From contig NJBN01000005.1 in NCBI GenBank assembly GCA_005223185.1, positions 93,091-157,090 on the forward strand: a DNA stretch of 64,000 bases. The letters run 5' to 3'. This DNA comes from a candidate division LCP-89 bacterium B3_LCP (lineage in GTDB: Bacteria; Electryoneota; B3-LCP). Below, piece after piece: positions 1 to 64,000 of the stretch. Under the pieces are notes generated by a model. That model was given only the letters and a program-made list of their open reading frames with translations. It was not told the DNA's origin and ran no database searches. Positions within the stretch are counted from its first letter, which is position 1, and each line of letters opens with the position of its first letter. The position numbers were made by a program, and so were the translations under genes.

Positions 1-2
1 AC

Positions 3-875
3 GCCAAGCCCTTAGCGGGAACCAGGGACACTGATCAAAGTAAAGTAGCGGTTACTTCCAACTCATGGTTGTGGGGCGTATTGCCGGTGGTAGTCGTGAT
101 ACTTGCGACCTTTATTGGACTGATTGTCGATGGACGCAGCGCCATCGGACCGGTAGCCTCTGCAGTACCGTTGTATATGATTATTTCCGAAGCGAATTCA
201 TTCGCAGTGTTAATGTGGGCGAGCTTTTCAGGGGCTTTAGCAGCAGGAATACTGGGATGCTTTGGTGCGGGATTAAAGCTATCGCAAGCATTAGAAGCGT
301 TCATTAACGGAATTAAAGCGATGACCGCTGCTGCGGTAGTGCTAATATTAGCCTGGTCGATAGGGCATATCTGCCTGGAGATGAAAACGGCGGACTACAT
401 TGTGGACGTCTCCCGAGAAGCGTTATCACCCCATATGATACCGGCGCTCACCTTCATTATATCCGGTTTGATCGCCTTTGCCACCGGAACATCCTGGGGC
501 ACGCTATCGATACTCATGCCGATTGTGGCGCCTATCGCATACAGCTTCCCATTGGAAGCGGGCTTAAGCTTGGAAATGAGTCGTTCCATTATGATCGGTT
601 CGATTGGAGCGGTGCTGGCGGGATCAACTTTCGGTGATCACGCTTCGCCCATCTCGGACACTACAATTATGTCTTCAATGGCATCAGGTGCGGATCATAT
701 AGATCACGTGCGCACGCAGTTTCCTTATGCTCTGACAGCGGCATTGATCGGTCTGCTGATTGGATACATTCCGGCTGGGATGGGCATTTCGCCCTGGTTG
801 AGTCTTCCTGCAGGTGCTATGGCCGTGGTGATTGTTTTGAGGGTACTAGGAAAGCCAACAGAAGAAAAAGGATAG
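3..875 (+). CDS. nhaC: Na+/H+ antiporter, NhaC family (5'-truncated)
   Basis: C-terminal part of an integral inner-membrane antiporter exchanging sodium for protons. The frame is open to the window edge with no stop, so the gene begins upstream; the TTG at 69 is not a credible start. Many hydrophobic segments are present, and the motif FGDHASPISDTTIMSS with the preceding GSIGAVLAGST is the conserved ion-path region of the NhaC (PF03553) family. The protein ends in a short charged tail. A palindromic repeat follows 13 bp downstream, before a converging MFS gene. Family membership is confident; the transported ion (Na+ or a malate/lactate exchange variant) is inferred from family only. Confidence 0.85.
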   Translation, partial: AKPLAGTRDTDQSKVAVTSNSWLWGVLPVVVVILATFIGLIVDGRSAIGPVASAVPLYMIISEANSFAVLMWASFSGALAAGILGCFGAGLKLSQALEAFINGIKAMTAAAVVLILAWSIGHICLEMKTADYIVDVSREALSPHMIPALTFIISGLIAFATGTSWGTLSILMPIVAPIAYSFPLEAGLSLEMSRSIMIGSIGAVLAGSTFGDHASPISDTTIMSSMASGADHIDHVRTQFPYALTAALIGLLIGYIPAGMGISPWLSLPAGAMAVVIVLRVLGKPTEEKG

Positions 876-887
876 GGAGTCTATCGA

Positions 888-928
888 GAATTCAGTCATT
901 CCGGCTTGTCCGGAATCTGGCTGAATTC
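888..928. repeat. Dispersed palindromic repeat, family 1 (copy 1)
   Basis: A 41-bp hairpin-forming element with outer arms GAATTCAG/CTGAATTC and inner arms ATTCCGG/CCGGAAT around CTTGT. A second copy with only two differences lies at 13698-13738. It sits between convergent genes and could also act as a transcription or mRNA end signal. Confidence 0.8.
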
Positions 929-978
929 TATCTTGCTGCATTGCTGGAAAGACTAGAAGAGCAGGAACTCTTGAATAA

Positions 979-2133
979 TCAGGCTTCAAGTTGATTCCGG
1001 AAGGGTGTGATTAAGAGGGTCATTACGCTTAGTAGAATCGGTACGAGTGCGGTTGCAAGAAGAAGATTATATACTCCTATCACCTCACCTAATTTCCCCA
1101 CAGGTCCCATCAGGAGACCGGCAGTTCCCCAGGCTAAACCAATCTGTAAAGCTGAAGCCATAGCTTCTCTGCGGAACATCATCTTCTGCGCCGCGACGAT
1201 TACTGCGGGCGCAGAAGCAAAAATGAAAAACCCTGCCAGAAAGAGTGCTATAAAAGACAGCGTCCCCTCAGTTCTCAAGAATAGGTAGAATAGCGGCGTG
1301 GATACTACAGGCGTCCACAACATCACCCGCCAACGGCCGATTTTGTCCGACAGACTCCCGCACACTAAAACACCCATTGATCCACCAAACTGCAAGGCAA
1401 AGATATAGAAGCTGTACGATTTCAGGCTTAAGCCCATCGTCTCCAGATGAAAGGACATGAAATTCGTAAATATTAGTATGCACACACCGCGCAATATGCT
1501 GGATGAAGTTAGTAGTATAATAGGTGAATAGGGAATTGCAGGAGCACTGTTCTGAAGAGTCCCAACGCTGTCCGTTTTGTTAGTCCCTGAGATACCTCGT
1601 GGACCAAACAATAACCAGATGACGGCTACCAATAAAGCCGGTACTGCTGCGATAGGCATCCAGTGCAAGCCTACAGTCTCTACTAATAAAGCAACAAAGA
1701 CGGGACCCAGGGCAAATCCCGAAGTGCCAGCCGTTACGAAAAAAGCTATGGCTAAACCTTTGCGGCGAACGGTCATATCAGAAGCGACTGCCGTAGCCAT
1801 AGGATGAAAGCAGGAAATTCCCAATCCACCAGCGATGATCACTATTACTAAAACAACCAGGTTCGGCGCTATTCCGATCATGCTGAAGAAGAGACCGGAG
1901 GCGAAAACGCCTCCGACAATGTAACCTCTGTGGGGATGACGGTCGCTCAGCCAGCCCCAGAAAGGCTGAGCTAAAGAAGCCGACAGGGTCACTATGGTAA
2001 CTAAGAAACCGGTCGTCACTAAACTCAGTTCGTGCCTGGCGGCTAAGAGAGGCAAAAGGGGGGCTAAAAACCCCCCATAACTATCGTTGACCAGGTGCGC
2101 AAGTGAATGGATCAGGAAACGGATGCGGTGCAT
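979..2133 (-). CDS. MFS transporter, fosmidomycin-resistance (Fsr)-like
   Basis: A 384-residue inner-membrane exporter of the major facilitator superfamily with about 12 hydrophobic segments in two halves split by a polar loop near residues 190-210. The N-terminus HSLAHLVNDSYGGFLAPLLP and the loop WGWLSDRHPHR are typical of the Fsr subgroup, and a second SDKIGR loop marks the C-terminal half. It starts 3 bp after the stop of the peptidase gene upstream, so it is the last gene of the minus-strand run. The substrate is unknown; Fsr-like proteins are known drug or metabolite exporters. Confidence 0.8.
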   Translation of the reverse strand: MHRIRFLIHSLAHLVNDSYGGFLAPLLPLLAARHELSLVTTGFLVTIVTLSASLAQPFWGWLSDRHPHRGYIVGGVFASGLFFSMIGIAPNLVVLVIVIIAGGLGISCFHPMATAVASDMTVRRKGLAIAFFVTAGTSGFALGPVFVALLVETVGLHWMPIAAVPALLVAVIWLLFGPRGISGTNKTDSVGTLQNSAPAIPYSPIILLTSSSILRGVCILIFTNFMSFHLETMGLSLKSYSFYIFALQFGGSMGVLVCGSLSDKIGRWRVMLWTPVVSTPLFYLFLRTEGTLSFIALFLAGFFIFASAPAVIVAAQKMMFRREAMASALQIGLAWGTAGLLMGPVGKLGEVIGVYNLLLATALVPILLSVMTLLITPFRNQLEA

Positions 2134-2136
2134 ATT

Positions 2137-3285
2137 TTATGCTTTGCCGTGCAGTTGTATCATATTGATTAACAGGTTGGCACAGTTTTCCATGTCCTTA
2201 AAACTGATGTGTTCCTTTACGGTGTGTACGGCTTGCATTCCGGTACCGATGATCAGGCTTTCGATGCCTTTTTCGTTAAATATGTTAGCATCGCTGCCAC
2301 CACCTGATATTTCCGGTTCCATCTCCAAACCAATCGCTTTCCCGGCTTTTTGCGGTAACTGATAGGAAAGACTACTTTCGGGGATACGGAAGGAAATATA
2401 TTCACGCTTGGTTGCTTCTTCGAAATGCGCCTGGATTCTCTTGCCGTCTAATTCAATCCAGGATGAATCAACGGCATCTTGTATAGCTTTACGCATAGCT
2501 GCAACTTGTTCTTCCAGTTTTTTATCGTTATGACTACGCGCCTCACCGCGAAGGATAACCTGTTTAGTCACTATGTTGGTTGCAGTACCACCTTCAATAA
2601 CGCCGATATTAGCTGTAGTTTCAGAATCTATTCTCCCCATAGGCATGTTGTTTATGGCTTTAGCTGCAACCTGAATAGCGGAAATCCCCTGTTCGGGAGC
2701 AAGACCAGCATGAGCTTCATGGCCGAAAATCTCATAACGCATCCGGTAAGCTGCAGGCGCTCCTACGCTAATTTTGCTAACATATTCGGAATCCAAGAAG
2801 TAGCCTCGTTTGGATTTTAGCACGCTGGTATCGAAATTACGCGCACCTAACAAACCCACTTCTTCAGCAACCGTGAACAGTATCTCCAATGCGCCGAAGG
2901 GAAGATCGTTCTCCTTCAACACGTGCAGCATTTCCAATATGGCAGCAATGCCGGATTTGTCATCAGAACCCAGAATGGTATCTCCTGATGAGCGGATTAC
3001 GCCATCATCTTCGACCGGCTTAACACCCTCACCGGGTACGACGGTATCCATATGTGAACAGAAGAGTAACGGTTCGACTTTGCCTTCCAGTGGGCCGGAA
3101 ATCCGCGCTAATAAATTCCCACAGTTTCCGCCGATTTTTTCCGCCGTATCATCCATGGTGATAACAGCGCCTAACCGTTCCAATTTATCCTGTAAGTATT
3201 CAGCGACTTTCTTCTCATCACGCGAATGCGAATCGATCTGTACAAGTTCGAAAAAGAATCGCTTAAGTCGTTGTGAATTGATCAT
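2137..3285 (-). CDS. M20 family metallopeptidase, PepT-like
   Basis: A 382-residue cytoplasmic di-zinc aminopeptidase-type protein. Visible family motifs are the zinc site LLFCSHMDTVVPG, then GSDDKSGIAAILEML with the bridging Asp, TVAEEVGLLGA with the catalytic Glu pair, and the late GGSDANIF and VHTVKEHIS zinc motifs. A dimerisation domain lies between about residues 185 and 290. Length and motif order match the PepT-like subgroup of tripeptidases. The ATG is preceded by AGGAAC. It lies between mtaB and the MFS gene on the same strand. The exact peptide substrate cannot be read from sequence. Confidence 0.85.
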   Translation of the reverse strand: MINSQRLKRFFFELVQIDSHSRDEKKVAEYLQDKLERLGAVITMDDTAEKIGGNCGNLLARISGPLEGKVEPLLFCSHMDTVVPGEGVKPVEDDGVIRSSGDTILGSDDKSGIAAILEMLHVLKENDLPFGALEILFTVAEEVGLLGARNFDTSVLKSKRGYFLDSEYVSKISVGAPAAYRMRYEIFGHEAHAGLAPEQGISAIQVAAKAINNMPMGRIDSETTANIGVIEGGTATNIVTKQVILRGEARSHNDKKLEEQVAAMRKAIQDAVDSSWIELDGKRIQAHFEEATKREYISFRIPESSLSYQLPQKAGKAIGLEMEPEISGGGSDANIFNEKGIESLIIGTGMQAVHTVKEHISFKDMENCANLLINMIQLHGKA

Positions 3286-3328
3286 CTTGTTCCTGGTTTA
3301 ATGTAATTTTATTGGTCTCTATTATTCA

Positions 3329-4582
3329 CTATTGTACGCATAATTCTGATTGCGAAGCTAAGATTTTCGCACTGAAGCGATCATCCGGCGGGACAAAACC
3401 ATCCTGGAAATTCACCGGCAGGTAGTTCGACGTAAGTCCATCCATCTTACCATTGTGCCCATCTCCAATAATGACGATATCCTGCATTTTCCCGGAGTTC
3501 AATTGTGCAAAGCGATCTCTTAATTCATCGTCTATCTTTCGCAGATGTTGAGCTCGCCCGAGTCGTTTCCGCACAGGGACTTGGTTTTGACGATTTGCCG
3601 CCTCAGTTCCGACCCGTTCAGAATATGGAAAAACATGCAGGTAACTGAAAGGTATAGCGCTGATCAGTTCAACGGTTTTTTCAAAATCGTCATCCGTTTC
3701 ACCAGGAAAGCCGGTAATGATATCCGCCCCAACTGAGACATCAGGACAATTTCGTACCAAATTCTCCAAATATCTATATATTTCTTGCGGAAAATTACCC
3801 CTGTTCATGCTATTGACGATTGTCTGGCTACCTGATTGTACAGCAAAATGGAAGTGTCGGCATATTTGCGGCTGTTCCGTACACCATTCGATCAGGTCAG
3901 GGGAAATCAGTTGGGGTTCCAGGGAAGATAGCCGCAGCCGGGAATTTCCGATTTCTTGGACGAGCACCTTAAGCAGATCTGAGAATTGATAATCACCGGC
4001 TAAGTCACGTCCCCAAGAAGCTATATTAGTCCCTGTAAGTACAATTTCAACTGCGCCCTGATCCACCAAACTCTTAAGCGCATCAACGCAAGCATCAAAA
4101 CCCACACTTCGGGAAGATCCGCGAAGATGAGGGACTATGCAGTAAGCGCATTTCTGGTCGCAACCGTTCTGGATGCGCAGCAGCGCTCTGGATCGACCGG
4201 AAGGGATAATTCCATGTGGTGGAAGCAGGTTGCTCCCTATACCCGTGTGAGAACTGGCATTATACCATTCGTCCAATTCGAAGGCAGGCGGAGGTTGATC
4301 GATATAATCAGCTTTAGTGAAGTTATCCCGATTATGACGAGCGCCACATCCGAGTGCAACTATCTTTACATTCGGATTGCTGCGGCGAATTCTATTGATT
4401 TCACCTCTAACCTTCGCCAGCGCTCTTTCGGTAACCGAACAGGTGTTGATAACGCACCAATCCGCTTCCGTCAGGCTTTGGGTCTCTGCAAAGCCCTGCC
4501 TTTCAAGGTACAAACGTAGCGATTGCGTATCGAACTGGTTCTGCTTACAGCCGAGTGTGCGGTAAAGACAAGTTTCTGCCAC
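3329..4582 (-). CDS. mtaB: tRNA t6A37 methylthiotransferase MtaB
   Basis: A 417-residue radical-SAM enzyme that converts t6A to ms2t6A at position 37 of tRNAs reading ANN codons. The N-terminal UPF0004 domain supplies three cluster cysteines (LGCKQNQ, NTCSVTE, ALGCGA). The radical-SAM cluster is CDQKCAYC, and the last 60 residues look like the TRAM RNA-binding domain. The order and the LGCKQN start favour MtaB over MiaB or RimO. The start is GTG, its first base being the last base of the rpsA stop codon (TAGTG), so translation is probably coupled. Confidence 0.88.
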   Translation of the reverse strand: MAETCLYRTLGCKQNQFDTQSLRLYLERQGFAETQSLTEADWCVINTCSVTERALAKVRGEINRIRRSNPNVKIVALGCGARHNRDNFTKADYIDQPPPAFELDEWYNASSHTGIGSNLLPPHGIIPSGRSRALLRIQNGCDQKCAYCIVPHLRGSSRSVGFDACVDALKSLVDQGAVEIVLTGTNIASWGRDLAGDYQFSDLLKVLVQEIGNSRLRLSSLEPQLISPDLIEWCTEQPQICRHFHFAVQSGSQTIVNSMNRGNFPQEIYRYLENLVRNCPDVSVGADIITGFPGETDDDFEKTVELISAIPFSYLHVFPYSERVGTEAANRQNQVPVRKRLGRAQHLRKIDDELRDRFAQLNSGKMQDIVIIGDGHNGKMDGLTSNYLPVNFQDGFVPPDDRFSAKILASQSELCVQ

Positions 4583-7146
4583 TATTCCTTAGGTTTCTCC
4601 TCCTTCTTCTTAGCGGGCTTCTTTACTTTTTTATCTTCAGCCGTGTCTTTCTTAGTACTTTTCGTCTTCTTAGCGGTTGCGGCTTTTTTCTTGGGTTTTG
4701 CCTCCTTGGCGGGTTCATCTCCTTCTTTTGGCTTCTTGGCTGTGGTTTTCTTAGCCTTTTTCGTAGGAGTTTTCGTCTCGGTCTTTGGTTTGGACGTCTT
4801 CTTGACCGCCTTCTTTTCTTTTTTCTCTACAATCTCTTCGGAAGCTTCAGCAGCGGCAGGTTCTTCTTTTAGTTTCTCTTCCGGTTTCTCCTCTTCCTTC
4901 TCTGCTACTGGAGCTACTTCTGGTGCCGGTGTCTCTTTCGCTTTTTCCTCTTCTGAAACCGCTTCGGCTGGCTTTGTATCTTCTTTCTTCTCTTCCTTCA
5001 CCTCAGCCTGTTTTTCATCCACTACTGGCGCTTCTTCAGTTTTTTCTTCTTCTGAAGCTGCTTCCTCTGGTTTTGCATCTTCTTTCTTCTCTTCTTCAGC
5101 AGAGGTCTCTTCGGTAACAGCCGGTTTGGTCTCCTCTTCTGCTTTTACTTCAGTTTCAGGAGTATCAGATTCACTGTCTTCCTTTTGCTCGGCTAGGTAA
5201 GCTTGATAATCAGCTTCATCCGCACGTTTCTGAACATTAGCAGCAGAAACCACAATTTTCTTGTTATCGATATCAAGATCGATAATTTCGACCCTTAAGG
5301 ATTCGCCTTCCTGCAGGGCTCTGCCTTTACCTGTTTCCTTGTCCTTGCCAAAATGTGATACAGGCAGGAAGCTCTCCAGACTCCATTCGAGTCCAATAAT
5401 CGCACCCTTGTCAACAGTACGAACTACAGTTCCATCGATTACAGACCCTGTGGGATATTTCTTCTCGAAGATAATCCAGGGATTCTCCAATGTCTGTTTG
5501 TGCCCTAAGGCGATGCGCCGCTCGTTACGATCAAAGGCAATAATCTGCACGTCAATTTCGTCGCCTTTCTTAACGATCTCACCGGGGTGGCGCACCTTAC
5601 GCGTCCAGGAAAGATCGCTGATATGCACCAAGCCTTCCACGCCCTCTTCCAATTCTATGAAAGCTCCAAAAGGCACTAAGTCGCGCACGATCCCCTTATG
5701 TATCGAATTGACGATATATTTCTGTTCCAATTTTTCCCAGGGATCCTCTTCGGTCTGCTTCAAACCAAGAGAAACCTTTCTGCCTTCGACGTCGATACTC
5801 AGCACTATGATTTCGATTTCCTGTCCGATATTCAGGATTTGAGATGGATGCTTAATATGCTGTGTCCAACTCATTTCACTAATGTGAATGAGACCTTCGA
5901 TGCCATCTTCAAGTTCTATGAAAGCGCCGTATTTGGTTATGGAAACAACTTTACCCATCACCTTTGAATTAACCGGGAAGCGCTCTTCTACTCCTTCCCA
6001 GGGATGCGGCTGAAGTTGTTTTAAACCGACGGATATTCTTTTCCGAACCGGATCAAAATCGAGGATGCGGACTTTCAGGTTCTCGTCATAGCTGACTATT
6101 TCAGACGGATGGTTAACTCTACCCCAGGAAAGATCGGTAATATGGAGTAATCCATCGACGCCACCGAGATCCACAAAAGCGCCGAAATCGGTGATGTTCT
6201 TAACCACGCCTTCCAGTTCCTGACCGATCTGGATTTCACTCAAGATTTTTTCGCGCACATCACGCAGGTTATCTTCAATAAGGACCTTGCGGGAAAGCAC
6301 TATATTCTTGCGGATCTCATTTACTTTGACAATTCTGAAATCGCATGATTCACCGATCCATGAGTCAAAATCGCGTACAGGATGGATATCAATCTGCGAT
6401 CCGGGCAGGAACGCGTCAATGCCCATAACGTCCACGACAATACCGCCCTTAATTCTGCGCATACAACGACCAACGATTGTCTCGCCGCGCTCGTGTACGC
6501 CCATGATGTTCTCCCATATACGAGCGAAATCAGCCCTTTTCTTGGAGAGAACAAGTTGTCCATCCTGATCTTCTATATCTTCAAGATAAACTTCAATTTC
6601 ATCCCCGATATTCAGGTTTTCTCGATCTTCGAACTCCTCGATAGGGACTGTACCTTCGGATTTAAACCCGATGTCGATCGCCACTTCTCTATCGCTGATG
6701 GATACGATTTTCCCTAAGATGATTTCACCCGGTTTAATCTGCTGCATCGTATCTTCATAGAGCTTGGACATGAAGGCGATTTCATCATCGTTGTACTCGA
6801 CTTCTTCCTGAAGGTCGGCAAGCTTGACGACCCGTTCAGGTTCATCGTCAAGTTTATCCTGTGCCGCTATCTCAGTTACGGGTGCCTCCGTTTTTTGATC
6901 CGGGATTTGTTCAGGTTGTTTTTCCGGGGTCGGTTCGGATTCCTGCTTCGGGGTTGGTTCAGGTTGCTTTTCCGGAGTCTGCTCAGATTCCTGTTCTAGA
7001 GTTTGCTCAGGTTGCTGCTCTGGAGTCTGTTCAGGTTGCTTTTCCGGAGTTGGCTCTGCGTCCTGGTCAGAAGTCAGTTCTGGTTTTTCCGTTTCTGACT
7101 GCTTCTGTTCGTTTTCATTTTTTGGGGTTTGATCTTCAGTTGGCAT
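4582..7146 (-). CDS. rpsA: 30S ribosomal protein S1 with long N- and C-terminal extensions
   Basis: An 854-residue protein; typical bacterial S1 is about 550-600. Residues 1-30 are polar and 31-85 are a degenerate Pro/Glu/Gln repeat (TPEKQPEQ-like units). Six S1 RNA-binding domains follow from about 138 to 650; domains 3-5 are the best conserved, with FGAF and LxHISD/E cores. From about 650 the chain becomes Glu/Ala/Lys-rich, then after about 770 strongly Lys/Ala/Pro/Thr-rich, like histone H1-type tails. S1 binds mRNA on the small subunit and promotes initiation. The order cmk-plsC-ispH-rpsA is a recurrent bacterial arrangement. AGAGG lies before the ATG. Confidence 0.9.
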   Translation of the reverse strand: MPTEDQTPKNENEQKQSETEKPELTSDQDAEPTPEKQPEQTPEQQPEQTLEQESEQTPEKQPEPTPKQESEPTPEKQPEQIPDQKTEAPVTEIAAQDKLDDEPERVVKLADLQEEVEYNDDEIAFMSKLYEDTMQQIKPGEIILGKIVSISDREVAIDIGFKSEGTVPIEEFEDRENLNIGDEIEVYLEDIEDQDGQLVLSKKRADFARIWENIMGVHERGETIVGRCMRRIKGGIVVDVMGIDAFLPGSQIDIHPVRDFDSWIGESCDFRIVKVNEIRKNIVLSRKVLIEDNLRDVREKILSEIQIGQELEGVVKNITDFGAFVDLGGVDGLLHITDLSWGRVNHPSEIVSYDENLKVRILDFDPVRKRISVGLKQLQPHPWEGVEERFPVNSKVMGKVVSITKYGAFIELEDGIEGLIHISEMSWTQHIKHPSQILNIGQEIEIIVLSIDVEGRKVSLGLKQTEEDPWEKLEQKYIVNSIHKGIVRDLVPFGAFIELEEGVEGLVHISDLSWTRKVRHPGEIVKKGDEIDVQIIAFDRNERRIALGHKQTLENPWIIFEKKYPTGSVIDGTVVRTVDKGAIIGLEWSLESFLPVSHFGKDKETGKGRALQEGESLRVEIIDLDIDNKKIVVSAANVQKRADEADYQAYLAEQKEDSESDTPETEVKAEEETKPAVTEETSAEEEKKEDAKPEEAASEEEKTEEAPVVDEKQAEVKEEKKEDTKPAEAVSEEEKAKETPAPEVAPVAEKEEEKPEEKLKEEPAAAEASEEIVEKKEKKAVKKTSKPKTETKTPTKKAKKTTAKKPKEGDEPAKEAKPKKKAATAKKTKSTKKDTAEDKKVKKPAKKKEEKPKE

Positions 7147-7184
7147 TCTTCAATACCTCTTTTTGGGTTTTGACTATTAAGGTT

Positions 7185-7213
7185 TGTTTAATACCGGGGA
7201 GATTGATCGTCAA
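7185..7213 (-). promoter_or_regulatory. Putative rpsA promoter
   Basis: TTGACG, 17 bp, TAAACA on the minus strand in the 85-bp gap between ispH and rpsA. It fits the spacing seen upstream of other genes here, but the -10 is weak. Confidence 0.4.
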
Positions 7214-7231
7214 TGACGCCCCTGTTATTAG

Positions 7232-8068
7232 TTACTCGAAATGTGTAGTCACGGCTTGGGCTACCCGTTTCAGCAGCCACATTGGAGTTGAAGCCGATCC
7301 TGATATACCTACTTCATTGAAATTACTAAGCCATTCCCAATCCAACTCCGTTTCATCCTCAACGAAGAACGTACTGGGATTTATCTGGCGGCAAATATTA
7401 AACAACAGCCTCGTATTCGAGCTGTGTCTGCCACCCACAAATATAACTCCGGGATGTTCCGCAGCGAAGTTCGATAGTTCATTTTGCCGGCGATTTACAA
7501 AACTGCAGCGGGAATCAAAAACTTCCAGATTCTGCAAATGATCATGAAGTCTTTCCTGCCATTGTAAAAAAGTCTCCGGCGCTACCGTCGTCTGGGCGAT
7601 CAACAACGTTTGCTGATCGACGTCAAGCGACGGGAAAGCTCCATCTTTATCCACGACTATTGCATCATTGTTGCAGTGTCCCTGCAGGGCGATAACTTCA
7701 GGATGATTCAACTGTCCCACTATGATTATCTGCTTGCCTTCGCTATATGCTTTCTGGATAACTTTCTGTGAACGCATCACCTTGGGACAAGTAGCATCCA
7801 GCCAGTTTACGTCAAGCTCTTTAGCCTTCTGGAAGAAATCGACTTCTTCGCCGTGGGTGCGCACCAGGATAGAACGTCCGTTGGCGTCCTCAAGATCCTG
7901 TATCGACTCCAGACCGAGAGTATAAAGCCTTTGAACTTCTAAACGGTTATGAATCAGTTCGCCTTTTACGGCTAACTCTTCACCGTTACCCAGTGCTTTC
8001 TCTACCAGTTCGATAGCCCGTTGGACGCCACCGCAGAAACCTGCCAGTGGATCAATTATAGCTTTCAC
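7232..8068 (-). CDS. ispH: 4-hydroxy-3-methylbut-2-enyl diphosphate reductase IspH
   Basis: A 278-residue iron-sulfur enzyme for the last step of the MEP isoprenoid pathway, giving IPP and DMAPP from HMBPP. The first cluster cysteine is Cys12 in GFCGGV; the other two are in DATCPKV and SRCSFVNRRQ. Substrate-binding His residues are in LIHNR, RTHGEE and LNHPEV, and the C-terminal GISGSASTP loop corresponds to the usual GxSAgASTP. It starts with GTG one base after the plsC stop. The downstream neighbour is rpsA. Length is slightly short (usual about 290-320) but no core motif is missing. Confidence 0.9.
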   Translation of the reverse strand: MKAIIDPLAGFCGGVQRAIELVEKALGNGEELAVKGELIHNRLEVQRLYTLGLESIQDLEDANGRSILVRTHGEEVDFFQKAKELDVNWLDATCPKVMRSQKVIQKAYSEGKQIIIVGQLNHPEVIALQGHCNNDAIVVDKDGAFPSLDVDQQTLLIAQTTVAPETFLQWQERLHDHLQNLEVFDSRCSFVNRRQNELSNFAAEHPGVIFVGGRHSSNTRLLFNICRQINPSTFFVEDETELDWEWLSNFNEVGISGSASTPMWLLKRVAQAVTTHFE

Positions 8069-8069
8069 T

Positions 8070-8687
8070 TTATATCGGATTCGCCTTCATAGAGGCGATT
8101 ATTTTCATGATTTTATTAGAAAAAGCCTGATACGCTTCGTGTTTTGCCCGTCTGGAATTATCCTGGGGTTCTTCATAAATAATTCGATCACCTACTATGA
8201 TCTCTATTTTATTTCTACCGAACAACTTACGTTCACCGGCATATGTGTTCCGAATACTAATCGGGAAAACGGGCGAATTAGTTTGACTGGCAAGATAGCC
8301 AACTCCACCCAAACCTTGCTGCATTTCGCCATTTCGGCTGCGATGCCCTTCGGGGAACAACACCAGAGCCTGTTCATTTTCCAAAAGTGAAGTCGCTTTA
8401 CGAAGCGCGTCAATATCCATTTTCGATCTTTTTATAGGAATAGCACCTAAGTGCCGTATAAGATACCCCAGCATGGGTACTCTGAATAATTCCTCCTTGG
8501 CAAGATAACGAATTTCCCTTTTAAGCGCAACCCCCACAGCCGGTGGGTCCAGCAAAGACCGGTGGTTAGCCGCGTAGATAGCTCTCCCCTGCATAGGGAT
8601 TTTATCAGCGCCTTTTACTTTAAATCCATAAACAACAACGAAGATTAATCTTGCTAAAAAACGTACGAACCTGTAGGTTAAACGCAT
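8070..8687 (-). CDS. plsC: 1-acyl-sn-glycerol-3-phosphate acyltransferase (PlsC family)
   Basis: A 205-residue membrane-associated acyltransferase of phospholipid synthesis. Acyltransferase motif I is NHRSLLD (HX4D), motif III is FPEGHRSRNG, and motif IV is VFPISI. A hydrophobic N-terminal segment (residues 5-20) would anchor it to the inner membrane. The start overlaps the end of cmk by 10 bases, so it is probably translationally coupled. The acyl donor (ACP or CoA) is not evident from the sequence. Confidence 0.87.
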   Translation of the reverse strand: MRLTYRFVRFLARLIFVVVYGFKVKGADKIPMQGRAIYAANHRSLLDPPAVGVALKREIRYLAKEELFRVPMLGYLIRHLGAIPIKRSKMDIDALRKATSLLENEQALVLFPEGHRSRNGEMQQGLGGVGYLASQTNSPVFPISIRNTYAGERKLFGRNKIEIIVGDRIIYEEPQDNSRRAKHEAYQAFSNKIMKIIASMKANPI

Positions 8688-9376
8688 TTACTCTTAAGCT
8701 CGTTGATTATTATTTCTACTTGTTCCTCAAAATCAAGATCGGTTGTGTCGATGAGCAGGGCATCTTCCGCAATCATCAAGGGGCTGTTATCCCGGCATTT
8801 GTCACGCTGATCTCTATGGTCGATTGACGTCATTACGTCCTGAATCCCTGCGTCTTCACCGGACTGTTTCATGTCACTCTGCCTGCGTCTTCCCCTCTCT
8901 TGAAGATCAGCGGTCAAATAGATTTTAACGTCTGCATCGGGGAACACCACCGTGCCAATATCGCGCCCCTCAACCACAACGCGGCCATCTCTTCCCAGTT
9001 GTCTCTGTTGGGCAACCATCAGATCACGAACTTGTTCCACTTCACAAACGGGGCTTACGGCTTGAGTAACTTTCTTTGAGCGGAGAAAATCGGTAACATC
9101 CTCTCCATCCAAGAATGTGCGTTGTGTGTCTTCCTTAAAAGTAATATCAATCAGCGCTGAAAGGGCAATTTCTCCAATTTCACTGGAATCATTCAGATCA
9201 CAACCTGATCGGACAGCCTTAAGAGCTATAGCTCTATACATCGCACCGGTATCGAAGTACGCGAATCCCAACCTTCTGGCTACTTCACGGGCGGTGGTTG
9301 TCTTTCCTGATCCAGCAGGACCGTCGATAGCGATAACTGCGGCGCAGTGATCACCGATACCCTTGTCAGAGGTCAC
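8678..9376 (-). CDS. cmk: Cytidylate kinase
   Basis: A 232-residue cytoplasmic NMP kinase phosphorylating CMP and dCMP. The P-loop is IDGPAGSGKTTTAREVA, followed by YFDTGAMYRAIAL (nucleotide-binding), VVEGRDIGTVVFPDA and a LID region rich in Arg (RGRRRQSDMK). Length and motif order are standard for bacterial Cmk. It starts with GTG overlapping the stop of the upstream Rossmann-fold gene (GTGA) and runs into plsC. Confidence 0.9.
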   Translation of the reverse strand: MTSDKGIGDHCAAVIAIDGPAGSGKTTTAREVARRLGFAYFDTGAMYRAIALKAVRSGCDLNDSSEIGEIALSALIDITFKEDTQRTFLDGEDVTDFLRSKKVTQAVSPVCEVEQVRDLMVAQQRQLGRDGRVVVEGRDIGTVVFPDADVKIYLTADLQERGRRRQSDMKQSGEDAGIQDVMTSIDHRDQRDKCRDNSPLMIAEDALLIDTTDLDFEEQVEIIINELKSKCV

Positions 9377-11088
9377 CTCTTTATCCTCGCGCCTCCGACT
9401 TCACCTTCTTTCTTCACAAAAACCCACGCTACAATTTTACCAGGATCCAAGGCATCGCTACCCTGTCCCCAATATGCCTTATGCCAGTGGTACGCAGAAG
9501 AGGTCTCATCTGAGGGTAATGAATCTATTTCAGTCTTTATCTCAGTCAGGCGTTCCTGCCACTGGGCGAAATTCTTCTCACGCAGGTCTATCCATCCGGC
9601 ATTAGCCCAATCGTCAATCTTTTCCGGTGATATTTTAAAACGATCTTCGACCTTGGATGATGGGATTTTCACTTCCGGGCCCCGCAGCATGGATTTTCCA
9701 TCACTCAGGAGTATGGGTATGCCTATGGATAGTATTTGTGATCTTATATTCTGTTTTTTAGATATATACGCTTCAACGGATTCAGAAAGTTCACGGGGTG
9801 AGCTTTTTACCACGGCTGATAATGAACCGCAGACTTTCTGCAGCAGGTACACTTCATACAGGAGCTTTGATAGACGGGGTGGACCCAGCAGTTCAAATGC
9901 GACGGATTCGGTGTGGTGTTTCTTCTGCAAATCGCGCATAATCTGCAAGGCGCTATCCCGCATAGCGCCAGCGCGATAAGTAGGACCCAGGACAGAAGCA
10001 TCCAATGCAGAGATCACGTCATAGCCGCTGGATGCTCCCTTGATTTCCATTAGGGAATAATCCGCTATCTCCTCCGGCGTTACGAATTCCATCTGCCCGA
10101 TGGAAGTCAAAGCATAAAATTCACCGTAGGAAAATGTACCATTTTCACCTGTATCTATATAAACCGATTCAAGTGTCCGCCTGGTGCGCAAACCCTGATC
10201 AGGCATTTTTGGATCAAAAGTATTCTCCAGAGTAACCGCATTTTCCGGTGGACAATCAACTATGGGGATAGGATTACCACCCTTAGTAATGGGTCCGTAT
10301 CCTATACTTTTCCAGGCGATGGCAGCGGCTGGTTTTATCTCGCTAACAGCGGTTTCAATCGGAGTTCTACCCAGCAGCATGAGCAACAGAGATTGAGCTC
10401 CACCCATAGCTGATTTAGCCATCAGGACTCTGGAAGGGCGTTCTTCAGAATGTGTGTAGGGGATGTTCAGCCCCATGCCTCCTGTTCCCGTCGTTCCAAT
10501 TTTCAGGTATGATTGAACTTTGAAGCGGGACAGGGTCGCTTTGAGAATCTCTATATGACGAATCAACTGAGGAACCGGCATGCAGCTTAATAGACGTTCT
10601 ATTTCCGTCTGCAGTTCATCTGTCAATTCGCCTTCAGCGCGGGCGCGATCCATTTCCTTTATGACGCGGGCGCTACCTGAAAAGGCATCCTGATAGGCTA
10701 ATCCCGTTGCGGAGTTGACACAATCAATGATTAAGTGAGGCTTGTGTTTTTCTATAATTCTATACAGTGTCGATTCAGTGAGTATTTCTTCTGAGAGTTT
10801 TTCCACAGAATCAAGCATGAGACGGTGACGCTTATGGGGATCACTCAACACCGCTTCGCGATGCAGATAGCGGAATTCTTCTCTGACGAATATGTCCCCG
10901 GATTCACAAGTGAATTCGATATCTGTTGCTTCCTCCGAATATACCCGGCAGGCGTCTTCCGCTTCCTGTTTATTGAGTGAAGCAACTATGATTTTTCCAG
11001 GTTTTTCTTCATATAACCTGCGACAGATGGCAGCACCGACTAAACCCCACCCGCCTAACACCAGAACAGTTTTACCTTTTATATCCAT
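9373..11088 (-). CDS. Large NAD(P)-binding Rossmann-fold protein, function unknown
   Basis: A 571-residue protein opening with a clear dinucleotide-binding motif, VLVLGGWGLVGAAICRRL, as in SDR or epimerase proteins. A second recognisable point is IGTTGTGGMGLNIPY near residue 200, where SDR folds usually hold their catalytic Ser/Tyr region. The C-terminal half (about 300-571) matches no family I know and has no membrane segment. GAGGTCT precedes the ATG. Placement between scpB and cmk, with a 4-base overlap into cmk, ties it to a housekeeping operon. It is probably a cytoplasmic dehydrogenase or epimerase-like enzyme; the substrate is unknown. Confidence 0.6.
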   Translation of the reverse strand: MDIKGKTVLVLGGWGLVGAAICRRLYEEKPGKIIVASLNKQEAEDACRVYSEEATDIEFTCESGDIFVREEFRYLHREAVLSDPHKRHRLMLDSVEKLSEEILTESTLYRIIEKHKPHLIIDCVNSATGLAYQDAFSGSARVIKEMDRARAEGELTDELQTEIERLLSCMPVPQLIRHIEILKATLSRFKVQSYLKIGTTGTGGMGLNIPYTHSEERPSRVLMAKSAMGGAQSLLLMLLGRTPIETAVSEIKPAAAIAWKSIGYGPITKGGNPIPIVDCPPENAVTLENTFDPKMPDQGLRTRRTLESVYIDTGENGTFSYGEFYALTSIGQMEFVTPEEIADYSLMEIKGASSGYDVISALDASVLGPTYRAGAMRDSALQIMRDLQKKHHTESVAFELLGPPRLSKLLYEVYLLQKVCGSLSAVVKSSPRELSESVEAYISKKQNIRSQILSIGIPILLSDGKSMLRGPEVKIPSSKVEDRFKISPEKIDDWANAGWIDLREKNFAQWQERLTEIKTEIDSLPSDETSSAYHWHKAYWGQGSDALDPGKIVAWVFVKKEGEVGGARIKR

Positions 11089-11110
11089 ATAGACCTCGTC
11101 TGATAATCCC

Positions 11111-11773
11111 CTATTCAGTGGATTTCACTTTTTCCTTGAGGTTTTCTTCAGTTGAATCGTTTTCGCCAGATGATTCCTCTCCGGCTGCATTTTGTTGATC
11201 GTTAGAGTGGTCTGCAAAAGCCATCTTCACCTGGTGTGGATCGGCTTCAACCAGACCCTGAAGTTCCCGTATTTTGGGCAGATCGTCCAGTTCGTTCAAC
11301 CCGAAATAGCGCAGGAAATCTTGCGTAGTCACGTATAGTAAGGGCCGACCGGGAGTGGCGGCTCTGCCGCCAACGGTTACCAAGCTTCTCTCCATCAAAG
11401 TTCCTAAAACGCCGGCACAGTCAACACCCCTGATCTGCTCGACGTCTCCCCTGGTGATGGGCTGCCGATAAGCCACAATCGCCAGCGTTTCCAAGGCAGG
11501 ACCAGACAGTCTGGACCTGAGTCTGTCAGTCAGCAGTTTCTTGACCCACTCAGCATAATCCGGGTCAGTTCTGAATTGAACGCCTCCGGCTATGCGAGCG
11601 ATTCCAAAAGAGCAACCGGTTTGTAAGAACTGCTCTTCCAGGACGTCCACGTCAGCAGCGAATTCTTCTGGTGAAAGATCGCCCAGCACGTTTTTTGCGC
11701 GTGAATATGTAAGTGGTACGTCATTCGCAAATATGAGTACTTCCAGAATCCGGCGTCTTTCTTCAATATTCAT
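11111..11773 (-). CDS. scpB: Segregation and condensation protein B
   Basis: A 220-residue winged-helix protein that joins ScpA and SMC in the bacterial condensin complex. The pattern LEVLIFANDVPLTYS, then ALETLAIVAYRQPITRGDVE and IRGVDCAGVLGTLMERSLV is the ScpB signature, with GRPLLYVTTQDFLRYFGL near the end of the core. A polar acidic tail of about 45 residues (rich in Glu, Asn, Ser) is extra. It starts immediately after the scpA stop. Confidence 0.92.
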   Translation of the reverse strand: MNIEERRRILEVLIFANDVPLTYSRAKNVLGDLSPEEFAADVDVLEEQFLQTGCSFGIARIAGGVQFRTDPDYAEWVKKLLTDRLRSRLSGPALETLAIVAYRQPITRGDVEQIRGVDCAGVLGTLMERSLVTVGGRAATPGRPLLYVTTQDFLRYFGLNELDDLPKIRELQGLVEADPHQVKMAFADHSNDQQNAAGEESSGENDSTEENLKEKVKSTE

Positions 11774-12559
11774 TCACTTCGCCGTTTTCGAGACTAAAAG
11801 AAAATCGTTCTCAACTACGCCTTTAAGTCCTATTTCACCCAAACGAATAAGTTCTAATATCGCCAGGAACGTCAATATAACAATCAAACGAGTTTTGATC
11901 TCTTTCACCAGTGCAGAAAATGATATACGGGGACGCTCCATCAGCCGATCGCGTAAATAATCCATACGCTGGGAAACGGTCTGCGGCGGCATCGCAATCT
12001 GGTAGGAGTTCCAATCTCCTTTTAAACGATCCATAGCCAGCTTGAAGGCAGACAGGAGATCATAGAGGTTGACGTCCTGCAAAGCGTGATCGACTTCTGA
12101 CACTTCCGGTAGCTTGGTAGATCCTAAAGAAAATCTATTGGATTGCTCTTCTTCAAGTTGTTTAAATAACTGGGCTGATTCTTTAAATGCTTTGTATTCG
12201 AGAATTCTCTCTATCAGATCACGGCGCGGGTCATCTTCGTAAGCTTCCCCTTCTTCCAATTCGGGTCTGGGCAAGAGCATGCGCGCTTTGATGGAGAGCA
12301 GAGTAGCCGCGAGTACAAGGAATTCTCCGCCAATTTCCAAATGGTTTTCCTCCATCAAATGCAGAGATTTCAAGTATTCATCAGCGATTCGTGATATGGG
12401 TATATCGAAAATATCCACTTCATCACGACGAATCAAGTACAGCAGAAGGTCCATGGGACCTTCGAAGACAGGCAGGTTCAGGTGGATGCCCTCATTCACC
12501 GGTCCCGACTGGATTTCAAATGTGCTCTCTTTAGAGAATTCGTCTGTTTGTGATTTCAT
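11774..12559 (-). CDS. scpA: Segregation and condensation protein A (kleisin)
   Basis: A 261-residue kleisin subunit bridging SMC heads. The N-terminal FEGPMDLLLYLIRRDEVDIF and the stretch LAATLLSIKARMLLPRPE are diagnostic of ScpA; the C-terminal winged-helix part includes SALVKEIKTRLIVILTFLAI. It overlaps trpS by 4 bases (ATGA) and abuts scpB, the usual pairing. An N-terminal extension of about 25 polar residues precedes the conserved core. Confidence 0.92.
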   Translation of the reverse strand: MKSQTDEFSKESTFEIQSGPVNEGIHLNLPVFEGPMDLLLYLIRRDEVDIFDIPISRIADEYLKSLHLMEENHLEIGGEFLVLAATLLSIKARMLLPRPELEEGEAYEDDPRRDLIERILEYKAFKESAQLFKQLEEEQSNRFSLGSTKLPEVSEVDHALQDVNLYDLLSAFKLAMDRLKGDWNSYQIAMPPQTVSQRMDYLRDRLMERPRISFSALVKEIKTRLIVILTFLAILELIRLGEIGLKGVVENDFLLVSKTAK

Positions 12560-13536
12560 GGCAGTTTCATAGCTTCGCGAACTTCAGCCATCGTTTCACC
12601 AGCAATCTGGCGGGCGCGGCGATCACCGTCCTCAATAATCTCATCAATCAGCGCAGGATGCTGTTCGTAGTACTCACGCTTCTCCCACATCGGTTCTAAG
12701 TAATCGATCAGCTTCCTGGTCATGTCATTTTTATGTTCCACGCAACCTAACGTTCCTTCGATGCAGCCTGTTTTAATATCTTCTAAAGTCGCCGGATGAA
12801 ACTTCTTATGATAGTAATATATTGGACATATTTCCGGATGTCCCGGATCGTTCTTGTGCACGCGCGCAGGATCAGTGATGCATCGCTTGATTTTCTTGGT
12901 GATTACTTCCGTTGAATCAGCAATCAAGATGCTGTTGTTAAGTGATTTCGCCATTCTCCTGGCATCTGTACCAAGTAATCTGCCGAAATCGGTCAGCTTA
13001 GCTTCCGGTTCAGGAAATATTTTCTTGTAGAGTTTATTGAATCTCCGCGCAAGTTCCCGGGAAATCTCCAGATGCGGAACCTGATCTTCACCCACCGGAA
13101 CCAGATCACCTTTATACAACAGGATATCCGCAGCTTGTAGAACGGGGTAGCCAAGATGTCCGTAAGCCATCCTGTCTTCCAAGTTCAACTGCTGCGCCTG
13201 TTCCTTCACGGCGGGGTTTCTTTCCAGCCGGGGAACAGTTATGAGCATCGAGAAAATTAAAAATAACTCCGCGTGTTCAGGAATATGAGATTGTACGAAG
13301 ATAGGGCTTTTTTGAGGATCGATACCTGCCGATAGCCAATCGATTACCATCTCTCTGGTATTTTCAGCTAACTCTTCAGTGCGGTCGGCGGCTGTTGTCA
13401 GAGCATGCCAATCAGCCACAAGATGGAAATTGGAATATTCATCCTGAAGCTTCACCCAGTTTTCCAATGCACCGGCAAGATGCCCCAGATGGAGCTTGCC
13501 GGTTGGTCTCATTCCTGAAAGTATTCTCTTCTTCAA
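12556..13536 (-). CDS. trpS: Tryptophan--tRNA ligase
   Basis: A 326-residue class I aminoacyl-tRNA synthetase charging tRNA-Trp. The N-terminal signature SGMRPTGKLHLGHLAGALEN contains the HIGH-type motif (HLGH). GYPVLQAADILLYKG is the tryptophan-pocket region, with GEDQVPHLE after it. The KMSKS loop is present as RRMAKSLNN, a Ser-to-Ala variant. It starts with TTG preceded by AAAGGAAACC. It leads the minus-strand run through scpA and scpB. Confidence 0.93.
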   Translation of the reverse strand: MKKRILSGMRPTGKLHLGHLAGALENWVKLQDEYSNFHLVADWHALTTAADRTEELAENTREMVIDWLSAGIDPQKSPIFVQSHIPEHAELFLIFSMLITVPRLERNPAVKEQAQQLNLEDRMAYGHLGYPVLQAADILLYKGDLVPVGEDQVPHLEISRELARRFNKLYKKIFPEPEAKLTDFGRLLGTDARRMAKSLNNSILIADSTEVITKKIKRCITDPARVHKNDPGHPEICPIYYYHKKFHPATLEDIKTGCIEGTLGCVEHKNDMTRKLIDYLEPMWEKREYYEQHPALIDEIIEDGDRRARQIAGETMAEVREAMKLP

Positions 13537-13566
13537 GGTTTCCTTTACAGTTTACACGAATTTATC

Positions 13567-13595
13567 AATATACGTAAAATATCAACAGACTGCAA
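13567..13595 (-). promoter_or_regulatory. Putative trpS operon promoter
   Basis: TTGCAG, 17 bp, TATATT on the minus strand, with the -10 about 30 bp upstream of the TTG start of trpS. Confidence 0.5.
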
Positions 13596-13639
13596 GTAAT
13601 TTTCGCTGAATCGGGTTAAGATGGAGGTTATTTTTAGAG

Positions 13640-13687
13640 GCGTCAGGTCACACTTCTCTAAAGGAAATCAAGACCTGACGCAACAGA
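13640..13687 (+). repeat. Dispersed palindromic repeat, family 2 (copy 1)
   Basis: A 48-bp element with arms GCGTCAGGTC/GACCTGACGC and a loop containing CACACTTCTC. Related copies occur at 14559-14606 and, inverted, at 62591-62643; compensating changes between copies keep the stem paired. Confidence 0.85.
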
Positions 13688-13697
13688 TTCGATTATA

Positions 13698-13738
13698 GAA
13701 TTCAGTCATTCTGGCTTGTCCGGAATCTGACTGAATTC
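13698..13738. repeat. Dispersed palindromic repeat, family 1 (copy 2)
   Basis: It matches the 41-bp element at 888-928 except at two positions, with the same outer GAATTCAG/CTGAATTC and inner ATTC/GAAT arms. Confidence 0.85.
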
Positions 13739-13834
13739 TTGGGCAAACTTATGAGCGGGACTGCACCTTAGAAGTCCGGTGCTCCCCGGATTCCACGCTG
13801 CAAGTACAAATGAATGAATATTTTCACAAACTGC

Positions 13835-13863
13835 TTGACTTCAGGGATATTTTGCACTAACTT
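13835..13863 (+). promoter_or_regulatory. Putative rex promoter
   Basis: TTGACT, 17 bp, TAACTT, immediately followed by the Rex operator. The same two hexamers with the same spacing occur upstream of gltA. Confidence 0.6.
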
Positions 13864-13881
13864 ATGTTAATATATTAACAA
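13864..13881. promoter_or_regulatory. Rex operator (autoregulatory)
   Basis: ATGTTAATATATTAACAA contains the perfect 16-bp palindrome TGTTAATATATTAACA and differs from the known Rex consensus TTGTTAAnnnnTTAACAA only at its first base. It begins right after the -10 and ends about 10 bp before the start codon, so bound Rex would block transcription start. Confidence 0.8.
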
Positions 13882-13891
13882 AGGAGACGGT

Positions 13892-14539
13892 GTGACGGAG
13901 AAAAAAGTTAACAAAAAGATACCAAAAATGACCATCATCCGGCTGGCAAGGTACTTGAATTGTCTGAGCCTTTTGCCACGGGAATTATATAAAGAAATAT
14001 CTTCCAAGGAGTTAGCCAGCAAGATCGGTTTAAAGCCCACGCAAGTGAGACAGGATTTTCATCATTTTGGTGGATTTGGTCAAGCGGGATATCGTTATAA
14101 AGTTGACGACTTAATTAAGGGCATGGAGGAGATACTGGGACTGGACCGCAGCCAGAATCTGATTATTGTCGGAGTGGGGCATTTAGGTCAAGCTCTGGCG
14201 AATTACCGCAAGTTCGAAGATTTAGGCTTGCGCTTGGTGGGGTTATTCGACACCAACCCTCGCCTGGTGGGGATGGCGATAAGGGATGTCAAAGTGCGTG
14301 ACATCGATGAGATCCCAGACATCGTTAAGAGTGAGAACGTATCCATCGGCGTAATCGCCACACCAACGGAATCAGCGCAGATAACTGCGGATCTCCTGGT
14401 ATCATCAGGGATAAGAGGGCTCTGGAACTTCTCACCGATAAATATCTTGACACCACCTGACGTCATCATTCAGAACGAACACCTTTCAGTAGGATTGATG
14501 ACGCTTTCATATAAGTTGAAGCAGATTATGAGTAGTTAG
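13892..14539 (+). CDS. rex: Redox-sensing transcriptional repressor Rex
   Basis: A 215-residue repressor that senses the NADH/NAD+ ratio. The N-terminal winged helix (residues about 15-80) includes SSKELASKIGLKPTQVRQD and FGGFGQAGYRY, both characteristic. The Rossmann domain carries IIVGVGHLGQALANY, and the domain-swapped C-terminal helix ends GLMTLSYKLKQIM. Start is GTG with AAGGAG 6 bp upstream. The operator at 13864-13881 indicates autoregulation; no equally good site was noticed elsewhere in the window, so its other targets lie outside. Confidence 0.93.
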   Translation: MTEKKVNKKIPKMTIIRLARYLNCLSLLPRELYKEISSKELASKIGLKPTQVRQDFHHFGGFGQAGYRYKVDDLIKGMEEILGLDRSQNLIIVGVGHLGQALANYRKFEDLGLRLVGLFDTNPRLVGMAIRDVKVRDIDEIPDIVKSENVSIGVIATPTESAQITADLLVSSGIRGLWNFSPINILTPPDVIIQNEHLSVGLMTLSYKLKQIMSS

Positions 14540-14558
14540 TGCCCGCCTCTGTTAAATA

Positions 14559-14606
14559 GCGTCGGGTCACACCTCCCTTACGGGAGTCAAGACCCGACGC
14601 AACAGA
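14559..14606 (+). repeat. Dispersed palindromic repeat, family 2 (copy 2)
   Basis: Arms GCGTCGGGTC/GACCCGACGC with a 28-bp loop and the same CAACAGA tail as copy 1. It lies between convergent rex and znuB and might serve as a bidirectional end signal, though no T-run follows. Confidence 0.85.
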
Positions 14607-14660
14607 TAATTCTGAATCCTGACCCCTGAATCCCGAATCCCCTTCTTAATTGTTACAATA

Positions 14661-15503
14661 TCACCGCCCCATAACCAGCCTAATCAGATAACTGCAGATG
14701 AAGAAGAACACGGATACTAAGATCACAGTCGCTCCAGTTGCCGACCCCCAAATGTAGGATAAGAATAGACCTACACCTGCCGAAATTGTTGCAATTAACA
14801 CAGACCACCAGATGAGACCGCTGCCACTGCGTGCCAGATTTCTGGCTGCAGCGGCGGGCACAACCAAAAGAGCAGTCACTAATAATAGCCCGACTGCCCG
14901 CAAACTTATCATAACCAAAAACGCCAATAGAATTCCGTAAGCAATCTCCCAGCGAGCGGGTTTTATGCCGCGAGAATGGGCTAAAGGTGAATGCAACGAG
15001 ATCAGTAATAGCTTGTTGTAGCCAATTGCCTGAAACAGAAAAACCAATAAGAATAGAAAGAACATAATCCATAACTCATTGGAATCGATAGCTAAAATAT
15101 CGCCGAAAAGAACGCTTTCAAAGTAGCGGGAAAGTCCCCTGCGCGCGGATACGATAACGATCCCCAAAGCCACGACTGCTGCGAAGAACACGCCTATAAC
15201 TGTATCAGTGGATAGAACAGCTTTGCGTGAAAACACCAGAACTCCACAGCCCACTAGCACCCCGAATCCAACCATTGTCCAATGGGAGTTTATTCCAAAT
15301 ATCAAACCTAAAGCCACTCCGGTGAAAGCAGAGTGTGATATGGCATCGGAGAAGAAAGCCATCCTGAAGCTAACCACCTGCACTCCCATGGCTGCACAAG
15401 CTGGTGCGATGAATAACATTCCTATCAGGGCTCGCCGCATGAAAGCAGGTTCCAACCAGTCAAAAGGCATCAAACCACTTAGGAGATCAGTCAGAAGATT
15501 CAT
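14661..15503 (-). CDS. znuB: Zinc/manganese ABC transporter permease (ZnuB type)
   Basis: A 280-residue inner-membrane permease of the ABC-3 family with about eight hydrophobic segments. MRRALIGMLFIAPACAAMGV, SDAISHSAFTGVALG and the late RAVGLLLVTALLVVPAAAA are family hallmarks. Its start overlaps the ATPase gene by 17 bases. With the adjacent ATPase and binding lipoprotein it forms a complete importer for a divalent metal, most likely zinc or manganese. Confidence 0.88.
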   Translation of the reverse strand: MNLLTDLLSGLMPFDWLEPAFMRRALIGMLFIAPACAAMGVQVVSFRMAFFSDAISHSAFTGVALGLIFGINSHWTMVGFGVLVGCGVLVFSRKAVLSTDTVIGVFFAAVVALGIVIVSARRGLSRYFESVLFGDILAIDSNELWIMFFLFLLVFLFQAIGYNKLLLISLHSPLAHSRGIKPARWEIAYGILLAFLVMISLRAVGLLLVTALLVVPAAAARNLARSGSGLIWWSVLIATISAGVGLFLSYIWGSATGATVILVSVFFFICSYLIRLVMGR

Positions 15504-16263
15504 GGTTGCCTTTGTTATCAGGTAAGGTGTGGTTATGCTGTTGTAAAAACAATTCTGTATGCGGACTGAAAACGCGCATGAGGTTTTCCTTAGTCAACAT
15601 ATCCTTGGTGGGGCCGGCACAAATCAGACTGTGATTCAAGCAGAGAACGTTGTGAGCGTGAGCCGCTACAACCGAGAGGTCATGAGTTACCAGTATCGTA
15701 GTCAACTTCAGATCGTTGTGCACTTCTTCCAAAAGTTCGCAGAAGAGAGCTTCACCGCTGATGTCAACAGCCGCTGTTGGTTCATCTAACAACAGAATTT
15801 CAGGTTTACCCAGCAACGCTTGAGCCAACAGTACCCGCTGCAGTTCACCTCCGGATATTTTACCCAGGGGGAGGTTATACACCACAAGAACTCCAACTCT
15901 TTCAAGTACCTTCTTTATTTCAGCTTCAATCTGGCGATGAATCCCCATCCATAATGGCCTTTTGGCGAAGCCCACAGCTAAAAAATCGCCTACAGTAACG
16001 GGTGATCCGCGATCTAAATCCACGTTCTGAGGCACGTAACCAATTCGCGGACGCCTGGAAGATAACTGCCGGTTAAACCTGATGTTGCCAGTAAAGGGGA
16101 GTAAGCCCAGGATAGCATGCAGCAGGGTAGTCTTTCCGGTGCCGTTGGGACCCATGATGGCTGTAAGATAGCCGCTATCTATCTGGCAGGAGACGTCATC
16201 GATTATCTTGTGTCCGCCAAGTTCGACCGAAACGTGCTCCAAAGTGATCGCTGCATTTGTCAT
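15487..16263 (-). CDS. znuC: Zinc/manganese ABC transporter ATPase (ZnuC type)
   Basis: ATP-hydrolysing subunit of the importer, about 258 residues. Walker A is GPNGTGKTTLL, the Q-loop region is YVPQNVD, the signature is ISGGELQRVLLA, Walker B is ILLLDEPTAA and the switch His is in VTHDLS. I chose the ATG at 16263 (protein MTNAAITLEH) rather than the TTG at 16290, because the former begins 4 bp after the znuA stop and directly before the conserved core. A His-containing tail (HTELFLQQHNHTLPD) could bind metal. Confidence 0.9.
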   Translation of the reverse strand: MTNAAITLEHVSVELGGHKIIDDVSCQIDSGYLTAIMGPNGTGKTTLLHAILGLLPFTGNIRFNRQLSSRRPRIGYVPQNVDLDRGSPVTVGDFLAVGFAKRPLWMGIHRQIEAEIKKVLERVGVLVVYNLPLGKISGGELQRVLLAQALLGKPEILLLDEPTAAVDISGEALFCELLEEVHNDLKLTTILVTHDLSVVAAHAHNVLCLNHSLICAGPTKDMLTKENLMRVFSPHTELFLQQHNHTLPDNKGNHESSD

Positions 16264-16267
16264 AGAT

Positions 16268-17200
16268 TTAATGCGAGGAAGCAATTTCAATAGCTTCCTT
16301 CAGAGTCTCCAGATTTTCTTTCATTACTCTGATGAAGGATTCCGGATCTGAATCGCCGGATGAGGCTGGGTCAAGTTCGAAATGCGGGACACCTGTCTCT
16401 TCCGATAACAGTTTAACCAGACGATTGGAATACTGAGGTTCTGAAAAAATAGCTATGGGTTTTGCCGCTTTTATTTGCGCTATCAATTCAACAACCTCAC
16501 GAGCGGAAGGTTCAGTTCCCGGATCGGGTTCGATAACAGTTACAATCTCAAGATTCAGGTCACGAGCGAAGTAAGCAAAGGCGTTATGGTACGTAACAAT
16601 CCGAATCTCGCCCAAATCTGCTAATGCTACCTTGAAATCATCCATCAAGGTACCCAATTTCGCTATGTAGTTTTCAGAATTCTTAGCGTACAGATTCCCG
16701 TTTTCAGGGTCAATTTCGCCTAAGCGGCTGCCAATCCATTGAACCATTCTAACATTAACAGCCGGACTAACCCATCCATGTGGATTGAGATGGCGTTCAT
16801 GATCTTGATGTGCGGGATGATCGCAGTCCTCTTCGATCAGGTCGGTTATCTTCTGTGTGGCGTTTATGATATGCAGATCTGGTCGCTTCGTAAAGGGGGT
16901 ATCCTCCAGGAATTGCTCCATACCCAGGCCGTTCAGGATGAGGATGTCGGCTTTTTCCAGGGATAAAGCATCAGGAGGTGTAAGAGCATAGTTATGCGGA
17001 CAACCAGCCTCAGGCGGTAATAAAAGCGTCAGTTCAACGTCAGGGACGTCTTTTACGATGTTTTTCGCGATAACATATACAGGCAGAAAACTACAGACCA
17101 CATGCAGTTTATCTGATGTGGCCTGGTTTTTAGTTTTCTGACAACCGGTTAAGAAGACAAAAAGCGAAAGAAGTAGTGTTATTGTACTACGAGCTGTCAT
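16268..17200 (-). CDS. znuA: Metal-binding lipoprotein of the Znu-type importer
   Basis: Periplasmic solute-binding subunit, about 310 residues. The ATG at 17200 gives a lipoprotein signal with lipobox FLTGC; an upstream TTG start would bury it. Metal-binding residues are expected in the first PHNY region, the LNPHGWVSP loop, YHNAFAYFARD and the late SEPQYS segment. A short His/Asp-rich insertion (DCDHPAHQDHERH, about residues 120-135) is typical of zinc rather than manganese binders. It is followed 4 bp later by the ATPase gene. Confidence 0.88.
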   Translation of the reverse strand: MTARSTITLLLSLFVFLTGCQKTKNQATSDKLHVVCSFLPVYVIAKNIVKDVPDVELTLLLPPEAGCPHNYALTPPDALSLEKADILILNGLGMEQFLEDTPFTKRPDLHIINATQKITDLIEEDCDHPAHQDHERHLNPHGWVSPAVNVRMVQWIGSRLGEIDPENGNLYAKNSENYIAKLGTLMDDFKVALADLGEIRIVTYHNAFAYFARDLNLEIVTVIEPDPGTEPSAREVVELIAQIKAAKPIAIFSEPQYSNRLVKLLSEETGVPHFELDPASSGDSDPESFIRVMKENLETLKEAIEIASSH

Positions 17201-17220
17201 CTTCGGTACCTGTTTTTGTG

Positions 17221-19086
17221 CTAATTTAAAGGCAGTAGGATTGTTCTGGAGGTCTGCCGGTCGGCGCTTAAAATCACCTGCCGCCACAGTTCCCACCCTT
17301 CAGCCGAAATTAGCATTTGAGGGAATTCCGCTCTCTCTTCAATCCGCACGAAACCTGCACCGGTTTCGACCTTTCTGTCGAAGGATATCCCATCAACTTT
17401 TTCATTCAACACCTGCGGAAGAAGAACCGGTTCGATTCCTGCTGGATAATTGAACTTCAAGTTTATCTCAACATAACCGATGCGATCAAGTATTACGGGT
17501 ACGTCCCGGTTCACGTGGTGCAGCACTAAACCGCGCGGGAGGATACCGTGAAAATCGGTGATATTCCAGGGTAAGGGAATTCTTATCATGCCGTCAATTT
17601 TCTCTTCTACTGGATCGAAAGAAAGGTCTGCTTTACCTTCTACCCAATCAGGTTGTTGCTGTAGCAGAATCTCGTTATTAACTTCAGGAGAGACATAAAA
17701 ACCATTTGTAAAGTGATCTATCAGATCTCCAGCTCCGCCCTCTATCGCGGTTTCGAAGAAAGCCAGAGCTCCAGTGCTTTTCACCTGTACCCAGCCTTCA
17801 GCAGCACCTTCAGCATCAAAAGTGATCTCTAAATCCAGGCGTATGCTGTTTTCCTCCCATTTAGTCGGGGGAATGGTCTCAGGAGTTTGGGCAGGCCATA
17901 TTCCAAGCAGGGTGACTCCTTCAGGTAAACCATAACTGATGTTTCCTGTTGTAGGATCCAGCCAGCATTCGTTCGTTAAACCGGTCAAATGGATGGCATA
18001 ATGCTCATTACCCGCTAAACCAGGAACAGACTCATGACCAATACCTGATAAGTAAACTTTAGGCTCAAAACCAAGTTCTTTTAAAACTGTGGCATAGTAC
18101 ACTGTTAGATCCGCAACACTTCCATATCCGGTATTAGAGATGCGGCAAGTAGGTCTATATTTAAGCAGCATGGTGGGATGGTTGAATCGCTTCAGAGCTA
18201 TACGATTCTTGATGAAGGTGATGGCTGAGTCTAGTTTGACTTCAGGACTGCTAATCTTAGCATAATCTTCAATTGCCTTGTCGAACGAACAGCAGGTTTT
18301 TGCAGCATCACCGAAGCGTTTCTGCATTTCGTTGGTCAGCTCTTCCATGTTGGGGCAGGTAGAAAAGCTTACACGAGGCAAGAACAGAGCGGCTTTGCTG
18401 CCAGTTTCAGCCAGATCGATACTTTCCAGATTCATCATTCTCCAGGTAGCTATCTGGTACCCGTCCCTTTCACTCTTAGTGTACTGCAGCGCATCTTTTC
18501 GCCACCCCAAGGCAAGTACTGAACCCACCGGAACTTTAACGATAACTTCCCGTTCCAGGGTAGGTTCGTGAGTTCCGAATAATACCTCTCCCCAACTCCA
18601 GGGATATAACGGCTCAGTGTCGCTGACCGTATATTTCAGTTCCGTTACCACGTCATGTTCTACACCTAAGTGGGTAACGACCATCTGACGCATGGTGGTA
18701 AAATCGGGCGCACGATCCAAGCCGAAGGGAACGATTGGGTTGAATCCGTTGGGCGTGGTATCGACCTTGCGGCCATCAGGAGTGTGAACTCTGGAGATCA
18801 TGACGTCCAGTTCCTGCCACTGAGAATCGAAAGCCAGGTGGGGATCGCAGTATTCATCCCAGGCATTCAGGTTGCGCAGATAGCGCAGGAGGTGTTCCTG
18901 CCGATCCATACGCCCATCTTCATGGATAGTGAAAGTCGTGCCGTGATAGAGGATAACGCTATCAGAAGGCGGCAGTTGTGAAGCCTGGTCTCTCTTTTGC
19001 AGGACTGTTTCCACGTCAACCGCATATAGAGAAGCTGCACAGACGAAAATGCCCAGTATAACGCTTATATATTTAAGTGTTCTCAT
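17221..19086 (-). CDS. DUF3857/transglutaminase-like protein lacking the catalytic Cys
   Basis: A 621-residue exported protein: signal peptide to about residue 22 (SLYA/VD), a DUF3857-like beta domain (about 40-260), then a transglutaminase-like core (about 285-385). Aligned with its neighbour at 19089, the His (EHYAIHL, 362) and Asp (LDPTTG, 377) of the triad are kept, but the nucleophile position reads GYGSVAD, with Val324 where the paralogue has Cys. It may be a structural or binding paralogue rather than an enzyme. It lies 3 bp after its paralogue and 21 bp before znuA. Role unknown; such pairs are common in the FCB group. Confidence 0.72.
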   Translation of the reverse strand: MRTLKYISVILGIFVCAASLYAVDVETVLQKRDQASQLPPSDSVILYHGTTFTIHEDGRMDRQEHLLRYLRNLNAWDEYCDPHLAFDSQWQELDVMISRVHTPDGRKVDTTPNGFNPIVPFGLDRAPDFTTMRQMVVTHLGVEHDVVTELKYTVSDTEPLYPWSWGEVLFGTHEPTLEREVIVKVPVGSVLALGWRKDALQYTKSERDGYQIATWRMMNLESIDLAETGSKAALFLPRVSFSTCPNMEELTNEMQKRFGDAAKTCCSFDKAIEDYAKISSPEVKLDSAITFIKNRIALKRFNHPTMLLKYRPTCRISNTGYGSVADLTVYYATVLKELGFEPKVYLSGIGHESVPGLAGNEHYAIHLTGLTNECWLDPTTGNISYGLPEGVTLLGIWPAQTPETIPPTKWEENSIRLDLEITFDAEGAAEGWVQVKSTGALAFFETAIEGGAGDLIDHFTNGFYVSPEVNNEILLQQQPDWVEGKADLSFDPVEEKIDGMIRIPLPWNITDFHGILPRGLVLHHVNRDVPVILDRIGYVEINLKFNYPAGIEPVLLPQVLNEKVDGISFDRKVETGAGFVRIEERAEFPQMLISAEGWELWRQVILSADRQTSRTILLPLN

Positions 19087-19088
19087 GA

Positions 19089-21071
19089 TTATGATCCTTT
19101 CTTGAGCAGCCAGGTTTTATCGGCGAAGTCCTTGACAGTATCATAGGCGCCCTTGACTTCGGAATAGTATTCGGTTGGTATAGAACGCTGAGAAACCTTA
19201 TAATCGATCTTAGTTTTCAGAGTTCGACCCTTTTGTGTTACTTCGGTGTAGCAGGATCCCATTTCCCCGCCCTGCTCTTCAGTATCAGGCGGATCGATTA
19301 TCTTGTAACCTTTAGGAACTTTGATGGTTTCGGTTATGGTCACGTTGCGGGTGTTCCAGGTATGTAAGGGATTCTGGCGTTCATCCGACCGGAATTCATA
19401 GATGAAGTCGAATGCTCGCGGTGAGCTTTGAGCAAAATTCGCTGCTGCGGGTGCGAAGATCAGTCTGTCCTCCGCTTTTAATGCATAACCGGCAGCGCTG
19501 AAGCTTATAGTCAGCACGTAGGGTTTATAGAGGTCGTCGATGTCGGTCTGCTTTGTACCGGTAACGACAGCGTTGGGAGCGATATAAGAAACCCAATCAG
19601 CGAACATGTTCTGGAGGTCTTCAGCAGGATGATAAGCTACTCCCCTGCGCAAGCGGGCGTCGCCGTAATGCCGGGCTTCCAAGGTTATCGTCCCTTCCAG
19701 ATCGCCGTTGGCTTTCAGATTCCCTTTCAGGTCGATCATGGTGAGGTTTTCTTCAGGAGCAAAGGTGCGAATGGCCATGCGGTCTTCGCCTTCAGGAGAA
19801 CCGATCACATAATGCTGTTCAGCCTCAGCCGGACTCCAGACGTCCATAGCATAGGGAGCCCAGGTGGGGTCTATCATCTTATAACTGCCGTCATCACGCT
19901 TGATCGCCACCACGCAATGATTGAACTGGTCCGCAGGAATCATCTCGACACGAGATCCTGCCATAGTCATAGCTGGATATACTGTAAAACCTAACCCTCT
20001 CAACAATGCGACAGACATACCGGCAATATCCTTGCAGACGCCGCAACGGTCGTTTAGGGACATCATTCCTGAATGGAGAGTGTAGCCTTCTCCTTCGCCC
20101 ATGCTGATGCCGGAATAACGGATGTTTTGAGCAGTCCAATGCAGGATCTCCTCGATCTTCTCATCGTCGGTCTTCATACCTTTGACTATCTCTTCAGCCT
20201 TCCGGGTAACGACTCCGTCCGGCATTAAAACCTCGTTATTGACTTCGAAGAACCAGCGGGATTTTTCGGGCCAATCTGTAACCGTAGCCAAGACAACCTT
20301 GGGCAGAAAGTCAGAAGTGCCTGGTTGGCGAGGTTCATGCACCACGGACGGCATATCGTATTTCCAGAACGTATAGACCAGCAGGTCATCATCGAAGGTC
20401 AGGGATGAGAAAACTTCGCCGTTGTACACCCGGTATTGTGCGGGGATATCGCGGGATATTTTCATTTCATAGACTTTCTCGCGGATGGGATTGCTGCCGC
20501 CGAAGATGATGCTATCATAGTAATGCCCGCGCATGGGTGGGATATAGCGTTCTTCGTCATCCGCAGCGAGCTCCTCTTCCAGATAAGCGATCTGGAAACC
20601 CTTCTTATAGGTTACGATTTCCACCGCGTCTCCGGCATCGAGGCGAGGCAATTCCAGCACCTTCATGCGAGTTCCCCAGTAGATCATCCGCTGAGGTTGA
20701 GGATGATCGAGCGCATTTTCCACGTCCACGTCAAACATAGAACCATCTTTTCGGTGAACTACAACCTTGCGGGGTTCGAAAACGTTGGAAGCGGGATCGT
20801 AGTTAAAACGCAGGGCGGTGGTGCGCCTCGCTCCTGTCCAGGTTAATGCCTTAATCAGCCGATGGCTAACCACGTGGGAAAGACCGGTGTCTTCCACCAA
20901 AATCATGGTGGAATCGAAGACCACGGCGACGTCGGCATTTTCATACAGTTCGCCTTCTCCTACTCCATCAATCAAATCGCGATAGGGATCTTCCTGTGCG
21001 CATACCGTCCAGGCGGACAATAGCAGCACCAGCAATATCCCGGCTATAAGTGTTTTTGTTAGTCCAGTCAT
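19089..21071 (-). CDS. DUF3857/transglutaminase-like exported protein with intact triad
   Basis: About 660 residues. Signal peptide MTGLTKTLIAGILLVLLLSA ends near VCAQ. The DUF3857-like domain spans about 45-270, followed by a transglutaminase-like core with triad Cys346 (RCGVCKD), His385 (FNHCVVAI) and Asp401 (MIDPTWAP), counted from the chosen start. The ATG at 21071 was preferred over a TTG at 21092 because it gives a clean signal peptide and has GGAG upstream. It is probably periplasmic or surface-exposed; transglutaminase folds in bacteria are often proteases or cross-linkers, so the reaction is uncertain. First gene of the operon running into znuABC. Confidence 0.75.
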   Translation of the reverse strand: MTGLTKTLIAGILLVLLLSAWTVCAQEDPYRDLIDGVGEGELYENADVAVVFDSTMILVEDTGLSHVVSHRLIKALTWTGARRTTALRFNYDPASNVFEPRKVVVHRKDGSMFDVDVENALDHPQPQRMIYWGTRMKVLELPRLDAGDAVEIVTYKKGFQIAYLEEELAADDEERYIPPMRGHYYDSIIFGGSNPIREKVYEMKISRDIPAQYRVYNGEVFSSLTFDDDLLVYTFWKYDMPSVVHEPRQPGTSDFLPKVVLATVTDWPEKSRWFFEVNNEVLMPDGVVTRKAEEIVKGMKTDDEKIEEILHWTAQNIRYSGISMGEGEGYTLHSGMMSLNDRCGVCKDIAGMSVALLRGLGFTVYPAMTMAGSRVEMIPADQFNHCVVAIKRDDGSYKMIDPTWAPYAMDVWSPAEAEQHYVIGSPEGEDRMAIRTFAPEENLTMIDLKGNLKANGDLEGTITLEARHYGDARLRRGVAYHPAEDLQNMFADWVSYIAPNAVVTGTKQTDIDDLYKPYVLTISFSAAGYALKAEDRLIFAPAAANFAQSSPRAFDFIYEFRSDERQNPLHTWNTRNVTITETIKVPKGYKIIDPPDTEEQGGEMGSCYTEVTQKGRTLKTKIDYKVSQRSIPTEYYSEVKGAYDTVKDFADKTWLLKKGS

Positions 21072-21112
21072 ATGCTTTGCTTCTCCAATCAATCAGTTTT
21101 TATAAGTTGATA

Positions 21113-21141
21113 AATTTACTGAAAAGATCGCTAAATTGCAA
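21113..21141 (-). promoter_or_regulatory. Putative promoter of the DUF3857-znuACB operon
   Basis: TTGCAA, 17 bp, TAAATT on the minus strand, about 40 bp upstream of the chosen start. Confidence 0.5.
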
Positions 21142-21232
21142 GCGAAAGGGGGAGTTGTTTTCTTTGGAGGAAACAGTGAAAATACAGCGTTTTCCCCCTC
21201 GCTCATGATTAGTCGCTTCGATTGAATCTCTC

Positions 21233-21261
21233 TTGCATTTCTCCTAATTATTTCTTATACT
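21233..21261 (+). promoter_or_regulatory. Putative flippase-gene promoter
   Basis: TTGCAT, 17 bp, TATACT. It lies inside the N-terminal extension that would result from the TTG at 21222, which argues for a start farther downstream. Confidence 0.5.
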
Positions 21262-21296
21262 TCCGTAGAGTCTCTAAAATAATCAAGCTATCTTCC

Positions 21297-22586
21297 GTGG
21301 AACTTCTGCGCTACCGAAAAAAAGCATTAGGTGCGTTAGCCGTGAAAACGCTGCCATTAGCTTATGGTGGCACGGTGGTTTTGTTCGTCAACACTCACTT
21401 GCCGCGCGATTCAGAATTAGGGACTTATTCATTAGCGATTGCCACGTTTTTCGTAATTTCATTAATTGGTAAGAGTTTTGGGCTTTATCCCCTGATTAAA
21501 TCTCTGGCAGAGGGGGCACACGGTGAAGGCATCTGGAAGGCTGGCGTCAGTTTCTGGACTGCCACGCAGATAATCGGTGCGCTGTTCATATGGGGTGTGG
21601 CACCCTGGGCACCAGGAATCTTTCAGGCTCCCGGCTTGGATGACGGCATGCGCTGGACTGCCTGGATCATATTAGCCTTTATCCCCCGTGATCTGGCTTC
21701 GGCATTGTTACAATCTAAAAAAGAAGTGGGGCGGTTATTCTTACTGGAAGCATGTTATTTTCTCTTCGCTGCCGGAGGCGTCGTCTATTTTGCAGCTACA
21801 GGCGTTCTCCATAATTCCGATCAGGTACTGGGACTGAACTTAGCGGGTGCAGTTCTTTCGACTGCTGCAGCACCGGTTTTATGCTTCGGACGAGTACCAA
21901 AATGGGGCAAAGCTTCCCGCACAGTCTGGGGAAATCGTGCTAAATTGGGCAGGGATACTCTGGGCATTGGCGTCGGTGACTTAGTTTACACACAGCTTGA
22001 TTACCATTTACTCAGCTTGTTCCGAGGTTCATCTGAGGTAGCTCTGTATTTCGCCGCCAAGAACTTCTTCCGCTTTTACAATATGATAACTCAGGCGATC
22101 AACCTTTTGATATTTCCCACCAGTTCGAACTTGTTCGCCAGAGGAGAGATATCTAAGCTAAAGGGATTAGTTGAAAAGGTTTTAGGCGGTTATTTGGGAT
22201 TACTGCTATTTATAAACATATTTATTATAATCGGTGCCGATTGGATCATGGCGACTGTTTATCGCGGCATATTTCCCGATGCAGCAAACATCTTGCGGAT
22301 ATTCGCTATAGCCAGCTTCTTCGAACCCCTTTATATGATCAGTGAAAACGTGCTTTACGGCATCGGTAAACCGAAAGCCATCCTCATCACCATGTGGAGT
22401 TCCTTGGTGGTTTTCATCATCCTGGCGGTTATCCTGATGCCTGCTCTAGGAGCAATTGGGAGCGCTTTAACGATATTGGGCACTTTGATATCGCTGGCGG
22501 GGATTATTATGTATTTCCTGCATAAGGAACTGCAGATTTCGCTCGTGAGTATCGCCAGGACAGTCCTGTCACGACGGAATAAATAA
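21297..22586 (+). CDS. Polysaccharide/lipid-linked sugar flippase-like membrane protein
   Basis: About 430 residues with 12-14 hydrophobic segments and no soluble domain, as in Wzx/MATE-type (MurJ superfamily) exporters. Recognisable features are the N-terminal KTLPLAYGGTVVLFVNTHLP with the usual polar residues in helix 1, RDLASALLQSKKE in the mid-loop and the central NFFRFYNMITQAINLLIFPT. The GTG at 21297 is preferred to TTG 21222 because a promoter-like pair lies between them; start is not certain. It opens a plus-strand cluster with methyltransferase and YfhO-like genes, which suggests cell-surface glycan export. Confidence 0.65.
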   Translation: MELLRYRKKALGALAVKTLPLAYGGTVVLFVNTHLPRDSELGTYSLAIATFFVISLIGKSFGLYPLIKSLAEGAHGEGIWKAGVSFWTATQIIGALFIWGVAPWAPGIFQAPGLDDGMRWTAWIILAFIPRDLASALLQSKKEVGRLFLLEACYFLFAAGGVVYFAATGVLHNSDQVLGLNLAGAVLSTAAAPVLCFGRVPKWGKASRTVWGNRAKLGRDTLGIGVGDLVYTQLDYHLLSLFRGSSEVALYFAAKNFFRFYNMITQAINLLIFPTSSNLFARGEISKLKGLVEKVLGGYLGLLLFINIFIIIGADWIMATVYRGIFPDAANILRIFAIASFFEPLYMISENVLYGIGKPKAILITMWSSLVVFIILAVILMPALGAIGSALTILGTLISLAGIIMYFLHKELQISLVSIARTVLSRRNK

Positions 22587-22661
22587 CTTAGCAACACAAT
22601 AATAACCACTTTGATACAAAGATAAATCTCACACTCATACTTTGAAAAGAGGCAGTTAATA

Positions 22662-23222
22662 ATGGGAAAGAATCCTTTTCGAGGTTCCGCTGATGAAACT
22701 TTAACACCCGCAATTCTAAAGGGGAGAATCGCTTTTTACAGCAACTGGATAAAAGAATTGCCTGAGGATATACAGATTCTCGACATTGCAGAACCAAATC
22801 CAATCAGCCAGTCTTTGCAAGAAAAATATAGATTAAACATAGTTAACACCGAAGGCGATCTGAATTTTGCCGACTGGACGCCAATAGAGCAATTCCAGTG
22901 TGTATTTTGCTTTGAAGTGATAGAACATCTCCAAAATCCGCTATTTTTCTTAAAAGAGCTGCGCAAGAGGATGGTTCCGGAAGGACAACTCTTTCTCACC
23001 TGCCCCAAAGCAACATTCCGACTTCTGCAAATGCCCGATCATTTCAATGAGATGGATGAATATCGTTTGAGAACGGTCTTCGATATAGCCAGGGATTTTG
23101 AGATAGTTGAATTTGGGGAGACAGGCAGTAATTATCCCTGGTTTATTTTCTGGCGTGGATATAGACCGCTATTACGAGCACTATTTCAGAAATCATTCTA
23201 TCTCAAAGCGATAGCGAAATAA
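22662..23222 (+). CDS. SAM-dependent methyltransferase (class I, type 11-like)
   Basis: A 186-residue small methyltransferase. Motif I is degraded (ILDIAEPNPIS in place of LDxGxGxG), but the middle CVFCFEVIEHLQNPLFFLKE and the later GQLFLTCPKA match the UbiE/type 11 layout. GAGG precedes the ATG. It lies between the flippase and the YfhO-like gene and may modify a sugar or lipid in the same pathway; the substrate is unknown. Confidence 0.65.
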   Translation: MGKNPFRGSADETLTPAILKGRIAFYSNWIKELPEDIQILDIAEPNPISQSLQEKYRLNIVNTEGDLNFADWTPIEQFQCVFCFEVIEHLQNPLFFLKELRKRMVPEGQLFLTCPKATFRLLQMPDHFNEMDEYRLRTVFDIARDFEIVEFGETGSNYPWFIFWRGYRPLLRALFQKSFYLKAIAK

Positions 23223-23244
23223 CAATGGATGCGGGGAGTGCATT

Positions 23245-25680
23245 TTGACAAAAAAGAAATCGAAAAAGTCTGAGCAAGCAACCAGCGAAGCAGTCTTAAC
23301 TGAGGACTTGTTTCGTGAGCAAACACTATCGCCCTGGATTAAGAATGTGATTGTACTGGGAGTTCTTTGGTTAGCTTCCATCATAATCTTCAGTAATTTC
23401 ATATTTCATGATAACCATTTTAACTTAAGCAGTGACAACCTGTCAGCGGCAGCTATTGTCAGGATGGGGATGGACTTCCAGGAGGCGGGAGACGTACCTA
23501 ACTGGTGTCCTTACATATTCTGTGGTATGCCAACGGTGGGAGGACTGTTGTATGTGAACCACTTCTATTGGGCTTTCTGGTCGGGCATTCACGGACTATT
23601 GTCATTATTGTTTTTCGGGAGCGATTTTGGCTGGATGTTTTTTCATTTAGTGGGGGCAGGATTTGGAATCTACTGGCTGCTCAAATACTTCAGAATAAAC
23701 TGGGTGGTAGCACTGGTATGCGGGCTTCTATTCGCTTACAACCACACCATGGTGGTGTTCGCGGATGTTGGTCATGGTTCAAAGGTTATGACAATAGCTT
23801 ATCTGCCCTGGTTGCTGTATTTCACTATCAGACTATTCAAGGACCCAAAACTACACTGGATGGCGCTATTGGCTTTCTTTTTCGGTTGGCAGCTTCGCGC
23901 TCAGCACGTGCAGATCGTCTATTACGGCGTATTGATGATGGGTTTGTATATGTTATATTCATTATTTTCCGGCGGGACAAGGGAGCTAAAGAATAATTTC
24001 AAAGCGACGCTGATGTTGGTGGCAGGCGGGTTAATAGGCCTCTGTTTAGCAGCTCCCGTATATCTGCAGGTGTTGGAATTCAATCCCTTGAGCACACGTG
24101 GGGGGGGTGGCATAGGCACATCCGCATGGGATTATGCCACACAGTGGTCCTTTCATCCACTGGAATCCCTGACGTATATCTTCCCTTCTTTCTTCGGATT
24201 CGGACGTGATACATACTGGGGATATATGCCCTTCACCGACATGCCGCTTTACTGGGGAGGGTTGGTTCTATTATTCGCGCCCTGGGCTATCGTTTTGAAG
24301 CGGGATAAGCTAACCTGGTTCCTGCTGATTCTGGCCGGTGCGGCATGGTTGGTTTCTTTCGGCAAGCATTTACCAATTCTCTATTGGGTACTATATGAAG
24401 TTTTTCCCTATTTCAACAAATTCAGAGTTCCTACTTTGATACAGGTGCTGGTCCTTCTACCGATGGTGATCTTAGCAGGGCGGGGTTTGCAGGGGATCAT
24501 CGAATATTTCTCTGCATCTGAAGAGAAGCGAAAGGAATTAGGGCGCAAGTTCCTAATTGCTGGCGGTATAGTAGCAGGTATATGCCTGCTGCTTCTAATC
24601 GTTAAGGCTGGGATGCAAACAACATTTTTAGGGTGGATTTCAGCATCCAAGCCACACCTGCAGGGAACTGGAGCGGCAACCGCATTAGGACTTCTCACCG
24701 TTGATGCGGTAAAGCTGCTTCTGTTAGGTGGGATTTCATACGGATCAATCTACTTTATCTTAGTTAAGAAACAAACACCCTACCTGTTGCTATTACCTGT
24801 CGTGCTGTTTTTATTCTTCGAGACTTACTCATACAGCAGCAAACTAATTCGTCCTGGTACACATAAAAACGCCGTGGAAGGCTATCTGTCTGCAGACGAA
24901 ACTGTCAAATTCCTACAAAAAGACAAAGATCCGTTCCGAGTTTATCCCATGGGACGAGGTCGGCACCCAAACTGGTTTATGCCACATCATATTGAATCGA
25001 TCATGGGATATTCCGGTGCCAGGCTGGGAATTTACCAGGAAATGGTGGATTCGTTGGGATACAACAATCCCAACCTCTTCAAACTGATGAACGTGCGCTA
25101 TTTCATCAGCGACAGGCTGATAAACCATGATGAATTTGAAGAGGTTTTCACTGGGAAGAAAGAACGCATATATCGTTATAAGAGCGAATTTCCTCGCGCT
25201 TTTTTAGTAAACCGGACAGTAGCAACGGATAACAAATCGGAAATTTTTAGTTTGTTACGAAGCCCCTCTTTCGATTTCAGCAAAGCTGCTATAATTGAGG
25301 AGAATCTTTCACAGCCATTGGACACCAGCGCTACCGGTATGGTGACCTTTGTGGAGAAATCGCCTGATAAGATCGTTATGGACGTCAGCACCACAGGCAG
25401 ACAGCTTCTATTTATCTCTGAAGTGTACTACCCTTCAGGCTGGAAAGCCACCGTCGATGGTGATGAAACGCATGTTTACAGATGTAACTTCGCCTTCAGA
25501 GGGATCGAAATACCGGCAGGTGATCACAGAGTTGAATTGACGTACGCGCCCAGTTTAGCCGGCAGCGGTACATTGCTGAGCTGGTTTGCTGTGTTGGTTA
25601 TCATTTTGGGCAGCGCGACCTTTTTCATAAATAGAAGGAAAACAGACGAAGCGCTGCAGGAGCCGGACTGTGAAGTATGA
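23245..25680 (+). CDS. YfhO-family multispanning membrane protein
   Basis: An 811-residue integral membrane protein: Lys-rich cytoplasmic start, first hydrophobic segment near residue 35, then a loop with PYIFCGMPTVGG, about 12 further segments, and a C-terminal periplasmic domain (about 560-770) before a last TM. The YPSGWKATVDG motif near residue 730 and the overall plan are those of the YfhO (PF09586) family, GT-C-like proteins implicated in glycosylation of envelope polymers. Start is TTG with GGGGAG upstream. It overlaps the following methyltransferase gene by 11 bases. Confidence 0.8.
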   Translation: MTKKKSKKSEQATSEAVLTEDLFREQTLSPWIKNVIVLGVLWLASIIIFSNFIFHDNHFNLSSDNLSAAAIVRMGMDFQEAGDVPNWCPYIFCGMPTVGGLLYVNHFYWAFWSGIHGLLSLLFFGSDFGWMFFHLVGAGFGIYWLLKYFRINWVVALVCGLLFAYNHTMVVFADVGHGSKVMTIAYLPWLLYFTIRLFKDPKLHWMALLAFFFGWQLRAQHVQIVYYGVLMMGLYMLYSLFSGGTRELKNNFKATLMLVAGGLIGLCLAAPVYLQVLEFNPLSTRGGGGIGTSAWDYATQWSFHPLESLTYIFPSFFGFGRDTYWGYMPFTDMPLYWGGLVLLFAPWAIVLKRDKLTWFLLILAGAAWLVSFGKHLPILYWVLYEVFPYFNKFRVPTLIQVLVLLPMVILAGRGLQGIIEYFSASEEKRKELGRKFLIAGGIVAGICLLLLIVKAGMQTTFLGWISASKPHLQGTGAATALGLLTVDAVKLLLLGGISYGSIYFILVKKQTPYLLLLPVVLFLFFETYSYSSKLIRPGTHKNAVEGYLSADETVKFLQKDKDPFRVYPMGRGRHPNWFMPHHIESIMGYSGARLGIYQEMVDSLGYNNPNLFKLMNVRYFISDRLINHDEFEEVFTGKKERIYRYKSEFPRAFLVNRTVATDNKSEIFSLLRSPSFDFSKAAIIEENLSQPLDTSATGMVTFVEKSPDKIVMDVSTTGRQLLFISEVYYPSGWKATVDGDETHVYRCNFAFRGIEIPAGDHRVELTYAPSLAGSGTLLSWFAVLVIILGSATFFINRRKTDEALQEPDCEV

Positions 25681-26467
25681 TCTGGTTAAGGATAAGCTTG
25701 AACAGATCGTCGGTACGAGCCCTCTATTGCGTAAGCTCTTTTTCGGCGCGTTGGATCGGCTATTTCTCAGGTCGCGATATGTCAGACGGGAAATTAATTC
25801 TCTGAAGCAAAGCGGTTTCCGTCCAGATAGTATCTTAGATGCAGGATCGGGATTCGGGCAGTATAGCTTCCGATTGGCGAAAACATTTCCATCAGTGGAG
25901 GTGATTGGTTTAGATACCAAGCAAGAGATTGTCGAATCAGGAAATCGTCTCGCCAAAGCATTCGGTTTGGGCAATGTACGTTTTATGACAGGAGATCTTT
26001 TAGACCTCCAGTATGTTAATGATTTCGATTTGGTGGTCAATGTGGATGTACTGGAACATATTGAAGATGATCGCAAGGTAATAACCAATATTGGGAAAGC
26101 ACTGAAGAAAGATGGACTGTTCTTATTGACAACTCCTTATTTTGATGGATCAGATGTTGGCGGCACTTTCTATGTTGATGAGCACGTTAGACCGGGTTAT
26201 TCCAGAAGTGATCTTGAAAGTAAACTGGACGCTGCAGATCTTAATCTGGAAAAATTCGCCATCACCTACGGATCGTGGGGGAACGTCGCCTGGACGCTTC
26301 TGCAGAAGTGGCCCATGGGTTGGCTTGCCAGACGGATATGGATCCTGCCGCTAATAATCCTGTACTTCCTTTTCGTCTATCCGATTGCACTATTCTGCAT
26401 GCACATGGATATGAACAGGACAAATAATAGAGGCGGCGGTATTTTAGCCATAGCCAAAAAAAAGTAA
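25670..26467 (+). CDS. SAM-dependent methyltransferase with C-terminal membrane segment
   Basis: A 265-residue protein. Motif I is ILDAGSGFGQYSFRLAK, the acidic ribose-binding step is EVIGLDTK, and the post-I motif is FDLVVNVDVLEHIEDD, all as in type 11/25 methyltransferases. Near the C-terminus a hydrophobic stretch (LPLIILYFLFVYPIALFCM) should insert in the inner membrane. It starts with GTG inside the YfhO-like gene, so translation is probably coupled. It likely methylates a membrane-bound lipid or lipid-linked sugar; the substrate is not identifiable. Confidence 0.75.
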   Translation: MKYDLVKDKLEQIVGTSPLLRKLFFGALDRLFLRSRYVRREINSLKQSGFRPDSILDAGSGFGQYSFRLAKTFPSVEVIGLDTKQEIVESGNRLAKAFGLGNVRFMTGDLLDLQYVNDFDLVVNVDVLEHIEDDRKVITNIGKALKKDGLFLLTTPYFDGSDVGGTFYVDEHVRPGYSRSDLESKLDAADLNLEKFAITYGSWGNVAWTLLQKWPMGWLARRIWILPLIILYFLFVYPIALFCMHMDMNRTNNRGGGILAIAKKK

Positions 26468-26468
26468 A

Positions 26469-27143
26469 ATGACTAAAACTGAAAAAGAGAGAATCTTGTG
26501 GCAGGGTTTAGTGCGGGAAATAGCACATTCAATGGGAACGCCACTTTCAGCTTTGATGGGATGGATCGAACTGCTGCCTTCGACCGGTGACAGAACGCAG
26601 ATTTTTAGAGAGATGAACAACAATCTGGATCGTTTAGCCGTTATATCTAACAAGTTGAGTCAAATTGGTTTACCCACAAAGTTCGAGGATATATTCATCG
26701 GTGAAGTCTGCAACGAAGTCATTGATAAAATGAAGCTGCTACTCCCACAAAACAGTGATGAAATAGTTCTTCGTGTGGAAATCAATACCGACTCAAAAGT
26801 CAGGATCGTTAAAGATCTTTTCTGCTGGGCTTTGGAGCATTTAGTTAAAAACAGCCTCAACTCTCTGAAAAACAGTAGTGGGGAAGTGATCGTATCAGTT
26901 GTCAAAGAGGATGGAAGACCTGTGGTGGAAATTGCAGATACGGGAGTTGGCATACCGGATGAGAATCAGGGTAGCATCTTCATTCCCGGCGTTACAACAA
27001 GAGCCAGTGGGCGAGGAATAGGACTGCCATTGGCAAAATACATCATAGAAGACGTTCACCAGGGGCAGTTGATCTTAAAAAAGAGCATAGTAGGTGAAGG
27101 CACCACGATGCAGTTAGTCCTAAATTCAGCCGAAACATTATAA
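26469..27143 (+). CDS. Soluble histidine kinase without sensor domain
   Basis: A 224-residue protein made only of a dimerisation/phosphoacceptor helix pair and an ATPase domain. The H-box is REIAHSMGTPLSALMGW with His20, the N-box EHLVKNSLNSLK, and the G-boxes IADTGVGIPDE and GRGIGLPLAKYI. No membrane segment and no PAS, GAF or receiver domain is present, and no response regulator is encoded nearby, so input must come from a partner protein. It begins one base after the preceding methyltransferase gene and precedes mscS. Confidence 0.8.
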   Translation: MTKTEKERILWQGLVREIAHSMGTPLSALMGWIELLPSTGDRTQIFREMNNNLDRLAVISNKLSQIGLPTKFEDIFIGEVCNEVIDKMKLLLPQNSDEIVLRVEINTDSKVRIVKDLFCWALEHLVKNSLNSLKNSSGEVIVSVVKEDGRPVVEIADTGVGIPDENQGSIFIPGVTTRASGRGIGLPLAKYIIEDVHQGQLILKKSIVGEGTTMQLVLNSAETL

Positions 27144-27162
27144 AGCTCAGGAGAATTCACAA

Positions 27163-28248
27163 ATGCCGATTGACATACAACAACTGGAAGGCAACTTCAG
27201 CTACATTATCATCAAGGCGGCTGCTTTTATATTCATCGCAGTGGCTGCTTATCTACTGGCAAGATGGCTTTTGGAGCGAATCCTCAAGAAGTTGGCGGGC
27301 AAGACCAAAACCAGCATGGATGATCGTCTGCTCAACGCCACTAAAAAACCTCTGCGTTTCCTGATTTTAGCTATCGGTGCAAGTTACGCCGTCAACGCTT
27401 TCCAGCCTTACTTCCCTGAGAACGTCAAGACTCATATCAGCGGCGTTTTCTATATCATCATAACAATAACGATCGCCGTCTGGATAATGCGCTTAATTAG
27501 CGCCTTCTTTGAGTGGTACGCCGAGACTATTGCCACAAGAACGGAATCTAAAGCTGATGATGAATTCGTCCCCCTGATCGTACGCGTAGCCAAGATCGTC
27601 ATCGGAATAATTACCCTGATAGTAATTTTGAAACATTTTAATCAGGACGTGCAATCCTTGGTTGTCTCTTTGGGAGTCGGTTCACTGGCTCTGGCACTGG
27701 CTGCTCAGGAAACACTGTCCAACATGATCGCGGGTTTCGTAATCATGACTGACCGTCCCTTCCGAGTGGGCGACAGAGTGGAACTTTCCGACGGCAAAGT
27801 GGGCGACGTTTACCAGGTAGGCTTAAGGTCAACGAAGCTGATGACGTTCGCTAATACTTTGATCATCGTACCCAATTCAGAAATAGTCAAGGAGAGGGTG
27901 ATAAACCGCAGTTACCCAGATCCGTTAATTAGAGTCAAGATTAATGTCGGTGTGGCTTACAGCAGTGATGTCGCTCAAGTTAAACGGATATTAATAAAAG
28001 CCTTCAAAGATCATCCGGAGATTCTGGACAAGCCGAAACCCCAGGCTTACTTCCTCAACTTCGGTGATTCAGCGTTAGAATTCATGGCAATCGGGCGCGT
28101 TGACTCGTGGAAAAAGCAGTTCATGACTTCGGATGATATACGCTGTGAGATAATGAATCGCTTTCGCAGTGAAGGGATTGAAATTCCCTTTCCACAGAGA
28201 GACATTTGGATTCGATCTGACCAGGAATCAGACGCTCAGCCGGATTAA
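27163..28248 (+). CDS. mscS: Mechanosensitive ion channel, MscS family
   Basis: A 361-residue inner-membrane channel opened by membrane tension during osmotic down-shock. Four or so N-terminal hydrophobic segments precede the pore helix, here SLGVGSLALALAAQETLSNM, rich in Gly/Ala/Leu as in MscS TM3. The beta domain begins DRPFRVGDRVELSDG and includes VPNSEIVKERVINRS. AGGAG precedes the ATG. Length is intermediate between E. coli MscS and the larger family members. Confidence 0.9.
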   Translation: MPIDIQQLEGNFSYIIIKAAAFIFIAVAAYLLARWLLERILKKLAGKTKTSMDDRLLNATKKPLRFLILAIGASYAVNAFQPYFPENVKTHISGVFYIIITITIAVWIMRLISAFFEWYAETIATRTESKADDEFVPLIVRVAKIVIGIITLIVILKHFNQDVQSLVVSLGVGSLALALAAQETLSNMIAGFVIMTDRPFRVGDRVELSDGKVGDVYQVGLRSTKLMTFANTLIIVPNSEIVKERVINRSYPDPLIRVKINVGVAYSSDVAQVKRILIKAFKDHPEILDKPKPQAYFLNFGDSALEFMAIGRVDSWKKQFMTSDDIRCEIMNRFRSEGIEIPFPQRDIWIRSDQESDAQPD

Positions 28249-28339
28249 ACGATCGATTAACCTAAATCGCAGGATTTGCATAAGAACCAAACTTATTCAT
28301 GGATACGGATACCTGTGACTAATACAGTAGGCAGATATA

Positions 28340-28849
28340 ATGCTGATAAACTACCTGGACAAAACACCCATATTGGGTAAAGACGTATTTATCGCAGATA
28401 ATGCATCGATTGTCGGCGACGTCGTAATCGGTGATCGTTCATCGGTGTGGTTTCAAGCCGTGTTGCGAGGGGATTTGATGCCTGTGCGAGTGGGTGAAGA
28501 TACCAACATACAGGATGGATCCATTCTGCACGTTACGCACGATCAATGGCCCTGCATTGTCGGGAGCAGGGTTACCATCGGGCATGGCGCAATTATTCAC
28601 GCCTGCACCGTGGAAGATGAATGTTTAATCGGAATGGGCGCCATAATCCTTGATGATGCCGTAGTGGAAACGCACAGCCTGGTCGCTGCGGGCTCAGTGG
28701 TGCGGCCGGGATTCCGCGTTCCTTCGGGTCAACTGGTTGCAGGTAATCCAGCTAATATTAAGCGTGCTCTGAGTGAACGTGAGATCCAAGGGATTCACTT
28801 TTCGGTACAGGAATACTTAAGATTATCAAAAGAATTCAGAAATGGCTAA
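28340..28849 (+). CDS. Gamma-carbonic anhydrase family protein
   Basis: A 169-residue left-handed beta-helix protein with hexapeptide repeats. Zinc-ligand histidines of the family are visible in ILHVTHD (64/67) and in GHGAIIH (82 and 87, the standard five-residue spacing). RGDLMPVRVGEDTNIQDGS precedes them. Such proteins (YrdA/CaiE/PaaY group) form trimers; many are metal-binding, while anhydrase activity is proved for few. The gene is followed 18 bp later by a cupin gene on the same strand. Confidence 0.85.
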   Translation: MLINYLDKTPILGKDVFIADNASIVGDVVIGDRSSVWFQAVLRGDLMPVRVGEDTNIQDGSILHVTHDQWPCIVGSRVTIGHGAIIHACTVEDECLIGMGAIILDDAVVETHSLVAAGSVVRPGFRVPSGQLVAGNPANIKRALSEREIQGIHFSVQEYLRLSKEFRNG

Positions 28850-28867
28850 AATGTGAGGTGAATATAG

Positions 28868-29215
28868 ATGCTTGCCAATAAGAGAGAAAAGGCGGAATTT
28901 GCTCCCATCATTGGGGAAGATATAGATAAGGTAGAGAAGGCGGTATTGATCGGTCCGCAAGATAATGCACCAAACTTCTTCATGAGGCATTTTAAACTGT
29001 CTGCTGGTGGGCATACTCCCTACCACAAACACGATTGGGAACATGTAGTTTACATACTTTCGGGTGAAGGAAAACTGCGCGGAGAATCAGGATACCTGGA
29101 ACTGAAGGGCGGGACTGCGGTCATCATACAGCCTGACGAAATACATCAGTTTTGGGCTGCCGATGATTCTCCGATGGAATTTCTATGTATGGTGCCCAAG
29201 TACGCTAAGGGTTAA
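28868..29215 (+). CDS. Small single-domain cupin protein
   Basis: A 115-residue beta-barrel protein. Cupin motif 1 is GGHTPYHKHDWEHVVYILSG, with two His and a Glu as metal ligands, and motif 2 is IIQPDEIHQFWA with the last His. GAGGTG precedes the ATG. Single-domain cupins of this kind bind a divalent metal and may be isomerases, dioxygenases or sensors; function cannot be assigned. The 3' end overlaps the converging kinase gene by 11 bases. Confidence 0.85.
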   Translation: MLANKREKAEFAPIIGEDIDKVEKAVLIGPQDNAPNFFMRHFKLSAGGHTPYHKHDWEHVVYILSGEGKLRGESGYLELKGGTAVIIQPDEIHQFWAADDSPMEFLCMVPKYAKG

Positions 29216-30116
29216 ACTCCTTGCAGTAAATAATAGCGCCGATTTCCGGTGGATGCAGAGGTTCCTGAAGATATATTTCTACATTATGATCATGTAAGGT
29301 AGTGAGCATAGATCTCCGCAATGGTGCGCCTGAAGACTGCCACAACCCTCCCCAGACAACCAAATCAGCTCTTTCCATATACAGTTTTCCCATCGTGGAA
29401 GTGACCAGACTGGCTAAATGCGATCCAGCCCTGCTGATGATCTCCTTCGCCACAACGTCAGATTCCGATAACTCCAGCACCTTTTCAGCAAAGGCAGCTA
29501 CTTTTTCTGGCGGGATTTCATCACTGGATACTAATGGAATAATATCCTGTATTTCTTTCAGGCTAAAATATTCCAGCAGGGCGGCTTTTAGACCTGTTGG
29601 AGGATTTCTGTCATCGTAAGCAAGCAAACAGACTTTTATCGCTTCGATAGCAATCCAGTAACCGCCGCCTTCGTCTCCCAATATCCTCCCGAATCCACCT
29701 GTCCGGGCGGTATCCAGTTCTTCATTCATTCCCACGCAGATGCTGCCAGTTCCGGCAATCAATAACAAACCCGGTCTTCCCTCGAAAGCACCGTAAAGGG
29801 CTGCCAGAGCGTCTGAAGTTACACACACCTTTGCCTGAGGAAAGGCAGCCGCTATCACCTCTTGCGCCCTGATTCTCACTTCTTCAGCACCGGTGCCAGC
29901 TAAACCGGCGCACACCTGATCAATGTCTTTAGTTGAATAGCCTTTCAGTAAGCTTTCACATAGGTCCAAAAGATTATCAGCGAAATTATCCCAACCGATG
30001 GTCAGAGGATTCAGGCATTTCCCTTCAGCTTTTGCTTTCTCGTCAAGATCACCATCCACTAAAACCGCTTTCGACCTGCTGCCACCGCCATCTATGCCTA
30101 TTGTCAGCCTGTTCAT
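29205..30116 (-). CDS. BadF/BadG/BcrA/BcrD-type ATPase, N-acetylglucosamine kinase-like
   Basis: A 303-residue ASKHA-fold kinase. The phosphate-1 motif is TIGIDGGGSRSKAVLVDG, an adenosine/phosphate-2 motif is LLIAGTGSICVG, followed by RTGGFGRILGDEGGGYWIA, which is characteristic of eukaryotic-like GlcNAc/glucosamine kinases. No cysteine cluster motif of the 2-hydroxyacyl-CoA dehydratase activators is present, so sugar phosphorylation is the better guess. It directly follows the glycosyltransferase gene stop, suggesting co-transcription. Confidence 0.8.
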   Translation of the reverse strand: MNRLTIGIDGGGSRSKAVLVDGDLDEKAKAEGKCLNPLTIGWDNFADNLLDLCESLLKGYSTKDIDQVCAGLAGTGAEEVRIRAQEVIAAAFPQAKVCVTSDALAALYGAFEGRPGLLLIAGTGSICVGMNEELDTARTGGFGRILGDEGGGYWIAIEAIKVCLLAYDDRNPPTGLKAALLEYFSLKEIQDIIPLVSSDEIPPEKVAAFAEKVLELSESDVVAKEIISRAGSHLASLVTSTMGKLYMERADLVVWGGLWQSSGAPLRRSMLTTLHDHNVEIYLQEPLHPPEIGAIIYCKEFNP

Positions 30117-31604
30117 TTATTTTCCCTGGTTGATAAATTGACGTCTTTTAAGCGCGCGCTGGCGTGCCAATGTCTTATTCTGAATTTTCATGGTGTGCGA
30201 TCTTAATACATCCGAATTGCCCGGGTGACGGCGGTACCTGTAAAGTACTTCATATACACGCCCCACTTCATATTTCTCGCTCACCTTGAGTACCAGATCG
30301 TAATCCTCGCCGTAGTGACCGAAATCATCTTCGTTGAAACCACCAAATTCTACTATTGCAGCTTTGCGCCAGACGCGCACTGCGCCAGCACCATCCACTC
30401 TTAATATGTTGTTGCGGTTGTATTCGGCATGTTTGATTATGCCGAATTCATCCAGTGTCTGTCCAGACTCGTTCATGAGTTCATAATATGAAATTGCCAG
30501 CGCCCAATCGGAGTGTTCATCTAATTGTTTGACCATTGAACTTAACGTATCGGCAGTATATTCATCATCACTGTCTAATTGAGCGATGTATTTCCCCTTC
30601 GCCTGCTCTACACCTCGGTTCAGAGCCTTTGCGATAACGTTATCCTCCAAACTGATCACGGTAATGCGTCTATCTTTCTCAGCCAGGGCTTTCGCTACAG
30701 TCAAGGTATCATCCTGCGAAGCATTATCCACGATAATAATTTCAAAATCATCGAAAGAACCACCTTGAACGCTTCCTATAGCAAGAGGTAAGAAATTCGC
30801 TCTATTATGCACCGGAATTACTACAGAAACGCGGGGGCTCTGTTTTGGGGTGATGGGGAAAACAGATCCCGATGAGGCGTTCAAATAAGCGCCTCGCTGT
30901 TCTAAGAATCGATAGAATATCGCTTCAGTCTCCTTCTCCTCTTCAGGACTCATGAACAGGTATGAAAATCCTCCTAATTTACCCCTACCCGGAAAGAAGA
31001 GGGTTTCTGATCCGGGTTCAGCTTGAGGCTGTTGGAAAGGCATTGTACACAACGGATGTTTTATATGCAGCACTGGTTTATCAGCGGTCAATTTGAGGTG
31101 GAGGTCATAATCAATGCGGAAACGGATAGTTTCATCACAGCCACCCATGTCGCGCAGAGCGGACGTCCGGTATATCTCCAGGGGACCCCAATCCTCACGT
31201 TCGGTTATATCTTCGGGACAGGGATTAGCGTTAATCATTTCAGTAGAACCGGATTGATCTTTCTGCAGGTAATCTCCATAGAGGTAGTTGTATTCCTCAG
31301 ATCCGCTGACAGCCTCTATCAAAATATCCGGCAGGTCAGGGGATATCTCAGTTCCCGGCTGAACCACCGTACAATAATCTGAGTTAACAAATGGCAAAGC
31401 TGTATTAATGAGAAACGCCAAATTACCCGGAGTGGCTTGCTGAATATATTTGATATCCGGAAACCGGCGGTCTTCTTCAGGGAGTCCACAGGCTAATACC
31501 TCTACCTTGTCCATGATCGACTTCAGCGAATTCAGCGTTGTTCCAAGGTCCTTATTAGAACCAAGATCGGGTAAAATCAGGGTTATGATCTGTTTGTCCG
31601 GCAT
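30117..31604 (-). CDS. Family 2 glycosyltransferase with a degenerate N-terminal GT-A-like domain
   Basis: About 495 residues. The C-terminal half (from about 265) is a normal GT-A domain: VSVVIPVHNRANFLPLAIGS, IIIVDNASQDDT, AQLDSDDEYT with the DxD, and HYGEDYDLVLKV with the catalytic acidic pair. The first 250 residues resemble a second GT2 unit (LILPDLGSN, then LPFVNSDYCTVVQPGTEI) that has lost the DxD motif. I chose ATG 31604 over GTG 31619 because GGTGGG lies 9-12 bp before it. It is followed directly by the sugar kinase gene; donor and acceptor are unknown. Confidence 0.78.
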   Translation of the reverse strand: MPDKQIITLILPDLGSNKDLGTTLNSLKSIMDKVEVLACGLPEEDRRFPDIKYIQQATPGNLAFLINTALPFVNSDYCTVVQPGTEISPDLPDILIEAVSGSEEYNYLYGDYLQKDQSGSTEMINANPCPEDITEREDWGPLEIYRTSALRDMGGCDETIRFRIDYDLHLKLTADKPVLHIKHPLCTMPFQQPQAEPGSETLFFPGRGKLGGFSYLFMSPEEEKETEAIFYRFLEQRGAYLNASSGSVFPITPKQSPRVSVVIPVHNRANFLPLAIGSVQGGSFDDFEIIIVDNASQDDTLTVAKALAEKDRRITVISLEDNVIAKALNRGVEQAKGKYIAQLDSDDEYTADTLSSMVKQLDEHSDWALAISYYELMNESGQTLDEFGIIKHAEYNRNNILRVDGAGAVRVWRKAAIVEFGGFNEDDFGHYGEDYDLVLKVSEKYEVGRVYEVLYRYRRHPGNSDVLRSHTMKIQNKTLARQRALKRRQFINQGK

Positions 31605-31630
31605 TTTTACTATTCCCACCTAAGTTTCTC

Positions 31631-31659
31631 TTGATTTTGAAGAAATAAAACACTATTAT
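31631..31659 (+). promoter_or_regulatory. Putative patatin-gene promoter
   Basis: TTGATT, 17 bp, TATTAT, ending 25 bp before the ATG of the patatin gene. Confidence 0.5.
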
Positions 31660-31684
31660 TCTGGTATTAAAGATTTAGGAAAAA

Positions 31685-34318
31685 ATGATTAGAACGTTAG
31701 TCGCATTACTTGCAGCATCTACACTATTTATATCTCCCGTTCAGGGGCAGGATAATCCCACCTCAATTGTCCAGGATGAAGCGTATTCCTCTGAAGGTAA
31801 TTTCTCCGATAAGCATAGCATCACCATTCAGGTGAATCCGGGGGTGACATTAGCGTTATCAGGCGGAGGAACCCGCGGGATAGCGCATATCGGCGCGTTG
31901 AAAGCTCTGCAAGACGCCGACATCCCCATCAATGGCATCGCAGGAACCAGCATCGGCGCGGTTATCGGTGGCTTCTATTCCTCGGGTTATACCCTTGCAG
32001 AAATTGAATCCATGGTGCATGAGATCGACTGGAACACGATTTTTCTGGATACGCCTCAACAAAAAAGCCTCCCTCTGTCTCGAAAAAGTACACAATCGCA
32101 CGCTATCTTGGAAATACTTTTTGAAGGAACCCAACCCTTCATCCCCTCAGCTTTAGCCACAGGACAAAAACTATCCCGCCTGTTGGTAGAGAAATTCAAC
32201 CGAGCACCTTACCGTCCGGAACCGGATTTTCATCACTTGAAAATTCCCTTTACCGCTGTCTGCACGGACTTGGGAAGCGGTGAACGCATACTCTTCAAGA
32301 GTGGGGATCTATCGGAAGCAGTCTTCGCTTCAATGTCATTGCCTCTGCTGATTTCACCCGTTGAATACAAAGATCGCTATCTGATAGATGGTGGAGTAGC
32401 CGAAAATATTCCAGTACATGCCGCAAGCGAGTTGGGATCCTTCGTCATCGCAGTTGACGTTACCATGCCACCAACGTTGGGTGAAGCTCCCTTTGAACCC
32501 TGGGAGATCGCCAATCAGGTGACCGGTCTAATGGCGCAGGAACAGAATAATAAACTGCTTGAAGCAGCAGATATCGCCATCAAACTGCTGCCCGATTCCC
32601 TGACGAATTTCACTTTCGATGATCCCTACTTATACATTGATATGGGTTACCAGGCGATGATGAAGGCAGTGCCAGCTATCAAAGAACATATAAAACAGCG
32701 CTTGCTAATGGAGGTTACCGGCTCCAATCCTATCAGTAAGATCATAATCGAGCAGAATGGCTTATCAATAGAATCTACGTTTGAACTGGCTGCTGAAAGC
32801 TATCTTAAGAATGAAGAACTGCCAAAACTCGAAGACATTCAATCAGATCTGATAAAGCTGCAAGCACAACCAGAAATTCATCATGCGTGGGCACAGATCA
32901 GGAATGATACGCTGACATATTTCCTGAAAAGTAATCCGATCGTCAAAGATATCGAAATAACAGGGGTTACTCAGTTACCTGTCGGTGAATTGATAAAAAG
33001 CCTGACAGGTGTATCTGCTATCTCCTCGAACCTGCGATTATCAGATATAGATTCAGAAGCAGTACTGCGCGCATACAGAGATATCGACAATCCTTTAGCG
33101 GTAATATCGAAAACCCAGATTGATGAATCCGGCACTCTGACAATAACAGTCGATGAGGGAATCCTGAATGATATCCGGATAGAGGGGACGCATCATAGCA
33201 GCAGTGGCAGGATATTAAGAGATTTCAAATTGAAGTCTGGTGAACCTCTAAATCTCTCCGATTTAATAATAGGCATAGATGAACTATACGGCAGTAACCT
33301 TTTTATCTTAGTGAGAGCCACCCTGGTAAATGGAATTGTAACCATAAAAGTGCGTGAAAGACCAAGCCCACGTCTGCGTTTAGGAGCCGGTCTGGATTCG
33401 GATAACAACGGCAGAGGATTGCTGGAACTGTACCATGAATCCGTACCATTTATAGGAGGCAGCGTATCTGCCTGGATTAAATATGCAGAATTTCACGAAC
33501 GCTATGAATTGACTTACCGCAACCTGGCCATTTTGAGAACGTACCTGGAAGCCTCAGGTTCCCTGTTGTCATCGAGAACGGAATACCATTATTACAATCA
33601 AAAGGGGCAACGTACTGGTTTATACCATTTTGAACGGTTAGGTGGGACTGCTTATTTCGGTCAACAGTTCCGTACCTGGGGGCGGATTATTATTGGCGCA
33701 AGAGGCGAACGAATTCGCTCCGACCACCTATCCAGTTCACCAGAACTCGATCTGCGGCGGTTTTTCCTCCGCGCTGAATATGACACGCGTGACCAGTTTG
33801 AATTCCCCACTTCGGGCTTAAGCTACAATTTTCTCTTGGAATCAGCGCCATCCGCTTTAGGAGGGGATATATCATTTCATCGTGTTCACCTGGAACTGAC
33901 CAGAGCAATTCCGATCACACACCGTTTTACTTTCATTGGAAAACTCCGAGGAGGTATATGCGACCAGGCTACACCTTTCAGCGAATGGTTCCGGCTTGGT
34001 GGTGAAGAATCGTTCGTTGGCTTACATCAGGATGAAGTTTCAGGACGGCAATTAGTTAGTCTTCGCGCTGAATTGCGCGAAGATTTAATCAGTAAATTCT
34101 TAGCTGACGCTTATCTATCAATACTGGCTGATATAGGAAATATATGGGAAGACCTTGAATCTGACGTTAATTCCGGTGATTTCAAGCAGAGTTTCGGTTT
34201 TAAATTCTCACTTGATACTTTCATAGGACCGATATCATTAACATACGGTCACTTATTTGCGCATAACAATCTTGAAGATAGAGATATGATATACTTCAAT
34301 ATTGGACACCGCTTTTAA
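31685..34318 (+). CDS. Patatin-like phospholipase fused to POTRA and Omp85 barrel (PlpD-like)
   Basis: An 877-residue outer-membrane protein. Signal peptide to about residue 20 (SPVQG). The patatin domain (about 54-340) has the oxyanion loop GGGTRG (60-65), nucleophile Ser89 in GTSIG, and the catalytic Asp235 in DGGVAENIPV, so the Ser-Asp dyad is intact. POTRA-like repeats follow (about 415-560; IVKDIEITGV, LNDIRIEGT), then a 16-strand-type barrel from about 565 ending in the aromatic beta-signal YFNIGHRF. This is the architecture of the type Vd autotransporter PlpD: a lipase displayed or secreted through its own barrel. Its end overlaps the next, converging gene. Confidence 0.88.
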   Translation: MIRTLVALLAASTLFISPVQGQDNPTSIVQDEAYSSEGNFSDKHSITIQVNPGVTLALSGGGTRGIAHIGALKALQDADIPINGIAGTSIGAVIGGFYSSGYTLAEIESMVHEIDWNTIFLDTPQQKSLPLSRKSTQSHAILEILFEGTQPFIPSALATGQKLSRLLVEKFNRAPYRPEPDFHHLKIPFTAVCTDLGSGERILFKSGDLSEAVFASMSLPLLISPVEYKDRYLIDGGVAENIPVHAASELGSFVIAVDVTMPPTLGEAPFEPWEIANQVTGLMAQEQNNKLLEAADIAIKLLPDSLTNFTFDDPYLYIDMGYQAMMKAVPAIKEHIKQRLLMEVTGSNPISKIIIEQNGLSIESTFELAAESYLKNEELPKLEDIQSDLIKLQAQPEIHHAWAQIRNDTLTYFLKSNPIVKDIEITGVTQLPVGELIKSLTGVSAISSNLRLSDIDSEAVLRAYRDIDNPLAVISKTQIDESGTLTITVDEGILNDIRIEGTHHSSSGRILRDFKLKSGEPLNLSDLIIGIDELYGSNLFILVRATLVNGIVTIKVRERPSPRLRLGAGLDSDNNGRGLLELYHESVPFIGGSVSAWIKYAEFHERYELTYRNLAILRTYLEASGSLLSSRTEYHYYNQKGQRTGLYHFERLGGTAYFGQQFRTWGRIIIGARGERIRSDHLSSSPELDLRRFFLRAEYDTRDQFEFPTSGLSYNFLLESAPSALGGDISFHRVHLELTRAIPITHRFTFIGKLRGGICDQATPFSEWFRLGGEESFVGLHQDEVSGRQLVSLRAELREDLISKFLADAYLSILADIGNIWEDLESDVNSGDFKQSFGFKFSLDTFIGPISLTYGHLFAHNNLEDRDMIYFNIGHRF

Positions 34319-34644
34319 GCTTCCTGCCAATAGGCGACAACAATATAAAGTAAACAAAAAATAACCTGCAGAAGGATAAACTTGTTCGTTGTGATATCGG
34401 GTTTGCCGGTCTTATCCCGTCGCCAATTCAACCACCAGGTTGCCAATGGTAATATAGCTATTCCAATGCCGTGGGAGGGATCGAATATATAGAAACCATA
34501 GTAAAGCAAAAGTGATCCTGTCAACAAAACAGTGGACGTTCCCAGCAGCTTCCAACCTGCTATCCCGGCGCTACGGAGGTATCGGGATGTGCCCAAAGCT
34601 AATAACAGCGCTATAGTTGTTATAATCAGTCTTTCATTGGGCAT
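34315..34644 (-). CDS. Small membrane protein, unknown function
   Basis: A 109-residue protein with four likely hydrophobic segments (RLIITTIALLLALGTSRYL, LLGTSTVLLTGSLLLYYGFY, IGIAILPLATWWL, FILLQVIFCLLYIVVAYW) and a basic loop NWRRDKTGKPD. I know no family for it. It converges on the patatin gene with a 4-base overlap and stands alone. GGAGA lies upstream of the ATG. Compositionally it looks like a genuine membrane protein rather than a shadow. Confidence 0.6.
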   Translation of the reverse strand: MPNERLIITTIALLLALGTSRYLRSAGIAGWKLLGTSTVLLTGSLLLYYGFYIFDPSHGIGIAILPLATWWLNWRRDKTGKPDITTNKFILLQVIFCLLYIVVAYWQEA

Positions 34645-34817
34645 AAGTAATCTCCTTTTATTAACGAGCTAATATGCAGATTTTACTTGCATAGTATTAT
34701 TCTTGTAGTTAAATTTATTGTATAAATAATGGATATTAAAATTCTCTTCGGTCGAAACTTGAATTTCAAAGTTATCATTTAACCCACAATTCCCCATTTT
34801 GCTTCAGGAAATCATCT

Positions 34818-34846
34818 TTGTCCGAACATTCCCGGGTAATTCTACT
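34818..34846 (+). promoter_or_regulatory. Putative promoter of the IF2N-like/XRE gene pair
   Basis: TTGTCC, 17 bp, TCTACT, ending 29 bp before the ATG at 34876. Both hexamers are imperfect. Confidence 0.35.
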
Positions 34847-34875
34847 TTAGTATATGAAAGTTGTGAACATTTGAT

Positions 34876-35382
34876 ATGAAAGCTAAACCGGTTCGCATCT
34901 GCGACATTTCCAGAATTCTGCGCATATCCAGCACCAGTCTGATATCCTTTCTTCAGGAAAAGGGATACTCTGTTGTGGGGGATTTCCGGTCTCCTGTGTC
35001 CAGCAGGATGCTGGAGCTAATCCAGAACGGATACACCGATGGTCCCCCATTTAAAGAGCTGGATACTATGCTGCCTCAGGCTGAGGAGTGGGAAAAGCAG
35101 AATGATACCACACTGAATAAACTGCATACTCGTCCACCAAAGCCAGAACCAGCTCAAAAAAAAGCTCCTGAAGCGAAACCGAAAAAATACAAACCGCGCA
35201 AACCCGGGTTAATTAGACGCAAGGCACCCGCCTCTTTGGTTTATACCGGACGCATTAAATTAACACCGATAGACCTTGAATTAATTCAGAGGTTATTTGC
35301 ACTGGAAGAACCCGAAAAGATAAAAATTCGTGATCACTTCCGCCGCAATACTATCCTCAAGGCGATAGCGGACATAGATTAA
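34876..35382 (+). CDS. IF2N-like domain protein with shared C-terminal motif
   Basis: A 168-residue basic protein. Residues 5-55 (VRICDISRILRISSTSLISF onward) resemble the small helical N-domain of translation initiation factor IF-2, a nucleic-acid or ribosome-binding fold, but no GTPase follows. A Lys/Pro-rich linker occupies about 85-120. The last 40 residues, with LTPIDLELIQRLFALEEPEK, recur in altered form at the end of the next protein. It is followed 30 bp later by an XRE regulator on the same strand. No function is known to me; DNA or RNA binding is a reasonable guess. Confidence 0.6.
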   Translation: MKAKPVRICDISRILRISSTSLISFLQEKGYSVVGDFRSPVSSRMLELIQNGYTDGPPFKELDTMLPQAEEWEKQNDTTLNKLHTRPPKPEPAQKKAPEAKPKKYKPRKPGLIRRKAPASLVYTGRIKLTPIDLELIQRLFALEEPEKIKIRDHFRRNTILKAIADID

Positions 35383-35412
35383 TCATCAAATAAAAATAAC
35401 AATGGAGAAACA

Positions 35413-35820
35413 ATGTATCGGCAACGATCAAGTATCGACATGGCTGAAGCACTGAAGTACTGGCGTGCTTACAAGGGCTTATCGCAAATGAAGTTAGCTG
35501 AACTGGCTAACACCAGCGCCTTGACTATCAGTCAGTTAGAATCAGGTAAAAGAAGGGGTCGTGGTGCGACTCTGGAAAAGATATTGAATGGCTTGAATAT
35601 AGGCCGCGATGAATTCTTCTCAATGCGTAAAACAGTAGCTGGTACACAGGAAGCTGTCATCTCTGACCAGCCTGTTGAAAAGACGGAAACTACGGTAGTA
35701 AAGAAGGAATCTGCTAGTTTAAGACTCTCGAATCTCGACTTAGAACTGTTGAATCGAGTTCTAAACCTCGACTTCGATGCAAAACTGGAAACACTGCGCT
35801 ATCTGCAGAACTTAGCATAA
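35413..35820 (+). CDS. XRE-family DNA-binding protein with the same C-terminal motif
   Basis: A 135-residue regulator. The Cro/CI-type helix-turn-helix covers about residues 15-68: LKYWRAYKGLSQMKLAELAN, then TSALTISQLESGKRRGRG with the recognition helix. A polar linker follows and the last 33 residues (LRLSNLDLELLNRVLNLDFD and a short helix) align with the end of the preceding protein: both have a DLEL core, an Arg three residues later and a Lys-Leu/Ile step. It likely acts with the upstream gene product. A strong hairpin terminator closes the pair. Confidence 0.75.
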   Translation: MYRQRSSIDMAEALKYWRAYKGLSQMKLAELANTSALTISQLESGKRRGRGATLEKILNGLNIGRDEFFSMRKTVAGTQEAVISDQPVEKTETTVVKKESASLRLSNLDLELLNRVLNLDFDAKLETLRYLQNLA

Positions 35821-35841
35821 TAGTTCAGATCCTTAAGAAAA

Positions 35842-35910
35842 GGGGCTGTCCTAAAAACGTCACTCTGAGCGAAGCGAAGCGTGACATCTCTTTAGGATGG
35901 CTCTTTTTTT
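35842..35910 (+). terminator. Rho-independent terminator built on a dispersed repeat
   Basis: Arms GGGGCTGTCCTAAA and TTTAGGATGGCTC flank an inner inverted repeat (GTCACTC.../GCGTGAC) and are followed by eight T. The CACTCTGAGCGAAGCGAA core recurs in related form near 61180-61215. Confidence 0.75.
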
Positions 35911-35925
35911 ACCTATCAGGATTAT

Positions 35926-37596
35926 TTATTTCAAGTACAGTATTTTTTGAGCGTCAATTCCTGCATCCGTTACCGCCCGCACGATATATATTCCAGCAGC
36001 ACCGTCAGGCCGCCAGGACCTGCTGACTTCACCCGCTGGAAATTCACCTTCCGCCAAAGTACTAACTTTCCTCCCCTGCAAATCGAATACCGTCAAATTC
36101 AGGTGACCTCCATCCTGTAATTTCAAGCTGATATGAACTTCGCCGTTAAAGGGATTGGGACGCGTATCGATAAGTCCACCGATAATTGTACCAGCCAGTG
36201 GATGTCTGGTTGGAAAGGGATTCTGCCAGGCTGCAGAATAGGTATCCTGATGTCCATTGCGCGTATCAGTCCAGACGGGGTGAATCACCCCTTCTCGCAC
36301 AGCCAATCCGTTGTATTCACCGATAAGACCTGAATCCAGTGAATCAAGCGACGGGTTTGAAGATACTTCCGTGATGCGTTCGTTTGGCGACCAGGTGATC
36401 CCGGCGTCAGTGGAATAGGTGTAGTACAGATCCATGAACAGGTTTTGCGGTAAATCGTTTCTGCGGTCGTAGAATATCAGGTGCAGAGTTCCTTGCTCGT
36501 CACACACCAGCCAGGGATGGAATTGATCAGCGCTATTTCCGATAGCATCGTCGTTCACACGGGTCGGAGTAGTCCAGTTGTCCCCGTTGTTGGATGACAG
36601 AGTGAAGAAAATATCTGCATCACCGTACCAGTCATCGGAATAGGCGATATAGATGTTGCCTCTATTGGGGCCTGTGGTAATGTCGACGTCCATAGCTGGA
36701 AAGGCGAATATCAATAACTGCGGATTGATATAACCGGATGCAAAACTGGTCTGTTGAACCATAATGTCGCTACCCCAGGTTACGCCGGCATCTGTAGATT
36801 TATCTAAACGGATTTCATCATCATAGTACTTTACCCAGGCAACATACACTTCCCCTTCAGCACCAACGGCAGGGACGGGCCATTGAACTCCATGTTCATC
36901 TCCAACAGCCACGGGAGTATCCCAGCTAAAGCCGCCATCGGTCGAGCGGACAACTGTGATTGTGGTCTGTGATGAGGGAACGTATTCAAAACGCGTCCAG
37001 GCGATGTATAGATTGCCGTCATACTGGCTGCCGGTGTGATCGCACGCTATCAGCTCTTTGTCTTCAAATATCTGTGAAGTGTAATTGATGACTGCTGGAA
37101 CCCACGGACCCCAGGTCAGTCCACCGTTGGTACTCGATGACACAAAGAGCCCGTCAGCGCTGCCCCAATCAAAGGATAGAACCACCGAATAGATCGCTCC
37201 GGAGGAGTGCCAGGCTAATCCCGGATCGCTCTGCCGGGGAAATACAGGTTCGTAGAAAAGCTCATCATCCCAGGTGAAACCGCCGTCAAACGATCTGCCT
37301 ATACCCACGCGGCGGTATCCAAGCCGGAAATCGCGCCACACAGCCACCACGTTATCCGGATTTATGGGATTCACCACCACCTGTTGTTCATTCTGCACCT
37401 GCCCCGTATTATCCGAATTAACGCGCACATTGATCCAATCATCTATGCCCCGCAGATTCTTACTTTGAAGTACAGTACCATTCATGGGTATTTCTCTAAG
37501 CGCCAGCGGTGTTTCGTCCACTACCGGGGTAACGCTAGCGTCCACCATCCCGTAAGCAAACAAGGCGAAGAGAAAAGCGACATAAGTCAAACGCAT
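35926..37596 (-). CDS. Secreted Asp-box (BNR/sialidase-like) protein with Por-type sorting domain
   Basis: A 556-residue exported protein. Signal peptide to about residue 20. Six Asp-box turns (SxDxGxxW type) are readable: SFDGGFTWDDE, STNGGLTWGPW, STDGGFSWDTP, STDAGVTWGSD, SSNNGDNWTTP and STDAGITWSPN, indicating a beta-propeller as in sialidases and other glycan-binding enzymes. The last 80 residues, from PNPFNGEVHISL through LTVFDLQGRKV to AGIYIVRAVT, match the type IX secretion C-terminal sorting domain (type A). No catalytic sialidase Arg triad can be confirmed. It is probably a surface or released protein with unknown ligand. Confidence 0.8.
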   Translation of the reverse strand: MRLTYVAFLFALFAYGMVDASVTPVVDETPLALREIPMNGTVLQSKNLRGIDDWINVRVNSDNTGQVQNEQQVVVNPINPDNVVAVWRDFRLGYRRVGIGRSFDGGFTWDDELFYEPVFPRQSDPGLAWHSSGAIYSVVLSFDWGSADGLFVSSSTNGGLTWGPWVPAVINYTSQIFEDKELIACDHTGSQYDGNLYIAWTRFEYVPSSQTTITVVRSTDGGFSWDTPVAVGDEHGVQWPVPAVGAEGEVYVAWVKYYDDEIRLDKSTDAGVTWGSDIMVQQTSFASGYINPQLLIFAFPAMDVDITTGPNRGNIYIAYSDDWYGDADIFFTLSSNNGDNWTTPTRVNDDAIGNSADQFHPWLVCDEQGTLHLIFYDRRNDLPQNLFMDLYYTYSTDAGITWSPNERITEVSSNPSLDSLDSGLIGEYNGLAVREGVIHPVWTDTRNGHQDTYSAAWQNPFPTRHPLAGTIIGGLIDTRPNPFNGEVHISLKLQDGGHLNLTVFDLQGRKVSTLAEGEFPAGEVSRSWRPDGAAGIYIVRAVTDAGIDAQKILYLK

Positions 37597-37622
37597 GATA
37601 ACTCCAGTTTAGTCGTCTTTAT

Positions 37623-37651
37623 AATTTACTAATTCTATTCACGAGTGTCAA
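37623..37651 (-). promoter_or_regulatory. Putative promoter of the Asp-box protein gene
   Basis: TTGACA, 17 bp, TAAATT on the minus strand, 26 bp before the start codon, which has GGAG in front. Confidence 0.6.
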
Positions 37652-37869
37652 GCACTTTATAAAAAAGAGGGGCGAAATATGTGCCAGGCACTGGTATTAA
37701 TTTTGCGTATCATGGTTGAAAGCGCGCACAGCCCACCAATGAACGTCATAACGCTACTCTGATACAGTCGAATCTTCCACTAACTAATCTAATAATCCTG
37801 AGCAACTTTATCTGAAGTGTTGCCGTCTAATATCCGAAGCAGCTTATGAATTCTATATTTTGCAACATA

Positions 37870-39993
37870 ATGAAATTCTTAAAGTTAGCGATATTCTCCT
37901 GCTTGATTATAGCGGGCAATTCTTCTGCACAGCAGGATAGCGTGCGGGTGCTGCGTTCCGTTCCCACTGAGAGTCCAGTTTTGGACGGAGTACTGGAAGC
38001 AGATTGGTGGGGTTCACCTGTTGGCGCTGATTTCATCCAGCGGGAACCGGATGAGGGGATTCCCAGCACAGAAGGAACCGAAGTGCGGGTGATGCATTCG
38101 CCTGATGCTCTATATGTAGCATTCCGCTGCTATGAAAGCGATCCGTCCTTGATAGAAACCACATTAAACAAGCGCGATCGAATATGGAATTGTGACCGGG
38201 TGGTGCTTTTTTTAGATACCTATCACGATCATCGGACGGCGTTTTTCTTCGGGACGAATCCATCCGGCGTGCAACTGGATGGGACCTTCCGAAATGATTA
38301 CCACGATGATGACGATTGGGATGGCTACTGGGAAGTAGCTACGGCGATCGATGATTCAGGCTGGGTGGCTGAATTCAAGATACCCTATTCAACGATTCGG
38401 TTTAACACTTTTGACGAAGAACAGTCCTGGGGTTTTAACGCCTTCAGATTCATACAGCGAAACAAGGAGATGTCATACTGGCAGTCTGTCAGCAGGGACC
38501 ACCGTGAACGTGTCAGTGAGTTCGGTCATTTAGAAGGGCTTTCCGGTCTTACGCCGGGGCGGGGTTTGGAATTTCGTCCTTACGCCGTCGCCGATTTCGC
38601 TGAGGAAGGAGCCACACCCTTACAGGGAGAAAATAACTGGGAAAACCTTGGTATCGACGTCAAGTACAGATTATCGACAAATCTGACACTCGACGCTACA
38701 TTCAACCCTGATTTCGCTCAGATCGAGGCGGATAACGAGGTGATCAATCTGTCTGATTATCCCGTTTACCTGTCGGAGAAGAGGCCCTTTTTCATGGAAG
38801 GGGCTGATATTTTTGACACGGAAATGGAGCTATTCTACAGCCGTCGTATCACCAATCCGGAAACAGGAGTGAAGATAACGGGCAAAATTGGAAATACGCG
38901 CATAGCAGGAATTGCAGCTCGCAACTTAAATGAAGATGAAGAGACCGAAGATTTCAGCGTTCTGAGGTTAAAACGTGACGTATTGGAGAAAAGTGAAATC
39001 GGTCTGTTATTCACCGATAAAGAAGATGCTTCCGGCGGATACTCGCGAGTCTGGAGTGCTGATGCCCGGTTCCGTTTCGGGGATCCCTGGAGTACCAATT
39101 TACAGGTCGCTCAGAGTTATAAGCCGGAATTGACGAATGATAATTGGGCTTATTCCCTTGGCAGCAGCTACAGCAGCGACAAGTATTCAGGATCAGTCTG
39201 GGCAAGCGGGAAGGCTCGCAACTTCCGGGGAAACGATGCTGGCTGGATAAGCTACACCGACTATCACAGGGTTGGAACGTGGATGCAGTGGGCTCCCCGG
39301 CCGGAGAAGTGGGGTATTCGCAGAATAGGGAACAACCTGAACGGCGGATTGGAATGGCAGGTAGATGGTCAATTCAGGGAGAAATGGTGGAATTATAACA
39401 ATTCCATCCAGACCATGAATTACTGGTACTTCGGATTTGGCTTGAATCAAAGCAGCTACTGGCGGCGCAATTACGTCGATGATGGAGATCCCTACGAATT
39501 CAGCGATAATTTCGGCAATTTCAATATGGAGAATTACTCCGGGGGGAGCTACTGGGTATGGTTCGAAACCGATTTCGCCAAGCCGTTAGCTTTCGACATA
39601 GGACACAGCCAGGGGAATTTTCGCGATGGATATGAAAAGGAAATCTGGGGTGGAGTTCAATGGAGACCAAAGGAAAATTTAGTCTTGCGATTAAACAGCG
39701 AATTGGATCACATTGAAGGTGTAACCGATATTGAAGATGGTCAAACCACGGACTATATCGTCAGCCAGCTTAAAATAGAATGGACACTATCTCTGAGGCT
39801 TTTCACCCGCTTGAATACTCAGTACGTCCATGAAGATGAAGCTTATCTTACCAATATGCTGATCGGCTATAACTTCGCTCCGGAAAGCTACCTGTACCTG
39901 GTCTATGATGACAACCGCAACGAACTCTTAGGTTGGGATTCGGTGCAGGATCGCAAGATTAAGTTGAAGGTGTCGTATTTTGTGCAGATATAG
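37870..39993 (+). CDS. Exported CBM9-like / DUF5916 protein
   Basis: About 707 residues. The ATG at 37870 gives a normal signal peptide (MKFLKLAIFSCLIIAGNSSA); an ATG at 37846 is possible but adds eight residues before it. Residues about 25-220 form a family 9 carbohydrate-binding-like domain (PVLDGVLEADWW, LYVAFRCYES, FFFGTNPSGVQLDG). The remainder is the DUF5916 region (LDATFNPDFAQIEADNEVIN, EKRPFFMEG), rich in aromatic-alternating strands and ending KLKVSYFVQI, which suggests an outer-membrane barrel. Probably surface-located and glycan-related; no catalytic residues identified. Confidence 0.8.
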   Translation: MKFLKLAIFSCLIIAGNSSAQQDSVRVLRSVPTESPVLDGVLEADWWGSPVGADFIQREPDEGIPSTEGTEVRVMHSPDALYVAFRCYESDPSLIETTLNKRDRIWNCDRVVLFLDTYHDHRTAFFFGTNPSGVQLDGTFRNDYHDDDDWDGYWEVATAIDDSGWVAEFKIPYSTIRFNTFDEEQSWGFNAFRFIQRNKEMSYWQSVSRDHRERVSEFGHLEGLSGLTPGRGLEFRPYAVADFAEEGATPLQGENNWENLGIDVKYRLSTNLTLDATFNPDFAQIEADNEVINLSDYPVYLSEKRPFFMEGADIFDTEMELFYSRRITNPETGVKITGKIGNTRIAGIAARNLNEDEETEDFSVLRLKRDVLEKSEIGLLFTDKEDASGGYSRVWSADARFRFGDPWSTNLQVAQSYKPELTNDNWAYSLGSSYSSDKYSGSVWASGKARNFRGNDAGWISYTDYHRVGTWMQWAPRPEKWGIRRIGNNLNGGLEWQVDGQFREKWWNYNNSIQTMNYWYFGFGLNQSSYWRRNYVDDGDPYEFSDNFGNFNMENYSGGSYWVWFETDFAKPLAFDIGHSQGNFRDGYEKEIWGGVQWRPKENLVLRLNSELDHIEGVTDIEDGQTTDYIVSQLKIEWTLSLRLFTRLNTQYVHEDEAYLTNMLIGYNFAPESYLYLVYDDNRNELLGWDSVQDRKIKLKVSYFVQI

Positions 39994-40229
39994 CCGGAAA
40001 CAGTGAACCGTTGACCGAGAACCGGATAACGCACGAATAAATTCGTACGCCCAATTTTTAGGTCAAGTCTCTAAAGAGACTGGTGGTGAAGGCTTTGGCG
40101 GAGTCAGGGGTAAACCAGACTACGAATATTACATGGGGAGGTTAGATATTCATATCTGACCCCTGATCAATCATGCGCTAATTTATTACAGGAACTCAAA
40201 GGATTTTGGGTTCCTGTTTTTTTATTTCT
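39970..40229 (+). repeat. Flanking duplicated module, copy A
   Basis: Left block 39970-39993 encodes the last seven codons and stop of the DUF5916 gene; right block 40163-40229 holds CTGATCAATCATGCGCTA and a terminator. Both blocks recur, about 1.4 kb downstream, at 41441-41463 and 41556-41622 around the three-gene cassette. The middle part differs in length and sequence. The rest of 39994-40329 holds no gene. Confidence 0.8.
40190..40223 (+). terminator. Terminator of the DUF5916 gene
   Basis: Hairpin AGGAACTC/GGGTTCCT with a 10-base loop followed by a run of T. It belongs to duplicated module A. Confidence 0.75.
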
Positions 40230-40329
40230 TCTTCAAAAGATCGGAGAAACTGGCAAGTTACACGATGTTACCATTAGAATCTGATACAACCAGGTAACGA
40301 AAATATTTATAAAAAAATGTAAAATTAAC

Positions 40330-40358
40330 TTGACATCAGGTAAAAAATATATTACATT
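40330..40358 (+). promoter_or_regulatory. Promoter of the membrane protein/XRE cassette
   Basis: Perfect TTGACA, 17 bp, TACATT, about 57 bp before the first start codon. Confidence 0.65.
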
Positions 40359-40378
40359 ATGTCGTATAGATATTACAT
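40349..40378 (+). promoter_or_regulatory. Phased direct repeats, candidate XRE operator
   Basis: ATATTACAT occurs at 40349-40357, overlapping the -10, and at 40370-40378, a 21-bp period equal to two helical turns. Position and phasing suit a regulator such as the cassette's own XRE protein; the link is inferred. Confidence 0.45.
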
Positions 40379-40415
40379 GTCTTGAGAAACAGGACAAAAT
40401 ATTAAGGAGCTAATA

Positions 40416-40877
40416 ATGACCACATTGCAGAAACGTGCCCTGTTCGGGGCAATAATTTCCGGTGCAATACTGCTCGCCACGACAACGCTCTTAATCATCA
40501 CTGATCCTGCCACCATTTTCGAAAAGGACTCCCTGGAATTGGCTTACCTCGGATTTATGCTCGGTGGTGCGGTCATCTACGGTATTTTGGTCATATTTAC
40601 TAGAAGAGGAAAAGAAGGAGAGGATTTTGTTATTGACGAACGTGATGTTTTCATAGCAAGGCGTGCTCTCATCGTTCAACTACGAACCGTTCTTATTGCA
40701 CTGGCTCTATGGTGTGTCGTGCTGGTTAGGATCTATATTGGCAACGGAGGGATCCCTGTACCACTGATGTACATCATGTATATTTTTATCCTCTTCCTAA
40801 ACCTTCTGGCGCGATCCATCTGCATCTACCACGGTTATAACTTGCCAATAAATGATCCGGAAAGGAAAGACCGCTGA
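40416..40877 (+). CDS. Small multispanning membrane protein of an XRE cassette
   Basis: A 153-residue protein with four hydrophobic segments (about 7-28, 42-62, 88-108, 115-135). A conserved-looking loop [17 protein letters not shown] sits between segments 2 and 3; the motif DERD with this topology is familiar from small membrane proteins (DUF2178-like) that are encoded next to short XRE regulators. An excellent AAGGAG lies 6 bp before the ATG. Its stop overlaps the start of the regulator gene (TGATG). The activity is unknown. Confidence 0.65.
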
Positions 40878-41083
40878 TGGATGACATAAAAAATTATATC
40901 AGGCGTTTTCGCTTTGAAAGAGGTGAAATGACCCAGCAGGAACTGGCCAATCGTGCTAAGTGCACGCGGCAGACCATCATCTCACTTGAGGCTGGAAAAT
41001 ATATTCCCTCATTGATGCTCGCTTTTCGAATCGCCCGGGCTTTAGACGTTAGAATTGAAGAGGTCTTCGAATTTACTGAATGA
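40877..41083 (+). CDS. Short XRE-family regulator (YgzD/YozG-like)
   Basis: A 68-residue protein that is only a helix-turn-helix: [20 protein letters not shown] is the HTH and [19 protein letters not shown] the following helices, ending IEEVFEF, the typical form of minimal Cro/CI regulators partnered with membrane proteins. Start overlaps the previous stop by one base, so translation is coupled. It probably regulates its own promoter at 40330; the direct repeats there are the best candidate site. Confidence 0.85.
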
Positions 41084-41144
41084 TATGGCTGGCTCAGTTT
41101 ACATAAACAAATTTCCACTACAACTTAATCTTTGGGAGAACCAA

Positions 41145-41408
41145 ATGTCAATGGAAGAATTATCTATCTGCCTACTCCTGGTCTTTGTGGCATGCAGCAT
41201 CGCACTTTACATCAGAATGATCGTCTTTTTACAGCGTCACGGAGTCAAACTTGGTCTCATCAGTTTACGGTTGATGTTACCTTATTTATCCAAGTACAAG
41301 GAACTCTACGCGCAAGATAAAGCCGGCGGTGCTAATCTCTTCACTTATTGGCTGGTCTGCATGAATGGTACTCTAGTGAGTGCAATCCTCCTTTTCCTGA
41401 CACATTGA
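41145..41408 (+). CDS. Small membrane protein, third gene of the cassette
   Basis: About 87 residues with hydrophobic segments at both ends (LSICLLLVFVACSIALYI and LVCMNGTLVSAILLFL) and a basic amphipathic middle (SLRLMLPYLSKYKELYAQDK). The ATG at 41145 has GGGAG 6 bp upstream, whereas an ATG at 41055 would start inside the XRE gene without a site. No known family recognised. Its position suggests it acts with the first membrane protein of the cassette. Confidence 0.6.
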   Translation: MSMEELSICLLLVFVACSIALYIRMIVFLQRHGVKLGLISLRLMLPYLSKYKELYAQDKAGGANLFTYWLVCMNGTLVSAILLFLTH

Positions 41409-41440
41409 GGTTTTAATGTTTGCCGTGTCAAAGAAAAAGA

Positions 41441-41622
41441 TGTCGTATTTCGTGCAGATATAGTCGTTGACCGTGAACCGTGTACAGAAATAATCATGCT
41501 TCGCCTCCTCCAAGGTGGAGTCGGAAGCCCTTAAGGGGCTTACGCCCATTCCTGTCTGACCAATCATGCACTGATTTACTACAGGGATTCATAGGATTTT
41601 GGGTCCCTGTTTTTGTTTCTGG
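41441..41622 (+). repeat. Flanking duplicated module, copy B
   Basis: 41441-41463 repeats the 3' end of the DUF5916 gene; in frame it reads KKKMSYFVQI and stop, a remnant with no gene body in front. 41556-41622 repeats the right block including the terminator. The remaining 41409-41649 has no gene. Confidence 0.8.
41583..41618 (+). terminator. Terminator in duplicated module B
   Basis: Hairpin AGGGATTC/GGGTCCCT with a 10-base loop and a T-rich tail, a diverged copy of the one at 40190-40223. It now closes the cassette. Confidence 0.65.
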
Positions 41623-41649
41623 TTGTGAAGTAAAAAGTGGTTTTAGGGG

Positions 41650-41677
41650 TTGATTTTTAGTAACGTAATACTATATT
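41650..41677 (+). promoter_or_regulatory. Putative DUF3644-gene promoter
   Basis: TTGATT, 16 bp, TATATT, about 56 bp before the ATG. Confidence 0.5.
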
Positions 41678-41733
41678 AGATTTATCCCTAGGAACTTCAA
41701 ATTAATAGTCGGGCAAACTGAGGAAAATATAAA

Positions 41734-42726
41734 ATGGCTCAGGTTTCACGTTCAATCAAGTTCCTTCGAAAAGCCGAAGCAGCCTTGATAGCTGCAATTG
41801 AGATCTATAACAAGCCAGATTTCAAGTACCGAGAAGAATCATTCACCATTCTTGCTTTAAATTCGTGGGAGCTACTCTTGAAGGCGAAGCTCGTGGCAGA
41901 GAACAAAAATAATATACGCTGTATATACGCTTATGAGAAACGACAGAAACGAAATGGAAAACCGTCCAATAAACTGCACCTAAAAAAGAATCGCTCGGGA
42001 AATATAAGTACAATAGGATTAATACGTGTAATAACAAAACTTGAGAATAATACGTCAGTTCGCTTTTCCGAGGCTGTCAAGAAGAACATAGATGCGCTCA
42101 TTGAGATACGGGATAATGCAATCCATTATGTGAACACCAGCCCACAGTTGGCAAAACAAGTACTGGAAATCGGCACCGCCTCAGTAAAGAATTGGATTCA
42201 ATTGGCTGGAATTTGGTTTACACATGATTTATCGAATTACAATCTATTTCTCATGCCTATCGGTTTCATAGGAACACCTGAAGCAACAGCGTTGGCGATT
42301 TCTCAAGACGAGAAGAACCTCGTGCGATATTTAGCAGATCTTGTCAGAGATAATGACTCAGATAGTGGTGCAGACTTCCATGTCTCACTTGCAGTGAACT
42401 TCTCTTTTAAACGGTCTACCATAGACGCTGCCACAGAAGTGATAGTTACTAATGATCCAAACGCTCTAAAAATCCAAATGACAGAGGAAAATATCCGGAA
42501 TACATATCCATGGGACTATGGAGAATTGACAAGTCAGTTGAAGAGGCGGTACTCAGATTTCAAGGTGAATCTGAAGTATCATTCGCACCGGAAGCCCCTA
42601 ATGCAGGATCTCAGATTTGTTAAACCACGATATCTCGATCCTAATAATCCTAGAAGTTTGAAGAAGGACTTTTACAATCCGAATATATTTAAGGAATTTG
42701 ACAAACATTACAAAAGGAACAACTAA
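41734..42726 (+). CDS. DUF3644-like protein with HEPN-type RX4H motif
   Basis: A 330-residue cytoplasmic protein, markedly richer in A/T, Lys and Asn than its neighbours. The N-terminal part is helical with FTILALNSWELLLKAKLVAE, and at 126-131 it has IEIRDNAIHY: Arg, four residues, His, the active-site pattern of HEPN ribonucleases. This order is that of the DUF3644 family as I remember it. HEPN proteins are common in toxin-antitoxin and abortive-infection systems, so a defence or stress role is plausible but inferred. It stands alone between the cassette and a terminal inverted repeat element; no antitoxin-like partner is adjacent. Confidence 0.65.
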   Translation: MAQVSRSIKFLRKAEAALIAAIEIYNKPDFKYREESFTILALNSWELLLKAKLVAENKNNIRCIYAYEKRQKRNGKPSNKLHLKKNRSGNISTIGLIRVITKLENNTSVRFSEAVKKNIDALIEIRDNAIHYVNTSPQLAKQVLEIGTASVKNWIQLAGIWFTHDLSNYNLFLMPIGFIGTPEATALAISQDEKNLVRYLADLVRDNDSDSGADFHVSLAVNFSFKRSTIDAATEVIVTNDPNALKIQMTEENIRNTYPWDYGELTSQLKRRYSDFKVNLKYHSHRKPLMQDLRFVKPRYLDPNNPRSLKKDFYNPNIFKEFDKHYKRNN

Positions 42727-42730
42727 GTCA

Positions 42731-42828
42731 TGTAGGGTAGGCTAAGTGTAGGCGTAGCCGGGACGCAGGCTACCATAACAGACATGGTGGACTGCGTCCG
42801 TCATCCAACGGACTTAGTCCACCCTACA
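42731..42828. repeat. 98-bp element with 17-bp imperfect terminal inverted repeats
   Basis: Ends TGTAGGGTAGGCTAAGT and ACTTAGTCCACCCTACA match at 15 of 17 positions; the interior has further inverted parts (GGACGCAGGC/GACTGCGTCC). It encodes nothing. It resembles a small palindromic or MITE-like element lying after the DUF3644 gene. Confidence 0.7.
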
Positions 42829-42849
42829 ACTCGATAGCACATTATTAAA

Positions 42850-42879
42850 AACCCGGAACGGCTCTCACCATCCCGGGTT
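42850..42879. terminator. Bidirectional terminator between the DUF3644 gene and gltA
   Basis: Hairpin AACCCGG/CCGGGTT with an extra inner GG-CC pairing; a T-run follows on the minus strand (for gltA) and a T-rich stretch on the plus strand. Confidence 0.75.
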
Positions 42880-42902
42880 TGTTGTTTGCATTTGTGTGAG
42901 AA

Positions 42903-44180
42903 TTACACACCCAACAGAACCTTGAACTTAGGTGTAGTCAAGGACTTGGGACGTTCGATAGCTTCGCCCCAGGCGCGGCTTACGAGAAGCTGCGAACACA
43001 TACCCATAGCACGGGATACGGCGAAGAGAACCGTGTAGTACGGGAACTCTTTCAAGCCGTAGTTATAGAGCAGCGAACCTGAACCGGCATCAACATTAGG
43101 CCAGGGGTTCTTGGCTTTGCCGTGTTCCTTCAGAACGCCGGGAACGATGTCATAAACCTTGCTGACAGTAGCGAAGGTGGGATCATCCGGGCAGTGCTTC
43201 AGACCAAATTCACGGAAAGCAGTGAAACGGGGATCGGTGACACGCAGGACAGCGTGACCGTATCCCGGAATGACCTTACCGGAATTCAGGGTATCCCAGG
43301 CAAACTGAGTCAACTGCTCGTCAGTTGGCTTGCCACCAAATTTTTCCATGGTCTCAAGAACCCAACTCAGGCATTCCTGGTTAGCCAGACCGTGCAGAGG
43401 ACCAGCCAGTCCATTCAAACCGCCGGAAACTGCGTAGTAGGCATCAGAAAGAGCCGAACCGATGCAATGGGTTGCATGAGCCGAAACGTTGCCGCCTTCG
43501 TGGTCGCAATGCAGCGTCAAATACAAGCGCATCAGAGCTTTGAAATCGCCTGTGGGATCGTCTATACCCAGCATGTGGACGTAGTTTCCACCCCAGTCCA
43601 GATTCGGATCGGGATCGATAAGATCGCCCTTGTTGAAGCGGATGCGATATACTCCAGCCGCGATGGCGGGAAGCTTTGCCAGAAGGTTCAGTGAATCTTC
43701 CAACGTGGATTCCCAGTATTCGGTTTTCTTGACACCTGAATTGTATGCCTTTACGAACTCAGATTCACGTTGCATAACCAGGATACAGGTGTCGAACATG
43801 GCCATAGGATGTGAATCTGCCGGCATCGCTTTCAGCACATCCCAGACGTACCCAGGAACTTCGGCGCGCTTGCGATAGTCCGCCTTCAGATCTTCTAAAT
43901 CCTCAGCAGTCGGAAGCTTGCCAACACACAGTAAGTAAAAAATCTCTTCGGGAAGACGATCGGTAAGTTCGCCAATGGGAATATCACGGACTAACAGACC
44001 GCGATCCGGCGGAACTTCAGAGGTGTCGCATACCATAGCTTTGACGCCGCGCATGCCTCCGTATGCTTGAGTCAAGCTAACTTCACTTACAACCTTATCC
44101 CCGTGTTCTTTGAGCAGTGAGCGAATTTCATCCCGCATTCCCGGGATCAATTCCGCCATTCTCTGTTTTAATGTAGCCAT
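42903..44180 (-). CDS. gltA: Citrate synthase, eukaryotic-mitochondrial-like type
   Basis: A 425-residue enzyme condensing acetyl-CoA and oxaloacetate. Catalytic regions are LAGPLHGLANQECLSWV and PGYGHAVLRVTDPRF (two catalytic His) and NVDAGSGSLLYNYG (catalytic Asp). These, and the N-terminal TQAYGGMRGVKAMVCDTSEV, are close to the mitochondrial and related bacterial type I enzymes, not to the NADH-inhibited E. coli GltA type. AAGGAG lies before the ATG. It is a single-gene unit with its own promoter and terminator. Confidence 0.92.
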   Translation of the reverse strand: MATLKQRMAELIPGMRDEIRSLLKEHGDKVVSEVSLTQAYGGMRGVKAMVCDTSEVPPDRGLLVRDIPIGELTDRLPEEIFYLLCVGKLPTAEDLEDLKADYRKRAEVPGYVWDVLKAMPADSHPMAMFDTCILVMQRESEFVKAYNSGVKKTEYWESTLEDSLNLLAKLPAIAAGVYRIRFNKGDLIDPDPNLDWGGNYVHMLGIDDPTGDFKALMRLYLTLHCDHEGGNVSAHATHCIGSALSDAYYAVSGGLNGLAGPLHGLANQECLSWVLETMEKFGGKPTDEQLTQFAWDTLNSGKVIPGYGHAVLRVTDPRFTAFREFGLKHCPDDPTFATVSKVYDIVPGVLKEHGKAKNPWPNVDAGSGSLLYNYGLKEFPYYTVLFAVSRAMGMCSQLLVSRAWGEAIERPKSLTTPKFKVLLGV

Positions 44181-44296
44181 CAGTACACTCCTTTTTAAGA
44201 TCAGCTCCTTTTACGCTAACTGCATAATCACGGAACCTGATATTAGTTGAGATTTGATTATTTTGCTATTTATCTTTGTGATGATGAAGAATAATA

Positions 44297-44325
44297 AAGT
44301 TAAATTTTTCACAGTTAAAAGTCAA
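44297..44325 (-). promoter_or_regulatory. Putative gltA promoter
   Basis: TTGACT, 17 bp, TAACTT on the minus strand, the same hexamers and spacing as the rex promoter. It leaves a leader of about 110 nt. Confidence 0.5.
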
Positions 44326-44358
44326 GTGAATTTTGTGCTTTCTACTTAAATTGAATTG

Positions 44359-44880
44359 TCAAAGGGCGCCTTCCAATTCAAGTAGGCGCCTCTTCATATC
44401 CAAGCCGCCGCCGAATCCTCCCAATCCTCCGGATGACGCTAAAACACGGTGGCAGGGGATTATTATCGGAATGGGATTAGCGCCGCAAGCGGAACCCACA
44501 GCGCGCGCAGCACCCGGTGATCCAACTTTGGCAGCTAAGCCTCCGTATGAAATTGTCCCGCCGAAAGGTATCTTGCTCATATTTTCCCAGGTTTTGCGCT
44601 GGAAGGGCGTACCCTGAGGATTTATAGGCAGATCCTGAGGAAACGGTTTCCGCATAGAAAAATAAGCATCTAAAGCATTGGCAATCCGTGATAAAACCGG
44701 ATTCTCGTGGGTCTCAACTTCGTTCCATTCACCATCGGCTATTTCAGCATATTTTTCTCTGAACTGGTCAAATGAATCGTTCAGACTCATGGCCATCAAA
44801 CTGCCTTCATTTGCTAATAGATAATGATTACCAACTGGACTTTTATAGGCAGTCCAGAAGTACACCTGTTTCTGTGTCAT
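44359..44880 (-). CDS. ogt: Methylated-DNA--[protein]-cysteine S-methyltransferase
   Basis: A 173-residue suicide repair protein that takes the methyl group from O6-methylguanine. The active-site motif is IIIPCHRVLAS with Cys143; the preceding GTISYGGLAAKVG is the DNA-binding helix region with the Arg finger near RAVG. The N-terminal domain is reduced, as in Ogt. The start overlaps the upstream radical SAM gene by 38 bases, unusually long but with both reading frames well conserved at their ends. Confidence 0.9.
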   Translation of the reverse strand: MTQKQVYFWTAYKSPVGNHYLLANEGSLMAMSLNDSFDQFREKYAEIADGEWNEVETHENPVLSRIANALDAYFSMRKPFPQDLPINPQGTPFQRKTWENMSKIPFGGTISYGGLAAKVGSPGAARAVGSACGANPIPIIIPCHRVLASSGGLGGFGGGLDMKRRLLELEGAL

Positions 44881-45814
44881 AATGCTGTACCCATCCTTGT
44901 TTGAATCCTATTTTACGTGCTTCTTCAATAACCTGGTTATATTCTTCTTCAGATAGCTTGCGTCCTAAGCTTCCGTGGTTGACAGTATGAAATGCTGGGA
45001 AATACTGCCCCATCAGACTAAGATAGATGCTGCTGCCAAATTTATCCCACAGCAAATTAAGTACTTGACGTGAATCATCCAGGTGAGCGGGCATGACCAT
45101 GTGCCTGACGATCACGGCGCGGGCATTGCCCTCTTCCACCTGATTTACCATAGCTGCTATCGCCTGGAGATTTATTATAACGTAATTAGGCGCGCCTTGA
45201 ATTTTCGCGGCTTGGGTGTCATCGGCGGTCTTGGCGTCCGGCAGCCAGACATCAACGACGTGGGATAGGTGGTCAACCACTTCAGGATTTTCGTACCCCC
45301 CATTGTTGTGAATCAAAGGTAAATCAAATCCGTTTCGCAGACAGAGGAGGTATGCTTCAAGTGCACCGACAATTTGCGGCGTTGGGGTTACCCACCCTAA
45401 GGAATGCATTCCCCTGCGCCATTTCTTCAGAATCCGTGCAGACAGCTCTTCAGGTGTAACGGTTGAACCTACCCTCTTCTGGGATATAGGCCAGTTCTGA
45501 CAATGGAGACAGTGCAGATTACAACCTGAAAAGAAGACATTAATGGCGCCTTCTTCGCCCGATATGGGCGGTTCCTCGCCCTTGTGGCAGGCTACAGACG
45601 CAACCCTGATATCAACACCCAGCCCACATTCCCCTGCTGGTTCTTGATACCGATTTACCTCACAGCGACGTGGGCACAAGGTACAGTTTGTCAACTGAGG
45701 TTGCAGAATAGAGATCAGATCCTCCATTATCCCGATACGAGCATCCATCTCCGATGGGGACAAGCGACTATCTATGACCCCTGTTAGTTCACATATTTCA
45801 GCTAAAACTTCCAT
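44843..45814 (-). CDS. Radical SAM protein, PflA-like
   Basis: About 323 residues. An N-terminal cysteine cluster (CTLCPRRCEVNR and GECGLG) precedes the radical-SAM CX3CX2C motif in FFSGCNLHCLHCQNW. This arrangement is that of the PflA homologues often annotated as pyruvate formate-lyase activating-like proteins. I chose the ATG at 45814 because the longer start at 45865 would run through the terminator hairpin of the upstream gene. No glycyl-radical partner is encoded nearby, so its target is unknown. It overlaps ogt. Confidence 0.82.
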   Translation of the reverse strand: MEVLAEICELTGVIDSRLSPSEMDARIGIMEDLISILQPQLTNCTLCPRRCEVNRYQEPAGECGLGVDIRVASVACHKGEEPPISGEEGAINVFFSGCNLHCLHCQNWPISQKRVGSTVTPEELSARILKKWRRGMHSLGWVTPTPQIVGALEAYLLCLRNGFDLPLIHNNGGYENPEVVDHLSHVVDVWLPDAKTADDTQAAKIQGAPNYVIINLQAIAAMVNQVEEGNARAVIVRHMVMPAHLDDSRQVLNLLWDKFGSSIYLSLMGQYFPAFHTVNHGSLGRKLSEEEYNQVIEEARKIGFKQGWVQHYDTETGVLLDCL

Positions 45815-45829
45815 ATCAGCACACAGAAA

Positions 45830-45853
45830 ACGCCGGATTAGTGCATCCGGCGT
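45830..45853 (-). terminator. Terminator of the TPR-type lipoprotein gene
   Basis: Perfect hairpin ACGCCGGAT/ATCCGGCGT with a 6-base loop, followed on the minus strand by TTTT. Confidence 0.75.
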
Positions 45854-45895
45854 AAATACCAACATTCGATATCAGATTGTCGGGAATAGCCGTAA

Positions 45896-46312
45896 CTACT
45901 CCTCTTCTTGGCCTTCCTCTTCACCCTCAGTGACCACAGAAAGATCATCGATCTCATTGATATCCTTACCCAAATTATCTAACTCCCACTTCGCTGATGC
46001 AACCATACCGCTGTCGGAAACATCGGAGTAGTTCTCCAGGAATGCCTTGTATGCAACACTCGCCTTTTCCAGGTTCCCAATTTCATTGGCACAGATAAAA
46101 CCGATCATGAATTGCGACTGGGGAGCTAATTCACTACGGGGATGCAAAGTTACCAGTTCTTCATACTTGGTAACTGCTTCAGCGTATTTGGTCTCCTCCT
46201 GTAAAGACTTTGCTTCGCTGAAAATTTCTTCTGGTGATGGTCCCTTTTTACATGCACTGATATTCAATATAATCAGTGATACGATAAATAATAAAATGAC
46301 ACCTTTTCGCAT
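45896..46312 (-). CDS. Small lipoprotein with TPR-like repeats
   Basis: About 138 residues. The ATG at 46312 gives a lipoprotein signal with lipobox NISAC; the upstream extension in the same frame is not part of it. TPR-like helices follow: EIFSEAKSLQEETKYAEAVT, HPRSELAPQSQFMIGFICAN and EKASVAYKAFLENYSD. It resembles the YfiO/BamD-type or YbgF-type tetratricopeptide lipoproteins but is shorter. The C-terminus is strongly acidic (EGEEEGQEEE). Likely periplasmic and membrane-anchored; partner unknown. Confidence 0.75.
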   Translation of the reverse strand: MRKGVILLFIVSLIILNISACKKGPSPEEIFSEAKSLQEETKYAEAVTKYEELVTLHPRSELAPQSQFMIGFICANEIGNLEKASVAYKAFLENYSDVSDSGMVASAKWELDNLGKDINEIDDLSVVTEGEEEGQEEE

Positions 46313-46398
46313 GACGTTATACCTCAAGTTTAACTTTTTTTCTTTAGATAAATATAACTGATTTTTCAACAAGAATCAAGTGGTTTTTTCATCACTGT

Positions 46399-46539
46399 TC
46401 ATTTGCCTTCGGTATCTATCTCTAAAGGAGCCTGCATGTGAGACTTACTTATTGTAAAGATGCGATAATAGCAGAAGATAACCAGCGAAAAAATTACCGT
46501 CCAACTTACTACTAACATAATCCAACCGCTTATGTTCAT
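46399..46539 (-). CDS. NSS transporter small accessory subunit (46 aa, one TM)
   Basis: ATG with GGGAGG upstream begins inside the stop region of the transporter gene (ATGA overlap), so it is translationally coupled. The product, starting MNISGWIMLVVSWTVIFSLV, is a single N-terminal membrane helix (about residues 5-26) with a basic/polar tail ending IDTEGK. Size, topology and place match the small partner proteins (MetS type) known beside bacterial sodium:neurotransmitter symporters, which are needed for transport by MetP in Corynebacterium. Confidence 0.75.
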   Translation of the reverse strand: MNISGWIMLVVSWTVIFSLVIFCYYRIFTISKSHMQAPLEIDTEGK

Positions 46540-48113
46540 CTTAGTTCCTCCCTTCTGACGAAACGACCCCTTCTGCGCGCCACCCGGATCAGAAGTACTA
46601 TAGCCAGAGCCACTGCGACTAAAATGAATCGAGTGATCCAGACAGTAACCCGATTTTCAGGATCGACATTTTCTAACGTTAAAACCGGTATTCCCTGCTG
46701 AATGATCCAGGTGACCAGAATGGCTAACAGGGATAGCGGCGTAACGATTAGTAAGATAAACTTGAAGAATCTGGGCACACGCAGGTCTGCGCCCATATCA
46801 AATTCCCGAAATCCCTTCTTCACCCCGAAGAACCAGGCGAACAGTGTAACCGCGAGGAAGGCGTTAAATACAGGAAACAGAGTCCCCGCCCAGAAGTCCA
46901 ATTCATCTAAACTGCCGCGTGCTAATGTGAAGATGATAAAATTTGTAACGATAAATCCTACTGCACCGATCGCGACGACGGATTGCTGACGAGTCCATTT
47001 CAATTCGTCTTCAAGGAAGGTTATCATCGGTTGAAGCAGGGATACTGACGATGTAACACCCGCCATGAAGAGGAGGAAAAACCACAAAAATCCCACGAAA
47101 GCTCCGCCCTGCATCTGGTTGAAGATCAGGGGCATGGTCACAAATCCTAAGTTGAAGGACCCGCCCTGTGCTACTTCCATAGTGCCCATAGCTCCGAAGA
47201 ATATGAAAGTGGCTGGTATCACGATCGATCCTGCCAAGATCACTTCGAAGAATTCGTTGGTGGAATTGGCAGTCAGGGATGAAAGCGTCACGTCGTCTTT
47301 AGCTCGCAGGTAACTGGCGTACGCCATAATCGATCCCATGCCGACTGACAGCGTGAAGAACATCTGACCTGCTGCAGCCAACCAGACGGAAGGGTTTTTA
47401 AGTGCGGTAAAATCGGGATTCCACATGAAACCCAGACCGTTGATGAAGCTCTGTTCCGGTCTGTCAGGATAGGGGGAATCTAACGTAAATACGCGCACCA
47501 ACAGCACCGTTGCTATTAAGAACATGATAGGCAAGGCGACCTTGTTAAGCTGTTCGATGCCTTTGGTTACCCCGCGATATATGAAATAGAAGTTTACCAC
47601 AAATACCACCACGAAGGCGGAATACGCCGTCCAGGGACCGTTGAAGAAGGAATTGGTTTCGACACCCTGAAAGCCTGATAAGAAGGCGGACATCTGATCA
47701 GGATGGGATATACCGTTGTATTCACCCGTAAGTGAAAAGAACGCATACGCCAGCGTCCAGCCTTCGATATAGCAGTAATAGAAGAAAATGGTGATAGGTC
47801 CTAATAAAGCGGTGATGCCTAAGTATTTCGCCCAGCGTTTGCGGCCGGTCAGCACGTGATAAATCCCCGGCGCCGATCCATGTCCGTGTCTGCCTCCGTA
47901 GCGTCCGATGGTCCATTCCACCCAGGCTAAGGGTATGCCCAGCAGGAGAAATGCCAGGAAATACGGTATCATGAAAGCGCCGCCGCCGTTCTGTGCAGCT
48001 TGTACGGGGAATCGCAGGAAATTACCCAATCCCACGGCGCTGCCGGAAACTGCTAAGATCACACCGATTCGCGATCCCCAGTTCTCACGTTTTTTCAAAC
48101 TATCATCAGGCAT
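46536..48113 (-). CDS. Sodium-dependent transporter, NSS/SLC6 family
   Basis: A 525-residue inner-membrane sodium symporter, probably for an amino acid. TM1 carries the unwound Na/substrate motif GSAVGLGNFLRFPVQAAQNG; the TM3-TM4 region and SVGMGSIMAYASYL (TM6 unwound region) and SSVSLLQPMITFLEDE (TM8) are also family features. About 12 hydrophobic segments. It follows yhhQ by 13 bp and is coupled to the 46-aa subunit. The substrate (methionine, alanine, tyrosine or another) cannot be read reliably. Confidence 0.9.
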   Translation of the reverse strand: MPDDSLKKRENWGSRIGVILAVSGSAVGLGNFLRFPVQAAQNGGGAFMIPYFLAFLLLGIPLAWVEWTIGRYGGRHGHGSAPGIYHVLTGRKRWAKYLGITALLGPITIFFYYCYIEGWTLAYAFFSLTGEYNGISHPDQMSAFLSGFQGVETNSFFNGPWTAYSAFVVVFVVNFYFIYRGVTKGIEQLNKVALPIMFLIATVLLVRVFTLDSPYPDRPEQSFINGLGFMWNPDFTALKNPSVWLAAAGQMFFTLSVGMGSIMAYASYLRAKDDVTLSSLTANSTNEFFEVILAGSIVIPATFIFFGAMGTMEVAQGGSFNLGFVTMPLIFNQMQGGAFVGFLWFFLLFMAGVTSSVSLLQPMITFLEDELKWTRQQSVVAIGAVGFIVTNFIIFTLARGSLDELDFWAGTLFPVFNAFLAVTLFAWFFGVKKGFREFDMGADLRVPRFFKFILLIVTPLSLLAILVTWIIQQGIPVLTLENVDPENRVTVWITRFILVAVALAIVLLIRVARRRGRFVRREELR

Positions 48114-48126
48114 AGGCTTTCTTTAG

Positions 48127-48822
48127 CTAAATTTGCATTGAGAACGGATTGAATTTGGTTTCTGTATCGTAAACGTCAAGCTCTTCCCGTTTTTTCAGGA
48201 AAGCTACCGCTTTGTAAGTAGCCGGCGTAGCCAGCACTTCCACACCCACCTTAAAGATGTAATTGGAAATGATTATAGCGGCTAAAAGGCTGTTAGGCAG
48301 CATTCCGGCAAAGGCTATCACACAGAATATAGCGGTATCCACACCTTCGCCCACTAAAGTTGATCCGATAGTGCGCATCCATAAAAAACGCCCCTTCATG
48401 CGGATTTTCATCTTCGCCAGGATGTATGAATTGGAAAATTCACCAGCGCTGAAGGCGATTAATGAAGCGATAGCTATACGGGGAGTGTACATCAGAATGT
48501 TGCGATAGGCTTCCTGATGGGGCCAGTCGCCTGCTGAAGGCAGAGTACCCACAATCCAGAGTACGAATGACATCATAATACATGACAGAAAGCCAGTCCA
48601 GATGACCCGGCGGGATGCCTTGTAACCGTAAACCTCAGTTAGAATATCCCCAAATATATACGATATGGGAAATAACAGCGTGCCGCCATCAAAGGTGAAG
48701 GGACCCAGCAGCAGAATCTTCGTAGAGGCGATGTTGGAAACGATCACCACGGCGACGAAGATGCCGGTGATGATTTCCAGGTAGCGGGTCGCATGACCCT
48801 TAGTGGTGGCTTTGCGTTGCAT
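48127..48822 (-). CDS. yhhQ: Queuosine precursor transporter (YhhQ/VUT family)
   Basis: A 231-residue membrane protein with six or seven hydrophobic segments. The family pattern VSNIASTKI near the N-terminus, FPISYIFGDILTEVYGYKAS and EFSNSYILAKMKI are all present. YhhQ proteins take up queuine or preQ0/preQ1 for tRNA queuosine. I looked for a preQ1 aptamer in the leader but saw none. No ribosome site is obvious before the ATG. Confidence 0.88.
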   Translation of the reverse strand: MQRKATTKGHATRYLEIITGIFVAVVIVSNIASTKILLLGPFTFDGGTLLFPISYIFGDILTEVYGYKASRRVIWTGFLSCIMMSFVLWIVGTLPSAGDWPHQEAYRNILMYTPRIAIASLIAFSAGEFSNSYILAKMKIRMKGRFLWMRTIGSTLVGEGVDTAIFCVIAFAGMLPNSLLAAIIISNYIFKVGVEVLATPATYKAVAFLKKREELDVYDTETKFNPFSMQI

Positions 48823-49144
48823 GATTGGGGAATATATGAAATTCCCAGGAAGGATGCAAGGGGAAAATGGGGGGGAACGTTAAAGCGTCGAGTGCGGGGA
48901 CTCGGTGGCACTCGGAAATCCGTAGTCCGGGGGGAACAGATTCTACTATCACTTTGTTATTATATAATTTTTGGCTTGGCGAATTAAAATAAAACGGTGA
49001 TAATGTTACCCCCCTGCTAAAGCAAGGGGGATTATTTAGAGGCACCATGAGAAGAGTCGAATTGCTTAAAGCTCCATTATGCGAATGAAATCGCAATATG
49101 TTGGGAACGTAAGCCAATATCTGCAGCGATTCTTGAATATCCAG
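48823..49144. other. Intergenic region upstream of yhhQ with hairpins
   Basis: No gene seen. A GC-rich stem CCCCC/GGGGG around TGCTAAAGCA lies at 49010-49030 and an imperfect stem near 48890-48925; between them is an AT-rich stretch (48950-48990) that may contain the yhhQ promoter. Confidence 0.6.
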
Positions 49145-50029
49145 TTAGCTTGAATAAACTGCTGCAAAGATATTGGCAAATTCTTCGATAGTGGTCGGAG
49201 TAGTGTTTGCTTCGGAGCGTTCTTCGAGGTTACTGGCAGTACCTTCGTTGAATGCTCTGGACATTTCCACAAACGATTCAGCAACATCCTGCGATAGTCC
49301 CATACCCGTCATGGCTTTGACGGTATCCTCATAGGGCGTCTGAACATATTTCAAGTCTTCTTTACCGATTGTTTTGCCGAAAATTTTAGCAATCTCATTG
49401 TAAGACACATCGCGTTGCCCCAGCAGTTCCTTCGAGGATTTACCTTCGAAATCCAGTGCCAGCAAACGTTTTACCGCATAATTACCGATGTCTTTTGTGG
49501 CAATCATCGGCATAGGTACATCAGCCACCGACGGTGATCCCATGAATCCCATGCCCTTAATGGCATCCACCTGCATAAACAGGTTCTCCATGAAGAACGC
49601 CGGACGTAGAAAGAGGATATTTGCACTTTCAATCCGATTGAACTTCTGCTCCATGTCGTGAGCGCCTTTAATGGGACCAGTTCCTTCGGATAATTGAGCA
49701 GCTATGCTACTCAAAGCCACAACATATTTCACGTTGTTCTTTTCGATTGCGTTCTTCAGTCCATTGCTGACGACATTCTGAAAAGCGCGGAGGTTTTCGG
49801 CATTGAGGTTTGGAGGAAGCATCGCAAAAGCTGCTTCAGCGCCCTCAAAAGCCTTAGCTATCTTATCAGAATCTTCCATGGATCCAGCGAACGGCTCAGC
49901 GCCCTTATCTGTTAGTGATTGCAATCGTTCTTCACTGCGACCGATAACACGTACTTTTTTACCTTCAGTGAGTAGCGTCTCAGCAATAACCCGCCCAATA
50001 TTTCCTGTTGCTCCTGTAACTATGTACAT
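49145..50029 (-). CDS. NmrA-like NAD(P)-binding protein (quinone reductase/epimerase type)
   Basis: A 294-residue atypical SDR. The N-terminal cofactor motif is IVTGATGNIGRVIAETLL, followed by VRVIGRSEERLQSL and VVALSSIAAQ. No YxxxK catalytic pair is visible, as in NmrA and the QorB group, which bind NAD(P)H or reduce quinones. Third structural gene in the TetR-controlled set, 38 bp after the MdaB-like gene, so an electrophile- or quinone-response role is likely. Confidence 0.8.
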   Translation of the reverse strand: MYIVTGATGNIGRVIAETLLTEGKKVRVIGRSEERLQSLTDKGAEPFAGSMEDSDKIAKAFEGAEAAFAMLPPNLNAENLRAFQNVVSNGLKNAIEKNNVKYVVALSSIAAQLSEGTGPIKGAHDMEQKFNRIESANILFLRPAFFMENLFMQVDAIKGMGFMGSPSVADVPMPMIATKDIGNYAVKRLLALDFEGKSSKELLGQRDVSYNEIAKIFGKTIGKEDLKYVQTPYEDTVKAMTGMGLSQDVAESFVEMSRAFNEGTASNLEERSEANTTPTTIEEFANIFAAVYSS

Positions 50030-50067
50030 TTTCTTCTCCTGTTCTAATATTTTTCTGACTAATTTAC

Positions 50068-50658
50068 CTATTTTACAAAGTTACTGTCCAGATGTTCTTT
50101 GAACCTTTTTAAATCATTTTCGACTTCGGGTGCCTTCAGAACATTATGGCAGGCGAATGATTCTAAAGGCTGCATATCGAAGAATTGAAAGGCTTTATGC
50201 AGCCAGAAGAATACTCCATCTAATCCCTTGCCTTCAAAGAACTGATTCGGATCCTCGAACGCTTCAAGCGGAGCGTTCCAGGTTGTGGAAATCATATACT
50301 TCTTTCCACTCATCAGACCACCTGATCCGTATTTTTTACTGAGGTCAGAGCGGGTTCTGCCATCATCTGTGCATAGAACTTCGCCTATACCTGCGGTGAA
50401 AACCTCATCGATGTATTTCTTGAAGATGTAAGGCACACTCATCCAGTAAACGGGTGTCTGCACGATCACCACATCCGCCCATTTATACTTGCCAAGTTCT
50501 TCGGCGACATCGTAACCGCTCTCAACGATAGTGGTCTTGGTTTCATAACCAAGATCGTTCAACTGTACTTGAGCTGAATCAATAAGTGTCTGATTCAGTT
50601 TGCCTTCAGCAAACCCGGCGTAACGCTGATGTGCGTTGATTAGTAATACGTTTTTCAA
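50068..50658 (-). CDS. mdaB: NAD(P)H:quinone oxidoreductase, MdaB-like flavodoxin-fold
   Basis: A 196-residue FAD/FMN enzyme for two-electron quinone reduction. Conserved points are INAHQRYAGFAEGKLNQTLI at the phosphate-binding end, VIVQTPVYWMSVPYIFKKYI, GLMSGKKYMISTTWNAPLEA and the late HKAFQFFDMQPLESFACHN, all typical of MdaB. The start is TTG with GGAG upstream. It lies between the exported flavodoxin and the NmrA-like gene and is presumably induced together with them. Confidence 0.85.
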   Translation of the reverse strand: MKNVLLINAHQRYAGFAEGKLNQTLIDSAQVQLNDLGYETKTTIVESGYDVAEELGKYKWADVVIVQTPVYWMSVPYIFKKYIDEVFTAGIGEVLCTDDGRTRSDLSKKYGSGGLMSGKKYMISTTWNAPLEAFEDPNQFFEGKGLDGVFFWLHKAFQFFDMQPLESFACHNVLKAPEVENDLKRFKEHLDSNFVK

Positions 50659-50721
50659 CGAATTTCTCCTTCTTTAAGTTTAATCTAACAAAATTGTTGC
50701 CTATGATAATTTGGTTTGCAA

Positions 50722-51369
50722 TTACTCTTCGAGAATCATACTTTGCCATCTCACTTTTCTTGTATCCAGCAATTGCTTAATCTGTATCACCAATTCATCG
50801 CGGTCAAATTGATTATACCATCTACCTCTTCGTACGTAGATATGATCATAAAATTCACCACCCTTGTCTTCCACCAGATCTTTGAATTCTTCGATATATT
50901 CCTCTTTAAATCTACTGTTGAAGGTGTTGAATAATACTATTCTCTTGCCGGTGAAGTCATTCATTTCCACAAAAGTCCACAATGGAACCGCAGGTCTGTA
51001 CCACCAGATAGGTGATCCCAGAAAAATAATTCTGTATTTGCTGACATCAACAGTTTCTGGATCAATATTACAGCGCCTTTCTTCATTCCAAGCATCCAGG
51101 CCAGCCTTAAAAGATGTCCAGATACCTTCATCGTAGGTTTCGGATTTAATGTTGATTACATCAGCATGGAATTCTTTAGCAATCTCTTCACCCATAACGC
51201 CCGTATTTCCAGTACTGGAATAGTAAATCACCAAGATATCCGGTGGAATTTTCTCACTGTTTTCGTTAGATTCATTCATGATAGTTGGCGGAATACTCTT
51301 CGTCTGAGCTATTATCAAACTATTCAGCAATACAATAGATGCAAAGCATATTGACAATTTTCGATTCAT
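50722..51369 (-). CDS. Flavodoxin-domain protein with export signal
   Basis: About 215 residues. The ATG at 51369 with GGTGG 5 bp upstream starts a hydrophobic signal (MNRKLSICFASIVLLNSLII) that would export or anchor the protein. A short linker leads to a flavodoxin-like domain: ILVIYYSSTGNTGVMGEEIA is the FMN phosphate loop and IIFLGSPIWWYRPAVPLW the second FMN loop. Flavodoxin_4-type domains occur in lipoproteins and exported proteins, but the flavin would have to be acquired outside or before export. First gene after the regulated promoter at 51475. Confidence 0.78.
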   Translation of the reverse strand: MNRKLSICFASIVLLNSLIIAQTKSIPPTIMNESNENSEKIPPDILVIYYSSTGNTGVMGEEIAKEFHADVINIKSETYDEGIWTSFKAGLDAWNEERRCNIDPETVDVSKYRIIFLGSPIWWYRPAVPLWTFVEMNDFTGKRIVLFNTFNSRFKEEYIEEFKDLVEDKGGEFYDHIYVRRGRWYNQFDRDELVIQIKQLLDTRKVRWQSMILEE

Positions 51370-51474
51370 GATTTCCACCTGCTTAATGTCGACCCTTAAG
51401 CTACCTAATGTTCAATCTTAATTCATCATCATTTGTTGGATACTATCCTGAATAAAGGAGTTTCTCAATAAGCA

Positions 51475-51503
51475 AATATGGAGACCAGTCTATTAATTTC
51501 CAA
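51475..51503 (-). promoter_or_regulatory. Flavodoxin-operon promoter with TetR operator in the spacer
   Basis: TTGGAA, 17 bp, CATATT on the minus strand. The spacer begins ATTAATAGACTGGTC, matching the tetR promoter spacer except for two central bases; AGAC/GTCT is the dyad. Confidence 0.65.
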
Positions 51504-51546
51504 CGTAGTATTCAGACGATAAGAAAGTGCTAATGACCTGTCCCTA

Positions 51547-52137
51547 TTAAAGTCCGCTGAACTTACACACCGAATCGATCAGATTCTTCAACAGATCCGC
51601 TGCTAAATCCAAAGGCTCAGTATCACGCTGCGCCCGGCACACTAAAAGTGCACCTTCCATAATCGAAAATGATAAAATTGCCCAGGATTTCGCTTGAGAT
51701 TGTGGAAATCCGGCTTTTATGAATCGATTCTCATAAAGCATCAACCATGACTGAAATGCTGCATCGCAAGCTTTCTGCAAACGATTACTTCCGCCAGACA
51801 TATCCATCGTAATCGATGCGACCGCACAACCCTTGTAGTAGTCGGAGTCCTTTAAATGCTGTGCCATCCCTTTAGCAACAGCATAAATCGCTTCACCCAC
51901 TTTATCATTAGAGTCAAGCGCTTGTTTAATCATACCGCCGACGTATATCTGTGTAGTGTGAATTGCTTCTGCTACAATTTCCTCTTTACCATTCGGAAAA
52001 TGAAAATATAATGATCCTTTCGGTGTACCGCTCTCCTGAACTATCTGGTTAAGTCCGGTAGCGTGATACCCTCGTTCTTGTAACAGATCAATCGTTGCAG
52101 CGATAATCCGCGCTTTCGTGTCATCCGATTTGCTCAT
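51547..52137 (-). CDS. TetR/AcrR-family repressor (LmrA/YxaF-like)
   Basis: About 196 residues starting MSKSDDTKARIIAATIDLLQ. The helix-turn-helix is HATGLNQIVQESGTPKGSLY with the usual FHFPNGKEEI after it. The C-terminal ligand domain includes a CAVASITMDMSG segment typical of the YxaF/LmrA subgroup. The longer frame from 52197 would run through the promoter and is rejected. Its promoter and the next operon promoter share one operator word, so it should repress itself and the flavodoxin-mdaB-nmrA genes, probably released by quinones, flavonoids or similar ligands. Confidence 0.88.
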   Translation of the reverse strand: MSKSDDTKARIIAATIDLLQERGYHATGLNQIVQESGTPKGSLYFHFPNGKEEIVAEAIHTTQIYVGGMIKQALDSNDKVGEAIYAVAKGMAQHLKDSDYYKGCAVASITMDMSGGSNRLQKACDAAFQSWLMLYENRFIKAGFPQSQAKSWAILSFSIMEGALLVCRAQRDTEPLDLAADLLKNLIDSVCKFSGL

Positions 52138-52147
52138 AGTGATTAAT

Positions 52148-52176
52148 AATATAATGACTGGTCTATTAATTGTCAA
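52148..52176 (-). promoter_or_regulatory. tetR promoter with operator in the spacer
   Basis: TTGACA, 17 bp, TATATT on the minus strand. The spacer starts ATTAATAGACCAGTC; the AGACCAGTC part matches the known TAGACC(A/G)GTCT-type operators of LmrA/YxaF regulators. Confidence 0.75.
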
Positions 52177-52212
52177 GCAATAATTAACAATTCTCATTAA
52201 TTGAACTAATTA

Positions 52213-54849
52213 CTATTCGTGTCCGCTACGACTTTTTGCCTCCCCATTCCCAAACCTTAAACTCCCATCCTTCAAATCAACATGCACAACATCATCCGGG
52301 CCGAAGGTGCCGGCTAACAGCTCCTTCGCCAGCGGATTAACCAGTTCTCTCTGTAGGGCGCGCTTTAAGGGTCGAGCGCCGTACAGCGGATCGGTGCCCA
52401 CTTCGATCAAGTGCTTTTCTGCCGCAGGGGTTAATTTAATACTCACCTGCTGCCGAGAGAGCCGCTTGATCAACTGGGTTAGCTGCAAGTGAAGTATCTC
52501 TTTTAAGTGCTCCTGACTCAGCGGGTGAAAGACGATGATTTCGTCAATTCTATTCAGGAATTCGGGGCGGACGGTCTTATGTAGCAATTCGAGAATAGCG
52601 GCTTTGCTCTGTTCCTGTTCATCCTGCGCATCAAGTCTGCTTGCACTCAGCCGTTCCCGAATCAACTCAGAACCTAAGTTCGACGTCATAATGACGATGG
52701 TGTTCTTGAAGTTGACGGTACGCCCCTGGTTGTCGGTCAGGCGCCCTTCGTCTAAAAGCTGCAGCAGGATATTGAACACTTCCGGATGCGCCTTCTCAAT
52801 CTCATCCAGCAGAACTACGGAATAAGGTCTCCTGCGAACCGCTTCTGTGAGCTGACCACCCTCTTCGTAGCCGACGTACCCGGGCGGCGCTCCGATCATG
52901 CGTGAAACGGTATGCCTCTCCTGGTATTCGGACATGTCCAGACGCACGATATTCGATTCATCATCGAAGAGGACTTCCGCCAGAGCGCGCCCCAATTCGG
53001 TCTTCCCCACTCCAGTTGATCCCAAGAAAATGAACGATCCCAACGGACGGCTCTCTTCCTGCAGACCAGCACGGGCGCGGCGGATGGCATCGGAAACTGC
53101 CCGCACAGCTTCATCCTGTCCGATGACGCGGTCGTGCAGGTTCTCTTCTAAATGCAACAGTTTCTGCTTCTCGCTTTCCAGCATCTTCGACACGGGTATG
53201 CGCGTCCAGCGGGAAACGATATCAGCGATGTCCTCATCGGTGACTTCTTCGCGCAGCAGTTTACGGTCGCCCTGGTACTCCAACAACTGTTCCTTCAGAG
53301 AGGTCAGTTTCTCATCCAATTCCCGCTGCACTCCGTAACGCAGTTCACTGACGCGGGTAAAGTCGTTCTCCCGTTCTGCGATGGCTTCTTCCTGCTTGAC
53401 CTGATCGATGCGTTCCTTGATGCGCCCGATCTCGTTCAATATCTCCTTCTCGCGCGTCCAGCGGGTGCGCAGATTTTTCTCCTCCTCCTTCAAGTCGGAC
53501 AGTTCCTCCTGCACACCCTCCAACCGTTTCTTGGAAGCATCGTCTTTTTCACGCTTCAAGCCCTGCCGCTCGATCTCAAGCTGAGTGATCTTGCGGGTCA
53601 CGCGTTCCAGCTCTTCGGGCATGGAATCGATCTCGATGCGCAGTTTACTGGCAGATTCATCCATAAGATCGATGGCTTTGTCGGGCAGGAAACGGTCGCT
53701 GATGTAGCGGTCGGAAAGGGTGGCAGCCGCCACTAAAGCGGCATCGGTGATGCGCACTTTGTGGTGAGCTTCATACTTTTCCTGCAGTCCGCGCAGGATA
53801 GAAACGGTCTCCTCAACCGATGGTTCGGATACAAGCACCGGCTGAAAGCGGCGTTCCAGAGCGGCGTCCTTTTCCACGTGTTTGCGGTATTCATCCAGAG
53901 TGGTAGCGCCGATAGCACGCAGTTCGCCTTTGGCTAAAGCCGGTTTTAACATATTAGACGCATCCAGCGATCCTTCCGCCGATCCAGCCCCGATGATGGT
54001 GTGCAGTTCATCGATAAACAGTATGACCGCACCTTCGGCGGCGTTGATCTCTTTCAGCACGGCCTTCAAACGATCCTCAAATTCACCACGATACTTGGTG
54101 CCGGCGACCAAAGCGCCCATATCCAGCGCCAGAACGCGCTTATCCTTCAAGCTATCAGGGACGTCTCCGGAGGTGATGCGGTGCGCCAGTCCTTCGGCAA
54201 TGGCAGTCTTCCCCACTCCGGGTTCGCCGATCAACACCGGGTTGTTCTTAATGCGCCGGGACAGCACCTGTAACAGCCTGCGGATCTCCTCATCCCTGCC
54301 GATGACGGGGTCCAATTTACCCTGGCGCGCCAAGGCGGAAAGATCGCGGGTGTAGCGCTGCAGTGCCTTGTATTTGCCTTCTGGCGCCTGATCGGTAACG
54401 CGCTGAGTACCGCGCACGTCCTTTAAGGCTTTCAGGATGCCGTCCTTGCTGACTCCGATCTTCTTCAACAGCTTGCCAATGGTGGTGGTCTTCAATTCTG
54501 CCATTGCCAGCAGGAAGTGCTCCGGGCTGATGAATTCATCACTTAAAGAACCAGCTTCCTTCTCAGCCTGAGCTATAACCGCGTTCGTATACTTGCTGAG
54601 ATAGCGTTGCTGGGCCGCCGCGCCGCTGACCTGCGGAAAGCGCGCGATCTCCGTATCCAGCGCACCGTCTAAATTGGACAGGTTGACGTCCAGCTTGGCT
54701 AAAACCTCACGCGCTGGATTTTCATCATCGCTCAAGAAGACTTTCAGTAGATGTTCCGGTTCGATATTCTGATTGCCGCGTTCAGCAGCATCCCGCTCTG
54801 CCCGCTGGAAGGCTTCCTGGGATTTTATGGTTAGGTTGTTGGGGTGCAT
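52213..54849 (-). CDS. clpB: ATP-dependent disaggregase ClpB
   Basis: An 878-residue AAA+ chaperone that dissolves aggregates with DnaK. Clp N-domain (about 1-145), first AAA module with [15 protein letters not shown] and ILFIDELHT, a long coiled middle domain (about 400-530, [20 protein letters not shown] region) that distinguishes ClpB from ClpA/C, second AAA module with [17 protein letters not shown] and [12 protein letters not shown], and the C-terminal D2 domain. No ribosome site is obvious before the ATG at 54849. dnaK lies 3.4 kb away but is separate. Confidence 0.94.
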
Positions 54850-54890
54850 GGGGTATGTGTTGGTTTGGTGTTTTTCTATTGTTTTTGTAT

Positions 54891-54919
54891 CATTTAAACT
54901 TGTTATTTCGCTTTTTCAA
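54891..54919 (-). promoter_or_regulatory. Putative clpB promoter
   Basis: TTGAAA, 17 bp, TAAATG on the minus strand, overlapping the 3' end of the DUF5677 gene. No CIRCE element was seen. Confidence 0.4.
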
Positions 54920-55820
54920 TTCTATGTTTCATCAGTGGTACTCTTATTTCACTTGCATACCACATAGCAAAGCTATCATATTCATCTTCTCGGAAATAAT
55001 TGATCATCTCCTTTGTAGCTCTCAGTAGAATCGTAATTGAAAGTTCTTTAATAGAATTTACTTCAGATGTTTCCCTGAGTGGCAAAAACAACATCTCTTT
55101 GTCATGAGTTGAAGTAAATCTTGATAGCAAGTTGGAAGCATGGACAGTTTTGGATAGGTATCCATAGATGAGATCATATTCCATCTCACAGTTAAGATAC
55201 CTCGATAATTCTCGAAGGTTTTTAGGCCCATTGTACAACTGATACCATTTTAAATGCCTTTTCCCTAGTACGAAAAGTTCAGACATTATAGATTTGTATT
55301 TTACATCGGAAAGAGCAATTGATAATTCAGAAACCAATGTTTCTGTACCACTAAAATCTAATGGTGGTAGCATATCCTCGCTGTAAATTGAAGCACTTCT
55401 AATACCATCACGCCTATCGGCAAATTCTTGTTTATAAGATAGGTACTTTAAATAGGCTGCCAATTTTTCGCCTGCGTGAAAATAGAAATATACATCCGCT
55501 CTTCTTTCAGTATCATCCTTAATAAGATATTGAAGATTAAGAAATCCTTCAAATGCACTCCTTAATTGTAGCTTTGCGGGATTTACACACGCACTAGAGA
55601 CTAGCACCTCGATAGCATCGACCATTTCGATAATATGCATGTAAGAAACAATAATTGCTACATCAGAAGGTTTTGGTGTCGATGGAAAACACCTCGAACA
55701 TAGTTTTGTGGAATAGTTTATAACTTTTGGGAGGGCCTCAGATGTGAGTGTGATTTCTTCTTTTGCCATCACAATAGATAAATCGCGATCTAACATTTTC
55801 TCTAATGGTTTTTCTGACAT
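54903..55820 (-). CDS. DUF5677-like protein, unknown function
   Basis: About 305 residues, helical, AT-rich in coding sequence compared with clpB beside it. SACVNPAKLQLRSAFEGFLN with LQYLIKDDTERRADVYFYF, and the late YDLIYGYLSKTVHAS (His after a helix), are the recurring landmarks of the DUF5677 family as I recall it. The ATG at 55820 has GAGGATACTC upstream and is preferred to a TTG at 55901 with no ribosome site. Function is not known; such proteins occur sporadically and often near mobile or defence genes, which fits its base composition. Confidence 0.65.
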   Translation of the reverse strand: MSEKPLEKMLDRDLSIVMAKEEITLTSEALPKVINYSTKLCSRCFPSTPKPSDVAIIVSYMHIIEMVDAIEVLVSSACVNPAKLQLRSAFEGFLNLQYLIKDDTERRADVYFYFHAGEKLAAYLKYLSYKQEFADRRDGIRSASIYSEDMLPPLDFSGTETLVSELSIALSDVKYKSIMSELFVLGKRHLKWYQLYNGPKNLRELSRYLNCEMEYDLIYGYLSKTVHASNLLSRFTSTHDKEMLFLPLRETSEVNSIKELSITILLRATKEMINYFREDEYDSFAMWYASEIRVPLMKHRIEKAK

Positions 55821-55901
55821 TTGAGTATCCTCTACTATTTCTTGTTGTGTCAGGTTTTGGACATCGAAGGCGGATGTGACTTGACTTTTTTTCTGTCTCA
55901 A

Positions 55902-56120
55902 CTACAGATTACGCTGATTCCACCAGAATAAATTCTGGTGCTCTATCTTTATGTAAAGTCTCTCCACAAAGTGGTTCCTTCGGAAGAAGAGACTGGTGCA
56001 CTATCCAGGTCTGCATCCCGCTTTATCGGGATTTCCGTCTTATATTGGGCACTGTATTTTCCCAAAGAAACCACTTCGTGGTAATCCGGTGCCGCTCGGA
56101 GCAATATGATCTCCAGGCGA
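55902..56120. other. Non-coding stretch rich in short palindromes
   Basis: No credible gene. The perfect palindrome CACCAGAATAAATTCTGGTG lies at 55922-55941; further small stems occur (CCCGCTTTATCGGGA near 56018; CCACTTCGTGG near 56070). The 61-codon minus frame that crosses it has no family features. Confidence 0.6.
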
Positions 56121-56300
56121 CTACTTTTTCTCATTAAAGAGCTTTTTGATGAACTCTTTCCGCTTCTGTGGCGGCATGTCAGCCGTGCAAACTTCCAGTA
56201 TCACCGGCACAATGCGGCGGGCGAATGCTTCTCGTTTTTTCTGTGAAATCGTAGGAAGTCCCTTCCTAAGTCCCCACTCGACGATGCGGGGCTCTTCCAG
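56121..56300 (-). pseudogene. In-frame remnant after the Met-rich gene (59 codons, no start codon)
   Basis: The frame continues from the Met-rich gene after two TGA codons separated by one codon. The peptide includes SQKKREAFARRIVPVILEVC and TADMPPQKRKEFIKKLFNEK, which resembles the opening FKKFSKMMDEMM...EDKEEM of the Met-rich protein in pattern. The first part (56255-56300) may be repeat DNA, with stems CCCC/GGGG and AGGAAG/CTTCCT. No ATG, GTG or TTG lies at its head. I read it as the severed C-terminal part of the same gene; readthrough cannot be excluded. Confidence 0.45.
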
Positions 56301-56306
56301 TCACCT

Positions 56307-56669
56307 TCAACCCGTGGGCGGCACGCTTTCCGGATCTTGGTCTTCGTTTCGCATCTGATCCATCATGTCCCGCATGCGTCTCATGGGAATCCCGCCTATC
56401 GCAGGACCGGCACGCATCATGTCAAAGGCAATTTTCATGCACATCATACCCATCATTCCCATCATCATATTGGGCATGGCATCGGACGATTTCTGATCGG
56501 ATTCGTTTCCGGACATCATGCCTCCGCACATTTTCATGCAGTCTTCCGGACTCACGCCTTCGAACATCTTATCGAAGAAGGCATGGCGCATCTCTTCCTT
56601 GTCCTCGTCATTCATGCCAGACATCATCTCGTCCATCATTTTGGAGAATTTCTTAAATCTTTCGTCCAT
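56307..56669 (-). CDS. Methionine-rich small protein
   Basis: A 120-residue protein with about one residue in four Met, clustered as MMDEMMSGM, CMKMCGGMM and MPNMMMGMMGMMCMKIAFDM, plus three Cys. No signal peptide or certain membrane helix. GAGGAAC precedes the ATG. Met/Cys-rich proteins bind Cu(I) or chaperone hydrophobic surfaces, but no established family was recognised, so either role is inference. The adjacent genes encode cytochrome b5-like domains. The same reading frame goes on after two stop codons (see 56121-56300), so the protein may be shortened. Confidence 0.6.
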   Translation of the reverse strand: MDERFKKFSKMMDEMMSGMNDEDKEEMRHAFFDKMFEGVSPEDCMKMCGGMMSGNESDQKSSDAMPNMMMGMMGMMCMKIAFDMMRAGPAIGGIPMRRMRDMMDQMRNEDQDPESVPPTG

Positions 56670-56792
56670 ATTCAGTTCCTCAGTTGGATCGGTTTGCCGG
56701 GATTTTGATAACCCCGGTATTAAGATTAGTATTCTACGGAGAAAGCTCCCCCGTACTGCGTTTGGATTAAGCCCGGAAGGATATATTTTCTA

Positions 56793-57038
56793 TTATCCCG
56801 CCTGTAGTTTTCCAATGACTTTGATGTTCTCCCGCTCGAAAACTTCCATTCCATGGGGCGCTTGATCAATCAGAAGGCTCATGTCATCGCCCGCATCATG
56901 CAGATTTTGATGGCGACCGTTTTTCCAGAGATCGCTTTCGGTTACGTCGTAAACTGTGCCTTTATAGGAAACGTAAGCTGGGCTGCCGTTCTTGCCGTTA
57001 TATTTCTGAAGTTCCTGGAAGGTGAAGGTTTTGTCCAT
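56793..57038 (-). CDS. Cytochrome b5-like heme-binding domain protein, copy 1
   Basis: An 81-residue single-domain protein: FTFQELQKYNGKNGSPAYVS, GTVYDVTESDLWKNGRHQNL and LIDQAPHGMEVFERE. The HPGG motif of classical b5 is altered, but His43 or His47 and His62 stand where the two axial heme ligands are expected. It is cytoplasmic, without signal or anchor. This stand-alone form is common in anaerobic bacteria; redox partner unknown. A close paralogue lies upstream (57261), and the spacer is duplicated too. Confidence 0.82.
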   Translation of the reverse strand: MDKTFTFQELQKYNGKNGSPAYVSYKGTVYDVTESDLWKNGRHQNLHDAGDDMSLLIDQAPHGMEVFERENIKVIGKLQAG

Positions 57039-57260
57039 GAGTAATTCCCTTGAATTTATTACTATTCGCCCCGCCCTGAAGAACGGGTCTAAGGATGTTT
57101 ATTAAACCCCCATAAATGGGGCTCTTTCTTAGTAACAGCCCGCTTTAGCGGGGTTTTGTTTATCCGTAGCCCAGTGCTTCAGCGCCGGGCGTGTCCACTG
57201 GATTCTCCATAGGAGCGCTACGCACCGGGTCTTCGCCCGGAATGACATTACTACAGGTAA

Positions 57261-57500
57261 TTACACCAACTTCCCTACTTCCTTAACCAGCTCCCGCTCA
57301 AATACTTCCACTCCATGCGGTGCTTGATCAATCAACAAGCTCATATCATCACCCGCGTCATGCAGATTCTGGTGGCGACCATTTTTCCAGAGATCGCTTT
57401 CGGTTACGTCGTAAACTGTGCCTTTATAGGAAACATAAGCCGGGTTGCCGTCTTTGCCGTTGTATTTCTGAAGCTCCTGGTAGGTGAAGGTTTTGTCCAT
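57261..57500 (-). CDS. Cytochrome b5-like heme-binding domain protein, copy 2
   Basis: A 79-residue paralogue of the protein at 56793. Residues 1-60 differ at only a few positions (for instance TFTYQ for TFTFQ and KDGNP for KNGSP) and the heme-ligand His residues are kept; the last 15 residues end ELVKEVGKLV. AGGGG lies 5-8 bp before the ATG. The two genes each have their own leader with the same palindrome, so they may be transcribed separately or together. Confidence 0.82.
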   Translation of the reverse strand: MDKTFTYQELQKYNGKDGNPAYVSYKGTVYDVTESDLWKNGRHQNLHDAGDDMSLLIDQAPHGVEVFERELVKEVGKLV

Positions 57501-57705
57501 GAGTTATCCCCTTGAATTTATTACTATTCGCCCCGCCCTGAAGAACGGGTCTAAGGATATTTTCTGAAACCCCCATAAATGGGGCTCTCCCTTAATAACA
57601 GCCCGGAATGACAGATCTCTATTAATCTACGTGAATCTGCGGTTCAGTTTTTTTCAGACAGGCAAGAATGCCTATCCTCCCCCATTATGCTGTCAGTCAT
57701 GCCCA

Positions 57706-58170
57706 CTATTCATCAACCTCATCTATCCAGCGCTTCAGAAAACCTTTGCGAAGCTTCCTGAGTATGATAAGGATAGCCAGCACAAAACCAGTTACCGCCA
57801 TACCCAGCAATGGGTATCCTAAACCGATGATCAGCCCTATCGCGGCGACCGTCCAGATGGTAGCTGCAGTTGTCAATCCATGGACATGCCCTTTGCCCAT
57901 GATAATTGCGCCCGCACCTAGAAAACCGACGCCCGTCACTACCTGTGACGCCACTCTGGTCACGTCAAAGGGAAATTCTGAACCTTCAGATGCCAACAAC
58001 GAGACGGTGATATAGAGCGTCGATCCGAAACATATCAGGATCATAGTCCGCAAACCCGCCGGTTTTCTCTGCTGCTCCCTCTCAAAACCGATGAGCGCTC
58101 CGCAAAGAATAGACGCTAAAAGCCTCTGAAATAATATCAGCCAGGGGAGATTGTGTAAAGGTACTTCCAA
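57706..58170 (-). CDS. MgtC/SapB family membrane protein
   Basis: A 154-residue protein with four hydrophobic segments. Family landmarks are LCGALIGFEREQQRKPAGLR at the end of TM1 and RVASQVVTGVGFLGAGAII. MgtC proteins restrain F1Fo ATPase and aid growth in low magnesium in some pathogens; the role in free-living bacteria is less clear. Start is TTG with GAGGTG upstream. The C-terminal ACT-like domain of longer members is absent. Confidence 0.85.
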   Translation of the reverse strand: MEVPLHNLPWLILFQRLLASILCGALIGFEREQQRKPAGLRTMILICFGSTLYITVSLLASEGSEFPFDVTRVASQVVTGVGFLGAGAIIMGKGHVHGLTTAATIWTVAAIGLIIGLGYPLLGMAVTGFVLAILIILRKLRKGFLKRWIDEVDE

Positions 58171-58202
58171 GTTTCACCTCAAAGGTTAATTTACATCGAA
58201 AA

Positions 58203-58227
58203 GAGGCGGGTTATTCCGACCCGCCTC
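58203..58227 (-). terminator. dnaK terminator
   Basis: Perfect hairpin GAGGCGGGT/ACCCGCCTC with a 7-base loop and TTTTC on the minus strand. Confidence 0.85.
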
Positions 58228-58254
58228 CCGTTATTATATGCTTCTCAGTAAGAA

Positions 58255-60195
58255 TTACTTGTTGTCATCATCGTCAACAACTTCATAATCCACATTTTCA
58301 ACTTCGTCCTCTTTGCCCTTTTCGGCCTCGCCAGCGGCTTCTTCAGTTTCAGGCTGCGGACCAGCTTGTGCCTGCTCTTCAGTTTGAGCTTGTTGCGCCG
58401 CCTCGTACATCTTACTGGATGCCGCCTGCCAGATCTGGCTCAAGTCATCGGATGCTGCTTTTATTTCTGTAAGGTCACTACCACGTAAAGCCGTCTTCAG
58501 GCGTTCCAGAGCTGCTTCCAATTTTGCCTTGGAATCAGCTTCAACTTTGTCACCGAATTCCTTCATCTGCTTTTCAGTCTGCCATGCCAGCGTATCCGCT
58601 TGATTGCGAGTTTCGATCTCCTCTTTCTTCTTGGCATCTTCATCGGCGTTGGCTTCAGCATCGCCCTTCATCTTGTCAACTTCTTCTTTACTCAAGCCGG
58701 AAGAAGCTTGTATCTTAATGGACTGTTCCTTGCCAGTAGCTTTATCCTTGGCAAATACAGACAGAATGCCGTTGGCATCTATATCAAAGCTAACCTCGAT
58801 CTGAGGCAAACCTCTGGATGAAGGCGGAATACCATCCAACTGGAAACGACCGATGGTCTTGTTATCGTACGCCATGGGACGTTCACCCTGCAAGACGTGA
58901 ATGTCCACAGTGGTCTGGTTGTCTGAAGCAGTAGAAAATACCTCAGCCTTCTTGTGAGGAATAGTTGTATTTGCTTCAATCAGCCTGGTCATCACGTTGC
59001 CCAGGGTTTCTATACCTAGCGATAGCGGAGTAACATCCAGCAGAACCATATCCTTTTTAACTTCACCACCCAGAATACCTCCCTGAATAGCAGCGCCCAT
59101 CGCCACCACTTCGTCAGGATTAACGCTCTTGTTCGGTTCCTTCTCGAAAAACTTCTGCACCGCTTCGGATACCGCCGGTACGCGCGTTGAACCACCAACT
59201 AAGATAATCTCGTCGATATCTGATGGCGACAACTTCGCCGCTTTCAGCGCATCACGACACGGCGTTATCGATCGTTTTACTAGATCCTCAATGAGAGATT
59301 CGAATTTCGCTCTGGTAATGTTCGTATCCAGGTGCTTGGGACCATCCTGTGTGGCAGTGATGAAAGGCAGATTAACCTGCGTCTGGGGAGTGCTGGAAAG
59401 TTCGATCTTGGCTTTCTCGGCAGCTTCCTTCAAACGCTGCAATGCCATAGGATCTTTGCGCAGATCGATGGCTTCGGACTTCTGGAATTCATCAGCCAAA
59501 TAGTCTATTAAGCGCTGATCAAAGTCATCGCCGCCTAAGTGAGTGTCACCGTTGGTTGATTTAACTTCGAACACGCCATCACCCAGTTCAAGGATGGATA
59601 TGTCGAAGGTTCCACCACCAAGATCGTACACAGCGATGCGTTCCTCTCCCTCCTTGTCCATTCCGTAGGCTAATGCTGCCGCAGTAGGCTCATTGATGAT
59701 ACGCTCAACTTCCAAACCGGCGATTTCACCAGCATCTTTAGTCGCCTGACGCTGAGTATCGTTAAAATACGCCGGTGTGGTAATTACCGCTTTGGTTACC
59801 TTCTCACCTAAGTAATCTTCCGCCGCCTGCTTCAGCTTCTGCAGAGTCATCGCTGAGATTTCCGGCGGTGAGTATTCCTTATCATCTATCTTAACCCGTG
59901 CCTGACCTTGTGGACCGGATATCACTTCGTAGGGAACTTCTCCAATTTCATTGGAGACTTCAGAATGATTTCTTCCCATAAAGCGCTTGATGGAATAGAC
60001 CGTCTTTTGCGGGTTGGTAACCGCCTGACGTTTAGCAGTAGCGCCAACCAGTCTATCACCCGATTTGGCAAAAGCAACTACAGATGGCGTTGTCCTGCTT
60101 CCTTCCGCACTGGGAATTACTACCGGCTCATTCCCTTCTATAACTGAAACAACTGAATTCGTTGTCCCTAAATCGATTCCGATGATCTTGCTCAT
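58255..60195 (-). CDS. dnaK: Chaperone protein DnaK
   Basis: A 646-residue Hsp70. The ATPase domain has [35 protein letters not shown]-type phosphate loop (here [14 protein letters not shown]) and [16 protein letters not shown]; the linker [13 protein letters not shown] leads to the substrate-binding domain, and the C-terminal lid ends in an acidic tail with [16 protein letters not shown]-like ribosome site precedes the ATG. No grpE or dnaJ is adjacent and no CIRCE repeat is visible upstream, so heat control must be by another means. Confidence 0.95.
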
Positions 60196-60406
60196 CGTGC
60201 TTGAACCTCCATATTAAACGATAAATTTTTCTTTAACACTACAATAAAGCAAATGTTATGCCGAATTCCTTATGCTTGTGAATATCTCTTATTATTCACT
60301 ATACCTTTGTTAATTATAATTATACGATGGATACTTCAAAATGATAAACCGTACAAGCACTGCCATTATACTGCCACATACTGCCATTATGGCTGTTTTT
60401 ATGTTT

Positions 60407-61021
60407 TCAGGTTAGTTTTTGAAGGATTTCGGCGGCACTGCTGATGTTCGCTTTGGCGGTGAATCCTTCGCAAATTGCGATGGCTTCATTCAGTTCATGA
60501 AGGGAAACTCCCACCTCTAAAGCACCTCGCATGTGGGAATGTAACTGACGGGGATAACCTTTAACGATCAATATGGCGATTATGCCCATTTCACGGATGT
60601 CTATGGGCAGCGATTGGCGCGCTAATACCCTCCCGTATCCCTCGTTGAGCATCCATTCTTTCAACGATGGTGAGAGGTTTCCAACATTATCCAAAAGCGG
60701 TTCGAAATTATCTCCATATATTCTCTTACAGAGGGATACTCCACGACTCTTCCATTCCTCCAGATTGGCAGAGTTATACGGTTCAAATTCCTCCGATGCC
60801 GGTAATATTTCCGGCAAGGTCCTCTTAAGTGCAATGAGACCCTCAAGCGCGCAGGGATAGCCATCGAAGAGGAGGCTCTGGAGGATTAACTCGACTAACT
60901 CATGCGGTTCAAAAGCGTTCTTGAGAGCGAATCGGAAGGCGTCAATGATGATTTTCTCATCATGCCCAATAAGAGCAGCAGAAACCTGGACAGCGTGCTG
61001 ATAGCGGGGATTCAGTTGCAA
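60407..61021 (-). CDS. Carboxymuconolactone decarboxylase-family protein
   Basis: A 204-residue, mostly helical protein with two CMD-like halves. The first half has HDEKIIIDAFRFALKNAFEP and the second MGIIAILIVKGYPRQLHSHM followed by ALEVGVSLHELNEAIAICEG. The CXXC of AhpD-type peroxidases is missing, so peroxidase activity of that kind is unlikely; the His of the LHSHMRGAL segment is the conserved CMD position. The start is TTG with AAAGGA upstream. No operon partner; substrate unknown. Confidence 0.78.
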   Translation of the reverse strand: MQLNPRYQHAVQVSAALIGHDEKIIIDAFRFALKNAFEPHELVELILQSLLFDGYPCALEGLIALKRTLPEILPASEEFEPYNSANLEEWKSRGVSLCKRIYGDNFEPLLDNVGNLSPSLKEWMLNEGYGRVLARQSLPIDIREMGIIAILIVKGYPRQLHSHMRGALEVGVSLHELNEAIAICEGFTAKANISSAAEILQKLT

Positions 61022-61089
61022 GGAGTACGTTCCTTTTGCTTCGAGGTAAATGTGGGAGATCTCAGGAGAAAGGGTATTATATATGAAAG

Positions 61090-61220
61090 AGGCTGTCCCA
61101 AATTCATTCTGTCCGAAGGACTCCTATGGAGAGCCCGCCGAAGGCGTGGCGAAGAATCTCATATTCAATATAGACAATTGAGACTCTTCGCTGCGCTCAG
61201 AGTGACGCTTTCAGCCCCCC
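61090..61220. repeat. Dispersed repeat related to the 35.8 kb terminator element
   Basis: Starts AGGCTGTCCCAAATTCATTC and ends with CTTCGCTGCGCTCAGAGTGA, an inverse form of the CACTCTGAGCGAAGC core seen at 35860-35880. It also holds GGACTCCTATGGAGAGCC. No gene in 61022-61236. Confidence 0.6.
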
Positions 61221-61236
61221 CCACCCGAAGATCGTT

Positions 61237-62253
61237 CTACCCTTCTTCTTCGAGAATTTTTATGTGATGTTCAGCATTGGGACGCCACTGGCGGTCGTTC
61301 AGGCATTTTTTATACGCTTCCAGAGCCTTCGGCTTATTGCCCAAAGCTTGGTATGCCTGCCCCATTTCAAAATTGGCGCCAGCATAATTGGCTTTATATT
61401 TCAGACAGCCCTTGGCAGCATCGATGGCAACCTGGAATTTACCAGCTTTATTAGCTGCCAGAGATTTCAGGTAGTACTGCTTCCAGTAGTTCGCCTTCAG
61501 CGCGATAGCCTTATCAGCAGCTTCGATAGCCTGGTTGAATTTACCCTGATTGATAAAGACCTGTATCATGGAAGAATGAGCCAAATGATAACTTGGATCA
61601 AGGTCAACTGCCTGCTGGAGCGCGCTTAAAGCGTCTCTGTTTTTTTTCTGAGCTAAATACACCGAACCCATGCCGAAATACCCTTTGGAATACATGGGAT
61701 TCTGTTTCACAGACTCCTGATACGCCTGCAGCGCTTCCGAATTCCTACCCATTCTCTTCAGCACATTACCCTTCATGTAGTACGCTTCGGCATAGCTTGA
61801 TCTAATTTTGATAGCATTGTCCAGAGATACAAGAGCACCGGGATAATCCTTGGCTTTGACCTGGGCAACCCCCAACATGTAATGCACTTTGGGATTCTGC
61901 GAATCGTACTCTAAGGATTTCTTGAAGTTCTCAACTGCCTGACCTGCGTTGCCCTGCTGGTAGTACTTCTTCCCCTCATTGTAGTATTTAATCGCATTGT
62001 TGCGAGTTTCAGTATCCTGCTGCAACTGCGACTGAAGGTCTTTTATCTGCTTGGAAACACTTTCCCATTCAATCAAAAGTTGATCATATTTGTCACGGTC
62101 GCCAGCTTCATTGGCCGCTTCCATCTCCGCTTTGATTTCGGCGCGCTTGTCTTGAAGTGATTGAAGCTGCGCATCGAGGTCATCCTGCGCTATTAGTGGC
62201 GCAGCGATCATACATGCTAAAGCTAAGATTACAGCAGCGCGAATTAAGTTCAT
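61237..62253 (-). CDS. Exported TPR protein with N-terminal coiled coil
   Basis: A 338-residue protein with a signal peptide (cleavage near APLIAQ, residue 22), a coiled-coil stretch of about 25-80 (LQSLQDKRAEIKAEMEAANE), and then about seven TPR units, for example NAIKYYNEGKKYYQQGNAGQ, ALVSLDNAIKIRSSYAEAYY and NALKRMGRNSEALQAYQES-like repeats. It is likely periplasmic, forming a scaffold for an unidentified partner. GGAGGAACTG stands before the ATG. No operon neighbour. Confidence 0.85.
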   Translation of the reverse strand: MNLIRAAVILALACMIAAPLIAQDDLDAQLQSLQDKRAEIKAEMEAANEAGDRDKYDQLLIEWESVSKQIKDLQSQLQQDTETRNNAIKYYNEGKKYYQQGNAGQAVENFKKSLEYDSQNPKVHYMLGVAQVKAKDYPGALVSLDNAIKIRSSYAEAYYMKGNVLKRMGRNSEALQAYQESVKQNPMYSKGYFGMGSVYLAQKKNRDALSALQQAVDLDPSYHLAHSSMIQVFINQGKFNQAIEAADKAIALKANYWKQYYLKSLAANKAGKFQVAIDAAKGCLKYKANYAGANFEMGQAYQALGNKPKALEAYKKCLNDRQWRPNAEHHIKILEEEG

Positions 62254-62291
62254 CTACAGTTCCTCCAATTTCGTTTATTTCCTATCCTTAT

Positions 62292-62320
62292 AAAATAAGC
62301 AGAATAAGACCAGATTGCAA
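62292..62320 (-). promoter_or_regulatory. Putative TPR-gene promoter
   Basis: TTGCAA, 17 bp, TATTTT on the minus strand, 38 bp before the start codon. Confidence 0.55.
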
Positions 62321-62703
62321 GCACATTTTCAAGATCTGTTTTTGTTATGTTGGCAAGATAAGTGAATGCACCGGGTGCTCTTTCATTAAACGGTTTTGGA
62401 TATAGGAGTGTTCCTGGGGGTAAAGGGATATGAGTAGGTTGGATTAGCGAAGCGAAACCCAATATTCACCTGATCCCCCCGTCCGTCAGCCGATGGACTC
62501 CCCCCTTGACAAGGGGGGACTAAGGTGGGATCCCACAGTCGGGGTCGCCTGCGCCCATGGTGCCCCTGACCCCGACATGTAGTGCCTTAACTGTTGCGTC
62601 AGATCTTGGTTTCCCGCCTGAGCGGGGAAGTGTGACCTGACGCTTTCTCATATAAACTGAACCAGATTCGGAAGTGTTGGGCCACTCTGGGATTAACTTC
62701 AGA
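62321..62703. other. Gene-free, palindrome-rich region
   Basis: No gene seen. It contains a perfect palindrome CCCCCCTTGACAAGGGGGG (62500-62518), a stem TCGGGGTC/GACCCCGA (62539-62575), and the inverted family 2 repeat at 62591-62643. Confidence 0.7.
62591..62643 (-). repeat. Dispersed palindromic repeat, family 2 (copy 3, inverted)
   Basis: On the minus strand it reads GCGTCAGGTCACACTTCC, then a longer loop, then GATCTGACGCAACAG, matching copies at 13640 and 14559 in arms and tail. Confidence 0.8.
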
Positions 62704-62883
62704 TCAAGCCAGGAGGTCTAGCTTACCGAAGGGGAGCGGTGCGGATTGTCTGACGGATTTATCATGTGGAATGTTGGAATCATCCTGGGAACCTTCCACC
62801 TTCTGCTTTTTCTGCTGGCGATTATGCCAGCCTTCGCCGCGTTCCGATACAGGTCTGATTCCGGTTGTTTCTTTCTCATCCAT
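62704..62883 (-). CDS. Putative small hydrophilic protein (59 aa)
   Basis: ATG to TGA, 59 codons. The peptide begins MDEKETTGIRPVSERGEGWH and continues with a charged QQKKQKV segment; there is no membrane segment. GGAT stands 6-9 bp upstream of the ATG. Composition is that of a real soluble protein and contrasts with the Pro/Ser/Gly-rich frames in the repeats either side, but I know no family, and a 41-codon hydrophobic plus-strand frame covers the same DNA. Treat as tentative. Confidence 0.4.
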   Translation of the reverse strand: MDEKETTGIRPVSERGEGWHNRQQKKQKVEGSQDDSNIPHDKSVRQSAPLPFGKLDLLA

Positions 62884-63149
62884 AACTAATCCAAACAGTT
62901 CTCATCTATTTCATCGGCAGGAAAGTGGGGGGACTTGAGGGGGGTGCTAGTCAATGACAGGGACATCAAGCTGTCCCTGCCACCCGCCCTTGAGGGGGGG
63001 GTAGGGGAGTTGGAAGGGTAAGGTACAAACCCTCGTTTTTCAAGGGGGGAGAAAGGGGGGATCACTTTTAATAGACCCACAGCAGAGCTATGGGGAGTTA
63101 AGATTAGTACTATCTTCGAAAATTTTAGATTTAGTTCGGATTGAGGGAA
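62884..63149. other. Gene-free G-rich repeat region
   Basis: Runs of G or C such as GAGGGGGGTGC, CCTTGAGGGGGGG and CAAGGGGGGAG are scattered, with the short stem GACAGGGACA/TGTCCCTGCC near 62957-62980. A 64-codon minus frame here (62886-63080) is made of repeat sequence and is not reported as a gene. Confidence 0.6.
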
Positions 63150-64000
63150 TTAGTTTATTTCCATCAAATCTAAAGCTTTGCGATTTAGAAGTGTTGAACG
63201 TTCGTCAAGGAATGACGTATAGTTTAACGAACTGAGATCTTGTGGAATTAAGGCTCGCCTTAAATACTCTTCCGCCTTATTACTTGTGATTTCCTCAACA
63301 TATTCACTTGGAGCCTTATCTTTTATCTTGTTATTATCACCACGCGTTAGAAAACAAATATTTGCAAGTACGTTTGTCTCTTTTTTCCCAATTCCTAAAC
63401 TTTCAAGATGCTTCTTTGGGAATATGTGGTGAAATTCATTCTTATTTACTTTTTGAAGAACATTATCTAGATCAATCCTTGCACCACTGAAAAACGAAAA
63501 TGGATTAAGCGAACTTAATAATAGAATAAGTGCTTTAGAATTTGCATTCGACACAGAGAAATTTGATGTCTTAAAATCAATTTTGATTTCTCCAGAGGGG
63601 TACTTGAATTTATAGTGTTCATTGTCTTTCAATTTCTTCATCTCTTGAATATCCACAGCCTGTTTCTCGTTTACACCTGCTGAAAATCTCCTTGTGAAAG
63701 TTGTCCTCCAAAACCAAGTTATTATAGTGTCTTTCTGAATGTCTGTATATGTTGAACCTTCTGGTCTATCAGTGGCAAAGAATACACTCAAAGGAACCAG
63801 TGTTCCAGGAAATGGTAGTAACTTATAATTTTTTACATTTAGTTCTCTTATCAGGAAATCTATTGCGCCAATAATGCCTTTACGGATAGAATCAAATTCA
63901 TTCCTTATATCTTCACCCTGCAATTCAAGTATTTTTGAAGGAGTGGTCTCACCCTTTATTATTCCAGAACATATTCTTAATTGTAGGTCTCTATTATTAC
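63150..64000 (-). CDS. DUF262/DUF1524 (GmrSD-like) protein, 5'-truncated by the window edge
   Basis: 283 codons of a longer protein: the frame has no stop up to the edge, so the apparent TTG start at 63923 is not the gene start. The visible part ends the DUF262-type region (SGIIKGETTPSKILELQGED) and contains a DUF1524-type HNH nuclease segment, EFHHIFPKKHLESLG, then NVLANICFLTRGDNNKIKDK with the usual Asn. This pairing is that of GmrSD-type modification-dependent restriction enzymes and relatives. AT-rich composition differs from the core genes and suggests acquisition. Whether it is a full GmrSD fusion depends on the missing part. Confidence 0.75.
   Translation of the reverse strand, partial: NNRDLQLRICSGIIKGETTPSKILELQGEDIRNEFDSIRKGIIGAIDFLIRELNVKNYKLLPFPGTLVPLSVFFATDRPEGSTYTDIQKDTIITWFWRTTFTRRFSAGVNEKQAVDIQEMKKLKDNEHYKFKYPSGEIKIDFKTSNFSVSNANSKALILLLSSLNPFSFFSGARIDLDNVLQKVNKNEFHHIFPKKHLESLGIGKKETNVLANICFLTRGDNNKIKDKAPSEYVEEITSNKAEEYLRRALIPQDLSSLNYTSFLDERSTLLNRKALDLMEIN

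Follow-up and report, generated by a model that had tools for sequence, protein, structure and literature searches.

The paired genes and their probable transcription unit

The window, by which we mean the whole 64-kb stretch of DNA that was analysed, contains two small genes, here called P1 and P2, which run in the same direction and in the same frame, 30 bases apart and with a single TAA between them. The features of the locus are as follows.

34687-34715, + strand: promoter-like element TTGCAT-N17-TAAATT, about 160 nt upstream of P1 (box conserved in the paired loci)
34876-35382, + strand: P1, IF2N-like protein with a C-terminal tail, 168 aa (open reading frame, family alignment, orthologues in 11 genomes)
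34888-35037, + strand: IF2N-like domain of P1, residues 5-54, predicted HTH-like fold (Pfam, family profile, AlphaFold)
35128-35241, + strand: polar, basic linker of P1, residues 85-122 (low column identity; partly disordered in the model)
35245-35346, + strand: shared tail of P1, residues 124-157, predicted helical hairpin (hhalign against P2 tails, tail HMM, AlphaFold helices)
35413-35820, + strand: P2, XRE-family HTH protein with a C-terminal tail, 135 aa (open reading frame, HTH_31/HTH_3, family alignment)
35440-35622, + strand: XRE helix-turn-helix domain of P2, residues 10-70 (Pfam, structure match)
35713-35814, + strand: shared tail of P2, residues 101-134, predicted helical hairpin (conservation, tail HMM, AlphaFold helices)
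35843-35911, + strand: intrinsic-terminator-like hairpin with a U-run, after P2 (MFE -27.1 kcal/mol, z -3.9 against shuffles)

The upstream promoter-like box and the downstream terminator hairpin suggest that P1 and P2 form one transcription unit. A CTTGCAT box (CTTGTGT in one case) followed by TAWATT lies at -161 to -216 from P1 in all eight of the loci where the two genes are paired. Elements of the class TTGCAT-N15-18-TATATT number 44 in the window's genome and two in the reversed control; within the window they are found at 34687-34715 and at 48831-48859 (- strand), and many of the spacers end in TTGTTG or similar. Because the class is common genome-wide, the element upstream of P1 looks like an ordinary promoter, and the class itself like a main promoter class of the organism. 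Our search for a shared operator upstream of the pair returned only this genome-wide class. The tip of the terminator hairpin (35863-35881) is a copy of a dispersed palindrome with a TCTGAGCGAAGCGAAG core, which occurs 11 times in the genome and never in the reversed control. Rfam gave no match in the 64-kb window.

Domain structure of P1 and P2

P2 lies above the Pfam cut-offs for XRE helix-turn-helix domains, with matches to HTH_31 (4e-8, 33.8 bits, cut-off 27) and HTH_3 (1e-7, 32 bits, cut-off 23). By structure this part matches the restriction-modification controller (C) proteins C.Esp1396I (E 8.9e-4, TM(target) 0.83) and C.BclI, and by sequence the DNA-binding domain matches HipB, HigA and C proteins. 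The best NCBIfam match is a HipB-like antitoxin subfamily, at a weak score of 32 against a cut-off of 71.65. In its DNA-binding domain P2 resembles small XRE repressors, the C proteins among them; the latter are not known to carry a tail of this kind or to have a partner of the IF2N type. The best-conserved segment of P2 is its tail, with a mean identity of 0.72 compared to 0.58 for the HTH region and 0.14 for the linker. Two relatives have an unusual build: one, in the family that we call f2, carries two tandem XRE domains ahead of a single tail (G022:C78, L016:1486-2169), and another, at a contig end (G006:C122, L014:2-358), has a linker, basic and AT-hook-like, built from tandem copies of a unit about 22 residues long (RGRKPKAALAAAPTEAAPxPKK).

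The N-terminal part of P1 taken alone matches the Pfam domain IF2_N (PF04760) weakly (E=0.11, 12.8 bits, cut-off 25.3). Six of the ten members of the P1 family match it, the best at E 1e-4, and the P1-family profile recovers, in most genomes of the phylum, long frames of about 880-1050 residues with E-values down to 1e-16, which are presumably the IF-2 (infB) genes. From these sequence matches, the N-terminal ~50 residues of P1 are probably a diverged IF2_N domain, homologous to that of IF-2. P1 differs from IF-2 in having no GTPase part and, in its place, a regulator-type tail; moreover, IF2_N is matched by a long frame distinct from P1, presumably infB, in most genomes of the phylum and in that of the window. 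The initial annotation had described two proteins with different front ends and matching ends, and the first part of that description holds for both genes, firmly for the XRE domain of P2 and, for P1, through the support of its relatives. Foldseek searches with P1 gave no match below E 0.8; the weak ones include the MerR-type protein BldC and IF-2 of a ribosome complex.

In the AlphaFold model, P1 starts with an IF2N domain of HTH-like fold, followed by another pair of helices, a linker of low order and a tail of two helices. The mean column identities of the family alignment are 0.47 for the IF2N domain, 0.17 for the linker and 0.43 for the tail. To model both proteins together we used a fused chain of P1, 11 residues and P2 in which the TAA between the genes was read as Q, purely as a computing device. 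The fused model consists of separate confident domains, with pLDDT values above 90 for most of the IF2N domain, the XRE domain and both tails, and a pTM of 0.35. The IF2N helices span residues 8-15, 19-28 and 43-52 (block pLDDT 91-96). Both tails are predicted to form a two-helix hairpin, with helices at residues 131-141 and 145-167 in P1 and at residues 286-296 and 300-313 of the fused chain in P2 (pLDDT about 92), and P1 carries an extra helical extension of about 11 residues beyond the shared part. The P1 tail has a pLDDT of 82-89 in the model of P1 by itself and of 91-94 in the fused chain, a gain that, with alignments that differ between the two runs, may weakly favour pairing.

Homology and distribution of the shared tail

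The tails read ...RIKLTPIDLELIQRLFALEEPEKIKIRDHF... in P1 and ...SLRLSNLDLELLNRVLNLDFDAKLETLRYL... in P2. Judged from the two window sequences by themselves their match is suggestive only, as BLASTP gives E=0.004 and 13 of 2000 whole-protein shuffles equal it. We therefore built family alignments of ten P1 and fourteen P2 sequences from whole-genome searches and compared the tail profiles with hhalign. They align over 35 columns with a score of 54.7 (P=4.7e-13), while the best of 200 column shuffles scores 16.9 and a reversed profile 12.9. This comparison bears out the matching ends that were noticed at the outset and shows them to be a domain of about 34 residues that is homologous between P1 and P2. 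The tail HMM finds P1 at E=1.1e-14 (G000:C1:128335-128436) and P2 at E=7.2e-16, each of these sequences being itself in the profile. The pattern common to both tails, with some exceptions, is [IL]-D-L-E-[IL]-[ILM]-x(3)-[LF]-x-[LM]-x(4)-K. Of the core first proposed, a DLEL with an Arg three residues on and a Lys, the DLE and the Lys are conserved; the Arg is not general, being nearly constant in XRE tails and replaced by Q or A in some IF2N-like tails. The Pfam scans assigned the tail to no family in any of the members scanned, and the only solved structures that resemble it are designed proteins, at E of about 2. The amphipathicity of its helices is not above that of shuffles.

In the following, f1 denotes the window's own family (six genomes) and f2 the fourth tail-bearing family (nine genomes). 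Searched with the combined tail profile, every one of the six f1 genomes gives two genes and no more, P1 and P2, and so do one genome from f6 and one from f7. Seven of the nine f2 genomes have XRE genes that match the profile and three have an IF2N-like gene that does; f3, f4, f5 and f8 have no match. Among 386 genomes that include other phyla, the only hits outside the phylum were four weak matches of 18-21 residues to unrelated proteins (E 0.001-0.008). The tail is thus recurrent, confined to four families of one phylum and specific to two protein families in the 386 genomes, and we reject the reading of it as a generic helix. A third family carrying the tail was looked for with the profile and none was found. 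Other f2 hits were rejected as a new family and are XRE paralogues (G022 C41 and C137, G011 C146), and a hit in G033 C23 is a 13-residue chance match. The f2 genome G022 also holds, at C56:3892-4032, a degraded copy, in which what is left of an XRE-tail gene has no open frame. A contig scan of 84,980 species yielded 12 relatives of P2, including ones labelled LCP-89, Calditrichaeota, Caldithrix, Zixiibacteriota SURF_9 and Tariuqbacter. A published study assigns the last to the FCB group, within the candidate phylum Electryoneota/AABM5-125-24 (PMC10439189).

The two tails recur together: the IF2N-like tail is present in 11 of the 15 genomes with an XRE tail and in none of the 24 without (Fisher 8e-7, a value overstated by the relatedness of the genomes). 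The constant adjacency of the genes, proposed as a check in the initial annotation, is seen in 8/8 loci of f1, f6 and f7, even though the flanking genes differ between these families, and breaks down in f2, where the genes are unlinked. There the XRE gene sits between genes for a ComM-type Mg-chelatase and an AMP-ligase in most genomes with both sides on the contig; in three genomes, G006, G019 and G028, the IF2N-like tail gene lies elsewhere, behind a gene for an M28 peptidase. No IF2N-like tail gene was found in four f2 genomes that have the XRE tail (G011, G016, G022 and G033), an absence that is uncertain in draft genomes; two of these four have extra XRE copies. Because four f2 genomes keep only the XRE tail, the tail appears useful to the XRE protein alone, which suggests that it serves P2 by itself, most simply for oligomerisation.

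Such a reading could be taken further, in that P1 and P2 might each homodimerise through a tail of common ancestry without working together. The P1 and P2 tails do form two separate clades in a short alignment of low resolution, and the solitary and duplicated XRE genes of f2 agree with it. It leaves unaccounted for the adjacency of the genes in every locus of three families with very different flanks, and the fact that the IF2N-like tail never occurs without the XRE tail, and we consider it distinctly unlikely. The small size of the two genes, their common operon, the XRE domain and the weak HipB-like match would also be features of a type II toxin-antitoxin pair with an XRE antitoxin. However, P1 matches only IF2_N and no toxin fold by Pfam, NCBIfam, PHROGs or PADLOC, the pair is single-copy at a stable chromosomal place in six of six f1 genomes, and the genes are apart in f2, all of which makes a toxin-antitoxin pair very improbable. 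A search for a defence or phage origin returned only generic XRE matches (PHROGs, PADLOC), and no restriction-modification genes lie directly beside the pair.

A possible partnership through paired hairpins

In Bacillus, a helix pair common to SinR and SinI hooks into a four-helix bundle and supports both homo- and hetero-oligomers; SinR forms homo-oligomers through the shared segment, and the SinR-SinI heterodimer is unable to bind DNA (PMC3163267). P1 and P2 resemble SinR/SinI (and SlrR) of B. subtilis in that an XRE regulator shares with a second protein a helix pair at the C-terminus, about 30 residues long. The likeness covers the position of the tail, the predicted hairpin and the presence of a partner with the same segment: a two-helix C-terminal hairpin on an XRE protein with a separate partner, which marks the SinI type, is what AlphaFold predicts here. 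The tail is not a SinI domain (PF08671), a candidate that we rejected, since hhalign against B. subtilis SinI and SinR gives scores of 12.5 and 7.0; Pfam scans of all P1 and P2 members gave no SinI hit either. The systems also differ in that P1 has, besides the hairpin, an IF2N-like domain and a long linker, where SinI consists of hardly anything else than the hairpin, and in the phylum in which they are found. We therefore liken P1/P2 to SinR/SinI in the way it may work and do not identify it as a member of the SinI family.

Our preferred interpretation, to which we give a probability of about 0.5, is a small chromosomal two-gene regulatory operon in which P2 oligomerises via its hairpin and P1, with a paralogous hairpin, modulates P2. 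P2 would be an XRE-type DNA-binding regulator with its C-terminal helical hairpin as the oligomerisation module, and the tail is, judging from the models, most likely a two-helix dimerisation tail. P1 would bear the paralogous hairpin behind its IF2N/HTH-like domain and flexible linker, and so act through a copy of P2's tail, pairing with P2 and also with itself. The mixed P1-P2 complex may alter the oligomeric state or the DNA binding of P2, as SinI does with SinR, and the IF2N-like domain could add a second nucleic-acid or partner contact. Dimerisation, the heterocomplex and the modulation of DNA binding are thus what we infer by analogy.

The partnership is favoured by homologous tails on only two protein types, by the adjacency in 8/8 loci and by conserved ends around drifting linkers. 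The separation of the P1 and P2 tail clades looks as old as the families, with no later exchange apparent, which is what a duplicated pair retained over a long time should show. Against pairing stand the unlinked genes and the four XRE-only genomes of f2, the shuffle-level amphipathicity, the lack of sequence relationship to SinI and the absence of coevolution between the P1 and P2 tails within a genome, for which 308 of 720 permutations were as good as the true pairing.

The absent coevolution agrees with the main rival explanation, in which both tails dock independently on the same face of a widespread third protein, for example a subunit of RNA polymerase or a protein of the ribosome or nucleoid, and not on each other. 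In both proteins a flexible linker leads to the tail, which forms the very C-terminus; its acidic DLE core and Lys are conserved, and unlinked genes and XRE-tail-only genomes would be natural for independent docking. However, the prediction for the conserved part is a folded hairpin of two helices and not a short linear motif, two protein families with one copy each per f1 genome are few for a general dock, and the strict adjacency in three families fits a direct partnership better. Docking is, in our assessment, possible and rather doubtful. The interpretation given in the initial annotation, a common docking partner or mutual assembly, is partly supported, and both options are plausible.

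The tail pair itself is real, recurrent and specific. Our literature search retrieved no report of an IF2N-type protein as the antagonist or partner of an XRE repressor, and as far as that search shows the combination is undescribed; the initial claim of novelty holds for the IF2N-type protein in this role and not for the shared hairpin, a principle known from SinR/SinI (PMC3163267). If the pairing is true, P1/P2 would be a second case, unrelated in sequence, of a repressor controlled by a partner that copies its assembly segment, and would extend the SinR/SinI principle to an uncultured FCB-group lineage. We put forward only tentatively the idea of a lineage-specific transcriptional switch, in which the shared hairpin would bring the IF2-derived HTH-like domain and the XRE domain to the same or neighbouring DNA and the IF2N fold would have a regulatory role outside translation, binding DNA or RNA.

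P1 probably represents a recruitment of the IF-2 N-terminal domain outside IF-2. Two f2 genomes contain another IF2N-like protein of 364-383 residues (G019:C106, L135:750-1844; G033:C148, L136:771-1922), which begins like IF2_N, continues with a long linker, ends in an Mrr_N domain and is without the shared tail; it is a second recruitment of IF2N outside IF-2.
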